From Agarivorans sp. TSD2052 (GTDB taxonomy: Bacteria; Pseudomonadota; Gammaproteobacteria; Enterobacterales; Celerinatantimonadaceae): DNA of 64,000 bases. The stretch covers positions 2,345,501-2,409,500 of the forward strand of contig NZ_CP096670.1 of assembly GCF_023238625.1 (NCBI RefSeq), given 5' to 3'. Positions 1 through 64,000 of this stretch are shown piece by piece. How positions within the stretch are numbered: the first letter of the stretch is position 1; every line of letters begins with the position of its first letter. Below the pieces are notes generated by a model. The model did no database searches, was not told the origin of the DNA, and saw nothing but the letters and a program-made list of their open reading frames with translations. The position numbers and the translations under genes were made by a program.

Positions 1-15
1 TTATAGTCTTTATAA
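1..15. promoter_or_regulatory. Candidate LysR-type operator (TTATA-N5-TATAA)
   Basis: The sequence TTATAGTCTTTATAA has the dyad form TTATA-N5-TATAA, which fits the T-N11-A layout of LysR-family boxes. It lies 61 bp before the SUMF1-like gene. A near-identical box sits at 8520-8534 in the sulfatase/moxR divergent region; read in opposite orientation the two match at 15 of 18 positions (TTATAGTNNNTATAACCA). The window begins at this base, so a longer site cannot be judged. Binding by the LysR protein at 967-1878 is inference. Confidence 0.45.
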
Positions 16-76
16 CCATTAGGAATAGTGGAAAGGGCTAAACTAGAGGCATTAGGTAAACCCCATAAGGTAAGCA

Positions 77-862
77 ATGACAGCGTTCAACAACCGGTAT
101 TTAAAGATGATTATTGCACTAAGTTTGCCCGTAATAATCAGCGCTTGCGCAACAAAGCCTGAGCATCCCATCGCGGCATCCATTGAGCAAGATATGGTAC
201 TTGTGGAGGGAGGCCAATTTATAATGGGCTCAGATGCTAAGCACGCATCGAAAGCCGAACAACCCGCTAGAGAAGTCCAAGTAGATAGTTTTTACATCGC
301 CAAGTTTGAGGTGACTCAAGGCTTATTTGAGTCAGTCATGGGATCTTCGATGAGCTATTTCCAAGGTGACAATATGCCGGTAAATAACCTCAGTTGGCAG
401 CAAGCCAACTACTTTATAGAACGCTTAAATGCGTTAACCGGTGAAACCTACCGGCTGCCTACCGAAGCAGAGTGGGAATTTGCAGCTATGGGCGGTAATT
501 ATAGCCAAGGTTATATCTATAGTGGTTCGAATAATATTGAAGACGTTGCCTGGTATAAAGACAACTCAAACAACCAAGCCCGAGCGGTCGGTTTAAAAGC
601 GCCAAATGAATTAGGTTTGTACGATATGACGGGCAATGTTGGTGAGTTTGTTATTGACGCCTTCGATGACAACTACTACCGATATGGACCCAACAGCAAT
701 CCTAATAACGCCCAAGAGAGCGATATAAATCTTAGCCATAAATCGGTTCGTGGTGGGAGCTTTTCTTATAGCGCGGATCAGTCTGAAAACTTCCGACGTG
801 ACTTTGCCAGCCAATCCATCATCATGTCTGATATGGGCTTACGCTTAGCCAAAGACCATTAA
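77..862 (+). CDS. SUMF1/formylglycine-generating-enzyme-fold lipoprotein lacking the FGE cysteines
   Basis: 261 residues. A signal segment ends in a lipobox (IISAC, Cys24), so the product is probably lipid-anchored in the periplasm. The rest is a SUMF1/FGE-sulfatase domain (about residues 38-258): MVLVEGGQFIMGS, RLPTEAEWEFAA, GLYDMTGNVGEFV and VRGGSFSYSADQSENFRRDF are family landmarks. True FGE oxidises the sulfatase active-site Cys using two Cys late in the fold; here those positions read Tyr/Ser/Glu and the mature protein has no Cys besides the lipobox. I infer it is not a working FGE but a relative with another role. The start ATG follows AAGG by six bases; an internal Met at residue 11 is also possible. 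It converges with the LysR gene. Confidence 0.8.
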   Translation: MTAFNNRYLKMIIALSLPVIISACATKPEHPIAASIEQDMVLVEGGQFIMGSDAKHASKAEQPAREVQVDSFYIAKFEVTQGLFESVMGSSMSYFQGDNMPVNNLSWQQANYFIERLNALTGETYRLPTEAEWEFAAMGGNYSQGYIYSGSNNIEDVAWYKDNSNNQARAVGLKAPNELGLYDMTGNVGEFVIDAFDDNYYRYGPNSNPNNAQESDINLSHKSVRGGSFSYSADQSENFRRDFASQSIIMSDMGLRLAKDH

Positions 863-874
863 CAATCGGTAAGC

Positions 875-900
875 CTTAGCCACGCTATAACGTCGCTAAG
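875..900. terminator. Hairpin in the convergent gap between the SUMF1-like and LysR genes
   Basis: CTTAGCCACG, loop CTATAA, CGTCGCTAAG: nine of ten positions pair. There is no T-run on either side, so a terminator role for the two converging genes is only suggested by its position. Confidence 0.35.
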
Positions 901-966
901 CCACTGACCAAAATATCGATTTTATTTGATTTATTGTTAAGTTGGCTTAGCAGAAACACTCACATG

Positions 967-1878
967 CTATCGCTCACCTTGCATCTGTTTTGCCGCGGTT
1001 TTCAATTTTGCTCTTAACCATTGGTGGGCGCTCTCGTTACTGCGGCTTGGGTGCCATATCATACAAAGATCAATATTGGGTAAGTCGAAAGGCAATGGAA
1101 CGCCCTTAAGCTTATATTTATTGGCGAAGTCTTTAATGGTTGATTCAGGCAACATACCAATTAGCTCGGTGCCTTCAATAACAGGGAGCATTTCGAGTGC
1201 ACCAGGTGCTCGATATACGATTCGACGTTGCTCTAAATCACCAAAATCATCAGCCCCTAATAGACTGCGACGAGCATGCCACCGCGATATAACCACATGC
1301 TCTTCAGCAAGAAACTGCTCAATGCTAATACTGCTACCGATTCTTGGGTGGTCGGCGCTACACACCACCACCAAATCTTCCGACAAAACGGACTCAAAAC
1401 TGAGTAGTGTTCTCTCTCTTGGCATCATATCAATAATTAAATCGTGCCGTTGTAAACGTAAATCTGACTCGTAGTCCTCTGTAAACAGTGGATGAACCTC
1501 AAGCGAAATATTAGGTGCTGCTTTGTTGATCAATTGGAACAGCTTGGGGATTAATTGATAGTAAGCCGGTGACACGCAAGCAATAGAAAATATTCGGTCA
1601 GAGATTTTAGGTTCAAAACTTCTTGAGTTTACCAATGTGGATGCAAAATTTTTCTGCGCCGCTAACATGGCTGGATAAATATCCATCGCAAAGGTGGTGG
1701 GTTCTACGCCAGAGGTATTACGATGAAATAAGGGTTCATCGTAGATATCCCGTAGCCTAGATAAAGATTTACTCACCGCTGGCTGGCTGATGCTCAACCT
1801 ATTTGCCGCTTTAGTGAGATTTTTCTCTTCATAAATGGCGACAAAAACAGGAATAAGATTAAACTCGATACTTTTCAT
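967..1878 (-). CDS. LysR-family transcriptional regulator
   Basis: About 303 residues from the ATG at 1878 (MKSIEFNLIPVFVAIYEEK), which gives the usual LysR start; an upstream in-frame start at 1905 is less likely. The N-terminal winged HTH (about residues 5-65, NLTKAANRLSISQPAVSKSLSRL) is followed by a two-lobed LysR effector-binding domain. It reads in the same direction as, and 99 bp downstream of, the MoxR-Bat operon, so it may be partly co-transcribed. Two TTATA-N5-TATAA boxes at 1-15 and 8520-8534 flank this block and are candidate targets. Effector unknown; neighbouring sulfatase genes hint at sulfated substrates (inference). Confidence 0.85.
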   Translation of the reverse strand: MKSIEFNLIPVFVAIYEEKNLTKAANRLSISQPAVSKSLSRLRDIYDEPLFHRNTSGVEPTTFAMDIYPAMLAAQKNFASTLVNSRSFEPKISDRIFSIACVSPAYYQLIPKLFQLINKAAPNISLEVHPLFTEDYESDLRLQRHDLIIDMMPRERTLLSFESVLSEDLVVVCSADHPRIGSSISIEQFLAEEHVVISRWHARRSLLGADDFGDLEQRRIVYRAPGALEMLPVIEGTELIGMLPESTIKDFANKYKLKGVPLPFDLPNIDLCMIWHPSRSNESAHQWLRAKLKTAAKQMQGER

Positions 1879-1977
1879 ATGCTGCCGCTTAAGTGACAAA
1901 CCCAAAACGTATAGATTCGCGTCGCTTTGGTCATCTCAGTAAATAGTAAACATTCAGTAAAGTATACGCTAAAACAA

Positions 1978-3249
1978 CTATTTAGAAGCAGAACTTTTAT
2001 CTTTAAGCCATTTCAGTGCGCGGGGTAATCGCAGTGTTTTACTGCTGATAGTCTGGCTAACACCACGCCAAACCAGCCAATGTAAGGTTCTGCTGTTACT
2101 GCCTTTTTGAATCTGTTCACTCTGTGTTACCCAGTTGCGTTCTTGGTTAAAGCGGGATAACTCAACAACACCTTTTTGTCTACGCAACTGTCTATAGATA
2201 ACCAATCTTGCCAGTGACCAACGTTTTTGTCTCAACGCTAACGCTAGCCTTACGCTCTCCGGATACCCATGACGTTGAAAGTATCGTTGTAAGTAAAAAG
2301 AAACCAGAATGGAAATCCCTACAACCACCAGAAAAACCGTTAATTCTAGCCAATAACTCAATAGAAAAGACTTAATGGTGTGGCCAACTGTAACGCTATG
2401 CCCTTCGATAATAATGGTTTCTAGCTGTTGAGCATCACTGTTCCACCACAACACGGTGTAAGATGGGAAATCAAGCTCGCCCCCCTGCTGAAGAACATAT
2501 GTATGTTGCTCTACTCTCGACGATTGGTAATGGCCACGCTCATGAGAGTCATGTAAACGTATCGGTGAGGTATAGGTTTGATAGGCTTTATTCGCAGTGG
2601 TTGGCAGTAACTCTGGTATTAAAATCGACAGTGTATCCACCGCATCAACGGCGATGGTTCGAGTTATTACATCCCCGACTTTAAGAGTATTGCTCGACAT
2701 ATCCCAATCTTGGCTCAAGTTCACTGCGCTTGCCGAGAGCCATGTGTGATCATCTGTAATCAAACCACTTGGCATTTTCACATTAAAAAATAACGGTTTA
2801 GTATACAAAGTTGCTGACTTTGATTTATTGTCAGGCATAGAGTATTGAACCTGAATAGCCACCGGATCAATCTTGTAGCTTCCTGACACTTGAGGATAGA
2901 GCGTGACCTCCCAGCGTTGCCGAGACCATGTTTGGCCATCGATACGCTCGGTATAATTGGTCGCCATAGGATTTCTTTGTTTAACAATCGTATTGGCTAT
3001 TTCAATATCGCTAATTTTGGTCCCTCTAGTAAACCAACGTGGCGTAGCCACATCAATAGTAAGCACGACTTGTTGATTAACCGCAAAGACTTGATTATTT
3101 GCCTCTTGATCCCCCAGCCACGCTTGCAACACTACTTGCTTACTCGCGCTATCCCCTGCGTCCTTCGCAATAGAGACACTCCCCCCAAAAAAAGACGCTA
3201 GGATAAGAAATACACTAATAAGACACCGTAATTGCCGCTTATAGACCAT
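1978..3249 (-). CDS. batD: BatD-like membrane protein
   Basis: 423 residues from the ATG at 3249, chosen because a good ribosome site (GGAG, six bases before) precedes it and it opens a clean signal peptide (MVYKRQLRCLISVFLILASFFGGSVSIA). The mature part is periplasmic beta-rich Ig-like sequence (Val-Val-Leu-Gln-Ala-Trp-Leu-Gly start), with one membrane helix around residues 305-325 (LELTVFLVVVGISILVSFYL) and a basic cytoplasmic tail, the BatD/oxygen-tolerance layout. It overlaps the upstream batB stop by 11 bp, so it is translationally coupled. Bat proteins accompany MoxR AAA ATPases in envelope stress or aerotolerance systems; the exact function is unresolved. Confidence 0.75.
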   Translation of the reverse strand: MVYKRQLRCLISVFLILASFFGGSVSIAKDAGDSASKQVVLQAWLGDQEANNQVFAVNQQVVLTIDVATPRWFTRGTKISDIEIANTIVKQRNPMATNYTERIDGQTWSRQRWEVTLYPQVSGSYKIDPVAIQVQYSMPDNKSKSATLYTKPLFFNVKMPSGLITDDHTWLSASAVNLSQDWDMSSNTLKVGDVITRTIAVDAVDTLSILIPELLPTTANKAYQTYTSPIRLHDSHERGHYQSSRVEQHTYVLQQGGELDFPSYTVLWWNSDAQQLETIIIEGHSVTVGHTIKSFLLSYWLELTVFLVVVGISILVSFYLQRYFQRHGYPESVRLALALRQKRWSLARLVIYRQLRRQKGVVELSRFNQERNWVTQSEQIQKGSNSRTLHWLVWRGVSQTISSKTLRLPRALKWLKDKSSASK

Positions 3250-4960
3250 TGGTATCTCCATCCTTATTTTGATCACGGTATTGAATGTGGAATTTTGCAT
3301 GTAAGAACAATTTGGGATCACTTTCTACACGTTTCAGCCATTTGTTTGCGAGTTCTTCGCTACCCAAAATTTCATTTGCATTCAATGTTTCTTTAACCAT
3401 CAACTCAGCGATTGTTGTCTCTTCGGCGCCATCAGCCGTTTGCGGGTTGTCATCCAGTTCAAAGGATTCCTCCATACTTTCGGTCGTTCCTGTTTGGCTT
3501 TTGCTTAAACGGTTAATTTCTTCAACTATTCCATTAATAACATTTAGATTGTGACGCACTTGTTCGCTCAAGTCATGACTAAGACTCGATGACTCAAGCA
3601 GCATTGTCAGTAAGTGCCTTGCTGCTATATATTCACGTTGACGAGCCAATGAGCTAGCGGCGTAAAAGTAGCCTAAGTCACTGTCCAATTTAAGAAACTC
3701 ACTGTGTGCCAAGCTATACTCTGCGGCGTAATAGTAAGCAACGCCCTTACGCAAAGGATCAGAATAGTGTTTGGCGGCAGGTAAATACTGCTGTCGATTA
3801 AGTAGCCGCTGTCCCTGTTGATTTGGCGTGAGCCATAAATTTAGCCACCACTGAGTCACTTTGCTGCTTAAAGTGATGGTTTCGCCTAACGGTGCAGGAG
3901 ATATGTCTTGAACCAAAGCTTGGTTGTTATCATCACGTGTAAAATTCACATCATTAGCCATGGCACTTAGGGGAAACGCACCGGGGATCAAAACAAGCGC
4001 GACAAAACACCATTGGACCAACCAGCCTTTACGAAACCACAGTAACAATAACAAGGCTACAGGAAACAGTAAGTAGTATCCCATGTCTTTCCAGGGCATG
4101 GCTGATTCACCATTTAAGGTCATATGACTGTTGATTAAACGGTTTAATTGCCGCACATCAGTGTCATCGATGCTTGCTTCAATTAAGCGCCCCTTTGACA
4201 GTTGGGCTAACTTTGTTAAAGAACTAATATCTAAGGGGCTTTGGCTGATGATGTCTCGGTTACCCACCGCGAGTACCAACAATTGGTTGGGGCTATCCTT
4301 AAAATAGCGTTGATAATGGTCAATTGTTTTCGGTGTCGCGCCATCGGTCATCAATAGTACCGTGTTACCCTGCTGGCCCTTGAACTGCTCATCGATAAGC
4401 GACAAAGCTTGCTCGGCAGATTTGCCCCTTACTGGCATAATGTCGAGGCTGATAGCCGATAAAAATGGCGCAAACACCTGCTTATCTTGGGTCGCTGGCA
4501 TCGCCCAATGCGCCGAACCGGCATACACTATCAGCCCGCTTCTGCCGCCTTGGCGTAATTCCATTAAGTCTTGAATTTTGTGTTTTGCGCGCTCTAAGCG
4601 GTTTGGCGCAATATCTTGTTGCAGCATACTTTCACTCACATCCAACACCACCAACAGGCTTGCCTTATCTTCACTGAAAGGTGAAACCAAGCGTTGCCAA
4701 GTTGGGCCCGCACAAATGATGATAAGTACACTAAAACCAATGGCCAATACCTTAAGCGGTAGTAGGTTTTTCCAGCCGCGTTGATTTATGGTTAACGCTT
4801 TTTTTAAATGCTCAGGCAAAAAGGTGTTACTTTGGTGCTTGGTGGCCATTCTCCATTGCACAAAAAACACGACTGCCATAGGAAGCAGCGCAAACAACCA
4901 ATGAGGTCGTAAGAAATGAAATTGTGACAGTGCTTGCGACAATATAGAAAAATCAAACAT
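3239..4960 (-). CDS. batB: BatB-like VWA protein with C-terminal TPR-like (BatC-like) region
   Basis: 573 residues. Two N-terminal membrane segments (around 17-30 and 65-87) are followed by a von Willebrand factor A domain with an intact MIDAS start (LLVVLDVSESM, DxSxS) at about 100-280, a third and fourth membrane region near 293-330, and a helical repeat region (LLNRQQYLPAAKHY, YYYAAEYSLAHSEF, about 380-475) then an acidic tail. This is the BatB plus BatC-type TPR fusion commonly annotated as a VWA/TPR protein. The start follows AAGGA and overlaps the end of batA by 8 bp (ATGTTTGA). It would act at the inner membrane with BatA, BatD and MoxR. Confidence 0.8.
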   Translation of the reverse strand: MFDFSILSQALSQFHFLRPHWLFALLPMAVVFFVQWRMATKHQSNTFLPEHLKKALTINQRGWKNLLPLKVLAIGFSVLIIICAGPTWQRLVSPFSEDKASLLVVLDVSESMLQQDIAPNRLERAKHKIQDLMELRQGGRSGLIVYAGSAHWAMPATQDKQVFAPFLSAISLDIMPVRGKSAEQALSLIDEQFKGQQGNTVLLMTDGATPKTIDHYQRYFKDSPNQLLVLAVGNRDIISQSPLDISSLTKLAQLSKGRLIEASIDDTDVRQLNRLINSHMTLNGESAMPWKDMGYYLLFPVALLLLLWFRKGWLVQWCFVALVLIPGAFPLSAMANDVNFTRDDNNQALVQDISPAPLGETITLSSKVTQWWLNLWLTPNQQGQRLLNRQQYLPAAKHYSDPLRKGVAYYYAAEYSLAHSEFLKLDSDLGYFYAASSLARQREYIAARHLLTMLLESSSLSHDLSEQVRHNLNVINGIVEEINRLSKSQTGTTESMEESFELDDNPQTADGAEETTIAELMVKETLNANEILGSEELANKWLKRVESDPKLFLHAKFHIQYRDQNKDGDTNGL

Positions 4961-6014
4961 CAGTTTTTCCTTGTAAGCTCGACTGGCGAATATTAGTTAC
5001 TTTTTGCCTGATCAGCCTTGCCATAGTCAACAAGCCAAATACCGTCATATTTATGCAAACGGCAAACATCACTAAGTATTGGTATACCGTTTGTTGAGTA
5101 CGAAAAGTCGTTGTTTCGTAGAGAGAAGGTTCTAACTCAGAAATTCGCGAATAAGCCTCGCTTAAGGCTTTTCGATTTATCGCTTCAAAGGCTTCACCGC
5201 CGGTTTCACTGGCTACTCGAACAATGGTCTCCATATCGAGGGCTTGCTCACCCACAGTAAGCGGATCTCCCATGGCAATCATATGGATCCTTAGCCCTTT
5301 AACAGCGGCAACTTTCGCGGCATCAATGGGCTCAACAAAGCTACCGGTATCATTGCCATCGGTTAACACTATCGCCACTTTCTCTCTAGGTAGCTCATCC
5401 TGGTTAAGACTATAATCTTGATGTTCAAACACCTTTATAGCTAGCCCTATGGCGTCGCCTAAATGAGTACTGGGGCCAGCCATTGCGACTTCAGTTTGGT
5501 CGAGTAAAGCCAACCAAACATCTAGATCAGAAGTAAACGGGGTTTGTACAAATGCCGCATCGCCAAATAAAATCATGCCAAGGCGATCGCCTTCCCTAGA
5601 CTGTACAAATTCTTTTAGGACATGCTTAACAGCCGTTAAACGGTCTAGTTTTTCTCCGTCGCTAGAAACAAAATCCTGTTCAGCCATTGACGCCGACAAA
5701 TCAATCACCACCATCACATCACGACCATAGCTTTCCCTAACCAATGGTTCACCTAATACCGTTGGTTTTGCCATCGCGCTAACCAAACATAACCAAGACA
5801 AAATAAGAATGCTTTTTTGCCAAGCATTGGCTTTTAGTTGTTGTGCGCCTTGCTGGGGTTTTTCTCCGATAGCTTGACTAATCAGCTCGAAAAACGACAC
5901 CTTTGTCGCTTGCTGTTTGGTGCGATAGGCAGGACTAAACCAATAAACCACCAGCGGAAGCGGTAAGGCTAAAAACCAAAATGGGTAAGCAAATTCAAGG
6001 CTACTCTCAATCAT
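4953..6014 (-). CDS. batA: BatA-like VWA membrane protein
   Basis: 353 residues from the ATG at 6014 (an in-frame GTG at 6026 is possible; GGAC precedes the ATG). An N-terminal BatA segment (FAYPFWFLALPLPLVVYWF) forms a membrane helix, a second helix lies near residue 70, the VWA domain follows with MIDAS DLSASM and downstream TDGND, and a final helix is near residue 320. It overlaps the DUF4381 stop by 8 bp and batB by 8 bp, typical of a tight operon. VWA proteins bind partners through a metal ion; here the presumed partners are the MoxR ATPase and the other Bat proteins. Confidence 0.82.
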   Translation of the reverse strand: MIESSLEFAYPFWFLALPLPLVVYWFSPAYRTKQQATKVSFFELISQAIGEKPQQGAQQLKANAWQKSILILSWLCLVSAMAKPTVLGEPLVRESYGRDVMVVIDLSASMAEQDFVSSDGEKLDRLTAVKHVLKEFVQSREGDRLGMILFGDAAFVQTPFTSDLDVWLALLDQTEVAMAGPSTHLGDAIGLAIKVFEHQDYSLNQDELPREKVAIVLTDGNDTGSFVEPIDAAKVAAVKGLRIHMIAMGDPLTVGEQALDMETIVRVASETGGEAFEAINRKALSEAYSRISELEPSLYETTTFRTQQTVYQYLVMFAVCINMTVFGLLTMARLIRQKVTNIRQSSLQGKTDV

Positions 6015-6504
6015 GGGCTGGTCCACTATGGTGGCGTAGCCACAATACCAACTGCTTGAGTAACAACTGCTTTTGTTGATTAGTCAGGCTAACTTTGGCG
6101 TTAACAATTGAGAGCATCCATAACTGACCCAATTCACCAGTAAAGTTTGCTGTCATAGGGGATGAATAGCGCTCTAACGATAACAGAAATTGTTCGCCAA
6201 AATGGCTGCCTGCGCGCCTATCTAAATGGCTTAACGCCGCTTTTGTTATGGTAAACAAATGATAGCCAAACTGCTGTTGATTGATGTCGATGCTATGCAG
6301 CGCTTTTATCGCCTGTTTCCGATAACGGTTACACCACCAAAACATCACCCATTTACTCACTGCACAAACAGCGATAACCATCAGTAATAGCGCGACGACT
6401 TTCCACGCCATAGTTTGCGGTAACCCACTAACGGACTCTGGGATCGCGACGTCAATTAAGTCTCGCAATATATAGGTACTGGGTGCGTTATGCTCTGTGA
6501 TCAT
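6007..6504 (-). CDS. DUF4381 membrane protein of the MoxR-Bat operon
   Basis: 165 residues with one strong membrane helix (about 31-52, VVALLLMVIAVCAVSKWVMFWW), a basic RYRKQAIKAL stretch after it and a helical cytoplasmic domain. Size, topology and place between DUF58 and BatA are those of the DUF4381 family found in MoxR operons. The start ATG overlaps the stop of the DUF58 gene (ATGA). No catalytic motif is seen; a scaffolding role is inference. Confidence 0.75.
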   Translation of the reverse strand: MITEHNAPSTYILRDLIDVAIPESVSGLPQTMAWKVVALLLMVIAVCAVSKWVMFWWCNRYRKQAIKALHSIDINQQQFGYHLFTITKAALSHLDRRAGSHFGEQFLLSLERYSSPMTANFTGELGQLWMLSIVNAKVSLTNQQKQLLLKQLVLWLRHHSGPAHD

Positions 6505-7463
6505 CGCCCACCTACCATCTTCTTGAATTGTAAGATATGGTCGCCAGAGGTATTCAGCGCTACCAGTGGAATGTTGTTGTTCAGCATCAACTTTGCCAAT
6601 TGTTGACGAGTACTATCTGCCCTTAAGCGCAGCTGCTGGTTAATTTTGTCCACGCTAGATTGGCTATCAATAGCGAGTTGGTGGCTGCCATTACCCATCA
6701 CCCAGCTTTGTTTTGAAACCGCATTAGGCAGTTTTAGTTCTAGGGGATCGGTTATAGAGATCGCTAACACGTCATTGTGTTGCCGCAATGGGATTAACTG
6801 CGACAGTTGTGACACTGATGCATCAGCCCAATCGCTAATTAAAATCAAGGTAGTAGACCTAAGTTTCAAACGAGTAAGCAAATGAACTATTCCGTTAAAG
6901 TGGGACTCGGGTGAGTCTACAGAGCTTACCGATAGCTGTTGATTGGCGGCTGCAATTGCTTTTAATTGGGCTAACAGGTCATGCTGTGAACGTTTAGCTT
7001 TACTCCACTTAATTTTGTCCTTGTCAGAAATGACAAAGCCTACTCTGTCATTGTCCTTTAGTACTCGCCATGCGCACAACGCAGCCACTTCTGCAGCAAC
7101 CACCGATTTCATTACTTGAATAGAAGAGAAAAACATACTGCTTCTTTGATCAACCCAAATTAAAACGTTGCGGTCTTTCTCTTCAGTGTAATTACGAATA
7201 TGTGGCTTACCGGTTCGTAAGGTTACTTTCCAATCTAGATGACGAATATCATCACCGAGTTGATAGTGCCTCAACTCATCAAAATTGAGCCCTCGGCCCC
7301 TAAACCTAGACTGGTGCCGTCCAGACAATACACTGCCAGCCTTAAGCCTTGGCAATAGGCTCAATGACTGAGCCTGAGACTGCAAGCGCACAAGTTGCGC
7401 ATAATCACAGTGGATCCTTGAGTCTGTGCTGTTAGATATATTGTTAGCGCGGGGCTTCACCAT
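6501..7463 (-). CDS. DUF58 domain protein (MoxR-associated)
   Basis: 320 residues. It carries the DUF58 hallmark GLNFDELRHYQLGDDIRHLDWKVTLRTGKPHIRNYTEEKDRNVLIWVD (only part quoted here in effect: R-x-Y-x-x-G-D-D-x-R-x-x-D-W) at about residues 58-100, then a degenerate VWA-like fold. No membrane helix or signal is apparent, so it is cytoplasmic. It begins 13 bp after moxR and overlaps the next gene by 4 bp. DUF58 proteins are constant companions of MoxR ATPases; the molecular role is not established. Confidence 0.85.
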   Translation of the reverse strand: MVKPRANNISNSTDSRIHCDYAQLVRLQSQAQSLSLLPRLKAGSVLSGRHQSRFRGRGLNFDELRHYQLGDDIRHLDWKVTLRTGKPHIRNYTEEKDRNVLIWVDQRSSMFFSSIQVMKSVVAAEVAALCAWRVLKDNDRVGFVISDKDKIKWSKAKRSQHDLLAQLKAIAAANQQLSVSSVDSPESHFNGIVHLLTRLKLRSTTLILISDWADASVSQLSQLIPLRQHNDVLAISITDPLELKLPNAVSKQSWVMGNGSHQLAIDSQSSVDKINQQLRLRADSTRQQLAKLMLNNNIPLVALNTSGDHILQFKKMVGGR

Positions 7464-7476
7464 GGCTTGGTCACCT

Positions 7477-8463
7477 TTAGCCTATTACTACATGATCAAG
7501 CAAGGTATTTACCACCGTTTGATGATCAATCCCGTCGGCCAATGCATCGTAGGATAGACAAAAGCGATGGCCTAACACCTGAGTAGCTATCGCTCGCACA
7601 TCATCTGGTAGCACATAATCACGCCCTTCGAGCCAAGCATAGGCACGCGCACATTTATCCAGTGCTATCGATGCCCGAGGACTAGCGCCTACGTCTATCC
7701 ATTGTGCTAATTGTGTGGCCGGATACCGAGCGGGTTTACGGGTAGCCATCACCAAGGCAACTATGTATTTCTCAACGAGTTCAGAAACATCAATATTGCT
7801 TAATTCGCGCCTTGCCGCAAAAATCGCTTCTGGCTCAATGCTTGTTACAACGGCACCATCAACATTAGATCTTGGGGCATTTGTTTCCTCACCTCTTACT
7901 AAACGGATAATCGCTAATTCAGCGTCATCTTCTGGGTAATCAACATTTATCTTCATGATAAAACGATCCATTTGAGCCTCGGGTAATGGGTAAGTACCCT
8001 CTTGCTCAACCGGGTTTTGGGTAGCCAACACCATAAAAAGTTCAGGTAAGCGATGTGTTTGGTCACTAACAGTTACTGTTGATTCGGCCATCGCTTCTAA
8101 CAACGCTGCCTGTACTTTAGGCGGAGCACGATTTATTTCATCGGCCAGAACAATGTTATTGAAGATAGGACCGGCTTGAAATTTAAGCTGTGGCTTACCC
8201 TCTAGCTCTTGATACGTTTCGGTACCCGTCACATCAGATGGCAACAAGTCAGGGGTAAACTGAATACGCCCAAAGTGGCTATTTAAGCTATTAGCTAATG
8301 CCTTAACAGATCGCGTTTTAGCGGTACCAGGAACCCCTTCAAGCAAAACATGCCCGTTAGTTAATAAGCCGATGACTAAAGCTCGTACTACGTGGGTTTG
8401 TCCAACAACCTCTTGTTCTATCGCTGAAATTAGTTGATTAATTTGACTCTGTGTCTGGTTCAT
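7477..8463 (-). CDS. moxR: MoxR-family AAA+ ATPase
   Basis: 328 residues. Walker A GVPGTAKT (about 44-51), Walker B VLADEINRAPP (about 110-120), sensor 1 region LATQNP and the MoxR signature EQEGTYPLPEAQMDRF are all present, followed by the lid domain. MoxR ATPases act as chaperone-like remodelers on VWA-domain partners, here encoded just downstream. It is the first gene of the minus-strand operon moxR-DUF58-DUF4381-batA-batB-batD. The promoter region is shared with the divergent sulfatase gene and contains the palindrome at 8520-8534. Confidence 0.92.
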   Translation of the reverse strand: MNQTQSQINQLISAIEQEVVGQTHVVRALVIGLLTNGHVLLEGVPGTAKTRSVKALANSLNSHFGRIQFTPDLLPSDVTGTETYQELEGKPQLKFQAGPIFNNIVLADEINRAPPKVQAALLEAMAESTVTVSDQTHRLPELFMVLATQNPVEQEGTYPLPEAQMDRFIMKINVDYPEDDAELAIIRLVRGEETNAPRSNVDGAVVTSIEPEAIFAARRELSNIDVSELVEKYIVALVMATRKPARYPATQLAQWIDVGASPRASIALDKCARAYAWLEGRDYVLPDDVRAIATQVLGHRFCLSYDALADGIDHQTVVNTLLDHVVIG

Positions 8464-8519
8464 AGTTTACCCACCAATGTTGTTATAACGATCTTAACTG
8501 AAGGCCTCATAACATTTGG

Positions 8520-8534
8520 TTATAGTCACTATAA
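8520..8534. promoter_or_regulatory. Perfect 7+1+7 palindrome between moxR and the sulfatase gene; candidate LysR box
   Basis: TTATAGTCACTATAA is a perfect dyad around one central base. It lies 56 bp before moxR and 98 bp before the sulfatase ATG, so it could control both directions. The same TTATA-N5-TATAA form occurs at 1-15. Assignment to the LysR protein encoded at 967-1878 is inference from proximity and from the T-N11-A geometry. Confidence 0.5.
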
Positions 8535-8632
8535 AGCGACAGCTATTGGTATTGGGATTACTTTAATCGCTGACAAACGTTACCGATCTTTAACGTTTCT
8601 ATTCCCAATAATAAATTACAGATGGAGTCCTT

Positions 8633-10189
8633 ATGACTACCCATATAAACAAAGTCGCAGTGGGTGTTGGCTTAATCGCTACTTCCGGCGCTGCAGTTGC
8701 TGCCTCTCAACCCAACATTCTTGCGATCTGGGGTGACGACATTGGCATCTTTAACATCAGCGCTTACAACAACGGTATGATGGGTTACCAGACACCCAAT
8801 ATTGACCGTATTGCCAGCGAAGGCGCTCTGTTTACTGACCATTATGGACAACAGTCCTGTACGGCGGGACGCGCCGCATTTCTCACCGGGCAAGAACCGT
8901 TTCGTACCGGTTTGTTAACTATTGGAATGCCCGGCTCAGACCACGGCATTCCTGACTGGGCTCCGACAATTGCCGACTTGTTAAAAGAACGTGGCTACAT
9001 GACCGCCCAGTTTGGTAAAAACCACATGGGCGACCAAGATAAACATCTCCCAACAAATCATGGATTTGATGAATTCTTCGGTAACCTTTATCACCTTAAT
9101 GCCGAAGAAGAGCCTGAAACTTACTACTACCCTAAAGACCCGGAGTTTCGCAAAAACTTCGGCCCTCGGGGCGTCATTAAGTCAAGTGCCGACGGCAAAA
9201 TTGAAGACACCGGTCCAATGACGCGTAAGCGTATGGAAACAGCCGATGAAGAATTTTTAGAGGAGTCTTTAGCCTTTATGGAAAAGGCCGTTAAAGCGGA
9301 TAAGCCGTTTTTCATCTGGCATAACACCACGCGTATGCATGTATGGACACGCCTGCAAGAGAAATATCAAGGCGCTTCAGGCATATCGATTTATGCCGAC
9401 GGTATGCTAGAACACGATGATCATGTGGGTATTCTTCTAGACAAACTCGATGATCTAGGAATTGCCGACAATACCATCGTTATTTACTCAACGGACAATG
9501 GCGCTGAAACAGCGTCATGGCCTGATGGCGGCGCAAGCTTTTTTCATGGTGAAAAAGGCACAACCTACGAAGGTGGGATGCGCGTTCCACAACTAGTACG
9601 CTGGCCTGGAGTTATCGAGCCCGGCGCAAAAATTAACGATATCATGTCACATAAAGACTGGATCCCAACGCTATTAGCCGCTGCTGGCGATGACCAAGTG
9701 GTAGAAAAGCTTAAATCTGAAGACGGTGCTCGTTACAACGGAAAGAATTGGCGAGTTCACTTAGATGGCTACAACTTTATGCCTTACTTTGAAGGAAAAA
9801 CCGAAAAAGGCCCGCGCGACTCTATGTTTTATTTCTCTGCAAACGCTGAGTTAAATGCAGTTCGTTGGAATGATTTTAAGGTTTCATTCGCAGTAATGGA
9901 AGGTAACATCTCCGATGCTGTTCGTTTTCAACCTAACTGGCCACAAATTGTTCACCTCCGTGCTGACCCATTTGAAAAAGCCCCTCACGAGTCAGGTTTA
10001 TACCTACGTTGGATGGCTGATAATATGTGGTTATTCGTACCTGTAGCTAGTCAGGTGCAACCATTTATTGAATCAGTTAATCAATACCCCTTCCAACCAA
10101 GCCAAGTACTAAACCTAGGCAATTTTAATCAAGATGTATTCATGCTGAAAAATAAACTGAATCAACTTGAGCAAGCCGCTGGCAAGTAA
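8633..10189 (+). CDS. Exported arylsulfatase (type I, Cys-type)
   Basis: 518 residues with a signal peptide (cleavage likely after AVA, residues 21-23). The sulfatase family features are clear: metal-binding DD at 35-36, the formylglycine motif C-T-A-G-R with Cys76, GKNHMG, TDNGAE, and HGEKGTTYEGGMRVP. The C/S-x-P/A-x-R motif needs Cys oxidation by an FGE or anSME. The protein would hydrolyse sulfate esters in the periplasm; the substrate is not deducible. It is transcribed divergently from moxR and followed by a terminator hairpin and a HAD phosphatase gene. The ATG follows GGAG within a good distance. Confidence 0.9.
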   Translation: MTTHINKVAVGVGLIATSGAAVAASQPNILAIWGDDIGIFNISAYNNGMMGYQTPNIDRIASEGALFTDHYGQQSCTAGRAAFLTGQEPFRTGLLTIGMPGSDHGIPDWAPTIADLLKERGYMTAQFGKNHMGDQDKHLPTNHGFDEFFGNLYHLNAEEEPETYYYPKDPEFRKNFGPRGVIKSSADGKIEDTGPMTRKRMETADEEFLEESLAFMEKAVKADKPFFIWHNTTRMHVWTRLQEKYQGASGISIYADGMLEHDDHVGILLDKLDDLGIADNTIVIYSTDNGAETASWPDGGASFFHGEKGTTYEGGMRVPQLVRWPGVIEPGAKINDIMSHKDWIPTLLAAAGDDQVVEKLKSEDGARYNGKNWRVHLDGYNFMPYFEGKTEKGPRDSMFYFSANAELNAVRWNDFKVSFAVMEGNISDAVRFQPNWPQIVHLRADPFEKAPHESGLYLRWMADNMWLFVPVASQVQPFIESVNQYPFQPSQVLNLGNFNQDVFMLKNKLNQLEQAAGK

Positions 10190-10220
10190 GCGCGGTAACG
10201 TTGCCAACTAAACCTTACTA

Positions 10221-10245
10221 GAGCCACTTTAACAGTGGCTTTTTC
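10221..10245 (+). terminator. Rho-independent terminator after the sulfatase gene
   Basis: AGCCAC, loop TTTAACA, GTGGCT, followed by TTTTC. It sits 32 bp after the sulfatase stop and 23 bp before the HAD gene start, so it separates the two or attenuates read-through. Confidence 0.75.
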
Positions 10246-10267
10246 ATAAGCTCTTTTGGGTGAATAT

Positions 10268-11263
10268 ATGTTAAGTAGAATCAAATTAATTATTATTTCT
10301 ATAAGTATTTTGGGCGCTTTCAAGGCCTATGCCGACAATGACCCTTTGCCTTCTTGGAATAACGGTGACACTAAACAAAGTATTATTTCTTTCGTTAACC
10401 AAGTGACCGATAAAAATTCACCTCATTACGTGCCAGTGGCCGAGCGCATAGTAACCCTAGATAACGACGGTACCCTATGGAGTGAACAGCCAATGTATTT
10501 CCAGTTGTATTTCGCCTTAGACAGGCTACAAAAACTGGCGATAAAGGACCCTAAACTGGCCGAACAAGAACCCTATGCAGCAGCGCTTAAAGGAGACATC
10601 AAGCCATTACTAGCAGCAGGAGATGAAGCACTACTATATCTAGCCTCACACACGTTTACCGGAATGACTGTCAGCGAATACCACCAAATGGTCGAAACGT
10701 GGGTAAGTACGGCTAAACACCCAACAAAGGATAAGCTATTTACCGAGCTGGTTTATCAACCCATGATTGAGATGATCAACTATCTAAAAGCCAACGACTT
10801 TAAACCCTATATTGTTTCTGGTGGAGGCATAGAGTTTGTTCGTCCATGGGCCGAAAAAGTTTACGGTATACCTCCAGAGCAAGTCATTGGCAGCAGCTTT
10901 AAAACCGAGTATCAAATGCATGACGGAAAGGCGGTACTGATAAAAAAAGCCGAGTTACAGTTTGTTAACGACAAAAATATGAAGCCGGTTGCGATTAACC
11001 ACCACATTGGTCGTAAGCCAATTATGGCATTTGGTAACTCTGACGGTGATCTTGCTATGTTACATTGGACAACTTCAGATTCTACGCCAAGTATGAGTGT
11101 GTATATTCATCATACTGATGCCACACGTGAATGGGCTTATGACCGCGATTCACCTATTGGCCAACTAGATCAAGGCCTCATTGATGCTAAGCAAAACAGT
11201 TGGCCTGTAGTAGATATGAAAAATGATTGGAAGGTTGTTTACCCTTACGAGTTAAAGCAATAA
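10268..11263 (+). CDS. Exported HAD-superfamily phosphatase
   Basis: 331 residues from the ATG at 10268, chosen over an in-frame TTG at 10256 because GGGTGA precedes it and a signal peptide begins there (MLSRIKLIIISISILGAFKAYA). HAD motifs are intact: motif I LDNDGTLW (nucleophile and acid Asp), motif II SGGG, a later Lys, and motif IV FGNSDGDLAM. These predict a periplasmic phosphomonoesterase. It follows the sulfatase across a terminator, so the two may work in the same nutrient-scavenging context (inference). The substrate is unknown. Confidence 0.82.
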   Translation: MLSRIKLIIISISILGAFKAYADNDPLPSWNNGDTKQSIISFVNQVTDKNSPHYVPVAERIVTLDNDGTLWSEQPMYFQLYFALDRLQKLAIKDPKLAEQEPYAAALKGDIKPLLAAGDEALLYLASHTFTGMTVSEYHQMVETWVSTAKHPTKDKLFTELVYQPMIEMINYLKANDFKPYIVSGGGIEFVRPWAEKVYGIPPEQVIGSSFKTEYQMHDGKAVLIKKAELQFVNDKNMKPVAINHHIGRKPIMAFGNSDGDLAMLHWTTSDSTPSMSVYIHHTDATREWAYDRDSPIGQLDQGLIDAKQNSWPVVDMKNDWKVVYPYELKQ

Positions 11264-11287
11264 TTTTTAACTAGCCGTTTTCACGCA

Positions 11288-11320
11288 GAAGGAAGCTATA
11301 AAGCAACCTTCTTTTACTTT
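11288..11320 (+). terminator. Terminator hairpin after the HAD phosphatase gene
   Basis: GAAGG/CCTTC arms with an inner AGCT-ATAA-AGC pairing and two A-A mismatches, followed by TTTTACTTTTT. It is placed 25 bp after the stop. Confidence 0.65.
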
Positions 11321-11414
11321 TTGGCGATGATCACACTTAAGAAATGGTTAAAGAACATTACCAGGTATCTATTGACAAAAAATACTCACTAATTGATCAA
11401 GCGCACCGCCAGTT

Positions 11415-11489
11415 ATAAAACCCCACCATGTAAACAGAGGCTGGTTAAACAGGCTAGGCAAACATTAGAAGAATAGGATAAAACCCCAC
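11415..11489. repeat. 12-bp direct repeat upstream of the vemP-like gene
   Basis: ATAAAACCCCAC occurs at 11415-11426 and again at 11478-11489, 63 bp start to start, about six helical turns. It lies in the 311-bp non-coding region between the HAD gene and the vemP-like frame, where the promoter of the vemP-secD-secF-chaA transcript must be. It may be a regulator site; nothing further is visible. Confidence 0.35.
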
Positions 11490-11574
11490 TTATTAGTCCG
11501 AAAAACAGATTTTACCATTGCTTGAAAAGCCAGTTTTTAGTAAAATATTGGCCTTCTATTTGATAGGTGTTTCG

Positions 11575-12051
11575 TTGAAATATTTTTGGCGTAAGTTTTT
11601 CTTAGTTAGCCTTATAACACTATGCTCTCACATTGTGACAGCTCAAGTGGCTACATCTGCGCCTTCGGATAACTCGGTTCTCTCTACCTTTCAAATTGAA
11701 GCTTTAGATTCATTGGTCAGTCAAAAGTCCTTTAATAGTATTGAACATGAGAATGGCTACTTAGACAGTGAAGACGAACATTCACAATTAAAAGCTTTTT
11801 CGTCCTATTTTCTAAATTCCTTAAGGCGTGTTGAGTCTAGTGACCATTGTGCTGCCTATGGCGTAAGTCCCGACTACTTTTTATTATTCGCTCTATTGCC
11901 CCCCCTTCTATTTGAGCTTGCTCAACTTGCTAGTCCGATTCAAAAAACCCAGTTTCATTGGACTGCTAACGTTAGTACTACACGCTCAAGAATTTCCGGA
12001 TGGAAAGAAGCAAACACGCTTTATACCCACAATAATTCACACCTAAGTTAA
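11575..12051 (+). CDS. vemP: VemP-like secretion monitor (translation-arrest leader for secDF)
   Basis: 158 codons from a TTG at 11575 preceded by AGGT; an in-frame TTG at 11518 would lengthen it by 19. The start choice is inference. It has a Sec signal peptide (MKYFWRKFFLVSLITLCSHIVTAQ pattern: basic, hydrophobic, A-Q-V-A), a hydrophobic middle (FLLFALLPPLLFEL, about 102-114) and a C-terminal segment R139-I-S-G-W143-K-E-x-N-x-x-Y150. In Vibrio, VemP (159 residues as I recall) is encoded before secD2F2 and stalls ribosomes near its C terminus through a motif around Trp143, until Sec/SecDF pulls it out. Length, signal, Trp position and location before secDF all agree. The match is from memory, not alignment. 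Confidence 0.75.
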   Translation: MKYFWRKFFLVSLITLCSHIVTAQVATSAPSDNSVLSTFQIEALDSLVSQKSFNSIEHENGYLDSEDEHSQLKAFSSYFLNSLRRVESSDHCAAYGVSPDYFLLFALLPPLLFELAQLASPIQKTQFHWTANVSTTRSRISGWKEANTLYTHNNSHLS

Positions 12052-12174
12052 CTCTCTTCGCCCAATCAATTTGGGCAATAAAAATAACGCAAATACATCT
12101 ATAAGCTGTTGTTTATGTTGAATGACATTTTTGACAGAGCTTGCGTACTTTATTTTTTCTAAAAGAGAATTACC
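12047..12174 (+). promoter_or_regulatory. RNA pairing between the vemP stop region and the secD ribosome-binding site
   Basis: The arm at 12047-12058 (GTTAACTCTCTT, containing the vemP stop TAA) can pair with 12163-12174 (AAGAGAATTACC, containing the secD Shine-Dalgarno AGAG) at ten of twelve positions. A ribosome stalled at the last vemP codons would cover the first arm and free the secD site. This is the control logic known for Vibrio vemP-secD2. Folding was judged by eye; the loop is about 104 nt. Confidence 0.55.
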
Positions 12175-12176
12175 CC

Positions 12177-13961
12177 GTGAAAAAAACCAGTTCCCCAATA
12201 AATCACTATGCTAAATGGAAATATGCTGTGCTTATATTTAGCGTAGTGGTTATGACTTTGAGTGCTCTACCCTCTTGGTATGGTGACAATGCAGCACTGC
12301 ATATTACTAGCAGAAATCAAACAACCGACGTGGCCAACCTTGCGCGCTATTTCAATGATAGCGATATTGATTTTCTAGACATCTATCAGCAAGGCGATAG
12401 AACGGTAGTGGTATTGGACCAACCCGCTCAACAGGCGAAGGCTCAACAACTATTGGCTAATAAGCTAGGAGACGATATTACTGTGGCGCTGGCCATTGAG
12501 CCGGCGGCACCAAATTGGCTGTTGAATGCTGGTTTCTCACCGATATCGTTGGGTCTAGATTTAAGAGGTGGCGTACAGTTTCTTCTAGAGGTTGATATGA
12601 AGCCTGTCTATCAAGCTCACGCTCAAATGCTTATTGACGAAATTAGGCAAGAAATCCCGCGAAGTCGTGGTCGTCAGCAAGATGAAATCGCACGAATCAC
12701 CCTGCCATCTAGCGGTGATGTTGCACATGTTCGCCAACACATTCGTGAGAACTTTCCCCATTGGCAGTTAAGCGCTTCTGGTAAAACCGTCACCCTACAA
12801 TTAGCGGAAGAAGAGAAAGCCACCCTCAGAAATTTAACGGTTCAGCAGAACCTACAGATTATGCGTAGCCGAATCGAAGAGCTCGGTATTACTGAAGCTA
12901 TCGTGCAACGCCAAGGCGAAAATCGAATTCGCATTGAACTGCCAGGAGTACAAGATCCATCGGCGGCCAAAGATGTGATAGGAGCCACCGCCTCGCTGGC
13001 TTTCCACGCGATGCCTAGAAATGTGGGCCAGCAAACCCAACAATTGCTCGACAGTGATGGCAACCGTTTGTCAATTGCTCGAAGAGCCGTACTCGGTGGA
13101 GAACATATCATTGATGCGCGAGCCGGTATGGGTGAAATGGGGGGTTCCGAAGTTAATATATCGCTTGATTCTGTAGGCGGCAGAATGATGGCTAACTTTT
13201 CTCGTGCAAATATCGGCGAGCCGATGGCCACGGTATACAGCGAATACAGCAGAGACGCAAAGGGGAATAGTCAAAAAGTCAGTACCGTTATCAGTGTGGC
13301 CACTATTCAATCTCAGTTAGGTAATCGTTTTAGAATTACTGGCGCTGGCAGCATGCAAGATGCTCAAGAACTGGCTCTGTTACTAAGAGCTGGGTCATTA
13401 ACTGCACCGGTCACTATTATTGAAGAAAGAACCATAGGCCCATCACTCGGCGCTGAAAATGTAAAAAATGGCTTTGGAGCCTTAGCCCTAGGTTTAGGCC
13501 TAACCCTCAGCTTTATTGCGCTGTGGTACAGGCGCTTAGGTTGGGTGGCCAATGCTGCTTTGATAACCAATATGGTATGTCTATTTGGCTTGATAGCCTT
13601 ATTACCCGGTGCCGTTCTTACCCTACCCGGTATTGCTGGACTGGTGCTAACTGTTGGCATGGCAGTAGATACTAATGTGCTAATTTTTGAACGCATAAAA
13701 GACAAAATGAAAGAAGGTCGAACTTTTGCGCAATCTATTGATCGAGGATTTCAAAGTGCTTTTGGTTCGATTTTCGATGCCAATTTAACCACCATGATTG
13801 TTGCCGTTGCCCTTTACTCAATCGGCAATGGCCCCATACAAGGCTTCGCTCTAACACTGGGTTTAGGCTTGCTAACCAGCATGTTTACTGGGATTTTTGC
13901 TTCTCGAGCACTGATCAATTTGGTTTGGGGGCGTGATCAACGCCGTGACCTAAGGTTATAG
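12177..13961 (+). CDS. secD: SecD, protein-export membrane subunit (second-copy type, secD2)
   Basis: 594 residues from the GTG at 12177 (MKKTSSPINHYAKWKY); an upstream in-frame TTG at 12141 is unlikely. There is an N-terminal helix, a large periplasmic P1 region (GLDLRGGVQFLLEVD; LQIMRSRIEELGITEAIVQRQGENRIRIELPGVQD) and a C-terminal RND-type membrane domain (GSLTAPVTIIEERTIGPSLG; VGMAVDTNVLIFERIKD, with the conserved Asp; FDANLTTMI). SecD with SecF uses the ion gradient to pull exported chains. No yajC, tgt or queA lies beside it, so this is not the standard housekeeping cluster, in keeping with a vemP-controlled paralogue. Confidence 0.93.
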   Translation: MKKTSSPINHYAKWKYAVLIFSVVVMTLSALPSWYGDNAALHITSRNQTTDVANLARYFNDSDIDFLDIYQQGDRTVVVLDQPAQQAKAQQLLANKLGDDITVALAIEPAAPNWLLNAGFSPISLGLDLRGGVQFLLEVDMKPVYQAHAQMLIDEIRQEIPRSRGRQQDEIARITLPSSGDVAHVRQHIRENFPHWQLSASGKTVTLQLAEEEKATLRNLTVQQNLQIMRSRIEELGITEAIVQRQGENRIRIELPGVQDPSAAKDVIGATASLAFHAMPRNVGQQTQQLLDSDGNRLSIARRAVLGGEHIIDARAGMGEMGGSEVNISLDSVGGRMMANFSRANIGEPMATVYSEYSRDAKGNSQKVSTVISVATIQSQLGNRFRITGAGSMQDAQELALLLRAGSLTAPVTIIEERTIGPSLGAENVKNGFGALALGLGLTLSFIALWYRRLGWVANAALITNMVCLFGLIALLPGAVLTLPGIAGLVLTVGMAVDTNVLIFERIKDKMKEGRTFAQSIDRGFQSAFGSIFDANLTTMIVAVALYSIGNGPIQGFALTLGLGLLTSMFTGIFASRALINLVWGRDQRRDLRL

Positions 13962-13964
13962 ACA

Positions 13965-14867
13965 ATGACTATTTCTAATAATTTGCTTACTCGTATCCGC
14001 TTGCTGATGTCTGGTATGTCAGTCCTTCTATTCATCTTTGCGGTAACGCTAATTAGTGTAAAAAGCTTTAACTGGGGGCTTGATTTTACTGGCGGTGTGG
14101 TCGCTGAAGTCAGGCTAGATAAATCACTGAAGCTTAACGAGCTTAAGTCGCACCTTGATCGTTCTCTAGCTCAAGATGTGCAGGTGATTAGCTCAGCTGA
14201 ATCTGGCAGATGGCTGGTTCGTTACAACCAACCCGACGCAATTAGCGAGCCACTCGCCAGCACCTTGGGGTCGATCAGTGAGTCGGTAGAAGTGCTAAAT
14301 AGTAGCGTTGTTGGCCCACAAGTTGGCCAAGATATGGTCGAACAAGGAAGCTTAGCCATGTTTGCTTGTTTTATACTCACCATGATCTATTTGAGCTTTA
14401 GATTTGAATGGCGCCTCGCTTTAGGCGCGTTGTCGGCATTGATCTATGACGTAGTGATCGTTATAGGCCTGTTTTCCTTAACAGGCATGGAGTTTAACCT
14501 GACGATTTTAGCGGCAGTATTAGCCGTGTTAGGTTATTCGCTCAATGATTCTATCATCATTGCTGATCGGGCCCGCGAGCTGTTAAGAGCCAATCCGAAA
14601 GGCGATACAAATATCATTATTAACGACACATTAAGAGCAACCGTGTCGAGAACTTTAGTGACCTCTGGCACAACACTAGCCACAGTATCAAGTTTGTGGC
14701 TACTAGGAGGCCCTGCGCTAGAAGGTTTTGCCATCGCATTATGTCTAGGTATTGCCAGTGGGACTTGGTCTTCAGTGTCTTTGGGGGTGACCTTGCCACA
14801 AATGATTGGTTTAAAACCAGAGCACTATCAAGTTAAAGATATTGATACTAAAGAGGCCTACCTATGA
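13965..14867 (+). CDS. secF: SecF, protein-export membrane subunit (secF2)
   Basis: 300 residues. First helix near 13-30, then FNWGLDFTGGVVAEVRLD, periplasmic P4 domain, and five membrane helices with GYSLNDSIIIADRARE (conserved Asp) and NDTLRATVSRTLVTSGTT. It partners SecD, three bases downstream of its stop. Its own stop overlaps the chaA start (ATGA), so secD-secF-chaA is one transcript. The likely driving ion is Na+ or H+; in Vibrio the second SecDF differs in ion use from the first, which cannot be read here. Confidence 0.93.
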   Translation: MTISNNLLTRIRLLMSGMSVLLFIFAVTLISVKSFNWGLDFTGGVVAEVRLDKSLKLNELKSHLDRSLAQDVQVISSAESGRWLVRYNQPDAISEPLASTLGSISESVEVLNSSVVGPQVGQDMVEQGSLAMFACFILTMIYLSFRFEWRLALGALSALIYDVVIVIGLFSLTGMEFNLTILAAVLAVLGYSLNDSIIIADRARELLRANPKGDTNIIINDTLRATVSRTLVTSGTTLATVSSLWLLGGPALEGFAIALCLGIASGTWSSVSLGVTLPQMIGLKPEHYQVKDIDTKEAYL

Positions 14868-15955
14868 GCCGCTTCCTCAAACAAGAATATGTTTTAGTTG
14901 TCGGTATTCTGACTGTTTTACTGTTTAAGTTAATGGGTGACGAGTTACTGCACAGTAGTATCACATCAGTGCCTAGTGTTGTGCTAATTGCGGTGCTGTT
15001 TGTGGTGGTGATGGCGTCAATTTTTGCGGTAGTGAGACACTCTGATGCTTTAGCAATAAAGCTTGGTGACCCCTATGGCACGCTAATACTGACCCTTTCA
15101 GTGGTGATACTTGAAGTGGTGATGATCTCGTCAGTCATGTTGACTGGAGACGCCAACCCAGTATTGGCCAGAGATACCATGTTTGCGGTTATTATGACGG
15201 TACTAAATGGCCTAGTGGGCTTAACCCTGCTGTTAGGCGGGCTTAAGTATCATACCCAAAAATACAATATCGAAGGATTAAAGTCTTACTTGGTCGCTAT
15301 CATCCCACTGGCGATTTTGTGTTTGATTTTACCCAACTTCACTCGAGTGGATGACGCGGGCTCTATGTCGGCGGTAATGACCGCTACCCTCGTGTTAGTG
15401 TCAATTTCACTGTATGCCGTGTTTTTGTTCATTCAAACTAAAAGCCATACCCACTTTTTTATCGATGAAGATCATCAGGATGAAGAGGAGTTCCATGGCC
15501 CAATTGGCAGCAATTTGTATCACGCACTACTGCTGATTGGATACCTCATCGTCGTTATATTTTTAGCGAAGAGTTTTGCTATCCCCATCGATAGCACCAT
15601 TAACTTGTTAGGTGCTCCACAAGCACTTGGTGGATTTGTCGTTGCGGTACTGGTCTTAGCACCTGAAGCCGTTGGCGCTGCGAAGGCGGCGCTAAACAAT
15701 CAATTACAGCGGGCAATGAATCTGTTCTTTGGCTCGGTTTTAGCCACCATCGCCTTGACAGTGCCCGCAGTATTACTCCTCTCTGGGCTAATTAACCAGC
15801 CTATACACTTAGGCCTCAGGCCCTCCGAAATGGTGCTGTTATGTGCAACATTAATGGTGGCGAGTTTAAGCTTTAGCAGTGGTAAAACGAACTCCTTAAA
15901 CGGGGCGACCCACTTAGTTCTGTTTTTTGCCTACTTAATATTGATGTTTGAATAA
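14864..15955 (+). CDS. chaA: ChaA-type Ca2+(Na+)/H+ antiporter
   Basis: 363 residues with about eleven membrane segments. CaCA-family repeats show the paired acidic motifs (GTLILTLSVVILEVVMIS in the first half, VLAPEAVGAAKAALNNQLQRAMN in the second), with an acidic cytoplasmic loop (DEDHQDEEEFHG) between. The family exchanges Ca2+, Na+ or K+ for protons at the inner membrane. The start overlaps the secF stop by 4 bp. Co-transcription with a SecDF pair and a VemP-like sensor suggests a link between ion homeostasis and ion-driven export; that link is inference. Confidence 0.88.
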   Translation: MSRFLKQEYVLVVGILTVLLFKLMGDELLHSSITSVPSVVLIAVLFVVVMASIFAVVRHSDALAIKLGDPYGTLILTLSVVILEVVMISSVMLTGDANPVLARDTMFAVIMTVLNGLVGLTLLLGGLKYHTQKYNIEGLKSYLVAIIPLAILCLILPNFTRVDDAGSMSAVMTATLVLVSISLYAVFLFIQTKSHTHFFIDEDHQDEEEFHGPIGSNLYHALLLIGYLIVVIFLAKSFAIPIDSTINLLGAPQALGGFVVAVLVLAPEAVGAAKAALNNQLQRAMNLFFGSVLATIALTVPAVLLLSGLINQPIHLGLRPSEMVLLCATLMVASLSFSSGKTNSLNGATHLVLFFAYLILMFE

Positions 15956-15974
15956 ACCTGTTCGACCCACAGAA

Positions 15975-15996
15975 ACCTTGTGCCTCGGCACAAGGT
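15975..15996 (+). terminator. Stable hairpin after chaA
   Basis: ACCTTGTGCC-TC-GGCACAAGGT, a ten-base perfect arm pair (inner C-G likely opening to a four-base loop), 20 bp after the chaA stop. There is no T-run, so it may be a weak terminator or mRNA-stabilising hairpin before the DedA gene. Confidence 0.5.
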
Positions 15997-16028
15997 AAAC
16001 CTCCATTCTAATAGGGTGAAATTTTAAT

Positions 16029-16682
16029 ATGTTAGATATTTTGTATGCTATATGGCACCACGATTATGAAACACTGTTACACATAAACTCACTAAATTGG
16101 CTATTACTCGTGTTGGCGCTGGTGCTATTTTTGGAATCCAGCTTCGTTTTCTTGCCTTTACCAGGCGACAGCCTAGTATTGTTTGTTGGCGGGTTAATTG
16201 GCATGGGGATCTTGGATTTTTACCCCGCTATTGCAGCGCTTTGTCTCTCATCGTCTTTAGGGTGTATTTGTGCCTACTCGCAAGGTCGACTATTACAGAA
16301 AACCTCGCTACTTTTATTCGTTGAGCGCGTTCTACCTGAAAAGGCCCTGCCTAAAACAAAATACCTATTGAGTAAATACGGCTTCCTGTCTCTGTTCGTA
16401 TCGCGGTTTATCCCTTTCGTAAGAGTACTTACCCCCATGTTAATGGGTATTTCTAAACTTGGCTTCTGGAAAACCGTGTTAGCCAGTACCGCGAGTTCAT
16501 TGATTTGGAGTATATTGCTGCTAATGTTGGGCAAATGGTTAATGCTTAATCCAGTACTATCAGATAATCAACAACTGGTCACTCAAGCGATTGTTATGAT
16601 CAGTTTGGCTTTGATGATTATAGGTACCGTAGGAGGATTGTTTCGTCTGTTAGCCAATAAACATCGTAGCCATGTTAATTAA
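16029..16682 (+). CDS. DedA-family inner-membrane protein
   Basis: 217 residues. The DedA/SNARE-associated domain is recognisable: E-x-x-x-x-x-P-x-P-x-x-x-x (FLESSFVFLPLPGDSLVLFVGG), G..LG...Y..G, and SRFIPFVRVLTPMLMGISKLG with the conserved Arg residues, followed by two C-terminal helices. DedA proteins flip or transport lipid carriers such as undecaprenyl phosphate, needed for membrane potential and envelope stress resistance. GGGTGA lies before the ATG. It follows chaA after a hairpin and is closed by a bidirectional terminator. Confidence 0.88.
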   Translation: MLDILYAIWHHDYETLLHINSLNWLLLVLALVLFLESSFVFLPLPGDSLVLFVGGLIGMGILDFYPAIAALCLSSSLGCICAYSQGRLLQKTSLLLFVERVLPEKALPKTKYLLSKYGFLSLFVSRFIPFVRVLTPMLMGISKLGFWKTVLASTASSLIWSILLLMLGKWLMLNPVLSDNQQLVTQAIVMISLALMIIGTVGGLFRLLANKHRSHVN

Positions 16683-16739
16683 TCGGGAGATTGAGCGGGT
16701 GACTTTCAATTGGCTTGATTGACCCATCAATCTAAAAAC

Positions 16740-16766
16740 GCGGTAAAGACCTCACATCTTTACCGC
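16740..16766. terminator. Bidirectional terminator between dedA and the amidohydrolase gene
   Basis: GCGGTAAAGA, loop CCTCACA, TCTTTACCGC: a ten-bp perfect stem. On the minus strand it is followed by GTTTTTAG, on the plus strand by ATTTATA. It serves two converging genes. Confidence 0.85.
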
Positions 16767-16805
16767 ATTTATAGGTGTCATATACGCATTAGCAAGTTGT
16801 AATGC

Positions 16806-18362
16806 CTAGTTAGATTTTACCGCTAAGCCCGGACGAACATCGGTCAATACCTTAGAGTCTTTTACGACGATAGTACCATTAACCAATACGTATGGGATGC
16901 CCGTTGAAGGCAAGCCAGCGGCCTCCATAGTAGAGTTATCACGTACTGTATCTGGGTTAAAGATAGTAATGTCTGCGTCTTTACCGACTTGCACACGCCC
17001 TTTGTTACTCATGGCTTTCACACCATTCTCTTCTAAGTATTTAGCCGGCATGTAGCTCATTTTTGACACTGCTGTCATCAGCGGCATAATGTTCTTTTCA
17101 CGGGTCAATCGTAATACCTTGGCGTGCGTGCCAGCAGCACGAGGATGACCCTGTACCGCTTCATAGGCAGTATCTATATCAATCGCCATATCACCGGTTG
17201 CAGTTACAGTTAAAGGAAACGCATCGCTGGCGATTAATGTGGCTGGATTTGCCATTGCATCAAACAAACCTTCTTCAGAGATACCCGCAAAGATAACTGA
17301 TGCTCCGGGGTTGGTTTTCATTAACTCTTCGTAACGCTCCTTGGTGAGCGGCTTCATGGTTTCAACTTCTATAATGTCTGAGTATGTTCTGCCCATATTA
17401 GGCCCATAGTTGTCAGGGACTAAATAGTCTGCACCCACAATGGTTGCACCTTGATAATACGGGTAGACTTCTGCCGATACATTTAGGCCCGCTTTACGAG
17501 CATCAGCAATCATGTCTAACGCTTCTGGCGTTTTGTTTAGTGCTTGCTGGTGAATATGCTGAATGAGCAAACCACCACCATAAATTCCAACACTAGCAAT
17601 CATTTCTTGGAAGCCCAGTACACCGGTTGTATCAGGCATTTGGCTAGAAAAACGGCCATGCAAGAAGGTAGACATGCCATAATTACTGGCTATTTGTTGC
17701 CAAGATACTGTCTCTTTTGAGGTGGCACCTTTACTCATGTACCCCACTGGCACACCAATACCTAAAGCGCCTTGTTTAATGCCTTCATCTACCATTTGGT
17801 TAATCTGGTCTATTTGTTCAGCATTGGGTACAAAGGTTTGCACTTCCATGGTCACATGAGAATGCTGGTGCGACTCTGCATGAAAGATATCTTGTACTAT
17901 CGAGCCCGTTGTAGAATTGTACTCTGGGTGGACCACTTTTTCTCGGATACCCGCTGGTGACACGGTCGCCCCAAAGTTAGTCAACGAGCGCCCTTCCAAG
18001 CTTTGGTAAAACGCATCAACCGGATATACGCCCACTTCCAGTTCAAGAGGTGTGGTTACGCCATCACGTAAATGCAGCTTTTGTCCAAACGGAATATGTG
18101 AATTGTGCGAGTGAGTATCGATGAAACCGGGGGCGACTACATGGCCCTGCGCTTGGATCACTTCTTTGCCTATAATCTCGTCACTGGTAATGACGGCAAT
18201 TTTTCCGTCTTTCACGCCAACATTGGCAACTTGGTTAAAACCAGTTTCTGGATCCATAACTCGGCCGTTAAGGATGGCAATATCATAGTCCTGTGCGTAA
18301 GCGCCCGAACCGATTAAAGCCATAGCTAAAGCAAGTGGAGTTAAGCAGTTTTTTGTTTTCAT
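16806..18362 (-). CDS. Exported D-aminoacylase-family amidohydrolase
   Basis: 518 residues with a signal peptide (MKTKNCLTPLALAMALIGSGAYAQ). The amidohydrolase fold shows the composite beta-sandwich start (DIAILNGRVMDPETGF), metal site GFIDTHSHNSH (about 78-88), a later His pair (IQHIHQQ), an Asp near IASDAFPL and the closing VGKDADITIFNPD sandwich. It resembles N-acyl-D-amino-acid deacylases, which remove acyl groups from D-amino acids; substrate unproven. An exported location is unusual for the classic cytoplasmic enzymes. It stands alone, converging with dedA. Confidence 0.82.
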   Translation of the reverse strand: MKTKNCLTPLALAMALIGSGAYAQDYDIAILNGRVMDPETGFNQVANVGVKDGKIAVITSDEIIGKEVIQAQGHVVAPGFIDTHSHNSHIPFGQKLHLRDGVTTPLELEVGVYPVDAFYQSLEGRSLTNFGATVSPAGIREKVVHPEYNSTTGSIVQDIFHAESHQHSHVTMEVQTFVPNAEQIDQINQMVDEGIKQGALGIGVPVGYMSKGATSKETVSWQQIASNYGMSTFLHGRFSSQMPDTTGVLGFQEMIASVGIYGGGLLIQHIHQQALNKTPEALDMIADARKAGLNVSAEVYPYYQGATIVGADYLVPDNYGPNMGRTYSDIIEVETMKPLTKERYEELMKTNPGASVIFAGISEEGLFDAMANPATLIASDAFPLTVTATGDMAIDIDTAYEAVQGHPRAAGTHAKVLRLTREKNIMPLMTAVSKMSYMPAKYLEENGVKAMSNKGRVQVGKDADITIFNPDTVRDNSTMEAAGLPSTGIPYVLVNGTIVVKDSKVLTDVRPGLAVKSN

Positions 18363-19074
18363 GGTAAATCCTCATTTTTCTACAATTATTGTTGTCTGAT
18401 AAATCGAATGGCTTGTCTCATTGCAACCATCCTTAACTCGTTCGCTAATATACTGGCGCTTTCGAATTTGGGTTAATGCGCTGCAGAGCACTGAATCATC
18501 ACCACGAACAAAAGGCGTCAAAACTGGCGGCTAAACGATTGCCCTACTAGGACGCTCCCAGAAAAACCATTAAAGAAATCAGCGGGTGAAGTCGCTAGAC
18601 AACAAACAATTGGAACTAATGCTGAAATGAAAAAAGTCCCCCTAGTGGGTGGTAGGCAACAAAAAAGGCGCTAATCATCGATTAGCGCCTTTGTAAAAAA
18701 GAGAAAATTTGTTGTTTTAGTTTGATACCACAGACCTTAAATATACAGTGATGAAGGCTTACCCTAATGGTTAAATTCTGTGTGTACTTTAGTAAAACGA
18801 TAGCCTATTAACGTCCAATCAAGAATGCTAATCAGCTTACCAATAGATAAAAATACATCCAAATAATCTTGGCAATCGCTACCAAAACCACTCTGCAGAA
18901 TAAGCGGGAGCCAACAACACAACCATTGAATGCAACGTGCAACCCTGAGTCATTGGTAGGGCATAGCGTTCCATATTTGGACTCGCTGACCGCATCAGCG
19001 ACCCTATAGGTGGTCACTGTATGTTGTTGGATTCTCGCTATATCTTTTCTACATGAGCGCTGCTCTCTAATCAC
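18363..19074. other. Non-coding region upstream of the amidohydrolase gene
   Basis: About 710 bp without a convincing gene. It holds the amidohydrolase promoter and a strong hairpin at 18664-18692. An 80-codon GTG frame at 18832-19074 abuts the next gene's stop but has no ribosome site or family features. Confidence 0.5.
18664..18692. terminator. Bidirectional rho-independent terminator
   Basis: AAAGGCGCTAATC-ATC-GATTAGCGCCTTT: 13-bp perfect stem with flanking A and T runs. The nearest gene that could use it is the minus-strand gene ending at 19075, about 380 bp away, so its transcript may have a long 3' tail. Confidence 0.8.
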
Positions 19075-19824
19075 TTAGAAGAACGCCTTATACAAAGCCC
19101 ATACCACCGTGTCATCGGTTTTTAGGGAATAATGGTTAGATTCTGAGGTACCGTAAGTATTCTCGATTTTGATTTGCCCCCAACGCGTTTTATCTTGAGA
19201 TAGTGGAGTAGAAGCCAATAATGTCGTTTTTAACACCGAGGTATTTATACTGCCGCCCATGTAGGTATACTCTGGATTTATCATGAAATATGTCCCGTCT
19301 TTACCTGGTTTCATAATAAGAAATATGTCGCCGGTTGCACCGTAAGTCACACTGTCAGATTCACCCATCACTTTTGTAAAATCACTTTTATACTCCCCAC
19401 CCAATACGCCTGCGCGAGCAAAGAGGTTTATCTTGTCACTGCCCGTTTGGAAATTTGCAATGCCACCCAATGCCGCGGTGGTAAACGCAGAATTATCGAT
19501 AATGTCTATCGATGCGGCGACTTTAGGCACGATGTTGTTATCGACTGAAAAAACATGGAAATATTGAATACGGCTGTCACTGTAATGGCCTTGGTTATCC
19601 ATGGTACCTTCAACAGTTAGCATCGCTTCTTGCTTTTCGTTAACTTGAAAGGAACCAGAAACAGACACTTTAAAATCGCCGTTGTTGCTCATTGCTGCAT
19701 AAGCCGATGTGGTGGCTCTGGTTAAGTCAGATGGGTCATGGTCTGGAGCTTGTTCTTCTGCGTAGCTAAATCCGCTAAGTAAGGCCGTTCCAATAACAAG
19801 TTTTCTAAAAGCTGACGTATTCAT
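19075..19824 (-). CDS. Exported protein of unknown function, probably outer-membrane beta-barrel
   Basis: 249 residues from the ATG at 19824, chosen for its signal peptide (MNTSAFRKLVIGTALLSGFSYAEE) and a GAGA ribosome site; an in-frame start at 19878 lies in non-signal sequence. The mature part alternates polar and hydrophobic residues in short strands with Gly/Asp/Asn turns (FKVSVSGSFQV, MLTVEGTMD, VTYGATGDIFLIM, YFMINPEYTYMGG) and ends in Phe-Phe, all typical of an outer-membrane barrel. No family is recognised. It is monocistronic. Confidence 0.6.
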   Translation of the reverse strand: MNTSAFRKLVIGTALLSGFSYAEEQAPDHDPSDLTRATTSAYAAMSNNGDFKVSVSGSFQVNEKQEAMLTVEGTMDNQGHYSDSRIQYFHVFSVDNNIVPKVAASIDIIDNSAFTTAALGGIANFQTGSDKINLFARAGVLGGEYKSDFTKVMGESDSVTYGATGDIFLIMKPGKDGTYFMINPEYTYMGGSINTSVLKTTLLASTPLSQDKTRWGQIKIENTYGTSESNHYSLKTDDTVVWALYKAFF

Positions 19825-20194
19825 ATCTTTGGTCTCTGTGCTTGATTTAAGTTGCACAAAGATTAATCGCAGAAACACTCTTTCTATAATCGTCTGCAGA
19901 GGATGAAATCATCACCAATTAAATATGCACACAGCGGGTGTGATAAGCCAGTAATACAAATATTGGCTCGTGTAGGCATTACGTCTACTTCAATGAAAGT
20001 CGCCGCCCTGCATAATCACCAAGATCTTTATGGCAGAGATAGACGGTTAACACTGTTAACGAACCTTAGCGATTGGCTATCATTTAGAGAACGAACGCTA
20101 TAATCACGGCTTTGCTACAGCACGACTGGCTGTTGAATGGGTGATTACCGTGTTGCAAAGCGGGGGTGTTATCCCCCACTATCGATGCGCTCAT
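19825..20194. other. Intergenic region between orphan barrel gene and rhodanese operon
   Basis: About 370 bp. It holds the barrel gene promoter, a 66-codon plus-strand frame (19903-20103) with no recognisable family, and a small hairpin GGGGGTGTTATCCCCC at 20162-20177. No gene is supported. Confidence 0.45.
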
Positions 20195-20222
20195 AATACC
20201 GCTCAAGATCTTGAGCGGTATT
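20195..20222. terminator. Perfect palindromic terminator of the octaheme/rhodanese operon
   Basis: AATACCGCTCAAGATCTTGAGCGGTATT is a 28-bp perfect palindrome 23 bp beyond the rhodanese stop on the minus strand. Confidence 0.75.
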
Positions 20223-20245
20223 AAATTAACGGATGCCTACCCAAG

Positions 20246-21532
20246 CTACAATAGCTCGATGCCATTAGCTTGTGCCACATCAGCGAAGCTATCGTTTAAA
20301 AAGCCAACATTGGTATAGCCCTTGTTGGTTAACAAGGTGTAGGCCAAAGACGCCCGAGAACCACCAGCGCAGTGAAAAATCACCAGGCCCTCTTTCGGGA
20401 TCTTAGCTAAATGTTGGTCCAATTCAGCAAGTGGAATATGTATTGACCCTTTTACTCTGCCATGACTAAGCTCTTCGCCGTCACGCACATCGATAATGGT
20501 AGCGGTACCTCGCTTAGCCGCTTTAACAAAGTCCGCTTCTGTAATAGCGCCTTTGGCGAGCTTTTTCTCGTAAACTAATTGACTAACAACTTCAGCACTC
20601 GGTAAGTTAGCCGCTAGCCATTGGTTTATCCCACCCTGCAAGATAGTCACATTTTTAAACTTCCAAAAACTTAGTATTTCATAGGCTTCAATGGCTTGCT
20701 CAGCGTCGCCCGAATCAGCCACCACAATAATGGGGGCTTTTTTATCCCTTAATTCAAAAATTGTACGCTGACTAATTGCTACTTTCTCTTGATTCATTTG
20801 CTGGTGCATAGCAGCTAATTGTTCAGCCGGTAAATTCACTGCGCCCTGTATAGATTTAGCGGGCTTTGTGCGAACGTCTAGGATCACATGGTGCTTGTCT
20901 AAATTTTGGCTTAACCAATCAGCATTAACGTGCGCCGGATACACTTCGCCTTTCCAAGCGGGAAAACCTTCAACATAGGCTTTTACATTAGTGTAACCAT
21001 TAGCTTGGGCAATGTTTAAAGCCTTTGGACTTAAGGGGCACGTTACCCCTCCACAATAGAACACCACTAATTGATCTTTATTTTCAGGCAGCCAATCTAG
21101 ATTATCTGCCAGTTTATTTGAAGGCGTTGGCATGGCACTCGGTATGTGCCCTTGTTGGTATATAGCCAACGGTCGTGCATCGCCAATAAACACCGATTGA
21201 CCTTCATCCAATAAGTCGGCCAACGCATCAGTATCAATAATTTGTTCAGCGGGTAATTTAACCAAAATACGTTTAATGCTAGTCGCTAGGTCATTTTCAT
21301 CTACCGAAGCTTTAAATTTAGTATTCACCGTTAGATCCTTAAATGATTCGGCATCAATTAAGGTAGTGGTATCGTTAAACTTAATGACTTTAACCTGTTT
21401 GGTTTTTGGATTTAAATACTGAATCACCTTCGCATTCTGCGAGATAGATTGGATTTTCCCAACCACTTCAGCTGCTATCAACGACATAGGTGTAAGCAGT
21501 AATGTCGCTATAATCATCATTCTATTCAACAT
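20246..21532 (-). CDS. Exported triple-rhodanese-domain protein
   Basis: 428 residues from the ATG at 21532, preceded by GGAGG seven bases away and opening a signal peptide (MLNRMMIIATLLLTPMSLIAA). After an N-terminal beta domain come three rhodanese-like domains: the first with active-site FYCGGVTCPL (about 158-167), the second with VVADSGDAEQ where the Cys is missing, and the third with FHCAGGSRAS (about 390). Domains one and three may carry persulfide sulfur in the periplasm. It is the last gene of an operon with an octaheme tetrathionate-reductase-type cytochrome, which supports a sulfur-oxyanion role. Confidence 0.85.
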   Translation of the reverse strand: MLNRMMIIATLLLTPMSLIAAEVVGKIQSISQNAKVIQYLNPKTKQVKVIKFNDTTTLIDAESFKDLTVNTKFKASVDENDLATSIKRILVKLPAEQIIDTDALADLLDEGQSVFIGDARPLAIYQQGHIPSAMPTPSNKLADNLDWLPENKDQLVVFYCGGVTCPLSPKALNIAQANGYTNVKAYVEGFPAWKGEVYPAHVNADWLSQNLDKHHVILDVRTKPAKSIQGAVNLPAEQLAAMHQQMNQEKVAISQRTIFELRDKKAPIIVVADSGDAEQAIEAYEILSFWKFKNVTILQGGINQWLAANLPSAEVVSQLVYEKKLAKGAITEADFVKAAKRGTATIIDVRDGEELSHGRVKGSIHIPLAELDQHLAKIPKEGLVIFHCAGGSRASLAYTLLTNKGYTNVGFLNDSFADVAQANGIELL

Positions 21533-21617
21533 GGGATCCCTCCAGATTTCTAAGTTACTCAAACACGAGCAAACCCAAAATAAATGGTTTAGTTAAGGTT
21601 ATTGACTGACGGCACTG

Positions 21618-21962
21618 CTAGTCACAAGCCGCAAGCTCGCCACTATCGGCAGCGTATTTCATCGCAAAATCTTTTAGGTCTGGTGCTATCTCTAGAAATT
21701 TTTCACTTTGCAGAAATTCACTCGCTTCTGGGTGTTTCTTGGTATACATTTTTATAAACTTCTTAGCATCTTTCTTAAAGTAGCGTTTCCACTCTACCTT
21801 TAAGTGCTGAGCAGCAAAGTCTTGACCGTTATAGCCAAATAACGGTTTCAAATACTCTAGGTAATACTCTTGACCCTTTGCTGAGTCAGCTAAAACCCCA
21901 CTAGACAGTAGTGCGATAAAACCACCCAGTAGGAGTTTATTAATAACAAATCGCTTGTTCAT
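21618..21962 (-). CDS. Small exported protein of the octaheme cytochrome operon
   Basis: 114 residues with a signal peptide (MNKRFVINKLLLGGFIALLSSGVLADS). The mature part is Lys- and aromatic-rich and helical (FAAQHLKVEWKRYFKKDAKKFIKMY) and ends in AACD; no CxxCH heme motif is present. In Shewanella the comparable operon carries a small monoheme cytochrome, so this may be a heme-less replacement or an unrelated subunit. Family not recognised. It lies 24 bp after the cytochrome b gene. Confidence 0.6.
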   Translation of the reverse strand: MNKRFVINKLLLGGFIALLSSGVLADSAKGQEYYLEYLKPLFGYNGQDFAAQHLKVEWKRYFKKDAKKFIKMYTKKHPEASEFLQSEKFLEIAPDLKDFAMKYAADSGELAACD

Positions 21963-21986
21963 GCTTACTTCCTCTTACACTTTCAT

Positions 21987-22595
21987 TTAGTGATTGTCTG
22001 ATTCATCTGCTGACTCTTTACCGGTTAACATGGCTTGCATATGACTAGACAACTTGCGGCCTAAAGTAATGAGATAAAGATGCACGACCAGAAATGCGAT
22101 AAGCGTATAAGCACAAAAAGTATGAATAATCGCGATAGTACCGATTTGCTCAATGTACCCTGCAGCACGTAACTCTGGAAAAAAGAAGAAAATAAGCCCA
22201 GTGATTATTTGTAATGGGATCAATACAAACAACAAACCTAAATACGCCAAACGTTGTAAAGGATTAAACTTATCTTCGGCCGACATATGATGAGGGTGAG
22301 CCTCTCCTACAAATACTCCATATAGGTAAAACCTTAGCACCCCATCTATGCCATTTTTATTAGGCATAAATTGTTTCCATTCACCAGTGGTAAATACCCA
22401 AGTAAAAATAAGTATCACCAACGCTGTCCAAATAAAGCCTCCCCAGTGGTGAAAATGGGAACTTTGGCCAAAGCCAAACAGCTCAATAATCCCATGCAGT
22501 TCAAGCCCGGTAAGCATCAGCAATAATACCAAAGCCGCTTGTGCCCAATGCCAAAAACGCTCAAAACGTTTAAATATCAACACCGCTTTACTCAT
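21987..22595 (-). CDS. Cytochrome b561-type membrane subunit
   Basis: 202 residues, about four to five membrane helices, with the heme-ligand pattern of formate-dehydrogenase-gamma/Ni-hydrogenase-type cytochromes b: FWHWAQAALVLLLMLTGLELHG, HHWGGFIWTALV and FCAYTLIAFLVVHLYLITLG. It would pass quinol electrons to the periplasmic octaheme protein encoded 24 bp upstream. Confidence 0.85.
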   Translation of the reverse strand: MSKAVLIFKRFERFWHWAQAALVLLLMLTGLELHGIIELFGFGQSSHFHHWGGFIWTALVILIFTWVFTTGEWKQFMPNKNGIDGVLRFYLYGVFVGEAHPHHMSAEDKFNPLQRLAYLGLLFVLIPLQIITGLIFFFFPELRAAGYIEQIGTIAIIHTFCAYTLIAFLVVHLYLITLGRKLSSHMQAMLTGKESADESDNH

Positions 22596-22619
22596 AATTA
22601 TGTCCTGTACTGATCGCTG

Positions 22620-24233
22620 CTAACGCTGCTTAGGTTTACGGCGGCGAAGGGTAAATATTCGCAACAAGGCATGTAATAAAACGCCGGTTAATCCGCCCCA
22701 GATAGCCAAGGCGCCAAAATATTCAACGAAACGGTTACTGTCGCGGCCCACCAGGTAAAAATCGGTTAGCCCATTCAAGCGGCTATCTCTGCTATGACAT
22801 GCAGAACAAGCCAGCGATTTATTTGCCGGTGCTACCATGTGTTTAATCGGCCAATACCCGTTAGTTTCGATAAAACTATAATGACCACTAAATTCAAGGT
22901 GATTCAGCTTGGCCCCAGCGGCCAGCGCTTTATCCCAATCTAATTCCGTCCAAAATGCTCCGGTACCCGCTCTACCGTACAACTTAATCGGCAAAATACG
23001 GTTGAACTCGGTATCATAAGGCTGTTTGCCTTTATGTACCTTAAACGGCCAGATTCGAGCATCGGGGTCCTTATAACTGCCTGTAGGTGGATTAATGTCG
23101 ATGGGCGCTTGGCTTGGATCAATGGTATCTAACAAGGTCATCTGTTTAAGCTCGCCTTTATACCAATGGTATTCAGGCACCACGTTTTTCCCCCAGGTAA
23201 ACGTCCCCTTTTTACTCATATAGGCATGTTGCTCAACCCCATCAAATATTTGATCTTCTACAAAAGGTTTCCCATCTCTAGTTTGGCCAGCGGTGGACCA
23301 ATCCCAGGAAAGCTTGGTTAAATAAGGGCCTCGCGCCATTTCTGGAATATGACAAGCAGCACAAGCGACTTTGGTGGTGTGCTTATCGATATCCCTATCT
23401 TGGTGTGGAGTAGCGCTATGGCATGACTCACAGGAGACGTTGTTACCTTGCCTGTCACTTCGCCCCATATTCAGTTGGTGGTCAACAAAGGCCTTGCGGT
23501 CATTGTAACGTCCGGAAATCTTGTGCTCGCTGGCGGTATGACAATCTTGGCAGGAAAAATCTAGTTTTTCTGGGCTCATATGAACATCCAGTTCAAACTC
23601 TGGATCAATTAACGATAAGTCAGTATCTCCATGTTTTACACCATTACCGCCGCCCCCATTTGCATGGCAAGCTAAGCAGTTTTGACGTTCTGGCTGACCA
23701 ACATGGGTGGCAACATATTGCAGGTCTACGGCTTTTTGGAGCTTACCTCCGATGACTTGATCTTCATAATATGGATGGCCAGATGAAGCCGCCGATTTCT
23801 TATAGGTACTGGTAGTATCATGACACACTAGGCAATCGACATTTTCTTCAGCTTCTAAGTCAAAGTCTTCATTTCGCCAACCATAACCTGCATGGCATTG
23901 GGTACAACTCTCGTTGCCTTTAGCCGATACGCAATAGTTATTAAAGCCATTTTTGGCTTTGCCAACATCGATGCCATCCACTTTTTTAGCCCAAGTCCAA
24001 TGGAAAGTTTGATGTACTTGCTTGGCCGCTTCTGTGTGGCATTCTAAGCAGGCTTCGGTAACATCAGGTGCATAGTCAAACTCTTGGTTTAACACCTCAA
24101 AACTTGAATGATCGGCGGTACTGGCAATTGAGCTGACAGGTTTTCTAGGACTAGTGTGTGACTCTATCGTTGAGGCGAAACCAAGCTCAGCGCCCCCTAA
24201 TAATAACACCAGCAATGCTATTTGTTTTTTCAT
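22620..24233 (-). CDS. otr: Octaheme c-type cytochrome, tetrathionate reductase (Otr) family
   Basis: 537 residues with a signal peptide and exactly eight CxxCH motifs (CLECH, CTQCH, CLVCH, CLACH, CQDCH, CESCH, CAACH, CSACH). The stretch NNYCVSAKGNESCTQCHAGYGW is an Otr-type landmark (only the C-T-Q-C-H-A-G-Y-G-W core matters). Members reduce tetrathionate, and in vitro nitrite and hydroxylamine. Unlike the soluble Shewanella enzyme it has a C-terminal membrane helix (FGALAIWGGLTGVLLHALL, about 507-527) and a basic tail, so it is probably anchored. It heads the operon with cytochrome b and rhodanese genes. Confidence 0.9.
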   Translation of the reverse strand: MKKQIALLVLLLGGAELGFASTIESHTSPRKPVSSIASTADHSSFEVLNQEFDYAPDVTEACLECHTEAAKQVHQTFHWTWAKKVDGIDVGKAKNGFNNYCVSAKGNESCTQCHAGYGWRNEDFDLEAEENVDCLVCHDTTSTYKKSAASSGHPYYEDQVIGGKLQKAVDLQYVATHVGQPERQNCLACHANGGGGNGVKHGDTDLSLIDPEFELDVHMSPEKLDFSCQDCHTASEHKISGRYNDRKAFVDHQLNMGRSDRQGNNVSCESCHSATPHQDRDIDKHTTKVACAACHIPEMARGPYLTKLSWDWSTAGQTRDGKPFVEDQIFDGVEQHAYMSKKGTFTWGKNVVPEYHWYKGELKQMTLLDTIDPSQAPIDINPPTGSYKDPDARIWPFKVHKGKQPYDTEFNRILPIKLYGRAGTGAFWTELDWDKALAAGAKLNHLEFSGHYSFIETNGYWPIKHMVAPANKSLACSACHSRDSRLNGLTDFYLVGRDSNRFVEYFGALAIWGGLTGVLLHALLRIFTLRRRKPKQR

Positions 24234-24640
24234 CTATCAGTAATACCTTATACCCTCTGGCGAAGTGACTCTTGGCTATCATAAATCGCTGTAATGTTTA
24301 CTTCTCGCATCCCAACGTCATTGCACCAACCAAAATATCGACAAACACACAGTTAAAATAGATTTATCTAATTTAATAAATACTTATTTATAGATTACTA
24401 ATATAGATAGAAAGACCACTAATTAATTATGGTTACTTCGCAAAATTAGCGATTGAAAACAAAAAGTGGCCAAGCTTTGATGTAGGTTAATTTTTGGCTT
24501 AATGAGACATTGCGTCCGCATTACCCTAATATTTCCAAGCCAAGCTTTGTATGATGATAAGTATTTGCCGCAATCACTAAGGAAAGCGGTGTATAACACA
24601 GCATGTGATTAACGCGCTTTTACCTAAAAGGAATTAGACA
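24234..24640. other. Divergent promoter region between otr operon and LysR gene
   Basis: About 400 bp, AT-rich in the middle (24350-24430). It must hold the otr operon promoter and the LysR promoter. No clear operator was identified by eye. Confidence 0.5.
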
Positions 24641-25543
24641 GTGAATTTTAGCCTAGAACAGCTACAAGCCTTTGTGGCCGTATATGAAGAACGATCATTT
24701 AGCAAAGCAGCTATAAAACTGGATAAGCATCGAACCACGGTAGGGCAAGTTGTTGCCAACTTAGAAGACATGCTGGCGGTAGAGTTATTTCAACGGACGC
24801 CGAGAGTGGTTGAACCGACTCTAGATGCCAAATTGCTTTACCATTATGCGAAACAAGCTTTAGAACAAGCAAAAACCTTCGACAAGGTTGCTCTTAGTTT
24901 GTCTTTCGGAGAGCTCGACTCTATTACCATTGCTTACAGCAGCTTTATACCACACACAGTATTGGCACTCATTCGTCAACAACTGGCTGTCGATTATCCA
25001 CGTATGCGAGTCAACCTCATTGTAAGATCACAAGCAGAAATCAGAGCAGGATTCGAACAAGAGACCATCCATTTCGCTATTGTAAATGTGACTAATGCAA
25101 AAGCGATGAGTAATATAAGCTATACCCTACTTGGTGGAATCGATTTTGTCCCTTACGTCAGTAAAGACAGCGAAGTGCTTAATATGTCTGATGACGAACA
25201 ATATGCTGCTTTAAAATCTACTCGTCAATTTGTTCTCAAATCCTTACTAGATGAAAACATGAATAGCTTAGTGGTACTGTCAGCGAATTATGACGAAGTA
25301 GACCAATTAGCAATGACTATTAAATTGGTACAAATGAATTTGGGCTGGACCGCGCTGCCAAAACGGAGTGAAACTATTGGCTACATTTCTAAAAATTTGG
25401 TCAGAGTACAATGTACCAAAGTGAGAAATGGGATATCTATCCCAATTGCTTTGTGGTGCCCGCACTCAAAACCTATCCTAGAAATCAAAAAATCACTCAC
25501 CAAAGCTATTGATGAATACACCAAAAGCATTGCGAGTAGCTAA
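24641..25543 (+). CDS. LysR-family transcriptional regulator
   Basis: 300 residues from a GTG preceded by AAGGA. The N-terminal HTH (LEQLQAFVAVYEERSFSKAAIKLDKHRTTVGQVVANLE) is followed by a LysR effector domain. The recognition helix (KHRTTVGQVV) departs from the usual SQPAVS pattern. It is divergent from the octaheme cytochrome operon, the classic arrangement for a LysR target, so control of otr is a reasonable inference. It converges with the carboxyethylornithine-synthase-like gene. Confidence 0.85.
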   Translation: MNFSLEQLQAFVAVYEERSFSKAAIKLDKHRTTVGQVVANLEDMLAVELFQRTPRVVEPTLDAKLLYHYAKQALEQAKTFDKVALSLSFGELDSITIAYSSFIPHTVLALIRQQLAVDYPRMRVNLIVRSQAEIRAGFEQETIHFAIVNVTNAKAMSNISYTLLGGIDFVPYVSKDSEVLNMSDDEQYAALKSTRQFVLKSLLDENMNSLVVLSANYDEVDQLAMTIKLVQMNLGWTALPKRSETIGYISKNLVRVQCTKVRNGISIPIALWCPHSKPILEIKKSLTKAIDEYTKSIASS

Positions 25544-25709
25544 ACACATCTAATTTCAATTTGACTCAACACCGTGACCACTATGTATGAGCGATGAACA
25601 GTAAAGGATTCGACGTCTTATTAGCACTATGTTGTTAATTAAGCCTTGAGATGTTACCCAAGGCCTACTTTAGCTACATACTTTTCGAACAAACGCCTAC
25701 AAGCTGCTA

Positions 25710-26888
25710 TTAAGCGATGTTATTTAATACTAGGGATTTATCAGCATTAGTATACAAGTGAGGGTAATCTTCTTCACGTTGTTGAAATAACAAAATGGAT
25801 TGATTTTGAATAACGCCACCATCAATATTGATAGCTTGGCGAATCGTTTCATTCTCATACCAACTATCACGACCGGCTAAAACAACGGGTAAATATACAA
25901 TAAGAGCTGCTGAAATCGAACGCGTGGCGCTTTCCCAAAGATAGCTCGGAGTATGGTCTACAGCATAGTAATCAATGGTTTCATGTTTAAACATGGGCTG
26001 TTTGAAGGTAGTAGGTTTTGCAAAAAAGAAACCCATTCCCTCGTCGCAACTCACATCAATGATCAGGCTATTTGGTTTCAAACAGCGACTTTCATCTTCG
26101 GTGACAAAATGGGTAGGACATTCGGTATTTTGAAAGGTACCATTTACAATGATATCTGTTTCGCTAATTAGATCTGTTAGCGGTCTAGATGTTCCATCGT
26201 GTTCGACCACCATCATACGAGCTTCGTCATCGCTACCGGCTCTAATTCTTACATATCGACAGTCTAATACTTCTTCTCGCACCTGATCTTCTGGGCGCTG
26301 AATACAAATGGTGATATCTCTGAATCCGTGAGCTTTAAGAGCATAAATTGCGCCACGGCTCACCGCACCAAAACCAAAGATTATGGTTTTACGCTGATTA
26401 CCATAATGCCCATCAATGCCTTTAAGCTGCAATGAATGTAATACCGCGCAATAACCCGCCATTTCATTATTTTTGTAAAAAGTATGGCGACCGGCATGAC
26501 CATTAGGAGACCAAATAAACATGTCTTCAAAAGCTATCAAGGTTTGTTTACGGTCTAAGGCGGCTTGAGTGATGTCTTGTTGCTGTACGCAATGTACATA
26601 CCCCCAAAGTGTTCCACCTTCACGAAGCTCTTGTAGATCGGCCAATACCGGCTTAGCAATGATGACCGTTCCAAGCTCAGCCAATAACTCATGGCGAGAG
26701 GCAATACCGCCGGTTAAGGCTGCAATCTCATCATCAGACACCCCAAAAGGCGCGCCATAACCTTCTTCAAAGACGAGTTGTTGACGCAATGCCTCAGGAA
26801 TGCGATGTAAATGCCTTGGATGAATGGGAAAACGGCGTTCGTCTGGCTTTCTTGAAGTCCCAATGACTCCTACTTTTAATGTATTCAT
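25710..26888 (-). CDS. ceo: N5-(carboxyethyl)ornithine synthase-like / alanine-dehydrogenase-fold enzyme
   Basis: 392 residues. The N-terminal AlaDH/PNT domain (VGVIGTSRKPDERRFPIHP, YGAPFGVSDDEI, VIIAKPVLADLQEL) and the NAD(P)-binding domain (IIFGFGAVSRGAIYALKAHG) match the N5-(carboxyethyl)ornithine synthase family, which reductively condenses pyruvate with the ornithine side chain. The substrate is not provable from sequence. It lies 173 bp after an ATP-grasp ligase gene on the same strand, so the two may form a small metabolite pathway. Confidence 0.75.
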   Translation of the reverse strand: MNTLKVGVIGTSRKPDERRFPIHPRHLHRIPEALRQQLVFEEGYGAPFGVSDDEIAALTGGIASRHELLAELGTVIIAKPVLADLQELREGGTLWGYVHCVQQQDITQAALDRKQTLIAFEDMFIWSPNGHAGRHTFYKNNEMAGYCAVLHSLQLKGIDGHYGNQRKTIIFGFGAVSRGAIYALKAHGFRDITICIQRPEDQVREEVLDCRYVRIRAGSDDEARMMVVEHDGTSRPLTDLISETDIIVNGTFQNTECPTHFVTEDESRCLKPNSLIIDVSCDEGMGFFFAKPTTFKQPMFKHETIDYYAVDHTPSYLWESATRSISAALIVYLPVVLAGRDSWYENETIRQAINIDGGVIQNQSILLFQQREEDYPHLYTNADKSLVLNNIA

Positions 26889-26968
26889 GTCGTCTTATCC
26901 TTGGTAATACTTTATTAGGTGTGACTTTATGAACGAATGATCAATTTCGCCTATAGGCCATGTATTTT

Positions 26969-26988
26969 CGTTTGCTTGCGAGCAAACG
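26969..26988. repeat. Hairpin between ATP-grasp and ceo-like genes
   Basis: CGTTTGCT-TGCG-AGCAAACG, eight-bp stem with a four-base loop and no T-run in the minus direction. It may limit read-through from the ligase gene or stabilise the mRNA. Confidence 0.45.
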
Positions 26989-27061
26989 TTTAGACGTGTC
27001 GAAAGTCGGTGTTTTACTCGCCGACTCTCTATTAATGTGGGCGGGAAATATTATCAGCTGG

Positions 27062-28075
27062 CTAAACAGCGCAGCTAAGAGGTGCTGGTTCAAACATGGT
27101 GTCGAGCGATTGTTTAGCCAAGACACGCATAAAGGATTCATTAAACATTAATTTAATCACCTCGTCATAGGACAGCTGGTTAGTTATCTCACAGGCTTTG
27201 GGAAAATAGCTGCTAGCACGTTTCATCCCAGGGACGAGGTTCGCTTCCATAAAATAACAGACGCCTTTGAGGTCCATTTTTACGTCAATACGGCCATACC
27301 CTCTAACACCTAGGGCACGGTAACAATGAGCAGCTAATAGCTGAACTTCCTCTAATTGCTCTGCATTAACTTTTTTGAGCGTTTCAGTGTCCTGGATTTT
27401 AACAACAGCGCCCAATATCCTTAAGTTACCGCTAGACAATGGAGGTTCTAATTCAATAGCAGAAATGGATAAGGTTCCGTCAGTGCTGTTAATCACAGCT
27501 ACGGTGAACTCTTTACCTGCTAAAAACTCTTCTACGAGTATGGGTTGTTTATACACTGCATACAAAGCACAGACTTTACTTTGAAATTGACTGAAGTTTT
27601 CTACAAACGATTGGTCATCGATACCATTACCATTGGCCGCATCGGTGGGCTTAAGGAACAAAGGAAATGAAAGCGGCAATTCTTCCTCGTCTGAAAACTC
27701 ACCGGGTGTTGCCGTAAAGTAGCGAGCTGTTTTTATACCTAAGCTGCTTAGGCGTGATTTAGCCAGAACCTTATCGGAATCGTAGTTTAGGGTTTCTCTG
27801 GTCGACCCCGAGAACGTAATGTTGTGTTGCGCGAAATAATCAGAAAACCAAAGCTTATCACCACCTTCTATAGGCATATATTTTGCCGCTAAAACAACCA
27901 GGTCTGGTTCACGATGAGTGACGGCATCTAAGTCTTTTAAAGAACCACACTCGCTAAGCCGCACCACATGTCCTTGCAGAGTTAAAGACGCTAATACATC
28001 GTTACAAGCCAATGCCGAACCAAACCCAGTTTCTTTCAGAGCTGGGCTTACCGCAGTTACTATTTCAATTTTCAT
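27062..28075 (-). CDS. ATP-grasp ligase, D-alanine-D-alanine ligase-like
   Basis: 337 residues from the ATG at 28075 (MKIEIVTAVSPALKETGFGS), preceded by GGAT; an in-frame upstream extension to 28138 is unlikely. The three ATP-grasp parts are seen: N-terminal domain with ITFSGSTRETLNYDSDK, central FPLFLKPTDAANGNGIDD, and C-terminal GVRGYGRIDVKMD and EANLVPGM. It differs from housekeeping Ddl in motif detail and setting, and sits before a carboxyethylornithine-synthase-like gene. It probably ligates an amino acid or carboxylic acid to an amine; product unknown. Confidence 0.78.
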   Translation of the reverse strand: MKIEIVTAVSPALKETGFGSALACNDVLASLTLQGHVVRLSECGSLKDLDAVTHREPDLVVLAAKYMPIEGGDKLWFSDYFAQHNITFSGSTRETLNYDSDKVLAKSRLSSLGIKTARYFTATPGEFSDEEELPLSFPLFLKPTDAANGNGIDDQSFVENFSQFQSKVCALYAVYKQPILVEEFLAGKEFTVAVINSTDGTLSISAIELEPPLSSGNLRILGAVVKIQDTETLKKVNAEQLEEVQLLAAHCYRALGVRGYGRIDVKMDLKGVCYFMEANLVPGMKRASSYFPKACEITNQLSYDEVIKLMFNESFMRVLAKQSLDTMFEPAPLSCAV

Positions 28076-28138
28076 TTCAATCATCCAATAAGTGGAGTCC
28101 ACAAAGGACCATAGGTCGGAGTTATGAGATGAATTCAA

Positions 28139-28445
28139 ATCGGAAGGATTAAAATCACAAAGTCGACAGACAAGATAAGGCGGCTTACCTGTGATGTGTT
28201 TAAAAAAGATAAGCTTTACACCCTAACACGATTAGGCCAGTGATGTCGGTTTAATAACTAGATAGTAAGTAATCAGAAAAACAAACGGTTACGCACTTTA
28301 GCGTTTGATTGTCAGCAGCGATTAAAAAACAGCTTTACGCCACCAGGTAATATAAGATCGCCAATTTGATTACCTCGCTAGTGACTTAAATGTCTAGCGA
28401 GGTAAACAGGTAGCGTGCTTAGTTCAAGCTGAGTAAAACACCTTG
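28139..28445. other. Intergenic region with a 12-bp inverted repeat (28370-28405)
   Basis: TTACCTCGCTAG (28370-28381) pairs perfectly with CTAGCGAGGTAA (28394-28405) across a 12-nt loop. It lies 40 bp beyond the ygiQ stop and may end that transcript, though no T-run follows. The rest of the 307 bp should contain the ATP-grasp promoter. Confidence 0.5.
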
Positions 28446-30584
28446 CTACGAGCGGTTTTGTTTGAATTGTTTACTGGTAAAACGGGTAGCTGCAAAGTTG
28501 CTATTTTTAGCGCCTTTAAAGCCTCGGCTATTACTGTGTTTAGCCCCTTTACGGTTTTCTGCAGGCACTAGGTGTTGTAAGCCACTACCAATTAGCTTAC
28601 TAAGCCCCATATTTGCTAAACCTTCACGAATAATTGGCCAGTTTTTTTCATCATGATAACGCAACAAAGCTTTATGCAAGCGACGCTGCCTGCCCTTCTT
28701 CGCCACCGATACACGCTCGCTAGTATGGCTAACCTTGTGCAATGGATTTCGCTCTGTATGGTACATTGTGGTTGCGTTAGCCAATGGCGAAGGATAAAAG
28801 TTTTGTACTTGATCAAGCCTAAATTTGTTTTTCTTTAACCACAAAGCTAACGTCACCATGTCTTCATCTTTGGTTCCGGGGTGGGCAGAGATAAAGTAAG
28901 GGATTAAGTACTGTTTCTTACCAGCTTCTTTAGAGTATTTATCGAATAGCTCTTTAAACTTATGGTAAGTGCCCATACCCGGCTTCATCATCTTAGATAA
29001 AGGCCCTTCTTCAGTATGTTCTGGCGCAATCTTTAAGTATCCACCTACGTGGTGCAAGGCTAACTCTTTTACATAACGAGGATCTTCAATCGCAATGTCG
29101 TAGCGTACACCAGAGGCAATCAAGATCTTTTTGATACCCTCTACTTTGCGCGCACGTCGATAAAGATCAATGGTGGGCTGGTGGTCGGTATCCATATGAT
29201 GACAAATGCTCGGGTAAACACAAGACAAGCGACGGCATGTTTCCTCAGCTTTTGGGCTCTTACAGTTCAAGCGGTACATGTTGGCAGTAGGCCCACCTAA
29301 ATCAGATATAACCCCAGTGAAGCCCGGTACATTGTCTCTGATCTCTTCGATCTCATTGATGATGGAATCTTCCGAACGGCTTTGAATAATTCGGCCTTCG
29401 TGCTCAGTAATCGAACAAAAAGTACAGCCACCATAACAGCCACGCATAATGTTAATTGAAAACTTAATCATGTCATAAGCAGGAATCTTTGCCTTTCCAT
29501 AGCTCGGATGCGGGATACGCTGATAAGGCAAGCCAAATACACCGTCCATATCTTCGGTGCTCAAAGGTAAGGCAGGTGGATTAAGCCAGATATAGCGATC
29601 ACCATGGCGCTGCATTAAAGCACGCGCACACCCGGGATTCGTCTCTAGATGGAAAATTCTAGAGGCATGTGCATATAACACTTGATTAACTTTGACTTGC
29701 TCGAAGGCTGGTAAATTAATATAGACATTTTCCCATGGGCGCTTCTTCTCCATTTGCACCACTATCGGCTTCGCTTGATCTGCACCTTTATCTGCTGCCG
29801 GTTCTTCTTTTGATGAACAACTTTCTTCAACTTCAGTGTAGGGACTAGGAATAGGGTCGATTTTACCGGGCTTGTCTAAATGGCTTGAATCTAAGCCACT
29901 CCATCCGGGTAACGCTTCTTTACGTATGATGGCGGTGCCACGAACATCGTATAAGTCAGCAATGTTTTCGCCTTGGCTTAAGCGATATGCCACTTCAACC
30001 AAAGGGCGCTCTGCATTGCCATAAATAAGTAATTCTGCCTTGGCATCAAACAATACTGAGCGGCGCACTTTATCCGACCAATAATCATAATGAGCGATAC
30101 GGCGCAAACTGGCTTCAATGCCACCTAATACAACGGGCACATCTTTGTAAGCTTCTTTACAACGTTGAGAATATACAATAACCGCTCTATCTGGGCGTTT
30201 ACCGCCCTCATTGTTGGGTGTATAAGCATCATCATGACGAAGTTTACGATCAGCCGTATAACGATTGATCATCGAGTCCATGTTGCCGGCTGTAACACCA
30301 TAAAATAGATTAGGTTTGCCCAAGGTCATAAAGGCATCTTTACTGGTCCACTCGGGCTGGGCAATAATACCCACTCTAAAGCCTTTGGCTTCGAGCATTC
30401 TGCCGATGACCGCCATACCAAAACTAGGGTGATCAACATAAGCGTCACCGGTGACCAAAATAATGTCACAACTGTCCCACCCTAATACTTTCATCTCTTT
30501 ACGAGACATCGGCAAAAATGGCGCAGCGGCGCGTTGACGATTTACACAAGTATCCGGTTTAAACAAGGTTTCAGCAGTGTGCAT
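28446..30584 (-). CDS. ygiQ: YgiQ-family radical SAM protein (UPF0313)
   Basis: 712 residues. The N-terminal YgiQ domain ([23 protein letters not shown]) is followed by the radical SAM core with the Cys cluster C-Y-G-G-C-T-F-C in [19 protein letters not shown] (about residue 385), and a C-terminal basic extension. Length and motif order match YgiQ. The cytoplasmic [4Fe-4S]/SAM enzyme has no firmly known substrate. It is transcribed alone and divergently from the phospholipase D-type gene. Confidence 0.93.
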
Positions 30585-30776
30585 ATTTTATTCTCAGAAA
30601 AGTAAGCGCGACATTATATACGTAATCTAAGTAGGTAGGAAACGGATTAACAGCTAGTTAACAAATCAAGCCCATGTATAACGCCATCTAGTAGCTATGG
30701 TTTACGAAATAGTCTAAAATTTCTTATAATATTTAGTTGCTTATATTGCGTTAACCAAATGGACTTGCTCGTACCT

Positions 30777-32306
30777 ATGAGACATCTCATTTTTCTTTTT
30801 TTTATCAGTCAGCTGTTATTAGCCTGTGCTCAACGCCCTAGTGATGAGCTGATTGCCCAATTCAAACATCCTAGCTACACGCTAACAGCAGATAGTGAAT
30901 CTATTAACAACGGCAAAGTTCGGCAAATTACTCAATATCAGCCTGAGAAAACCGCCATCACTATTCTGTCAGACGGTATTAGCGCATTTGCCGCACGCAT
31001 TGCGCTTATCAAACAAGCCGAATTAACGATTGACGCACAGTACTACATGATCAAAGAAGACATGACTGGCGCAATTTTTCTCGCCTACCTACTGGAAGCG
31101 GCCGACCGAGGAGTAAGAGTAAGACTACTGATAGATGATATCAATACGTCTAACTACGATGATGTTCTTAAGGCCTTAGCCTTAGATGACCGCATAGAAA
31201 TCCGCATATTCAACCCGTTTTACGACCGCAATTTTCGTGGTACCAATATGCTAGGCGACTTTGATCGCCTAAATAGTCGAATGCACAATAAGTCACTAAC
31301 CATCGATGGTTTAGTCACCGTGGTAGGAGGCAGAAATATTGGTGACGAGTACTTCAGCGCTCAAGATGACCTAGAGTTTACCGATTTAGACGCTATTGCT
31401 ATTGGACCACTAGTGGCCGAAGTTAACCAAGCTTTCGACTTATACTGGAATGATGTTAGAGCTTACCCAATTGAAGCGCTCAATAGCAAAGACGTTGACG
31501 TACAAGCACAATTTCGACGCTTAGAGCAGCAGATGTTCAAGCACAGCGTTAAGTCTTTTGTTAAGGCGCACTTGAAACATCAACAAATACTCGAAAACCA
31601 AAGCTTCCGCGACTTCATTTACTGGTGTGACGGCCGAGTATTGGTCGACCATCCCAACAAAGATTCCAATTACCCCTTTGATGTATCTACTAATTTAGCT
31701 GGCGTGTTAGAGGCCGCAGAACAATCAATCCTACTTAGCTCGCCTTACTTTGTACCCGGTGAAGCCGGAACAGAGGGGCTAATTGCCTTGGCAGATAAAG
31801 GGATTGATGTGAGTGTCGTGACTAACTCTTTAGCCGCAACCGATGTGGCAGCCGTGCACTCCGGCTATAAAAAATACCGCAAACAATTAGTCGCCGGCAA
31901 TGTGTTTCTATACGAAGTGAAGCCCGATGCAAAACAAAAACAACGTTTGGCCTTTTTCGGTAAAGGTGCTTCACGCGCCAGCCTACACAGCAAAATGTTT
32001 GTGGTAGATGAAGAAAAAATATTCATTGGCTCGTTTAACTGGGATCCTAGATCTATTAATCTCAACACAGAAATGGGTCTATTACTCACCTGCCCCAACT
32101 TAGCAAAGGTCATCGTTAAAGGGGTAAATGCCGATTTACCTTATAAAAGTTACCGGGTGCAATTAGATCAACAGCAAGATTTACAGTGGATAGAAAAGCG
32201 ACGAGAGCAAGCCGAAGCGGTTTATACCTCAGAACCTAAGGCTAGCCTATGGCGGAAGTTTCAAGCGTGGATAGTTGGCCTACTACCGGTAGAAGACCAA
32301 CTATAA
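30777..32306 (+). CDS. Phospholipase D/cardiolipin synthase-type lipoprotein
   Basis: About 509 residues from the ATG at 30777, which opens a short lipoprotein signal (MRHLIFLFFISQLLLAC); an in-frame ATG at 30759 adds six residues. Two HKD motifs are intact: RMHNKSLTIDGLVTVVGGRNIGDEYF and SLHSKMFVVDEEKIFIGSFNWDPRS, each H-x-K-x4-D. This resembles ClsC (YmdC) and related phosphatidyl transferases. The lipobox suggests envelope anchoring on the periplasmic side. It converges with slyD with only 13 bp between stops. Confidence 0.85.
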   Translation: MRHLIFLFFISQLLLACAQRPSDELIAQFKHPSYTLTADSESINNGKVRQITQYQPEKTAITILSDGISAFAARIALIKQAELTIDAQYYMIKEDMTGAIFLAYLLEAADRGVRVRLLIDDINTSNYDDVLKALALDDRIEIRIFNPFYDRNFRGTNMLGDFDRLNSRMHNKSLTIDGLVTVVGGRNIGDEYFSAQDDLEFTDLDAIAIGPLVAEVNQAFDLYWNDVRAYPIEALNSKDVDVQAQFRRLEQQMFKHSVKSFVKAHLKHQQILENQSFRDFIYWCDGRVLVDHPNKDSNYPFDVSTNLAGVLEAAEQSILLSSPYFVPGEAGTEGLIALADKGIDVSVVTNSLAATDVAAVHSGYKKYRKQLVAGNVFLYEVKPDAKQKQRLAFFGKGASRASLHSKMFVVDEEKIFIGSFNWDPRSINLNTEMGLLLTCPNLAKVIVKGVNADLPYKSYRVQLDQQQDLQWIEKRREQAEAVYTSEPKASLWRKFQAWIVGLLPVEDQL

Positions 32307-32319
32307 GTATTATTAGTGC

Positions 32320-32802
32320 TTAGTGGTGGTGACCACAACCACCCTCAGCATGCACGTGACCGTGTGCTAACTCTTCTTCGGTGGCTTTACGGGTTTCGAT
32401 CACTTCAATAGTGAACGCCAAGTCGATACCAGACAATGGGTGATTGCCATCAACAATCACCTCGTCTTCTTCCATACCAATGATAATTACAGACTGTTCG
32501 CCTTCGTCAGTCGTCGCGCGGAACTGCATACCAACTTCCACTTCAACATCACCAAACATAGATTTAGGCACAGCTTGAACCAAGTTATCATTGCGCTCAC
32601 CGTAGGCATCTTCAGCGGCAATGTCCGCATCAAATTTATCACCGACTTTTTTACCTAATAAGGCTTGCTCTAAACCCGGTACCAGTTGACCTAAACCAAC
32701 AATTACTGCGAGTGGCTCTTTGCCTTCAGACGTGTCTAATTGTTCGCCATTGGCGGTTACGGTGTATTCAATAATTGCAACATCGTCTTTTGCGATAGTC
32801 AT
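32320..32802 (-). CDS. slyD: SlyD-type FKBP peptidyl-prolyl isomerase
   Basis: 160 residues from the ATG at 32802 (MTIAKDDVAIIEYTV), with AGGA before it; a 28-residue upstream extension in frame is not expected. FKBP core (LVPGLEQALLGKKVGDKF) with the inserted IF chaperone domain (about 75-120) and a His/Cys-rich tail (HGHVHAEGGCGHHH) for Ni2+ binding. It is a cytoplasmic folding factor and metallochaperone for hydrogenase-type maturation in other bacteria. Confidence 0.93.
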   Translation of the reverse strand: MTIAKDDVAIIEYTVTANGEQLDTSEGKEPLAVIVGLGQLVPGLEQALLGKKVGDKFDADIAAEDAYGERNDNLVQAVPKSMFGDVEVEVGMQFRATTDEGEQSVIIIGMEEDEVIVDGNHPLSGIDLAFTIEVIETRKATEEELAHGHVHAEGGCGHHH

Positions 32803-32957
32803 GTAAAGTTCCTTGGTATTTTTAAAGTGTGGCACTAGCCAATAAAGTGGCAATTCTAAAGCTTCATTAAACAAATTGCCAATCACAGCGACTTGTGCTG
32901 CTCATGTTAGTTAATTTATGGATTCTTTTTGTTTAATGCTAAACCTTGGACACAAAA

Positions 32958-32977
32958 AAAGCAGCCTAGGCTGCTTT
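32958..32977. terminator. Palindromic terminator after ybiT
   Basis: AAAGCAGCCTAGGCTGCTTT preceded by an A-run that gives a T-run on the minus strand, 18 bp beyond the ABC-F stop. Confidence 0.85.
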
Positions 32978-32994
32978 ATTAACACTTACCTAGC

Positions 32995-34584
32995 TTAAGC
33001 ACTTAAGCCTTGGCTTCGTAAGTACTCTTCATAAGTGCCGTGGAAATCTACGATACCCTCAGGGGTCATTTCAATAACTCGCGTCGCCAAACTAGAAACA
33101 AACTCTCGGTCGTGGCTAACAAACACCAAAGTACCCGGGAAATTTTCTAAGGCTAAGTTTAGCGATTCGATAGATTCCATATCTAAGTGGTTAGTGGGTT
33201 CGTCCATCACCATGATGTTTGGCTTTTGCAAAATCATTTTACCAAATAGCATGCGGCCTTGTTCACCACCAGAAATCACTTTCACCGACTTGTTGATTTC
33301 TTGTTGTGAAAACAATAAGCGGCCTAAGGTTCCGCGAATTACTTGCTCATCATCCCCCTCTTTGCCCCATTGCCACATCCAATCTAGCAAGGTTTTTTCT
33401 TGTTCGAAATCTGCGGAGTGATCTTGAGCATAGTAGCCAAGTTGGGCATTTTCAGACCATTTAATCGAACCACCAAACTCAGTATCACCCACTAAACATT
33501 TTAGTAAGGTCGTTTTTCCGATACCGTTAGGTCCAATAATTGCTACCCGCTCACCCACTTCGACCATTAGATTTAAATCTTTAAATAGAGTTTCTTCATA
33601 GCGCTTTTCTAAGCCTTCTATCTGTAAGGCTAAGCGGTGAAGTTTTTTCTCTTCTTCAAAACGAATATAGGGGTTCTGGCGACTAGATGGCTTAACTTCG
33701 GCCAACTGGATCTTATCAATTTGCTTAGCGCGAGAAGTCGCTTGCTTAGATTTTGATGCATTAGCCGAAAAACGACTAACAAAAGTTTTAAGCTCTGCGA
33801 TTTGGGCTTTTTTCTTGGCATTATCAGACAACATTTGCTCACGAGCTTGGGTAGCAGCCGTCATATACTCATCGTATGAACCAGGGAAAGTTCGCAACTC
33901 ACCATAGTCTAAATCAGCCATATGGGTACAAACACTGTTTAAGAAATGTCGATCATGCGAAATGATAATCATGGTGCAATTGCGCTCGTTGAGCACCCCT
34001 TCCAACCAACGAATAGTATTAATATCCAAGTTGTTGGTAGGTTCATCAAGCAACATAATATCTGGGTCACCAAATAACACTTGGGCCAGTAACACCCTAA
34101 GTTTCCAACCTGGCGCAACTTCGCTCATAGGGCCGTAATGCTGCTCAATTGGAATACCCACCCCTAGCAATAACTCACCAGCGCGGGCTTCAGCGGTGTA
34201 ACCATCCATTTCGGCAAATTCTGCTTCAAGTTCTGCAGCACGAATGCCGTCTTCTTCAGTCATATCAGGGTTTGCATAAATAGCATCGCGCTCAGACTTT
34301 ACCGCCCACAGCTCTTCATAACCCATAATAACCGTGTCGATAACGTCTTTATCTTCAAAGGCAAATTGGTCTTGTTTTAGTTTACCAATACGCTCGTTAG
34401 GATCTTTGGATACATTGCCGGCACTTGGCTCTAAATCACCACCTAAAATCTTCATAAAGGTAGATTTACCGCAACCGTTCGCCCCAATTAGGCCATACCG
34501 ATTACCTTCGCCAAATTTTACTGAGACATTTTCAAATAATGGCTTAGCGCCAAATTGCATGGTGATATTAGAAGAAGTAAGCAA
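32995..34584 (-). CDS. ybiT: ABC-F ATPase, YbiT type
   Basis: 529 residues with two ATP-binding cassettes: Walker [10 protein letters not shown] (first) and GPNGIGKTT (second), Walker [11 protein letters not shown] and [10 protein letters not shown], the interdomain linker (about 240-320) rich in charged residues, and the second signature ISGGEQGR. The first signature is the altered APGWKLR typical of YbiT. ABC-F proteins act on the ribosome E site; no membrane domain is present. Stand-alone gene with its own terminator. Confidence 0.92.
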
Positions 34585-34836
34585 TGTATAAATTCCGCTT
34601 GGTTAAGTTACGCCCGCTTAAATCGCCGCGTAAACTGTTTACTAAAAGTTTGGTCGCGCATTATGCCACAACTTGGTTAAACATCGCACGTATTACGACA
34701 AAGATCACATAAGCATAATCAATCGATCGTTCATTTGTCGATGGTTTGAGCAATTAAAAGTTTTAGAGAGGATTTTTATGACGGCCTAACACATTTCAAT
34801 TATGCTAATCCTATCTGCTTTTTAAAAGGACTCACT

Positions 34837-35220
34837 ATGTCTGATTCTATCGACCCATCTCAACAAGCTAACATCCAACAGTTCGACAGTGAACGCCGCT
34901 ACCAGTATTTGCTTAAAGAAGTGAAAGCTCAAAATCAGCTATGGATTCTGATCGATGACGATGGCTGTGTCATGCTTAATTCAGACGATGAAGACTGTGT
35001 GCCCATTTGGCCTAATCGCGAGTTTGCTCAGGCTTGGGCCACTGGAGAATGGGAACATTGTAAAGCAGAAGCTATTTCATTAAACAAGTGGCGAAGCCGA
35101 TGGACTGAAGGGTTAACTGGCGATGATTTATACATTGCAGTATTCCCTAATGACCTAGAAGAAGGCCTCATTTTATCGCCTTATGAATTTGAAGACGCAT
35201 TAGGCAAATTTAGAAAGTAG
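34837..35220 (+). CDS. DUF2750 protein
   Basis: 127 acidic residues. It matches the DUF2750 pattern: a short helix (RYQYLLKEVKAQNQLWIL), the turn DDDGCVMLNSDDEDCVPIWPNREFAQAWATGEW and the end IAVFPNDLEEGLILSPYEFEDAL. Cytoplasmic, function unknown. AAAGGA lies before the ATG. It shares a terminator with hemH. Confidence 0.85.
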   Translation: MSDSIDPSQQANIQQFDSERRYQYLLKEVKAQNQLWILIDDDGCVMLNSDDEDCVPIWPNREFAQAWATGEWEHCKAEAISLNKWRSRWTEGLTGDDLYIAVFPNDLEEGLILSPYEFEDALGKFRK

Positions 35221-35256
35221 CTTAGATAACACACCATTATCTATGTGTGATTGGCT

Positions 35257-35287
35257 AAAGCATCAGCTATTGAAGCTGATGCTTTTT
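35257..35287. terminator. Bidirectional terminator between the DUF2750 gene and hemH
   Basis: AAAGCATCAGCT-ATTGA-AGCTGATGCTTTTT, twelve-bp stem with T-run on the plus strand and matching A-run for hemH on the minus strand. Confidence 0.88.
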
Positions 35288-35291
35288 ATTG

Positions 35292-36278
35292 CTACCAGCC
35301 CTTAGTGTGCTTTTCGATAAGTTGACACATTAGCTCAATTTGATCCGCGCTATCGTTCAGTGCTGAGATGTAGTGATATTGCTCGCCGCCAGCATTGATA
35401 AATTCGTCGCGTAACTCACAAGACACTTCTTCAATGGTTTCTAAACAATCAGCCGAGAATGCCGGTGATATTATGTCCACCGCTTTAACTCCCTGCTCTG
35501 CTAGTTGGCGTAACAGTTGGTCAGTGTAAGGCTGAATCCAAGGATCTTTTCCAAACCGCGACTGATAGCATAGTCGCCACTGGTTTTGCTTTAATCCCAA
35601 AACGGCTGCAACTTTTGCCGCGGTATCTTCACATTGTTGCGGGTAAGGGTCACCATTTCGAGCATAACGTTCAGGTATACCATGAAAAGAGAACAGCAAT
35701 ACTTCCCCTCTGGCAGTGAGGTCCCAGTGTTGTTTAATAGAATTAGCTAAAGCGTCTATGTAGGCTGGCTCGGCATAGTATTCTTTAATGGTTCTTAGCT
35801 CAGGTAAATTATAAGTGTTCTTTAAGGCCCGATGATAGGCGTCAAATACTGGCGCAGTGGTTGATACCGAATATTGTGGATACAGCGGTAGCAATAACAC
35901 TTTTTGGTGGCCAGCAGCCAGCAGTTGATCAATCACTTCTTTAATATCCGGTGAGCTATACGTCATTGCTAAATACACTTCGTACTTACCGCTTAACTTG
36001 TTAGCAACTTTATGGCGAATTTGCTCACTAATTACTTTCAGCGGAGAACCATTTTTCAACCAAATTTGCTGGTATAACTTAGCAACACGACGTGAACGAA
36101 GTGGCAATATCAAACAATATAAAAGCGGTAACCATAAGACTCTTGGGAGGTTTACCACCCGCTTATCTGATAGGAAACGGCCTAAAAATTTGGCTACCGC
36201 TTTCGGTGTTGCTTGATCAGGGGTGCCAAGATTAACTAAAACCACTGCACATTTTAAATCATTGTCGTTTTGCGGCAT
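35292..36278 (-). CDS. hemH: Ferrochelatase
   Basis: 328 residues. The enzyme inserts Fe2+ into protoporphyrin IX in the last step of heme synthesis. Family landmarks are VVLVNLGTPD at the N terminus, the metal-ligand FSFHGIPERYA with His, the GDPYPQQC stretch and the catalytic Glu in SPAFSADCLETIEEV. Length fits. It lies downstream of adk on the same strand but behind the adk terminator. Confidence 0.95.
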   Translation of the reverse strand: MPQNDNDLKCAVVLVNLGTPDQATPKAVAKFLGRFLSDKRVVNLPRVLWLPLLYCLILPLRSRRVAKLYQQIWLKNGSPLKVISEQIRHKVANKLSGKYEVYLAMTYSSPDIKEVIDQLLAAGHQKVLLLPLYPQYSVSTTAPVFDAYHRALKNTYNLPELRTIKEYYAEPAYIDALANSIKQHWDLTARGEVLLFSFHGIPERYARNGDPYPQQCEDTAAKVAAVLGLKQNQWRLCYQSRFGKDPWIQPYTDQLLRQLAEQGVKAVDIISPAFSADCLETIEEVSCELRDEFINAGGEQYHYISALNDSADQIELMCQLIEKHTKGW

Positions 36279-36328
36279 TCAATTATTCCTTCAAAGTTGA
36301 AAGCACAGTGTACGGTAATCTAGGGGAT

Positions 36329-36358
36329 AAAAAAAAGCGGCAAAGGCCGCTTTTTTTT
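36329..36358. terminator. adk terminator
   Basis: AAAAAAAGCGGC-AAAG-GCCGCTTTTTTTT, perfect stem with T-run in both directions, 17 bp beyond the adk stop. Confidence 0.92.
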
Positions 36359-36374
36359 ACTGAATTATTAGCAA

Positions 36375-37037
<663 letters not shown>

Positions 37038-37108
37038 CTAGTTTTATAGTGCTTTTATTCGAAACGTGAATTTACACTGCTGAAGCCAATACTACAAGTG
37101 GAGCAAGA

Positions 37109-39229
37109 CTAAAGTTCAGTCTGTCGAAGTATTGAATAATAAGATTGTTTGTTGTGATACATGTTTTGGTCAGCCAGCTTATAAAGGTCGCTAAAATCGA
37201 CATCGTTGGTAGAGGCGTAACCAACCGAAAAGCTCACTAACGGCTCTCCTGCGAAGCTGTCCAACTCAATACCAACGCGGTTGTTTTGCCGTGCCATTAA
37301 ACGCTCTTCTAACTGCTCAGCTAAAGCCAACTGTTCGCCTGAAAGTACCGCAGCAAATTCGTCCCCGCCAATACGGTAAAAGTGAGCGGTAATGCCTGTG
37401 CAACATTCTCCCAGTACCCTAGCTACCGAGATAATCAGTTGATCACCTTTTTCATGGCCTTTTTGATCGTTCATCTGCTTTAAGCCATTCACATCAATAA
37501 TAAACAGCCCTACCTCGGCATCTAACTGCGTTTCAAGAGAGAACTGTAATTCATCAAACGCTTTACGGTTCTTAATCCCCGTTAATGAATCGGTGCGGGC
37601 GACAAAATCGAGTTCTTCATTTAAGGTTCGATTTTCCAAAAACGCGCTTAATTCGGTAATAAACAGCAATATTTGGTTATTTTGGTCTTCAGTTAATTTG
37701 GTTTCATTAAGTAACAGCCAACCCATCCTGCCGTTGCCACAGCGTATACCAAATACATTCACTAATTGCTGTTTAAACTCGATACTAAACCGATCCCAAC
37801 TGCGCCGCGATTTTTCCAGTACTCGGCTTTGCAACAACTCAAAGTTTTCAACGTCTACCCCTAAACAATCATTGACCATTCGATGACCGCGTGACGCAGG
37901 CAAATGTATGATGGTTCCGCCATTAGGATAACATTCAGCTAATATTTGAATCGCCGCTTTTGCTATCTCTCGATTGCCGCCGCTAGATTCTAAAATACGC
38001 CTAAATTGAATTAACTGCTGAAAGAAAAAATGGCTTTGCCCGAGCTTATCCATAGACTGCTCTAAATCTTTAGTACGCTCTTCTACTTTAAACTCTAGCT
38101 TACTGTTAAGGCTTTGTACTTCTTCTAAATAGCTTGCTCGTAACTTGTCGATCCGGGCCAATTCTTTGTTCTTCTTATTAACCGTATGTAACTGTTCGCC
38201 TATGGTACTTTTCATTTCTGCGAGTAAGGCGGCGACATCTGCAAACTCTTGTATGGCAATGTGGCTCTCACCCAACCACTCTGATTGGCGACCTTTTTCA
38301 AAATCTTTAATAAGCGCGTATAGTTGACCAAATGCTTTTGAGACCAAGTGGGCAAATAGCATCACCACAGCAATAATAACGATAATGACAATCAAGCTAC
38401 TCGCCATGCCTGGTGCCATTGAGTCGCGAACTTGAGCGTCTAGCGTTTCTAGTCGTTGCCCTACTTTAATACTTAGCCAAACAGAGTTTTGATAAGCCCT
38501 ACCCGACAAAATTAGACTGCTAGAGTGAGAGACATCATAATTGTCATCACCGATTAAGTTACCTTCTAACTGCTGACCTTTGAAATAAATCGCTAAGCTT
38601 TCTTGATCTTGTAATTCTATGCTGACTGCATCTGTGAGTGCGTACACAGGCACTACGGCTATCAAATACCCCATTATATTCACATGATCCATGGCATTAT
38701 CACTATAAATAGGCACTACATGAACGAGGCTATGATGCATGCCACTGCGTGTCACCAAGGAGTAATTATCGATTAAGTAAATTTTACTTTTGGTGCCTAT
38801 CTTTTCGGTGATAAAGGGAGAGGCACGGTCTTGATGTAAGATGTTTGACTGTTCTAACGCTAAAATGTTGCCGCCCGATGATTCAATAACAAAACCATCT
38901 GCATCCACGAGATAGAGTGATTCAACTAAGGGTGTATCCGCAACAAACTTACCGAGTATGGCTGGTAATTGGATAGAATATAAAAGTTCATCAATACTCT
39001 TAATAACGCTGTCTTGTTCTGCTAATAAACGCAAACCATTGGTTAATACTTCATTACTATGTGAAAGCTCCGCGGTTATTTGGCTAGCAGAAGCCGCCAA
39101 ACGACTATCGACAGACTGGTAGGTAAAATTGTACATCTGTTTATACAGAGTAATAGACAATACCGTAACCGGTACGATCGCTACCAATATCAGTAGAATG
39201 AATGTAATAGACCGAAGCCTGATGGTCAT
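37109..39229 (-). CDS. Membrane sensor diguanylate cyclase (periplasmic domain, GAF-like, GGDEF)
   Basis: 706 residues. Helix one at about 6-30, a periplasmic double-Cache-type sensing region (30-270), helix two at about 273-297, a coiled coil near 335-395 (NKKNKELARIDKLRASYLEE onward), a GAF-like region and a C-terminal GGDEF domain with intact YRIGGDEFAAV. The inhibitory RxxD I-site before GGDEF is absent, so feedback inhibition is unlikely. Its start overlaps the stop of the solute-binding-protein gene (ATGA). Output is c-di-GMP. Confidence 0.88.
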   Translation of the reverse strand: MTIRLRSITFILLILVAIVPVTVLSITLYKQMYNFTYQSVDSRLAASASQITAELSHSNEVLTNGLRLLAEQDSVIKSIDELLYSIQLPAILGKFVADTPLVESLYLVDADGFVIESSGGNILALEQSNILHQDRASPFITEKIGTKSKIYLIDNYSLVTRSGMHHSLVHVVPIYSDNAMDHVNIMGYLIAVVPVYALTDAVSIELQDQESLAIYFKGQQLEGNLIGDDNYDVSHSSSLILSGRAYQNSVWLSIKVGQRLETLDAQVRDSMAPGMASSLIVIIVIIAVVMLFAHLVSKAFGQLYALIKDFEKGRQSEWLGESHIAIQEFADVAALLAEMKSTIGEQLHTVNKKNKELARIDKLRASYLEEVQSLNSKLEFKVEERTKDLEQSMDKLGQSHFFFQQLIQFRRILESSGGNREIAKAAIQILAECYPNGGTIIHLPASRGHRMVNDCLGVDVENFELLQSRVLEKSRRSWDRFSIEFKQQLVNVFGIRCGNGRMGWLLLNETKLTEDQNNQILLFITELSAFLENRTLNEELDFVARTDSLTGIKNRKAFDELQFSLETQLDAEVGLFIIDVNGLKQMNDQKGHEKGDQLIISVARVLGECCTGITAHFYRIGGDEFAAVLSGEQLALAEQLEERLMARQNNRVGIELDSFAGEPLVSFSVGYASTNDVDFSDLYKLADQNMYHNKQSYYSILRQTEL

Positions 39230-40404
39230 TTCATTGTTCCGAGTTTCGCGACTTCTTTATCCGCGATTTTTTGCATTAATTGAGTCGCTTGATCAATAGA
39301 GTAATGGTGCTCAAGGTAACGATTAAAACCTCGTTGTATAGCTAGCCATACTATCGTCATCTCTCTGTCGCTTGGCATCGCTTTGGTAGATTCCATTTGC
39401 TTTAACATATTTTTATCGTTTTCAGTTTGCTCAGCGGTTTGTTGTTGTAAAACATCGACATTCGAGGGCAATAACCCCCCTTCACGATAAATAATATCTT
39501 GTGCAGCGTTACTCTGCATATAAAGAGCAAACGATTTTATATGTTGGTAATTATGATCACTGGTAGACAAGCGAGGAAAGCTCAACACATAGCCAGAAAA
39601 CATCGGTAACATAGGTTTTCCCTCTATGTTAGGTAACAAGCTAACACCCAGTTGCTCGCCGAGGTTTTGTTTAAGGTCGTTGTAAATCCAATCACCATTA
39701 ATCATGTAAGCAGCTTCACCGTCTTTAAATCGCTGCACGCTACAGTCATGATCACAGTTAGGGTCAACCAAACCCAGATCTTTTAGTTGTTTGTAATAAG
39801 CCAAAGCGCTACGCATTTGAGGTGTATCTAAAGTCACTTTACCATTATCTATTGGCCAACCATCAAAGGCCGTAAGAAATGGGATAAACCAATACATTTC
39901 GGAATAGTTCCAAACGATAGTTTGCAGACCCTTTTCAGTAAATTGTGACTGTTGCTTCAGCAATTCCGACCAGTTATCCACGGGTTGCTTTACCAGTGAC
40001 TTGTTGTAATAAAGTACTAAATGATTTCCTTGAAACAACGGTATACCGTACTGATGCCCATCGGTATAACCTGCTCCTAATACCCGAGCATCAGTGGTAG
40101 GCAACAACCAATCCTTAGGCACTGGCGTTAAAGAAATCAGATCGTGCATTCCCACAAAGTCACTCGGTACATAAAGAATGTCTGGTAGAGTGTTGGTTCT
40201 CGCTTGATTTAACACTTCTTCACGGAGCTTTTCAGATAAAAAGTTATTTTTTTCAATAAGCACATCGTGGGATTGTTCGTACTGTTGAATCGCAGCGTCA
40301 AGATAGGCTGAAGGGTTATGCGCATTCCACAAAGTGACCTTAGTAGTAGCGACTGCGAAACAGCTGTATGTCAAACTCAATACTAGAAACCATATTCGCA
40401 TCAT
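39226..40404 (-). CDS. ABC-type periplasmic solute-binding protein (sugar-binding type)
   Basis: About 392 residues; start placed at the ATG at 40404 or the adjoining ATG at 40401, after GGGAAGA (an in-frame TTG at 40413 is less likely). Signal peptide MMRIWFLVLSLTYSCFAVA. The family-1 extracellular solute-binding fold shows KVTLWNAHNPSAYLDAAIQQYE, ADILYVPSD-like IPLFQGNHLVLYYNKSL and FKDGEAAYMINGDWIY. No permease or ATPase gene is nearby; instead it is coupled by ATGA to a GGDEF sensor, so it probably presents ligand to that receptor rather than feeding transport. Confidence 0.85.
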   Translation of the reverse strand: MMRIWFLVLSLTYSCFAVATTKVTLWNAHNPSAYLDAAIQQYEQSHDVLIEKNNFLSEKLREEVLNQARTNTLPDILYVPSDFVGMHDLISLTPVPKDWLLPTTDARVLGAGYTDGHQYGIPLFQGNHLVLYYNKSLVKQPVDNWSELLKQQSQFTEKGLQTIVWNYSEMYWFIPFLTAFDGWPIDNGKVTLDTPQMRSALAYYKQLKDLGLVDPNCDHDCSVQRFKDGEAAYMINGDWIYNDLKQNLGEQLGVSLLPNIEGKPMLPMFSGYVLSFPRLSTSDHNYQHIKSFALYMQSNAAQDIIYREGGLLPSNVDVLQQQTAEQTENDKNMLKQMESTKAMPSDREMTIVWLAIQRGFNRYLEHHYSIDQATQLMQKIADKEVAKLGTMK

Positions 40405-40499
40405 TCTTCCCAAAATAAATTGATTTTGTAGCTTTATTGTAGCAACGATCTATCGCTTTATCTTTGCACTAACTCTCTGATTATTTACTTAAATAAAAA

Positions 40500-40524
40500 A
40501 AAAGCAGCACTGAGTGCTGCTTTT
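40500..40524. terminator. htpG terminator
   Basis: AAAAGCAGCAC-TGA-GTGCTGCTTTT with a long A-run on the plus strand (T-run on the minus), 18 bp after the htpG stop. Confidence 0.9.
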
Positions 40525-40541
40525 ATAGCTCAAATAAACGC

Positions 40542-42452
40542 TTATGCCAGTAGTTGGTTTACACGCTTAATGAAATCAGAAGGGTTTTCTAAACTGCCGC
40601 GTTCAGCCAGGGTGGCTTGATCAAGCAGAAGACTTACCCACTCAGCAAACTTCTCTTCATCTTGCTCATCGGCAATGCGCTTAACAAGAGCGTGCTGGGG
40701 ATTAAGCTCAAAGATATACTTCTGCTCTGGTACATCTTGACCCACCGCTTGCATCAACTTCTGCATTTGGGTGCTCATGTCGTTATCATCAACAACAATA
40801 CAAGAAGGCGTGTCGGTTAAGCGGTACGTTAAGCGCACATCTTTAACCTTGTCACCAACGCTGTCTTTAACGCGAGTCACAAAGCTTGCGTATTCGCTTT
40901 CATCTTGCTCTTTTTGCTTTTTAGTTTCTTCGTCATCCAAGTCACCAAGGTCTAAATCACCTTTGGTTACCGACACCAACGTTTTACCTTCAGCTTCTGA
41001 TAGGTGGCTAATTAACCACTCATCTACACGGTCATGCATCAGTAATACTTCAATGCCTTTACGCTTAAAGATTTCTAGGTGCGGGCTGTTAGCAGCAGCG
41101 GCGTAGCCATCTGCAGTAACATAGTAAATCTTATCTTGGCCTTCTTTCATGCGTTCGATGTAATCGGCAAACGAAACGTTTTGTTCGCTGCTATCACTAT
41201 GCGTAGAAGCAAAACGCAACAACTTAGCGATTTGATCTTTATTAGCAAAATCTTCGGCGGGACCTTCTTTTAATACTTGACCAAATTCTGCCCAGAAGCT
41301 TTGATACTTCTCAGCATCATTTTTCGCCATACGCTCAAGCATAGTAAGCACACGTTTAGTACACGCACTGCGTAAATTAGCGGTGGTTTTAGTATCTTGA
41401 AGAATTTCACGAGATACGTTTAACGGAAGGTCGTTTGAATCTAACACACCCTTCACGAAACGCAGGTAACCCGGCATAAACTCATCAGCGTCATCCATAA
41501 TGAATACACGTTGTACATACAGTTTAAGCCCGTGTTGACGCTCGCGGTTCCACATATCAAACGGCGCTTTACTCGGAATGTATAACAAGCTGGTGTAATC
41601 TTGCTTACCTTCAACTTTGTTATGCGCCCAGCTTAGCGGGTCGGCAAAGTCATGTGAAATATGCTTATAAAACTCGTTGTATTCATCTTTAGAGATGTCA
41701 TTTTTAGTGCGAGTCCATAACGCAGTGGCTTTGTTTATTGCTTCCCACTCACCAGGTACCGCCGCTATTTTTTCGCCGTCTGGGCCATCTGACTCAGGGG
41801 TTTCGTCTTTCCACATTTGCACAGGAATAGAGATGTGGTCTGAGTACTTAGTAATGATAGAGCGAACTTTCCAGCTATCTAAAAACTCTTGCTCGTCTTC
41901 GCGAAGGTGCAGAATAATGTCGGTACCACGGCTTTCTTTAGTGATATCGGCAACGGTGTAATCACCTTCTCCTGCACTTTCCCAACGTACGCCTTGGCTT
42001 GTTTCAGCCCCAGCTGCACGAGTTTCTACGGTCACCTTATCAGCAACAATAAAGGCTGAGTAAAAACCCACACCAAACTGGCCAATCAGTTGAGAGTCTT
42101 TGGCGTTATCGCCACTTAGCTGACCAAAAAATTCTTTGGTACCAGATTTAGCAATTGTACCTAAATGCTCGATCACTTCATCGCGTGTCATACCAATGCC
42201 GTTATCCGACAATGTAATGGTCTTAGCATCTTGGTTGAAGCTTACACGTACCCGTAAGTCACCATCGTTTTCAAACAACGAGTTATCTTCTAGAGCTTTA
42301 AAACGAAGCTTGTCGGCGGCATCGGCGGCGTTAGACACCAATTCGCGTAGAAAGATTTCTTTATTGGAATAAAGGGAGTGGATCATCAATTGAAGTAATT
42401 GCTTTACTTCAGTTTGAAAGCCATGAGTCTCAGCATGAACTGCATCAGTCAT
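40542..42452 (-). CDS. htpG: HtpG, Hsp90 chaperone
   Basis: 636 residues, normal HtpG length. N-terminal GHKL ATPase motifs [33 protein letters not shown] and [11 protein letters not shown], middle domain with [15 protein letters not shown], and C-terminal dimerisation part. ATP-driven cytoplasmic chaperone. A sigma-32 promoter lies 47-75 bp upstream, so it is heat-shock controlled. Confidence 0.97.
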
Positions 42453-42498
42453 CGTTATATTTCCTTGCTTTTAAACATACTTCTTTAGTTGATAAACG

Positions 42499-42527
42499 AT
42501 ATGGGGGTAAGCCATTTTGATTTCAAG
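42499..42527 (-). promoter_or_regulatory. Sigma-32 (RpoH) heat-shock promoter of htpG
   Basis: On the minus strand CTTGAAA (42527-42521), 14 bp, CCCCATAT (42506-42499). These match the RpoH -35 CTTGAAA and -10 CCCCATNT with allowed spacing. Predicted leader about 40 nt. Confidence 0.85.
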
Positions 42528-43215
42528 TAACTAAGTTAAAAAAGTCTACAGGAAGCTTAATAACTGGGTTTAAGAGGGGGATCTGTTGTTGAAGCACTTA
42601 ACATACCGGTTTGTTGAGAAAAATTGCTCAGCACTCATCCGCCTTAACTCACATGAATATAAACATTTAGTCATACAAAAGAAGGGCTAGAGCTTAAAAG
42701 TGATCTTGGCTAGTTGATGCCAGCACCACTGGCAGTTGCCTGCGCAATCAACAGTAGTGTGCTTAACACTAGGGGTGGGCGTGACCGCGATTGGATAAGA
42801 TAGTAACAAGCAAGTGAGTCACAACAACCATGGATTCTCTTAGGTTTCAAACTAGACTTGCCTTCCGATACGAAAGCACATCTGTTTCATAGCCAGCATA
42901 CGAATAAGCTTAACTAAAGCACAAGCCCACTATAAAACCCTAACTATGAGGAGTTAACGCTTCACCAGCACTAAAGCGCTTTGCGCTAGTTATTTATTGC
43001 TTGCCCTCCTACACTAAGTAACGGTTGATTACCCGCCGAACGGCACATGGGAAATGCTGTATATGCTACCTAGTGCACACTTTTTTACACCCCAGCAATA
43101 AATCATACAAAAATACTTAATAATTCGATCGAGTTCACAGATAAGCCTGTGATTTCTAAATATCATTCAATTGTATTACATAACTACATAGTGACCGTGT
43201 CGACAAGGAACCTCA
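42528..43215. other. Long intergenic region; inverted repeat TCACAG-N6-CTGTGA at 43135-43152
   Basis: About 690 bp without a supportable gene. The only clear element is TCACAG-ATAAGC-CTGTGA, 63 bp before the small exported protein gene; its orientation is opposite to a CRP site, so another regulator is implied if it is functional. Confidence 0.5.
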
Positions 43216-43479
43216 ATGACAAGCTATAAACCTCTTGCTATCGCCGTATGCCTTGCAATTAGCTCAGTAGCAACCGCAGCAGATTTCGTCTTTATTAATG
43301 AAGATGTGATAAAAGCAAACCGTGAGGTCCTAAACTCAGACGCGGTGCCTGCATCAATGAAGCAAAGTAATCTACAATTGTTAGATTTATCTAAATCTGG
43401 TGATTTATCGAAGTACACCGTAAAGAAAAACCTCGCAGAAATATGGGCTGAGCGCGACGTAGAGTTGCTTTACCCTTAA
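43216..43479 (+). CDS. Small exported protein paired with a KdgM-type porin
   Basis: 87 residues with a signal peptide cleaved after VATA (MTSYKPLAIAVCLAISSVATA). The mature 65-residue part is helical and charged (VFINEDVIKANREVLNSD, YTVKKNLAEIWAERDVELLYP), with no Cys. AAGGAA precedes the ATG. No family recognised. The porin gene begins 71 bp downstream on the same strand, so they probably share a promoter and function. Confidence 0.7.
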   Translation: MTSYKPLAIAVCLAISSVATAADFVFINEDVIKANREVLNSDAVPASMKQSNLQLLDLSKSGDLSKYTVKKNLAEIWAERDVELLYP

Positions 43480-43550
43480 CAAGTAGTAAAACTAAAAATA
43501 AAACCTAAAACTCGGGCTTTATAAAGCCCTATAACAAAACGGATTTTATC

Positions 43551-44300
43551 ATGAATAAAATGAAAACCTTACCAATTGCCATTGCCGCTGTTTTTTTAAG
43601 TGGCACAGCCGTCGCCGGACAGCTTGATATCCGTACTGAATACAAGCATGAAACTGAACAGCATGCTGGACGTATTAAAATCGGTGACTCGACAAAAGTG
43701 AGTGACGCAGGTAGCTGGAACTACAGCGTAGAAATGAAGTTTGAAAGCGGTGAAAACGCCGATGGCACCGAGGGTGGCTTCTTACAAAACTTACAACGTG
43801 GTGATTCAGAGTTTGATTGGGGCTATAAGCACAAATTAAACAAAAAATGGTATGTACATCCAGGGATGCCGATTACCTTCGGCAACAACAGAATTACCTA
43901 TAAGCCGCAATTTCGCGTTGGTTACAAGTCTGATTTTGGTTTAAAAACTGCGCTTCGTTACCGCTACGAAATCCGTAAATACTCGGAAGAAGCAAGCTCT
44001 TACGGTGGTGAAACTTGGAATAAATCTAAGATAACATTAACCGGTGGCTATAAAATTAAGAGCATGCCTAATCTTAAATTAGATTATGAAGCCAACTACT
44101 GGTACAGCCATGAATTTGACGTTGATACAGGCAAAGACAGACAGTTTGATAATGGTGCAGACAACTGGGATTTAGGTCTATTTGTTGGCTACCAAATTGA
44201 AAACTGGCGCCCATACTTCGAGCTATGGAACTCAAGCGTGAGTAGTAAAACCAACGAACGTCAACTTAAAACGCGTATCGGTGTTAAGTACAAGTTCTAA
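43551..44300 (+). CDS. KdgM-type outer-membrane porin
   Basis: 249 residues with a signal peptide (MNKMKTLPIAIAAVFLSGTAVAG). The mature protein is a run of amphipathic strands (QLDIRTEYKHETEQHAGRIKIG, FRVGYKSDFGLKTALRYRYE, LKLDYEANYWYSH) ending KYKF with terminal Phe, matching the monomeric 12-stranded oligogalacturonate-specific porin (KdgM/NanC) family. It likely passes acidic oligosaccharides; the specific sugar is unknown as no lyase or transporter is adjacent. A strong terminator follows. Confidence 0.82.
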   Translation: MNKMKTLPIAIAAVFLSGTAVAGQLDIRTEYKHETEQHAGRIKIGDSTKVSDAGSWNYSVEMKFESGENADGTEGGFLQNLQRGDSEFDWGYKHKLNKKWYVHPGMPITFGNNRITYKPQFRVGYKSDFGLKTALRYRYEIRKYSEEASSYGGETWNKSKITLTGGYKIKSMPNLKLDYEANYWYSHEFDVDTGKDRQFDNGADNWDLGLFVGYQIENWRPYFELWNSSVSSKTNERQLKTRIGVKYKF

Positions 44301-44330
44301 GTAAGCGACAAACTTAAACAATGCCTATTA

Positions 44331-44359
44331 AAAAACCAAGCGCCCAGCGCTTGGTTTTT
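44331..44359 (+). terminator. Rho-independent terminator after the porin gene
   Basis: AAAAACCAAGCGC-CCA-GCGCTTGGTTTTT, 30 bp after the porin stop; T-run on both strands, so it may also serve the converging chemoreceptor gene. Confidence 0.92.
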
Positions 44360-44425
44360 ATTTTTAGTTAAAGCCCTATTATCTACTTGGGGTTTACACT
44401 TGCAAGCTTGCAGCGAGCAATGCTA

Positions 44426-45931
44426 CTAGACTTTATAAGTGGCCGCCTTAGTTTGGTAAGCTTTGGCAATAAGCTGAATATTCTCTGCGGCGCTCGCTAA
44501 TTCCTGAACTTGTAAAGCTAACTTTTGAATGGAATCGGTATTCTCTAATATATCATTACCCACATTGGTCAAAATGGCAGATTGTGACTTGGTTTCGTCT
44601 GCCACCTGTTCACTTAGCTGTGCTACTTGACCTATTTGCTCTGAACGTAGCCCCAAACCTTCAGCTATATTGTTAGTGTGTTTTACATTGTCTTCGGTAC
44701 GTTTTTGCCCAAGGTCCATAGATTCGACCGTTTTAAGCATACTTACATTGAGCCGATTGAGTACGGTAGATATCTCATCGGTAGATTGACTGGTGCGTTG
44801 CGCCAATGACCTTACTTCATCGGCTACTACCGCAAACCCTCTACCCGACTCCCCCGCTCTAGCGGCTTCAATGGCAGCGTTTAGCGCTAATAAATTGGTT
44901 TGCTCAGAGATACTACGAATGCCTTCCAACAGGTTAGTAATGGCGCTCACCTCGGAAGTTAAATCGGTTAGAGAGCCCCTCACTTCTGTAGTGTTCGCTT
45001 CCAGTAAGCCCATATCTTTCATTACGTTTAAGGCGCTTTGCCTATCACTTATACTAGAGGTCGCCGCTTCTTTAGCCTGGGTGGCTGACATGTGACTATT
45101 ATCTGCTACTTCATTAATTCGCTGAATAACATCTTGAGCGGTATGTGAAATAGTATTGGCTTGCTGTTCGTAAATGTTTACCTCTTGCTGAGTTAAATCA
45201 CTGGTGTGCTTAAGCTCGTCTGTCGTGGTACTCATTTGTTTTGCTATATCTCTATAATCGGTAAATAGCTGCGATAATTGATCTAACATCGAGTTAAACG
45301 CCAGCTCAGCGGAACTGCTTTCAGAATTCAAACGAATAGTGAGGTCTTTGTTCTCTGAGATAGTTTTAATGGCTATGGCAATACGCTGATTAGCCGATGA
45401 TTCACGACGCATAAAAGACGCAAGCAGCATCAATATGGCCGTTTCTACTGCGGCAAATACTGCATGAATAAAAGTGATATTCCAATTACATTCACCCGCA
45501 AAAATCATTATTTGTTGGCCAAACATGCTGCCCTGTTGCAACTGAATATAAGTAAACAAAAGGTGGTGTACGGCAACCGTTAATAGGGCTGCAAGCAAGG
45601 GCTGCCACCGTTGATAAATGAGAAACACGGCCATCGACGCAAAAATATGAAAATGCATTTCAATCATTCCCATTTGGGTTTGAATCAATGCAGCTGACGT
45701 AGTCATCATCAATACTGCCGCCACAATACCAAAAAGGTGGGTACCTTTAAGCAATTGATAGGCTGCCAAAGTAATGAGCAAAATAGCAATAGCGCTAATA
45801 ATGGCAAAGAAGGTAAGTTGCGAGCCTAATAAGCCACTAATGAATAATATTGGCGGCTGAATTAACAGTAATCGCAAAACATAAACATCGTTACGCAAAG
45901 TTTGTTCAGTATTAACGTTATCGCTACTCAT
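44426..45931 (-). CDS. Methyl-accepting chemotaxis protein with polytopic His-rich membrane sensor
   Basis: 501 residues. The N-terminal 185 residues form about six membrane helices without a periplasmic ligand domain and carry several His ([28 protein letters not shown]). A short HAMP-like linker (about 186-240) leads to the signalling domain with the conserved tip [36 protein letters not shown] (core [16 protein letters not shown]). No C-terminal receptor tail pentapeptide. The His-rich helices may hold a metal or heme (inference). Gene 18 bp after a SCO-type gene. Confidence 0.85.
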
Positions 45932-45949
45932 AGATTAATTCTCTTTTTA

Positions 45950-46543
45950 TTATAATAGGGGCTGTAAATCGGCTTGCATACTTTCGACCGACAGCTGCCA
46001 TTGCGTGTAAATACGCTGCAAAGTAGCATTCGACGAAAATAAATATAAATTACCAACATGATTTAGCGTAGCCTCATCAGCGTTTAGCTTTTCTCGTAAA
46101 CTATATTGTAGTTTAGTTAATTCGCTTGGCGGGAGAGTGGCACTAAAAAAACGGTCAGAACGAGAATCAATAAGCTGAGCTCTAATACTTGGAGTATCGT
46201 TGTCAGGATCGATAGTGATAAACAAGAAGTTTACCTTTTGTCCTTGAGATGCAGGCAAAGAATCCAGCCAACTGTTCAACTGGCCCATTTGTCCGATTCG
46301 CATCGAGCAGACTTCTGAACAGCCTAAGAAGCCAAGGAATACATAGCTTGGCCCCTGCACCCATTGGCTAAATTGCTGCCAATCGCCGGAGACATCTTGC
46401 CACTTAAAATCAACCATTTGATGAGATGTTTTAAGCCCATAACCGCCATTAAATATTTGTGATATAACTAGCAACAGAGGTATTAGCACGATAGCCAATA
46501 ATATTAAGCACGAAGCGGTAATTGTTTTTTTATCAAACACCAT
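45950..46543 (-). CDS. SCO1/SenC-type copper/thiol-redox protein
   Basis: 197 residues with an N-terminal membrane anchor (about 10-30). The thioredoxin-like SCO fold has copper ligands CSEVC (C-x3-C, about 77-81) and a later His in LNHVGNLYLF. SCO proteins deliver Cu to cytochrome oxidase CuA or act as thiol reductases in the periplasm. No oxidase genes are near; instead it lies 18 bp before the chemoreceptor gene, so they are co-transcribed. Confidence 0.82.
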   Translation of the reverse strand: MVFDKKTITASCLILLAIVLIPLLLVISQIFNGGYGLKTSHQMVDFKWQDVSGDWQQFSQWVQGPSYVFLGFLGCSEVCSMRIGQMGQLNSWLDSLPASQGQKVNFLFITIDPDNDTPSIRAQLIDSRSDRFFSATLPPSELTKLQYSLREKLNADEATLNHVGNLYLFSSNATLQRIYTQWQLSVESMQADLQPLL

Positions 46544-46754
46544 AAATGACTAATTCATCCATAATTAGCGGGAAAGATTATCAATTTTTATGAAATCACA
46601 AGCATCCAAACCGATTAACAGTTAGGTCGATGATTAAAACTTATCAGCACATTACCAATGTGTAGTTAAAGACTAGCAAGTAATTGTTAACTTGATAAAC
46701 TGAATTAAAAAAAAGAGATGTCATTTCAGCAAACGCAACTACAGTCATTTGACG

Positions 46755-47189
46755 CTAGGTAAAACAAGCGCTACTAGCGTGAGCTATTTCCTGTTGGCGC
46801 ATCGGCATGTTGTCTATGATAGTAAAGACTTCCTGCCAATTGGTGAAGGCTCCCCAGCGATGCTTCTCGTAACCGTCTTTGCCCACTAAAACTGCAACGT
46901 GCCGCCTATCTTCTATTTGATATTTTTCACGAAGGTATCTGATCCCTTGACGGCTTAATGCGCGCGATGGGTTAATTGACTGCTCACCGGCCACAACCAA
47001 AATAACGACTTCACGTTCGTCAATTTGGCAACGATGGCGTAACTCATCCGCCATAAACTGCTCAACATGTTGATCAACTTGCGGGGCAAAAAACAAGATA
47101 CTCCGATGACTGCGATATTCACCACTAGTAGGAAACGCATGTAGCCACATTGGCAAGATAGACAACAAAATCATCACTAATAATCTCAT
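46755..47189 (-). CDS. DUF4174 exported protein
   Basis: 144 residues with a signal peptide (MRLLVMILLSILPMWLHAFP). The mature part has DUF4174 landmarks: RSILFFAPQVDQHVEQFMADE, EVVILVVAGEQ, and VAVLVGKDGYEKHRWGAFTNWQEVFTIIDNMPMRQQEI. The fold is thought to be thioredoxin-like without the CxxC. It lies 211 bp upstream of the SCO gene on the same strand. Function unknown. Confidence 0.75.
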   Translation of the reverse strand: MRLLVMILLSILPMWLHAFPTSGEYRSHRSILFFAPQVDQHVEQFMADELRHRCQIDEREVVILVVAGEQSINPSRALSRQGIRYLREKYQIEDRRHVAVLVGKDGYEKHRWGAFTNWQEVFTIIDNMPMRQQEIAHASSACFT

Positions 47190-47746
47190 TTTCGTCCCCT
47201 TTACTCTTTAGTAAATGTAAACGTTATAAGTATAGGGTTAGATCAATGCCTGTGCCTGTACTTGGCCTCTTAGTATCGTAAATACTGAACAAATACATGG
47301 CTACTGACCTTAGTTTGATGCTAGCGAGTTTTTTCGCCGGCAGTATTGGCTAAGGCGTGGCCTTACACAGGCCAAGCCATTTAATAAAAGCCTTACTCAA
47401 AAATTGATTAACATGACTAGATTCCACTAATGCCTGTTGCAACTATAGCAACACATGTTAACTCGCTAAGGTGCAATATTAATGACGAATATAGACAAGT
47501 AAGCACTTCATTTTTTCTCGCATTGACCCAGTCATAGCTAATCTCACGAGGCTCACAATGTCTATCTCATGCTCGACCATCTATAAGGCAAAGGCCATAG
47601 GCACTTTGATGGATTTGGCCCTTCAAAAGGTATTATATAGAATCTAAAACAAACTCTATTCTAGACCCTATTAAACGGCATCACCTTTTTAGCGAGCTTC
47701 AGTTTAAAGAAATGGGCTTGCTGCCAATCAGAGATAGGAATAAATT
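47190..47746. other. Non-coding region between divergent DUF4174 and M20 peptidase genes
   Basis: About 560 bp with no supportable gene, RNA or repeat. It should contain the promoters of both flanking genes. Confidence 0.5.
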
Positions 47747-49201
47747 ATGCTTCCAAAAAAAATATCTAGTTTGTGTAAAATCGCTTTGCTTAGTACCTCT
47801 ATGTTGGCGCCATCGATCATGGCGCTAGAAACAGACAACAGTATTGTTGCGATTGAAGCTGCAAAAAGATTGTCAGCGGGCATTCAGTTTCCAACTATAT
47901 CTAACCAAGACCGCTCTGATTTTGATACTGACGCGTTTGACGGCTATCACGCTTATTTAGAAAAGACCTACCCCCTACTGCATAAAAACCTTACCAAAGA
48001 AGTATTAGGTAAAGAGCGAAAATATAGCTTGCTTTACACCTGGGAAGGCAGCAATAAAGATCTAGCGCCCATCGTATTAATGGGACATCAAGATGTGGTA
48101 CCGGTCGTACCAGGCACTGAAAAAGATTGGGCGTATGATGCATACTCGGGGCATATCGATGATAAATATATATGGGGTCGCGGCTCTTTAGACGACAAAA
48201 TCATGATCCACGCGATTATGGAAGCGATTGAAATACAACTTGCCGCTGGTTTTCAACCTGAACGCACCATCTATTTATCTTTTGGCCAAGATGAAGAAGT
48301 AGGCGGCCCAGAAGGAACCAAACACATTGTAGAAGTTCTCCAAGAACGTGGGGTAAGTAATATTGCACTGGTAGTTGATGAGGGCTTACCTGTAACCGCC
48401 GGCATTTTCCCTGGATTTGATAAACCTGCGGCTCTACTTGGTATAGCTGAAAAAGGTTACTTAACGTTAGAGCTTAAAGTTGAAGGCCCTGGTGGTCACT
48501 CAGCAATGCCTCCAGAAGAATCAAATATCGGTATATTAGCCAACGCAATTACAAAGCTGGAATCTAATCCGTTTCCGGTTTCTTTAACAGACTCGGTGCG
48601 TGAGCAATTCAAAGCGATGGCGCCTCACATGACAGAACAGCAGCGTGAGCAAATAAAAGATGACAAGTCATTATTAAACTATCTATATTCTAATCCTATT
48701 ACTAGGGCAATGATTCATACCACAACTGCCGTCACCGTCATAAACGGTGGTGTAAAAGAAAACGTAATGGCACCCAGTGCCAGTGCCTTAGTGAACTTTC
48801 GTATTCTTCAAGGCGACAGCATAGAATCGGTTACTGAATACGTTACCAATGTAATCAATGATGAACGCGTCACCATTACCGATAATTCAGCATCGATTAA
48901 TCCCTCTCCAGTAGCGGGAACAGGCGCAGAATACAAATTAATTGAAAAAACCATCCATCAAACTTGGAATGACCAAGATGATCTTGCAGTAGTACCTTAC
49001 TTGGTGATCGGTGGTGCTGACGCTAAATGGTTTGCCGCCACAGACATGGTGAAAAATGTTTATCGTTTTACCGCTGTGCGTGTTGAATCAGCCGCCGATG
49101 CCGCTCGCTGGCATGGAATTAATGAAAGAGTTCTAATTAAAGAATACGCCAATTCAATTCGGTTCTTCCGCAACTTACTTGATAACATGCAAGATATGTA
49201 A
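47747..49201 (+). CDS. Exported M20-family metallopeptidase (PM20D1/CPS1-like)
   Basis: 484 residues with a signal peptide (LSTSMLAPSIMALE). The di-zinc M20 motifs are intact: MGHQDVVPVVPG (His-x-Asp), WGRGSLDDK (bridging Asp), the catalytic pair in GQDEEVGGPEG (Glu-Glu), VVDEG (Asp) and GGHSAMPP in the lid domain. Close relatives are carboxypeptidase S and N-acyl amino acid hydrolases. Likely periplasmic cleavage of peptides or N-acyl amino acids. Confidence 0.88.
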   Translation: MLPKKISSLCKIALLSTSMLAPSIMALETDNSIVAIEAAKRLSAGIQFPTISNQDRSDFDTDAFDGYHAYLEKTYPLLHKNLTKEVLGKERKYSLLYTWEGSNKDLAPIVLMGHQDVVPVVPGTEKDWAYDAYSGHIDDKYIWGRGSLDDKIMIHAIMEAIEIQLAAGFQPERTIYLSFGQDEEVGGPEGTKHIVEVLQERGVSNIALVVDEGLPVTAGIFPGFDKPAALLGIAEKGYLTLELKVEGPGGHSAMPPEESNIGILANAITKLESNPFPVSLTDSVREQFKAMAPHMTEQQREQIKDDKSLLNYLYSNPITRAMIHTTTAVTVINGGVKENVMAPSASALVNFRILQGDSIESVTEYVTNVINDERVTITDNSASINPSPVAGTGAEYKLIEKTIHQTWNDQDDLAVVPYLVIGGADAKWFAATDMVKNVYRFTAVRVESAADAARWHGINERVLIKEYANSIRFFRNLLDNMQDM

Positions 49202-49226
49202 TGGCCAACAACCATTAAAACTAAAC

Positions 49227-49248
49227 AAAGGGCTCGAATGAGCCTTTT
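49227..49248 (+). terminator. Terminator after the M20 peptidase gene
   Basis: AAAGGGCTC-GAAT-GAGCCTTTT, five strong G/C-rich pairs plus A-T extension and a T-run, 26 bp after the stop. Confidence 0.75.
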
Positions 49249-49283
49249 CTCACAACTGTGTGTCTAGCTCTTGCCTGCAAACA

Positions 49284-49311
49284 AAAAAAGACGTCCTGAG
49301 ACGTCTTTTTT
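49284..49311. terminator. tRNA-Ser terminator
   Basis: AAAAAAGACGTC-CTGA-GACGTCTTTTTT, a perfect stem with T-runs both ways, eight bp beyond the tRNA 3' end on the minus strand. Confidence 0.9.
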
Positions 49312-49319
49312 CTTGAAGA

Positions 49320-49407
49320 TGGCGGTGACGGAGAGATTCGAACTCTCGAAAGGTTGCCCTTTACACACTTTCCAGGCGTGCTCCTTCAGCCACTCGGACA
49401 CGTCACC
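49320..49407 (-). tRNA. tRNA-Ser (anticodon GGA)
   Basis: 88 nt including encoded CCA. On the minus strand the acceptor arms GGTGACG/CGTCACC pair fully with G discriminator, the anticodon loop reads CTGGAAA (anticodon GGA) between CACGC and GTGTG, a long class II variable arm follows, and the T loop is GTTCGAATC. Decodes UCC/UCU. Confidence 0.96.
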
Positions 49408-49532
49408 TTTTTAGAATTACTGCGCATAGCAATAATGAGGCGCTAGATTACGGATTGGCTTGGTTTGGGTCAACCATTTTTTACTTAAAACCATGCGGTT
49501 GCCGAGTTCTTAATCAAATTAATGAAGTGCAA

Positions 49533-49564
49533 AACAAAAAAGAAGCCGCAGCTTCTTTTTTGTT
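49533..49564. terminator. glk terminator
   Basis: AACAAAAAAGAAGC-CGCA-GCTTCTTTTTTGTT, 24 bp beyond the glk stop with T-run on the minus strand. Confidence 0.88.
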
Positions 49565-49588
49565 GGTTAACTAAAACATATCCTTGTC

Positions 49589-50554
49589 TTAGATACGGTA
49601 ACCGTTGCTCTGGCGTAGGTAAGCGGCAGCGCCTTGTAGGCCTGGTTGCTCTTCAGTAATAATGAATACTGGCACCTTAGCAACAAAATCAACAAAACGG
49701 CCTTTTGCTTCAAAGCGAGCACGAAATTCACTGTTATTAAAGAACTCCATGAAACGCGTAATAATGCCACCGGCGATGTAAACCCCACCAAAGGTAGACA
49801 TATTTAGCGCTAGATTACCGCCAAACGACCCCAGCGCTCTACAGAATACTTCCATAGCTTCTACACACACAGGGCAGCTGCCGTCTACGCCGCGAGACGT
49901 AACATCGGAAGGCTGATAGTCTTCGCCCACTTTACCGTGAAAATCCATTAAGCCTTGGTAAATGTTTACCAAGCCAGGGCCAGATAACAAACGTTCTGCC
50001 GAAACATGGCCATACCGTTTTTGTAAAAAGCTTAATACGTGAGCTTCTTTTTCATCATTTGCGGCAAACTCTACATGCCCACCTTCTCCAGGAATACAAA
50101 CGTATTCACTATCGTGATGAATTAAGTGCGCTACCCCTAAGCCAGTACCAGGGCCGTATACCGCAATAGGTGCGCCGCTTTTTGCCTCTTCGCCACCAAT
50201 TTGAATCTTTTGCTCGTCTGTAAGGGTTGGGATAGACATAGCAATACCAGTGTAATCGTTAATCACATACAGGTTGTCAAAGCCAAGTTGCTCTTGCACG
50301 GCTTGCTTCGAAAAAGCCCAGCTATGGTTGGTCATTGCTATCCAATCTTTATCGGTTGGGCAGGCAATCGCTATACAAGCTTGGGTAACCGTTTCTTGCT
50401 GCTCTTTCAAGTAAAGAGCAATAACGTCTGCGATACTTGGGTAGTCAGCACACAAGTATTTGTGTAATCGGCCTATTTCACCAGTCTTTAACTCTACTAA
50501 CGCCAAACGAATATTTGTACCACCTACATCAGCGATTAAACCAAAACCGGCCAT
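49589..50554 (-). CDS. glk: Glucokinase
   Basis: 321 residues from the ATG at 50554 (MAGFGLIADVGGTNIRLALVEL), with AAGGA before it; an in-frame start at 50605 lacks family support. Phosphate-binding DVGGTNIR, catalytic Asp in VINDYTGIAM, GPGTGLGVA and EGGHVEFA match the bacterial Glk family. Phosphorylates glucose for the Entner-Doudoroff/glycolysis routes. Divergent from hexR, its probable repressor. Confidence 0.94.
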   Translation of the reverse strand: MAGFGLIADVGGTNIRLALVELKTGEIGRLHKYLCADYPSIADVIALYLKEQQETVTQACIAIACPTDKDWIAMTNHSWAFSKQAVQEQLGFDNLYVINDYTGIAMSIPTLTDEQKIQIGGEEAKSGAPIAVYGPGTGLGVAHLIHHDSEYVCIPGEGGHVEFAANDEKEAHVLSFLQKRYGHVSAERLLSGPGLVNIYQGLMDFHGKVGEDYQPSDVTSRGVDGSCPVCVEAMEVFCRALGSFGGNLALNMSTFGGVYIAGGIITRFMEFFNNSEFRARFEAKGRFVDFVAKVPVFIITEEQPGLQGAAAYLRQSNGYRI

Positions 50555-50796
50555 TTTGTATTCCTTAATACCAAGTTCAAAAAAAAGAAAAAAATCATTA
50601 CCCATCCTAACAAACTGTTATTAAGATGGCTCTAGTATATCTAAGTAGTCAAATTTTACCGCTTTTGTTCTAGAATTTCGTTAGTAAATTACCTCTCTCA
50701 TAATCATTTTCAAATATTTTAGATCTGGCTCAAACTAAAAAATCCTTTACTGTTCTATGCTTGGTCACAATTCAGCTTGTTTTAGCCTTGAGTCTA

Positions 50797-50811
50797 TGTA
50801 ATTGTATGACA
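50797..50811. promoter_or_regulatory. Candidate HexR operator 1
   Basis: TGTAATTGTATGACA matches the known HexR form TGTAATWWWATTACA at 12 of 15 positions. Lies in the glk/hexR divergent region. Confidence 0.45.
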
Positions 50812-50822
50812 TTAATTTCTGT

Positions 50823-50837
50823 TGAAAATATATTACA
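50823..50837. promoter_or_regulatory. Candidate HexR operator 2
   Basis: TGAAAATATATTACA matches TGTAATWWWATTACA at 13 of 15 positions, 44 bp before the hexR ATG and 26 bp centre-to-centre from site 1. Confidence 0.45.
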
Positions 50838-50881
50838 TTTGACAACATCAATATAACAAATGCTCTAAAATAACGGATATT

Positions 50882-51730
50882 ATGAATACGCTTGAGAAAA
50901 TAACCAAAAACTTAGAAAATTTCAGCAAGTCAGAAAGAAAGGTTGCTGAAGTGATTATCGCCTCCCCTCAAACGGCGATTCATTCTAGTATTGCTGCATT
51001 GGCCAAATTGGCAGACGTAAGCGAACCTACAGTAAACCGTTTTTGTAGACGCTTAGACACCAAAGGTTTTCCAGACTTTAAACTGCATTTAGCGCAAAGC
51101 TTGGCTAACGGCACACCTTACGTAAACCGTCACGTTGATGAAGAGGACGGCCCAGAAGCCTATACCTCTAAAATTTTTGAATCGTCAATGGCCAGTTTAG
51201 AAGCTGCGAAAAATAGTTTAGACCCAAATGCGGTTAACCGCGCTGTAGATTTGCTCACTCAAGCAAAGAAAATTTCATTCTTTGGTTTGGGGGCTTCGGC
51301 TTCTGTAGCGCAAGACGCCTTAAACAAATTTTTCCGCTTCAATGTACCGGTCAGTTACTTTGACGATGTCGTTATGATGCGTATGAGCTGTATTGTTGCC
51401 ACCGAAGAAGATGTGATTATTTTGATTTCTCATACCGGTCGCACCAAAGCGATGATCGACATTGCGGTATTAGCTCAGCAAAACGATTCTACTGTTATTG
51501 GTATCACCAGCAAAGACTCGCCCTTAGCCAAAGAGTGTAATTTAGTGCTGTCGATGGACGTGCCCGAAGATACTGACGTATATATGCCAATGGCATCACG
51601 GATTGCCCAAATGGCACTAATTGATGTATTAGCAACTGGCTTTACCCTGCGCCGCGGCGAGAAATTTAGAGAAAACCTGCGCAAGGTTAAACAAAGCTTA
51701 AAAGACTCTCGAACCGATAAGTTACTCTAA
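50882..51730 (+). CDS. hexR: HexR, RpiR-family regulator of central carbon metabolism
   Basis: 282 residues. N-terminal RpiR HTH (SKSERKVAEVIIASPQTAIHSSIAALAKLADVSEPTVNRFCRRL) and a C-terminal SIS domain (KKISFFGLGASASVAQDALNKF, VIILISHTGRTKAMIDIA), which in HexR senses KDPG. It represses glycolytic/Entner-Doudoroff genes. Divergent from glk with two candidate operators between them, consistent with autoregulation and glk control. A terminator follows at 51760-51786. Confidence 0.92.
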   Translation: MNTLEKITKNLENFSKSERKVAEVIIASPQTAIHSSIAALAKLADVSEPTVNRFCRRLDTKGFPDFKLHLAQSLANGTPYVNRHVDEEDGPEAYTSKIFESSMASLEAAKNSLDPNAVNRAVDLLTQAKKISFFGLGASASVAQDALNKFFRFNVPVSYFDDVVMMRMSCIVATEEDVIILISHTGRTKAMIDIAVLAQQNDSTVIGITSKDSPLAKECNLVLSMDVPEDTDVYMPMASRIAQMALIDVLATGFTLRRGEKFRENLRKVKQSLKDSRTDKLL

Positions 51731-51759
51731 GCTTTTGTAAACCATGTAACGCTTATTTT

Positions 51760-51786
51760 AAAGCCAGCCACGTTGCTGGCTTTTTT
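51760..51786 (+). terminator. hexR terminator
   Basis: AAAGCCAGC-CACGTT-GCTGGCTTTTTT, 29 bp after the hexR stop. Confidence 0.92.
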
Positions 51787-52051
51787 ATGACTTACACACT
51801 ATCTATAATACAAGCCTGAAAGGGAATGCTGCACATAGCGCTCTGCGTTTACGCTGCACACTTCAGTATCAATTTTAAGCCGCCAGCTATTATACCCTTC
51901 CCTTAAACATCTAAGATTCGCATAGATATGAACGGGCTGAGAGTGTTGCTATTAGCATCCACTTAGTGACTAGCTAGTGCCATGAAACCACCCTATAGTG
52001 GCTTGTGTCCGTGGGCTTAAAACGCTAGGTCAATATTCTACAGGCAATAAA

Positions 52052-52072
52052 AAGGGATGCTTAGCATCCCTT
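52052..52072 (-). terminator. fadE terminator
   Basis: AAGGGATGC-TTA-GCATCCCTT; on the minus strand the stem is followed by TTTTTATTG. 24 bp beyond the fadE stop. Confidence 0.88.
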
Positions 52073-52096
52073 ATAGTGAGTTAATTAACGCAGCGC

Positions 52097-54421
52097 TTAA
52101 GCAACGTTTGCCTCTGAGTCAATCGGCGCATTTTTGCCTTCTAATACACCCGGTTCAAAGTGATCCACTTGAATAGCCTCGTAACGTAGCTTATCTGCAG
52201 CTAGTAACTCGCTTGCTTCATCTTGGCTTAAGATGTCTTGAGCTAAGGCAGATTCAACGATCTCAGATAAGGCCACTTTGCGCGGTAGTTGCCCCGCTTT
52301 TTGGGCTTTGGCAATCTTACGCTCTAGTGGACGCACTTGGTACATCGCTAAAAATGCCTGCTCAATGATCGCTACAGCATCGCCTTCGCTACCCGTGGTA
52401 ACACATAGCTTGCTTAAACGCTCACGCGCTGAGCCTGGTGTCATCATGGTTTCACAAATTTGATGACCCACTTGGTCGTCTGCTAATTTAAAGCGATTAC
52501 CATAAGGGAATACCACGGTTTTTAACACGCGAGCAAGCACCCGATTTGAGAAGTTTTGGAAGAAACCTTCAAAGGCTATGCCTATCTCATGCAGGTTACG
52601 CTCAATAGCCCACTTCACAAAAGGTAAATCTTCAGCTGGGCGACCTTGATCTTCATAGTGCTTCAAGGTAGCTGACGCTAAGTACAAGTGGCTAAGTACG
52701 TCACCTAAACGGGCAGAGATCCGCTCTTTACGTTTAAGATCGCCACCTAGTATCAACATTGACATATCAGCACATAAGGCTAAGCCGCGGCTCATTCGCG
52801 TTAACTGTCGGTAGTAAACGGCTGTGTCACCCGATACAGGGCTTGAGTTAAATGCCGCGCCGGTTAAACCTTGGAATAAACTGCCTACAAAGTTACCCGC
52901 ACCAAAGGCGATGTGTTTCAGGAGTAAGTTATCAAATTCAGCCAAACCTGCTTCTTCATCAGGATTTGCTGCAGCTTGTAACTCTTTTAACACGTAAGGG
53001 TGACAACGGGTCGCACCTTGACCAAAGATCATTAGGTTACGGGTTAAGATATTGGCGCCTTCTACGGTAATAGCCACCGGAATACCGTTGTAAGCATGGC
53101 CAAGGTAATTCATTGCACCCAGTTGAATAGCGCGCCCAGAATGAATATCCATAGCGTCGTCTAACACTGTACGGGCCATTTCGGTCATATGGTACTTGGC
53201 AATAGCAGTAACAATCGCGGGGCTTTGGTCTAAATCAAGCGCACCTGCAGTTAGTCGGCGCGCCGCCTCTAGTTGATAGGTCATGCCGCCAATCCGAGCC
53301 AGCGCTTCCTCTACCCCTTCAAAACGACCAATTGATAAACCAAATTGTTTGCGCACGTAGGCGTAAGCACTAGTGGTGCGCGAGCTCATGTGGCCCACTG
53401 CAGTGCCCAGTGCCGGCAATGAAATACCGCGGCCAGCAGACAAGCACTCCACCAACATGCGCCATCCTTTACCCGCGTAGTCAACACCACCAATGATCCA
53501 ATCTAAGGGAATAAATACATCTTCACCAAAAGTAGGGCCATTCATAAAGGCCAAACCGAGTGGGAAATGGCGGTCGCCAGTGCGCACTCCGGGATGGTCG
53601 GTAGGAATTAACGCGCAAGTGATGCCTAACTCTTCTTGTTCACCGATTAGATGCTCTGGATCATACAGCTTAAATGCTAGCCCTAATACCGTGGCTACTG
53701 GTGCTAAAGTTATATAACGCTTGTTCCAGTTTAAACGAATACCAAGCACCTCTTCACCATTAAAGTCGCCTTTGCAGATAATGCCTTTATCAGGGATGGC
53801 CCCCGCATCTGAACCCGCTTCAGGACCGGTGAGTGCAAAACAAGGCACATGCGTACCGTCGGCTAAACCCGGCAGCCAATGATCTTTTTGCTCTTGGGTA
53901 CCATAATGAAGCAACAACTCACCAGGGCCTAAAGAGTTAGGAACCATTACCGTTACCGCCGCAGACAAACTGCGAGTAGCAATGGTACTTACGATGGTTG
54001 AGTTAGCAATCGCCGAAAACTCGCGGCCCCCATAGCTTTTAGGGATAATCAGTGCAAAAAAACCTTCTGCTTTTAAGTAATCCCAAACATGTTTAGGCAA
54101 ATCACGCTGATTTTGTACAATGTCAAAATCATCTAGCATGTCCAATAAGGTCGCAACCTGAACATCCATGAAGGCTTGTTCATCTTCGCTTAAGGTCGCT
54201 TTGGGGTAGCTATGCAGTTTGTTCCAATCTGGTTTGCCAGCAAATAGCTCGCCGTCCCACCATACCGACCCCGCTTCCATCGCTTCTTTCTCTGTTTGAG
54301 ACAACGGCGGCAAGATTTTTTTGAACATTTTAAAAGCAGGTCGAGTGACCAGCTTTTTACGCGTATCGGGTATACACATTAGCACCACCAAAGCGGTCAC
54401 TAGCATTAATACAATAGTCAT
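52097..54421 (-). CDS. fadE: FadE-type acyl-CoA dehydrogenase
   Basis: 774 residues with an N-terminal membrane helix (MTIVLMLVTALVVLMCIP), as in E. coli FadE. The acyl-CoA dehydrogenase core (about 110-500) shows GYGGREFSAIANSTIV, FALTGPEAGSDAGAIPD and the substrate/FAD segments, followed by the DUF1974 FadE extension. First step of fatty-acid beta-oxidation at the membrane. It lies 49 bp downstream of a TetR-family gene on the same strand. Confidence 0.93.
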   Translation of the reverse strand: MTIVLMLVTALVVLMCIPDTRKKLVTRPAFKMFKKILPPLSQTEKEAMEAGSVWWDGELFAGKPDWNKLHSYPKATLSEDEQAFMDVQVATLLDMLDDFDIVQNQRDLPKHVWDYLKAEGFFALIIPKSYGGREFSAIANSTIVSTIATRSLSAAVTVMVPNSLGPGELLLHYGTQEQKDHWLPGLADGTHVPCFALTGPEAGSDAGAIPDKGIICKGDFNGEEVLGIRLNWNKRYITLAPVATVLGLAFKLYDPEHLIGEQEELGITCALIPTDHPGVRTGDRHFPLGLAFMNGPTFGEDVFIPLDWIIGGVDYAGKGWRMLVECLSAGRGISLPALGTAVGHMSSRTTSAYAYVRKQFGLSIGRFEGVEEALARIGGMTYQLEAARRLTAGALDLDQSPAIVTAIAKYHMTEMARTVLDDAMDIHSGRAIQLGAMNYLGHAYNGIPVAITVEGANILTRNLMIFGQGATRCHPYVLKELQAAANPDEEAGLAEFDNLLLKHIAFGAGNFVGSLFQGLTGAAFNSSPVSGDTAVYYRQLTRMSRGLALCADMSMLILGGDLKRKERISARLGDVLSHLYLASATLKHYEDQGRPAEDLPFVKWAIERNLHEIGIAFEGFFQNFSNRVLARVLKTVVFPYGNRFKLADDQVGHQICETMMTPGSARERLSKLCVTTGSEGDAVAIIEQAFLAMYQVRPLERKIAKAQKAGQLPRKVALSEIVESALAQDILSQDEASELLAADKLRYEAIQVDHFEPGVLEGKNAPIDSEANVA

Positions 54422-54470
54422 GGTTTCTTCCTTATTTCACGTACTTTATATTTATTATTTTAATTTATAG

Positions 54471-55097
54471 TTAAGTTGGCGCGCCGACACCGGCTGCCAA
54501 ATAGGGGATAACTTTACGGATCAAACCTTCGGTATTTAGTTCTTCGTTGAAGTCAGCACTAGCAATTTCTTTTAGCGCGGTACTTGACGCCATGGTGAAT
54601 ACAACGGTGCCTAAGGTGAAGTGCAAACGCCAGAAAATGTCACTATCAGATAACTCTGGGTATGCCAGCCTCACCGCATCTTGGAAACGGCTCAATACCT
54701 CACCGAAGTGGTGAGTAATAAATTTTCTTAAGTGACCTTGGCTGTCTGTGTACCCTCTTCCCAATAACAGTAAGAACATTGCGGTGCCATGTTTCTTTAC
54801 GTGATTCATTTCTAGAAGAGGATCAATGAAAGAAGAGAATACTTGGTCTAAGCTCGGTGCGGCCTCACCATTGATGTGATCAAGCATCGCTTTGTCTACC
54901 AACGGCATAAACTGCTCAAGATAGCGCATTAAAACCGCTTGAATCAGCTCTTTTTTCGAACCGAAATGATAATTTACGGAAGCAAGATTCACCTCTGCAT
55001 GAGAGGTAATTAACCTCAACGAGGTATCTGCAAACCCTCGTTCAGCAAACAAACGTTCCGCTGCATCGAGGATCTTACTTTTAGTTCCTTGTCTCAC
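54471..55097 (-). CDS. TetR-family regulator, PsrA-like
   Basis: 208 residues. TetR HTH at 8-55 (KSKILDAAERLFAERGFADTSLRLITSHAEVNLASVNYHFGSK) and an all-helical ligand domain resembling PsrA, the fatty-acid-responsive regulator of beta-oxidation genes in related bacteria. It precedes fadE in an operon, and a perfect TTAAACA-CC-TGTTTAA palindrome lies 18-33 bp before its start, suggesting autoregulation of regulator and fadE together. Confidence 0.85.
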   Translation of the reverse strand: MRQGTKSKILDAAERLFAERGFADTSLRLITSHAEVNLASVNYHFGSKKELIQAVLMRYLEQFMPLVDKAMLDHINGEAAPSLDQVFSSFIDPLLEMNHVKKHGTAMFLLLLGRGYTDSQGHLRKFITHHFGEVLSRFQDAVRLAYPELSDSDIFWRLHFTLGTVVFTMASSTALKEIASADFNEELNTEGLIRKVIPYLAAGVGAPT

Positions 55098-55114
55098 TGT
55101 GACACCTTAAAAAA

Positions 55115-55130
55115 TTAAACACCTGTTTAA
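55115..55130. promoter_or_regulatory. Perfect palindrome before the PsrA-like gene; candidate operator
   Basis: TTAAACACCTGTTTAA is a perfect 7+2+7 dyad 18 bp upstream of the TetR-family start, in the promoter position and of the AAAC-N-GTTT type used by PsrA/FadR-like TetR proteins. Confidence 0.65.
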
Positions 55131-55234
55131 AATCTACGTTTAAGACATGAAGATGTCAATCAATTAGCCATGGATATTTAGCGGGAAAACCAAAAACGAG
55201 AACTTCACTGGTTTTTTTTTGAAAAGAAATTGAA

Positions 55235-55336
55235 CAATGATGAAACTTTTTTAAATACGGCAGGTCTTAATCTATGCCACTGCAATTAAATACTTAAATT
55301 TTATGCCCAACACCCCTGTAGTTGGGCTTTTTTTTG
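55235..55336 (+). ncRNA. Candidate small RNA (orphan terminator with no upstream gene)
   Basis: A strong plus-strand terminator (55305-55336) has no plus-strand gene upstream; the genes on both sides read leftward. A weak promoter-like TTGAAC ... TTAAAT pair lies near 55230-55254, giving an RNA of roughly 75-90 nt. Start, size and expression are inference. Confidence 0.35.
55305..55336 (+). terminator. Rho-independent terminator, plus orientation
   Basis: GCCCAAC, loop ACACCCCTGTA-type, GTTGGGC, then nine T. On the minus strand the stem is followed only by ATAAAATTT, so it fits plus-strand transcription better than the lipoprotein gene ending at 55343. Confidence 0.8.
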
Positions 55337-55342
55337 CCTGTT

Positions 55343-55951
55343 TTACCCCGCCGGTTGATCTTTAACGTCTAGGTAGCTAAAAATTCGTTGCATCGCATAC
55401 TCTACACCTTCAGGTTGTAGTGCAATATTACGGCGTCCAGCATCATCTGTTTCAACTTTGGCAAATGCCTGTAAGCTCACTTGCCACATTTTGTAGTTGG
55501 TCTGCGCGGTATATAAGCTCATCATTAAGGTGGCTCGTTGAAAGTCTTCATCTCCGTCGTCAGCTAAGCCCGGAGATACCCCGAATAAACTCATTAATTG
55601 CTCGTCACTGAGTTTTTGACTGGTGGGTAAAGCGAAAGCCATCCAATAATCACACCGCTCATCAGCGGTTTCTAAATACGTCAGTCCCAAGCTGGTAAAT
55701 TTTTCATTGAGCGCCTGATGAATCACGTCATAAGCTTGCACGTCAGAGCGCTGTGGGCTGCGTAGAGCATCCTGTAACAGTGGATGGCTACATACTGTTT
55801 GGGCTTTAGTTAAAGAGAAACCGGGTTCGGCGCTCACTATAACGGTGTCTCGATGCTTTTGGGCACTACGCTCAGCCTCACTTTGTTGAGGTACAGGAAC
55901 ACACGCACTTAGCATTAACACACCCATACCTAAGCAAACAGCTTTTTTCAT
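55343..55951 (-). CDS. Predicted lipoprotein, DUF4136-like
   Basis: 202 residues from the ATG at 55951, with AAGGCGGG before it and a lipoprotein signal (MKKAVCLGMGVLMLSAC); an in-frame Met five codons upstream is less likely. The mature part has DUF4136-type features: VIHQALNEKFTSLGLTYLE and DYWMAFALP strands, ending in a helix. Family assignment is tentative. Single gene; function unknown. Confidence 0.65.
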   Translation of the reverse strand: MKKAVCLGMGVLMLSACVPVPQQSEAERSAQKHRDTVIVSAEPGFSLTKAQTVCSHPLLQDALRSPQRSDVQAYDVIHQALNEKFTSLGLTYLETADERCDYWMAFALPTSQKLSDEQLMSLFGVSPGLADDGDEDFQRATLMMSLYTAQTNYKMWQVSLQAFAKVETDDAGRRNIALQPEGVEYAMQRIFSYLDVKDQPAG

Positions 55952-55966
55952 GAATCCCGCCTTCAA

Positions 55967-56278
55967 ATTAATGTATTGAAATAATTAACTAATTAAAGTC
56001 AAAAAGATAAAACTAGTGTAACACTCGAAGTCTAGACAGTATAAATTTCATTTTGTTTCACGCCTTTGGAAACTCCTTATGAAAAATAACGCGAATGGTT
56101 AATTCTCCCAAACAACGAAGATGGTGACAACATTAAGGCAAGCCATATTTAGAGCGACTTGGTTAGCTAATTAACGATAGGCTGTTACATATAGCAACAA
56201 GGCCAATCACTTAAACTGCGTTTCATCAAAGTTAAAGTGTCGATGAGAATTGAACCGTTTCACTTAAATGAGACTTTT
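55967..56278. other. Non-coding region before the decayed porin gene
   Basis: About 310 bp, AT-rich, with no supportable gene. It would contain the lipoprotein promoter and the old promoter of the pseudogene. Confidence 0.45.
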
Positions 56279-56481
56279 ATGAAAAAATCGTTATTACGTT
56301 AAGGTGCGCCTGCGGTTGTTATTTCTTGTGCCTTTGCTGCTGATGAAGAAGTCAAAAGCACTCTCTGGTGTTGACCCTTATCTTGAAATTCGTGGAGAGT
56401 ATAAGGGCCTAGATACTCCAGAAATTAGCATTCACCTTTGGTGCAGCTTACCCATTCCAATTTTATATTCGTATAATTTGA
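56279..56481 (+). pseudogene. Remnant of an outer-membrane protein gene (stop, frameshift, internal deletion)
   Basis: From the ATG at 56279 one reads MKKSLLR, an in-frame TAA, then GAPAVVISCAFAADEEVKS, together a broken signal peptide. A frame change then gives VDPYLEIRGEYKGLD, an N-terminal barrel strand, and another frame gives FTFGAAYPFQF, a C-terminal barrel strand. The middle is missing. Only 203 bp remain of what was probably a KdgM-like or other barrel gene. Confidence 0.65.
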
Positions 56482-56626
56482 GCCAGTAAATTTAAGGACT
56501 CATGCCTTGTGAATACTGGTTATTTCATGATGTACGCGGTCAAATTTTTATAAAACCTTTCATCGTTTTTTGCATTTTTTTCACTTTATTTGAAATTTTT
56601 TGTATAGATATACGGTTTCTTTAGCT

Positions 56627-56647
56627 ACAACTAAGTAAACAAGTTGT
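56627..56647. repeat. Inverted repeat upstream of bufA1
   Basis: ACAACT-AAGTAAACA-AGTTGT, 36 bp before the bufA1 ATG; possible regulator site, unsupported otherwise. Confidence 0.3.
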
Positions 56648-56682
56648 AACCAAACGCAACAATAATAGATAAAGGAAATCTT

Positions 56683-56937
56683 ATGAAACGTTCAAATATT
56701 GCTATCGCTACTGCTGTTACAGGTTTAATCGCTTTAGGTACGCTAACAGCTACTCCCGCTGTTGCAGCAGGCAAAGAGAAATGTTACGGCGTGAGTAAAG
56801 CCGGAAAAAATGATTGTGCGACCAAAACTAGCTCTTGCGCTGGTACAGCTAAAACCGACAACCAAACTGATGCCTTTGTTGTTTTACCTAAAGGCTTATG
56901 TGACAAACTAGCTGGCGGTAGCAAAGAGTCTAGCTAA
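56683..56937 (+). CDS. bufA1: BufA1 bufferin precursor (DUF2282)
   Basis: 84 residues with a signal peptide (about 1-29, ending PAVAA). Four Cys at 34, 45, 52 and 73 follow the DUF2282 pattern [30 protein letters not shown]. In characterised bufferins the MNIO enzyme BufB converts Cys residues of this precursor to thiooxazoles and the exported product binds copper. AAAGGA precedes the ATG. First gene of bufA1-bufB-bufC-doxX. Confidence 0.9.
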
Positions 56938-56946
56938 TTTGACCGT

Positions 56947-56972
56947 GTCGAACCAGTTAACCCTGGTTCGAC
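56947..56972 (+). terminator. Intra-operon hairpin between bufA1 and bufB
   Basis: GTCGAACCAG-TTAACC-CTGGTTCGAC, a ten-bp perfect stem nine bp after the bufA1 stop, no T-run. It probably stabilises or partly terminates the bufA1 mRNA so that precursor exceeds enzyme. Confidence 0.6.
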
Positions 56973-57007
56973 TGCCTCCCCCTCCTCCCCGTAAAACGAT
57001 AATACTT

Positions 57008-57850
57008 ATGATAAATAAATCCTACGGCTTGGGCCTACGGTCAGCCTATGCAGAACAACTGTTGACCAAAAATTTAGATATCGATTGGCTGGAGATCCAC
57101 GCCGAGAATTATTTCAATCCCCACTCTTACGATTATCACCTGCTCAAGCAAATAGCTGAACATAGCCCTATCAGCGTGCATGGTGTGGGTTTGTCTTTAG
57201 GCTCTACCGATGCATTAAGCCACACGCACTTGGCTAAACTTAAAGCCCTTATAGACGACATTAATCCATTTATAGTGTCAGAACATTTAAGCTGGAGCAG
57301 TGTGAACGGCCGTTTTTATAATGATTTATTGCCGCTTCCTTATACCGACGAATGCCTCCAACTATTTATTGAACATGTAAATCAAGCACAAGATTATCTA
57401 GGTCGACAATTACTGATTGAGAATCCGTCTGCCTATTTGTCCTATCACGAAAGTCACATCCATGAACCTGAATTTCTTAACCAGTTAGTCGCGGCTACAG
57501 GGTGCGGTTTATTGCTCGACATCAACAATGTTTATGTTAGCGGCCACAATTTAGGCTGGGATAATCATCAATACTTTGAACAGCTAAATGTCGACGCTGT
57601 AAAAGAAATACACCTTGCCGGTTATACCGAAAAGCAGCTTGATAATAAAACCGTTCTTATCGACAGCCATAACCAAAAAGTTCATCCGCAGGTATGGCAA
57701 CTGTATCGCCATTTTGAGTCACGTTTCAGTAATAGCATTCCCACACTGATTGAATGGGACAGCGACTTTCCCGCCTTAGAGGTGTTAATCAATGAGGTGA
57801 ACCTTGCCAAGGCTATTACGACTGAATCAGCAGAGGTGCGCAGTGCTTAA
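57008..57850 (+). CDS. bufB: BufB, MNIO-family (DUF692) bufferin-modifying enzyme
   Basis: 280 residues from the ATG at 57008 (MINKSYGLGLRSAYAEQLL); an in-frame TTG at 56939 would add a Pro-rich stretch unlike the family. DUF692 TIM-barrel landmarks with iron ligands: DWLEIHAENYF, ISVHGVGLSLGS, SEHLSWSS, LLIENPSAYL, LLLDINNVYVS and EIHLAGY. Multinuclear non-heme iron oxidases of this type modify Cys in the BufA precursor. Its 3' end overlaps the bufC GTG by 8 bp. Confidence 0.9.
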   Translation: MINKSYGLGLRSAYAEQLLTKNLDIDWLEIHAENYFNPHSYDYHLLKQIAEHSPISVHGVGLSLGSTDALSHTHLAKLKALIDDINPFIVSEHLSWSSVNGRFYNDLLPLPYTDECLQLFIEHVNQAQDYLGRQLLIENPSAYLSYHESHIHEPEFLNQLVAATGCGLLLDINNVYVSGHNLGWDNHQYFEQLNVDAVKEIHLAGYTEKQLDNKTVLIDSHNQKVHPQVWQLYRHFESRFSNSIPTLIEWDSDFPALEVLINEVNLAKAITTESAEVRSA

Positions 57851-58622
57851 ACAATTACAAAGCGATTTTGCCGAATCTCTCAAGCGCAGCAACACAGCAC
57901 TGAACCAAAGATTGGCGAGTTCTGCTCTAAGCCCTGACCAATCGATACAAATTTATCAAAATAATTATGTACTGAGTTTACGTGAAGCGTTGGCGGCTAC
58001 TTACCCTACAGTTCAACAGTTGGTAGGCGAAGAGTACTTTAATTTTTGCGCCAAATCTTTCATTTTAGAGCACGGTCATGATCAAGGCGATTTAAACCTA
58101 TTTGGCCACGGCTTTAACCTTTTTTTACAACAGCAAGATGCTTTAGCACAACTGCCCTATTTATCGGATATTGCCCTATTAGACTGGCAGATTGAGCAAA
58201 CGGCGGGTTTAGCACTTAGCGATCAATATTTTGGCGTAGAGCAGTTACAAACTATTGCCGTGGAACAATTGGGTAAGGTGGTACTTCATCTGGCTTCGCA
58301 TCAATCTTTAGTGACCAGCGAATACCCGATATTTCCGATTTATCAGATGGTTCAGCAAGATCAGGTCAAACCGATAGACCTTGAACAACCCGATCAACTA
58401 ATTCTAAGTAAACAAGCAAACTTTGAAGTACGAATAGAGCAGATATCGCCACTGTGTTGCCAGTTTCTATTGCATTGCCAACAGCAATTACCACTAGAGC
58501 AATTACCACAGCAGTGTTTAGCCGAACTAGAACCGCTATTAGCCGACGCCATTCAACAACGACGAATATCCCACTTTAGTTTTGCATCAATGATAGGAGA
58601 GCCTAATGATGCCACTTTATAA
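57843..58622 (+). CDS. bufC: BufC, DUF2063 partner protein
   Basis: 259 residues from the GTG at 57843 (VLKQLQSDFAESL), chosen for AGAGGTG before it and the 8-bp overlap with bufB; an in-frame ATG at 57804 lies inside bufB. The N-terminal DUF2063 domain shows IQIYQNNYVLSLREALAATYPTVQQLVGEEYF and LNLFGHGF, followed by a less conserved C-terminal half. It presents the precursor to BufB in studied systems. Overlaps the DoxX gene by 17 bp. Confidence 0.87.
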   Translation: MLKQLQSDFAESLKRSNTALNQRLASSALSPDQSIQIYQNNYVLSLREALAATYPTVQQLVGEEYFNFCAKSFILEHGHDQGDLNLFGHGFNLFLQQQDALAQLPYLSDIALLDWQIEQTAGLALSDQYFGVEQLQTIAVEQLGKVVLHLASHQSLVTSEYPIFPIYQMVQQDQVKPIDLEQPDQLILSKQANFEVRIEQISPLCCQFLLHCQQQLPLEQLPQQCLAELEPLLADAIQQRRISHFSFASMIGEPNDATL

Positions 58623-59061
58623 TTTATACCTAAGAGCCGTTGCGGTAATGCAAGCTGTGCTTATCCCGCTATTACTCACTTTCACCCGTATTTGGGTCGC
58701 GGTAGTGTTTTTCCGCTCTGGTTATTTAAAAGCCACCAGCTGGGACTCTACCCTATATTTATTTGAGGAAGAGTACCAAGTACCTATTTTGCCATGGGAG
58801 TTGGCCGCTTATTTAGGCACTGCCGCTGAATTAATCTTACCCATATTTTTGGTGCTGGGCTTATTCACCCGTATTTTTGCTTTTAAGTTGTTTTTCTTCA
58901 ATATTATTGCGGTGGTCTCTTACCCGGTACTTTGGCCTGGCGGTTTCTACGACCACCAACTTTGGGGTTTAATGATCTTAATCAACCTTATTTGGGGGGC
59001 AGGCCCGCTAGCGCTAGATCGCATACTAAGCAACAAAATGGAACAAAAAAAAGCGGCCTAA
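58606..59061 (+). CDS. DoxX-family membrane protein of the bufferin operon
   Basis: 151 residues with four membrane helices: LLLTFTRIWVAVVFFRSGYLK, ELAAYLGTAAELILPIFLVLGL, FKLFFFNIIAVVSYPVL and LWGLMILINLIWGAG. DoxX proteins are frequent last genes of bufferin operons; role unknown (redox or quinone-linked). Start at the first of two adjoining ATGs, inside bufC. The terminator at 59050-59069 overlaps its last codons. Confidence 0.85.
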   Translation: MMPLYNLYLRAVAVMQAVLIPLLLTFTRIWVAVVFFRSGYLKATSWDSTLYLFEEEYQVPILPWELAAYLGTAAELILPIFLVLGLFTRIFAFKLFFFNIIAVVSYPVLWPGGFYDHQLWGLMILINLIWGAGPLALDRILSNKMEQKKAA

Positions 59062-59069
59062 GCCGCTTT
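59050..59069. terminator. Bidirectional terminator between the bufferin operon and fumarase
   Basis: AAAGCGGC-CTAA-GCCGCTTT with an A-run on the plus side giving eight T on the minus strand, so it is strongest for the fumarase gene. Confidence 0.88.
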
Positions 59070-59091
59070 AATAGAGTGTTAGGTGTAAGGC

Positions 59092-60615
59092 TTAACTAAG
59101 TTTTGCATCTTGCACTTCAATGTTAGCCTTCCAAATTGCAGGCCCCTGTTGGTGAGCTGAGTTACCATCACTATCTACCGCTACGGTGACCGGCATATCT
59201 TCTACTTCAAACTCGTAGATTGCTTCCATGCCTAAATCTTCAAAAGCCACGACTTTGGCTTTCTTAATCGCTTTAGACACTAAATAAGCGGCACCACCTA
59301 CCGCCATCAGGTAAACCGACTGGTGCTTAGCAATTGAATCGACCGTCGCTTGACCACGTTCTGCTTTACCAATCATGCCTAGTAGGCCTGTTTCTTCAAG
59401 CATCATGTCAGTAAATTTGTCCATGCGGGTCGACGTTGTTGGGCCGGCTGGGCCTACTGCTTCGTCGCGAACTGCATCAACCGGTCCTACGTAGTAAATA
59501 AAGCGACCATTAAAATCAACGCCGTTGGGAAAAGGTTTGCCTTGCTCTAAGTATTCTTTAATACGCTTATGCGCCGCGTCTCGACCGGTTAATATTTTAC
59601 CGTTGAGCAACACCGTTTCGCCCATTTTCCAGCTGGCTATTTCTTCTTTGGTGATGGTGTTTACATCAACACGGCGTACGTTGTCGCCCACATCCCAAGT
59701 GATTTCAGGCCAATCTTCGAGTTTTGGAGGAGTAAGTACGGCTGGGCCGCTACCATCTAAGTGAAAATGTGCATGACGTGTGGCCGCACAATTAGGGATC
59801 ATAACAACCGGCTTAGACGCCGCATGAGTGGGGCAGGATTTAACTTTAACGTCGAGCACGGTGGTTAATCCCCCCAGACCCTGAGCGCCAATACCAAGTT
59901 TGTTAATGCCTTCCATTAACTCTAAACGGAGTGCTTCGTCGGCGTTTTCTGCACCTTTTGCCATTAAATCTTGAATATCTACCGGATCCATCAGTGATTC
60001 TTTAGCCATTACTGCAGCTTTTTCGGCGGTGCCACCAATGCCAATCCCCACCATACCCGGCGGACACCAACCCGCACCCATGGTAGGCAGGGTTTTAAGC
60101 ACCCATTCGGCCACAGAGTCTGACGGATTAAGCATCACCATTTTTGATTTATTTTCACTGCCGCCGCCTTTAGCCGCGACCATGATCTCAACTTTATCAC
60201 CGGCAACTAAGTCGATATGCACCACTGCAGGCGTATTATCTTTAGTGTTGGTTCTCGCACCATTGGGGTCGGCAACAATTGACGCTCGCAGTGGGTTATC
60301 GGCATTGGTATACGCGCGACGAACACCTTCATCCACCATTTCTTGTACGGTTAAGTCTGAATCCCATTGTACCTGCATGCCTACTTTAACAAAGGCAGTA
60401 ATAATACCGGTATCTTGACAAATTGGGCGCAGCCCTTGGGCACACATGCGCGAGTTAATCAAAATCTGTGCGATAGCATCTTTAGCTGCGATGCTTTGTT
60501 CTTTCTCATAGGCTTGCGCCATAGCTTGCACAAAATCGATAGGATGGTAGTAAGAAATGAATTGCAGTGATTCTGCGACACTGTCAATGAAGTCTTGCTT
60601 ACGGATGATGGTCAT
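59092..60615 (-). CDS. fumA: Fumarate hydratase class I (iron-sulfur type)
   Basis: 507 residues, the two-subunit-fused class I length. The alpha part has QILINSRMCAQGLRPICQDTGI with cluster-region Cys, GGGSENKSKMVMLNPSDS and GIGGTAEKAAVMAKES; the beta part has GRDAAHKRIKEYLEQGKPFP and GPAGPTTSTRMDKF. Interconverts fumarate and malate in the TCA cycle; the [4Fe-4S] cluster is oxygen-sensitive. Single gene, divergent from pabB. Confidence 0.94.
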   Translation of the reverse strand: MTIIRKQDFIDSVAESLQFISYYHPIDFVQAMAQAYEKEQSIAAKDAIAQILINSRMCAQGLRPICQDTGIITAFVKVGMQVQWDSDLTVQEMVDEGVRRAYTNADNPLRASIVADPNGARTNTKDNTPAVVHIDLVAGDKVEIMVAAKGGGSENKSKMVMLNPSDSVAEWVLKTLPTMGAGWCPPGMVGIGIGGTAEKAAVMAKESLMDPVDIQDLMAKGAENADEALRLELMEGINKLGIGAQGLGGLTTVLDVKVKSCPTHAASKPVVMIPNCAATRHAHFHLDGSGPAVLTPPKLEDWPEITWDVGDNVRRVDVNTITKEEIASWKMGETVLLNGKILTGRDAAHKRIKEYLEQGKPFPNGVDFNGRFIYYVGPVDAVRDEAVGPAGPTTSTRMDKFTDMMLEETGLLGMIGKAERGQATVDSIAKHQSVYLMAVGGAAYLVSKAIKKAKVVAFEDLGMEAIYEFEVEDMPVTVAVDSDGNSAHQQGPAIWKANIEVQDAKLS

Positions 60616-60814
60616 AAAGTCTCCACGTTTCCTTATGATTGCCTTTTATATCAACAGCTTTTTAGTAAGCTGCTTTTCAGGCTGTTAGGGTTATTGTCGT
60701 TATCCTTCACCGGCTATGATACCCTTGCGCCAGTTAGCCCGCTATAACCTTTACCTAAGTTTTTACAATTTATCTACATCAACCTTTAGTGAATAGTCTC
60801 TCGATACTGCCCTT

Positions 60815-62197
60815 ATGATTGTTAGTAAAACTTTTTCTACCCAAGCAAAAATCATGTTTGAACAATTGGCTCAAACTGAATGGTGCTGTTTTTTGCAATC
60901 AGCGTCTGATTCCCATGAAAACAGTCATTACGATATTTTGGTCGCCGACCCTATTGCGACTGTTTCCTATACTAAAGACTTGGCTCAAGTTTCCTTGGGT
61001 GAACAGCACTATCAAAGCCAGCAAGCACCGTTTGAGTTGCTTGAATCGTTACGTAAGCAGCTATTCCCCAACTCAGAAAATGATCAGTCAGTTTTTCCTT
61101 TCGCTGGCGGCGCATTGGGCCTGTGGGGTTACGATCTTGGTAGAAGCTTAGAATTACTTCCTGAACGCTTACCGCAAGATTTAACCACCCCCGATATGGC
61201 GGTGGGTTTCTACGACTGGGCGCTAATTTTTGACCACAAACAACAAACGTCAACACTGATTCAGTGGCATGATCTCGGCGATCAGTGCGTAGGAGAAAAC
61301 CGTTTAGCGCAAAGAGAGCAATGGTTGCTCAAGCAGCAAATTAAACATACCGAGCTGAAGCCGCAAACCTTTAACTTAACCAGTCAATGGCAAAGCAATT
61401 TAAGCAAAGCCGACTACCAAGACAAATTTGAGCAAGTACAGCAGTACCTGCTTAGCGGAGATTGTTACCAAATTAACTTAACCCAGCGTTTTAGCGCCAG
61501 CTATCAGGGTAATGAAGTGGCTGCTTATCAGCAGCTGATTGCCGCTAACCAGGCGCCGTTTTCAGCTTTTATTCGATTGCCGAACAGCTGTGTGCTTAGT
61601 GTCTCGCCTGAACGATTCATTAGCCTTAAACAAGGCGAAATTGAAACCAAGCCGATTAAGGGCACGCGACCAAGAAGTGATGAGCCAGTTAAAGACCAAC
61701 AACTCGCTATTGAGCTACAACAAGCAGAGAAAGACCAAGCTGAAAACCTCATGATTGTAGATTTATTGCGTAATGACATTGGTCGAGTAGCCAAACCCGG
61801 TAGTGTGCTGGTACCCAAACTGTTTGCGGTGGAGTCGTTCCCAGCGGTTCACCACTTGGTGAGTACCATTCGTGCTGAATTAGCCGATCGCTATTGCGCA
61901 GAGCAATTGTTAGCGGCCTGTTTCCCGGGCGGTTCTATTACAGGCGCCCCCAAAATAAGGGCGATGCAAATCATCGAAGAACTTGAAGCCAATCGGCGTA
62001 ACGCCTATTGTGGAGCTATTGGTTATATTTCTGCGAACGGTGACATGGACACCAATATCACCATTCGCACCTTAGTTTGCGAAAACCAACAAATATACTG
62101 TTGGGCTGGCGGCGGCGTGGTCGTTGATTCACACGTAGAGGCTGAGTACCAAGAAATATTCGATAAGCTAAGCCGTATTTTGCCTATTTTGGAGTAA
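60815..62197 (+). CDS. pabB: Aminodeoxychorismate synthase component I
   Basis: 460 residues. The C-terminal chorismate-binding domain shows LLSGDCYQINLTQRFSA, PIKGTRPRS, ENLMIVDLLRNDIGRV and GGSITGAPKIRAMQIIEELE (GGxITGxPK). The N-terminal part matches PabB/TrpE-type domain. PIKGT with the PabB Lys distinguishes it from anthranilate synthase. With PabA it makes 4-amino-4-deoxychorismate for folate. pabB-nudL-sdaA order is common in related bacteria. Confidence 0.93.
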   Translation: MIVSKTFSTQAKIMFEQLAQTEWCCFLQSASDSHENSHYDILVADPIATVSYTKDLAQVSLGEQHYQSQQAPFELLESLRKQLFPNSENDQSVFPFAGGALGLWGYDLGRSLELLPERLPQDLTTPDMAVGFYDWALIFDHKQQTSTLIQWHDLGDQCVGENRLAQREQWLLKQQIKHTELKPQTFNLTSQWQSNLSKADYQDKFEQVQQYLLSGDCYQINLTQRFSASYQGNEVAAYQQLIAANQAPFSAFIRLPNSCVLSVSPERFISLKQGEIETKPIKGTRPRSDEPVKDQQLAIELQQAEKDQAENLMIVDLLRNDIGRVAKPGSVLVPKLFAVESFPAVHHLVSTIRAELADRYCAEQLLAACFPGGSITGAPKIRAMQIIEELEANRRNAYCGAIGYISANGDMDTNITIRTLVCENQQIYCWAGGGVVVDSHVEAEYQEIFDKLSRILPILE

Positions 62198-62230
62198 CCA
62201 GCCCGAGTACTGCGGAGAATTTGATAGACA

Positions 62231-62800
62231 ATGAGCCACACTACGCAACATTACTTACAACGCTTTTTGCTTCAACACGGCCAGCCAGATACCCAGCGCA
62301 GCGCTAAACAAGCTGCAGCAGTATTATTGCCCATTATCATCAAACAGGGACAACCTGAGCGCATTGTACTGACTCAGCGTAGTGCGAAACTGCGCCACCA
62401 TCCTTCACAAATTAGCCTTCCTGGCGGTAAGCGAGATCCTGATGATATTAGCCTCGCCTATACAGCCTTACGAGAAACCCACGAAGAAATTGGTATTAGC
62501 CCGGAAACCTTTACCATTCATGGGCAACTTCCAAAACAAACTACAGTAAGCAATTTCTCGGTACGTCCTTTTGTGGCGACGACGACAGAAACCTTATTGT
62601 TTGACATCAATAGCGACGAAGTGGCGCAAGTTATGGTGTTACCTTTGGCGCCTTTTTTAAACTTAAACAACTACCATCGCTATCAATTTCACCGTAAAGG
62701 TCAGCTTGAAAAAGTTTACTTCATTGAAGTCGATAAACATGTAATTTGGGGGGCTACCGCTAAAATATTGCGAGATCTCGCCTCACACTGTTGCAGATAA
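62231..62800 (+). CDS. nudL: NudL, coenzyme A pyrophosphatase-type Nudix hydrolase
   Basis: 189 residues. Nudix box GGKRDPDDISLAYTALRETHEEIGI (G-x5-E-type core, REThEEiGI catalytic Glu residues) preceded by LPGG and the CoA-type LPGGKRDPxD context. Predicted to cleave CoA and its derivatives in the cytoplasm. 33 bp after pabB, probably co-transcribed. Confidence 0.9.
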   Translation: MSHTTQHYLQRFLLQHGQPDTQRSAKQAAAVLLPIIIKQGQPERIVLTQRSAKLRHHPSQISLPGGKRDPDDISLAYTALRETHEEIGISPETFTIHGQLPKQTTVSNFSVRPFVATTTETLLFDINSDEVAQVMVLPLAPFLNLNNYHRYQFHRKGQLEKVYFIEVDKHVIWGATAKILRDLASHCCR

Positions 62801-62870
62801 CTAGATATACTTATAATCTCAGAATTAAATACTGAGTCACATTACTCCATCCAAAGTGATAGGAACAACA

Positions 62871-64000
62871 ATGGTAAGTTTATTCGACCTTTTTTCTATA
62901 GGGATTGGTCCCTCTAGCTCGCATACCGTAGGCCCGATGAAGGCGGCTAAATTGTTTGCCCAAAGCTTAGCTCGGCAGAACCAAATATCACGAGTAGATT
63001 ACTTAAAAGTAGAACTGTTCGGCTCCTTAGGCGCAACCGGTAAAGGCCATGGTACAGGGAAAGCCGTGATATTAGGTTTATTAGGAGAGTCTCCAGAATC
63101 TGTTGACGTAGATAGGATTGACCAGCAGTTATTGCAGGTTGAACAATCTGAAGAATTAATGCTACTTGGCAAGAATACCGTTAATTTTGCCAACAAGGGC
63201 TCGATCATCTTTCATCGCCGTAAACATCTACCAGCGCACAGTAACGCGCTAAGCTTTCATGCTTATTTAGACAATGGTAAAACCGTATCAACCACTTATT
63301 ATTCTATCGGCGGAGGATACATTGTAGAAGAAGGCGAAGAAACGGCCAGCCAAACTACCCATTACCCCTACCCCTTTGATAGCGCCGAGTCGTTGTTACA
63401 GCGCTGTAAAGAAAGTGGTAAAAGTATTGCGGCAGTGGTGTCTTGTAACGAACAAGTACATTGCTCTACCCGCACCATTAGCCAATATACCCAACAAATC
63501 TGGGCAACCATGCAAGCCTGCGTTACGAGGGGGATCAGCGAAGAAGGTATTTTACCTGGCGGCCTAAAACTCGCGCGGCGGGCGCCTAGCCTTAAAAGGC
63601 AGTTGTCATCACAACGTAATCTTAGTTCAGATCCACTAAATGTTATGGACTGGGTAAACCTCTATGCATTAGCTGTTAGTGAAGAAAATGCCGGTGGAGG
63701 GCGCGTCGTGACCGCGCCAACTAATGGCGCGGCCGGTATTATTCCCGCGGTATTACATTACTACCACCATTTTGTACAAGAGCTTGATCAAGACTCTCTT
63801 AATCAATTTTTCTTAACGGCCACCGCAATTGGCTCACTATATAAAACCAATGCCTCAATCTCTGGTGCCGAGGTGGGTTGTCAAGGCGAGGTGGGCGTCG
63901 CGTGCTCTATGGCTGCAGCTGGTTTAGTTGCTATGTTTGGTGGTAACCCTGAACAGATAGAAAATGCTGCTGAAATTGGTATTGAGCACAACCTTGGTCT
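62871..64000 (+). CDS. sdaA: L-serine ammonia-lyase (SdaA), 3' end cut by the window
   Basis: The first 376 codons of an expected 455 or so are present; no stop before 64000. N-terminal beta domain begins [23 protein letters not shown], with [12 protein letters not shown]; the alpha domain has [24 protein letters not shown] and the cluster Cys in [18 protein letters not shown]. Iron-sulfur (not PLP) serine dehydratase giving pyruvate and ammonia. AAGTGATAGGAA precedes the ATG. 70 bp after nudL. Confidence 0.94.

Follow-up and report, generated by a model that had tools for sequence, protein, structure and literature searches.

The question raised by this locus is whether the open reading frame in front of a non-standard secD-secF pair of Agarivorans sp. 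TSD2052 is a force-sensing arrest leader of the VemP type, and which genes leaders of this type stand before. The window is the whole stretch of DNA that was analysed (64,000 nucleotides); unless stated otherwise, coordinates refer to it, and the leader and its operon lie on the + strand. The frame from 11575 to 12051 is open over 158 codons in translation, from a TTG start to a TAA stop, and was assigned as a VemP-type leader from a profile match to the VemP nascent chain (PDB 5nwy_s) and a 37-row alignment. Other in-frame TTG codons occur at 11518 and between 11518 and 11575. The TTG at 11575 was favoured because it is preceded by a Shine-Dalgarno-like AGGTG and because a TTG is found at about the corresponding place in the leaders of three same-genus relatives. 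Given this start, the frame and positions in the preliminary description, namely a 158-codon frame carrying R139-I-S-G-W-K-E-x-N-x-x-Y150 with Trp at 143, were reproduced; the agreement in motif numbering with VemP follows from the same choice. Rfam gave no match in 11200 to 12400 up to an E value of 1, and a promoter scan gave one weak site (11522 to 11549), fewer than in shuffled sequences.

Residues 1 to 24 (11575 to 11646) look, by inspection, like a Sec signal peptide, with a K/R-rich start followed by FFLVSLITLC. A hydrophobic segment with an Arg about three residues after it was read as Y78-F-L-N-S-L-R84-R85 (YFL at codons 78 to 80, N-S-L, then R84-R85; 11806 to 11829) and is the putative counterpart of the VemP SHS (L78ALF) and Arg-85 (PMC11470409, PMC7793623). 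The R85 column was at least 90% conserved in a 10-row alignment. The arrest motif, assigned from sequence and alignment, spans R139-I-S-G-W143-K144-E-A-N147-T-L-Y150 (11989 to 12024), and the C-terminus as a whole reads S138-R139-I-S-G-W143-K144-E-A-N147-T-L-Y150-THNNSHLS. VemP is reported to stall with Q156 in the P site (PMC5449182), and by numbering analogy with its Q156/F157 the predicted P-site and A-site codons are 156 (His, CAC) and 157 (Leu), at 12040 to 12045. The last proline is P121. No counterpart was found in the leader for the (hydrophilic)xP element (Q65/P67 in VemP), which is reported to be conserved among Vibrio VemPs and lies outside the class motif; no proline occurs between P30 and P99. 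An R-A/G-P-P or RAGP motif, the membership feature of the RAPP/RQH and SecM leaders, was absent near the C-terminus.

Searched alone, the leader gave no match above cut-off in Pfam or NCBIfam, and phmmer matched no PDB chain, VemP included; a profile of relatives was needed since none of these single-sequence searches was significant. Matches were obtained by phmmer in 10 of 60 genomes, the host among them, and all 10 stood directly before secD and carried R-[IL]-x-x-W-K-[ED]-x-N-x-x-Y. In the PDB, the profile built from these 10 leaders had one matching chain with an E value of 10 or less, that of the VemP nascent chain (5nwy_s); the match was weak (E 0.039), and the alignment ran through RISGWKETNAMY. 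Failure of the last 30 residues to align with VemP, which the preliminary description had named as refuting, was thus not observed, and its proposal of a VemP-like arrest peptide is borne out as far as sequence goes by this sole structural match and by the motif kept in the relatives. Over residues 138 to 156 of the Vibrio alginolyticus protein, 11 of 19 were identical, N154 and S155 included.

Applied across the order, this profile had matches in 82 of 394 genomes (18 of 115 sampled genera), and among named genomes 79 loci were obtained, from Vibrio, Photobacterium, Shewanella, Psychromonas, Moritella, Pseudoalteromonas, Colwellia, Algicola and Kangiellaceae. No variation was seen at R139, W143, K144 and N147 in the alignment of relatives, and very little at P99, W129 and Y150; invariance here refers to its 37 rows, from which L074 to L076 and L079 (two with WR for WK) and the changed-motif members met later were excluded. 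The latter are L179 (WQ), L245 (RK) and L256 (without the Tyr); in L257 the leader is split over two frames. The C-terminus was the best-conserved part of the family. Values of dN/dS, calculated over at most the last 150 codons, were 0.09 to 0.44 in the 15 of 16 member pairs with finite dS, several of these pairs being distant with dS above 1. Membership of the leader in the VemP family, a group of force-sensing arrest leaders, is well supported by these comparisons. The host belongs to a different family from that containing Vibrio, so the claim of a case outside the well-known Vibrio examples holds for the placement of the host; it does not hold for a lone case, as many genera carry the family.

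The placement before a non-standard secD-secF pair was likewise upheld. The secD gene (GTG start, 12177 to 13961; NCBIfam PRK12933 secD and the SecD tree) begins 125 nt after the leader stop and is followed by secF (13965 to 14867; Pfam and NCBIfam). The start of a putative chaA-like cation/proton exchanger gene (14864 to 15955; best NCBIfam match ChaA, below cut-off) overlaps the secF stop as ATGA, and a gene for a DedA (VTT domain, Pfam) membrane protein lies downstream at 16029 to 16682. Three secDF pairs are present in the host genome: the housekeeping tgt-yajC-secDF found elsewhere, the leader-linked pair and a third pair (L020, C1:3254500-3259500), which had no motif-bearing frame in the 600 nt before its secD. 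The third SecD groups with SecD of Psychromonas and Pseudoalteromonas relatives that have leaders. Upstream of the leader, the window holds a sulfatase-like frame (8633 to 10189, by eye) and a HAD-phosphatase frame (10256 to 11263, Pfam HAD).

A predicted RNA switch connects leader and secD. Directly after the leader stop lies a predicted anti-Shine-Dalgarno, CTCTCTT (12052 to 12058), which pairs in the minimum-energy fold of the window with the secD Shine-Dalgarno AAAGAGA (12162 to 12168). Beside it a small hairpin, GCCCAA-TCAAT-TTGGGC (12060 to 12076), is predicted, and similar inverted repeats were read in the same-genus loci L010 and L012. A ribosome with codon 156 in its P site would, by footprint estimate, reach about 12056, inside the anti-Shine-Dalgarno. 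When the footprint of the stalled ribosome was blocked in the fold model, the accessibility of the window's secD Shine-Dalgarno went up from 0.21 to 0.51; this gain was matched in 3 of 40 shuffles and is not significant alone. The fold test was applied to 55 loci hand-chosen to thin near copies, 49 before secD and 6 before chaA or dedA; L097 had no start candidate, leaving 48 and 6. A gain of at least 0.1 was observed in 26 of the 48 secD loci and a smaller gain or a loss in 22, and the gain was equalled by 2 or fewer of 40 shuffles in 19 of 48, versus about 3.5 expected. The pairing itself, on which the assignment of the anti-Shine-Dalgarno also draws, was compared with swapped partners. In 23 of 48 loci, the best anti-Shine-Dalgarno of the leader-to-secD stretch was positioned between −12 and +10 relative to the leader stop, versus a mean of 13.8 and a maximum of 21 when Shine-Dalgarno sequences were swapped between loci (0 of 200 trials reached 23). 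In a thinned set (n = 36), 20 cognate cases compared with a swapped mean of 11.6 and maximum of 19. This evidence is strong but not independent, because the loci are related. Since the cognate pairings exceed all 200 swapped trials, a ribosome stalled near codon 156 would be expected to free secD.

The leader might alternatively act mainly through transcription, by way of Rho or an attenuator, or through translational coupling, rather than by opening the Shine-Dalgarno. The 22 secD loci with a fold gain below 0.1 are in favour of this, as are the yqjA-linked leaders described below, which lack a signal for Shine-Dalgarno opening (none of the 17 of 18 loci modelled had a gain equalled by 2 or fewer of 40 shuffles). 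Against it, no intrinsic terminator was found between leader and secD in the window, and the cognate complementarity is located at the leader stop. Action through transcription or coupling was accordingly judged unlikely.

The segment after Y150, which matters in V. alginolyticus VemP, is not the same in all lineages. In VemP, an alanine scan of residues 138 to 156 reportedly left only S141 and S155 dispensable, and R139, W143, K144 and Y150 are described as contacting A752, uL22 R92, U747 and C2610 (PMC5449182). Residues 151 to 156 are THNNSH in the window versus VALNSQ in VemP, with only N154 and S155 in agreement, and the segment varies within the genus (THNNSH, SHIHTR, SQGHIR, SQKHSR). Among lineages the residues following Y150 include SHFRELLS, SHRQYPAVITSV, IPQQYSHA, RFSQTRSA, KANTTYHS and VALNSQF, and VALNSQ-like residues near the peptidyl transferase centre (PTC) are absent in most other members too. 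The suggestion that THNNSHLS is a natural variant of the arrest end is therefore correct in that it differs from VemP, but the divergence after Y150 is general across the family and not peculiar to this leader. It follows from this general divergence that the exact stall codon is not transferable from Vibrio.

These differences also allow for a true VemP homologue in which arrest has been lost or weakened, the tunnel motif being kept while the PTC-side segment no longer silences the ribosome, so that the leader would be merely a coupled upstream gene. Besides the unlike and, even within the genus, variable positions 151 to 156, this is favoured by a related secD (65% identical) in the same-family genome G007 that has no leader, from which the leader is deduced to be dispensable in some lineages. 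It is opposed by the motif being invariant or nearly so over 37 relatives, by the distance from the Tyr to the stop, which is 8 residues in 50 of the 79 named loci (range 5 to 14), by Shine-Dalgarno pairing tuned locus by locus, and by the small number of degenerate or broken members (L179, L245, L256, L257). On balance, loss of arrest appears quite improbable.

The genomic context was surveyed for secD, chaA, DedA and S41 protease genes, the four kinds asked for. Of 87 match places in the order-wide scan, 83 were examined, weak ones in G058, G141, G256 and G304 being left out. A motif-bearing frame was present in 80, and the next gene within 700 nt was secD in 70 (L257 included), a DedA gene in 4, an S41 protease gene in 4 and chaA in 1, with the contig ending in 1. 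The remaining three were a degenerate L245, a degenerate L256 (before secD) and a chance match, L255. In the overlapping set of 79 named loci, the leader stood before secD in 68, chaA in 6 and a DedA gene in 3, with 2 cut by the contig; chaA or DedA thus followed the leader without secDF in 9 of 79. An ordinary secreted protein of unrelated function that resembles VemP by chance, as the lack of a Pfam or NCBIfam match over cut-off and of a PDB chain by phmmer might suggest, is most improbable in view of the best-conserved C-terminus, of VemP as the sole PDB profile match, and of a secD, chaA, DedA or S41 gene within 700 nt of all 79 motif-bearing frames with room downstream.

The preferred reading is that the leader is a VemP-type monitoring substrate predicted to regulate secD by stalling, to which we assign a probability of roughly 0.85. 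Homology, motif, gene order and cognate complementarity are the parts demonstrated here. By analogy with VemP, the signal sequence would take the nascent chain to SecYEG. Under strong export, pulling would free the ribosome, the leader would be completed, and the secD Shine-Dalgarno would stay in its predicted pairing with CTCTCTT. Under weak export, R139, W143, K144, N147 and Y150 would hold the chain in the exit tunnel with a stall near codon 156, and the stalled footprint would cover the first anti-Shine-Dalgarno bases and open the ribosome-binding site of secD. SecD and SecF would then be made, and chaA would probably follow by coupling. Stalling, export-coupled release and induction are taken over in this scheme from VemP. 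The points against it are the weak profile match (E 0.039), the failure of single-sequence searches, residues 151 to 156 mostly unlike VemP, the missing (hydrophilic)xP element, the 22 of 48 loci with a gain below 0.1 or a loss, and the leaderless secD of G007.

Among known systems, the closest is VemP of V. alginolyticus (vemP-secD2-secF2). The two agree in length (158 versus about 159 residues), in the R139/W143/K144/N147/Y150 motif and its numbering, in N154 and S155, in the hydrophobic stretch followed by Arg near residue 85, in gene order, and in predicted anti-Shine-Dalgarno control of secD. They differ in that the host lies outside the family of Vibrio, the window SecD falls in another clade than the partners of VALN-type leaders, residues 151 to 153 and 156 to 157 are not shared, the (hydrophilic)xP element is absent, and the window operon runs on into chaA and dedA. 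The VemP class of Fujiwara et al. 2024 (PMC10987492), described as 339 sequences with an RxxxWKxxNxxY-like motif, shares both motif and position before secDF. uDF_RQH_Enterobacterales, ApdP and SecM (RAPP/RAGP type) are also exported leaders before a sec gene, and stem-loop control of the Shine-Dalgarno has been described for uDF_RQH_Enterobacterales and SecM; all three use another arrest sequence, and the window frame has no RAPP, RGPP or RAGP. The leader in this window is well supported as belonging to an already known class, found here in a new location and with a C-terminal end that is a variant.

In a tree of 37 SecD sequences, the six partners of VALN-type leaders formed one group (100/99), and the window SecD fell in a second (100/100) with 17 others from Vibrio, Shewanella and same-genus genomes. 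In Vibrio hangzhouensis both types are present, with one leader apiece and a secD behind each, and Vibrio sp. 10N.286.49.B1 gave three leader matches, one of which was examined. Both strains are reported to hold two vemP copies (PMC10987492). Because these two-copy strains each give more than one match, one of the window's type, that type very likely falls inside the class of 339 sequences as described there. Occurrence within the genus is patchy: the leader and a window-type secD (71 to 72% identical) are present together in G000, G001, G003 and G004 and both absent in G002, G005 and G006, a joint presence and absence that counts in favour of the preferred reading. The window SecD is only as close as this to those of three genus mates, versus 92 to 96% identity for the housekeeping SecD and about 95% for the third SecD within the genus. 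Nine rows, comprising genus mates and six Vibrio sequences, grouped without the window SecD (100/99), and the leader operon lies elsewhere on the chromosome relative to the housekeeping secDF than in the genus mates. The operon may therefore not reflect simple inheritance within the genus and may have been acquired more than once (the window versus L010 to L012 and L234 to L236).

The more novel and surprising result is that the same leader occurs before non-Sec genes. A profile of four yqjA-linked leaders matched 18 of 246 Enterobacteriaceae-like genomes (12 of 154 genera), this label for the yqjA hosts being derived from synteny. In all 18 leader-bearing genomes (L172 to L189), the leader stood before yqjA, the product of which is 76 to 85% identical to E. 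coli YqjA (70% in one), mostly with exuR upstream and mzrA downstream. Conservation in these leaders is highest at the signal sequence and at R-L-G-G-W-K-E-S-N-x-L-Y-R-G-x-L-T-Y-H, and the part between the two varies. Profile comparison of the secDF-linked with the yqjA-linked leaders gave an E value of 2.5e-9, and with the S41 set 3e-9; these values denote consistency rather than independent proof, since the second sets were found with the first. The S41 (IRBP-like) peptidase loci L074, L075, L076 and L079 occur in two families, and the partner was confirmed by Pfam in 2 of the 4 genomes, the other two matching the first by tblastn. A more divergent leader-like frame precedes an S41-like gene in L193. 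E. coli yqiM (27 codons, before yqjA) was considered as a remnant leader and rejected, as it has no motif; a motif was likewise lacking in all three forward frames between exuR and yqjA in one E. coli strain. L245 (G342, Vibrio family) has W changed to R in the motif, with no secD, chaA, DedA or S41 gene in the fetched stretch. Both this leader, with its degenerate motif, and L257 (G333, also Vibrio family), with its split frames, are possibly decaying.

The chaA-linked named loci are L094 and L095 (Photobacterium) and L109, L114, L115 and L128 (Vibrio). In all six a small frame ends on the chaA start, through ATGA in five and TAATG in one. In Photobacterium profundum, the start of this relay frame resembles the SecD N-terminus, being 57% identical to that of the window over 23 residues (five N-termini compared), and the TAGAGAG that precedes it is complementary to a CTCTCTA immediately following the leader stop. 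The simplest reading of this sequence is that secDF was deleted and the leader-controlled start was kept to drive chaA. The SecD N-terminal remnant was found in L094 and L095 only. Opening of the relay start was supported by the fold model in L109, with a gain equalled by 0 of 40 shuffles, and in L128, there for just one of several starts (1 of 40); no support was obtained in L095 (0.14 to 0.15) or the remaining chaA loci. With the chaA or dedA start as the target, gains in the six chaA/dedA loci were at most 0.04. Three Photobacterium loci (L102, L103, L110) have the leader, a small frame of about 80 to 85 residues with one hydrophobic segment, and then dedA; the L102 frame faintly resembles SecD TM1. 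Pfam searches with the small frames before Photobacterium dedA and with the relay peptides gave nothing usable. In L114 (Vibrio inusitatus) and L115 (V. comitans), a GTACGTCA-type tandem repeat of differing copy number lies between leader stop and chaA. E. coli MzrA (L171:2643-3023) matched the SecD-TM1 Pfam model (E 2.6e-18) and gave no BLASTP alignment with the window SecD N-terminus; the Pfam match suggests that MzrA derives from a SecD N-terminus.

Leaders before yqjA, chaA, DedA and S41 genes fall outside the scope of PMC7897499 and PMC10987492, because both were restricted to sec and yidC genes; the search in PMC10987492 is described as covering regions upstream of secA, secDF and yidC. 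No VemP-type leader before a non-Sec gene was found among the literature matches listed, which does not show that none has been published. CutF of Rhodobacter capsulatus (PMC9973294), likened here by description only, is an exported nascent leader that controls a non-Sec gene through a stem-loop shielding the ribosome-binding site; unlike the present leaders, it is described as sensing copper and having a proline-rich C-terminus. We hypothesized that the VemP module serves as a portable sensor of export and has been attached to yqjA (with mzrA) in Enterobacteriaceae, to the gene of a secreted S41 protease in two further families, and to chaA or dedA in Vibrio and Photobacterium. In some lineages, deletion of secDF would have left the leader-controlled secD start in place as a mini-ORF, which relays the signal to chaA through a stop-start overlap. 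When export fails, ion exchange, lipid-carrier recycling or periplasmic proteolysis would then be turned on via one force-sensing nascent chain, whose tunnel grip is fixed and whose PTC-side segment is freely exchanged. We give this hypothesis slightly better than even odds.

A physiological connection between these targets can be drawn from PMC9876793, in which loss of secD1, secF1 or ppiD is reported to suppress a defect in C55-P translocase, the effect of secD1 or secF1 loss being ascribed to reduced sodium flux. There, DedA proteins are named as candidate C55-P translocases, and SecD2 and SecF2 rise on loss of SecDF1. Joint induction of SecDF2, ChaA and DedA by a leader that sensed weak export would be in keeping with sodium or alkaline stress. 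With such a spread, the family offers a large set of natural mutants of an arrest structure that is among the best studied. If the fixed R/W/K/N/Y grip proves compatible with several different PTC-proximal segments, a direct test becomes possible of the proposal that ribosome silencing is due to a specific C-terminal helix. If the reading of the leaders before non-Sec genes is true, force-sensing export monitors would control a wider range of envelope physiology.
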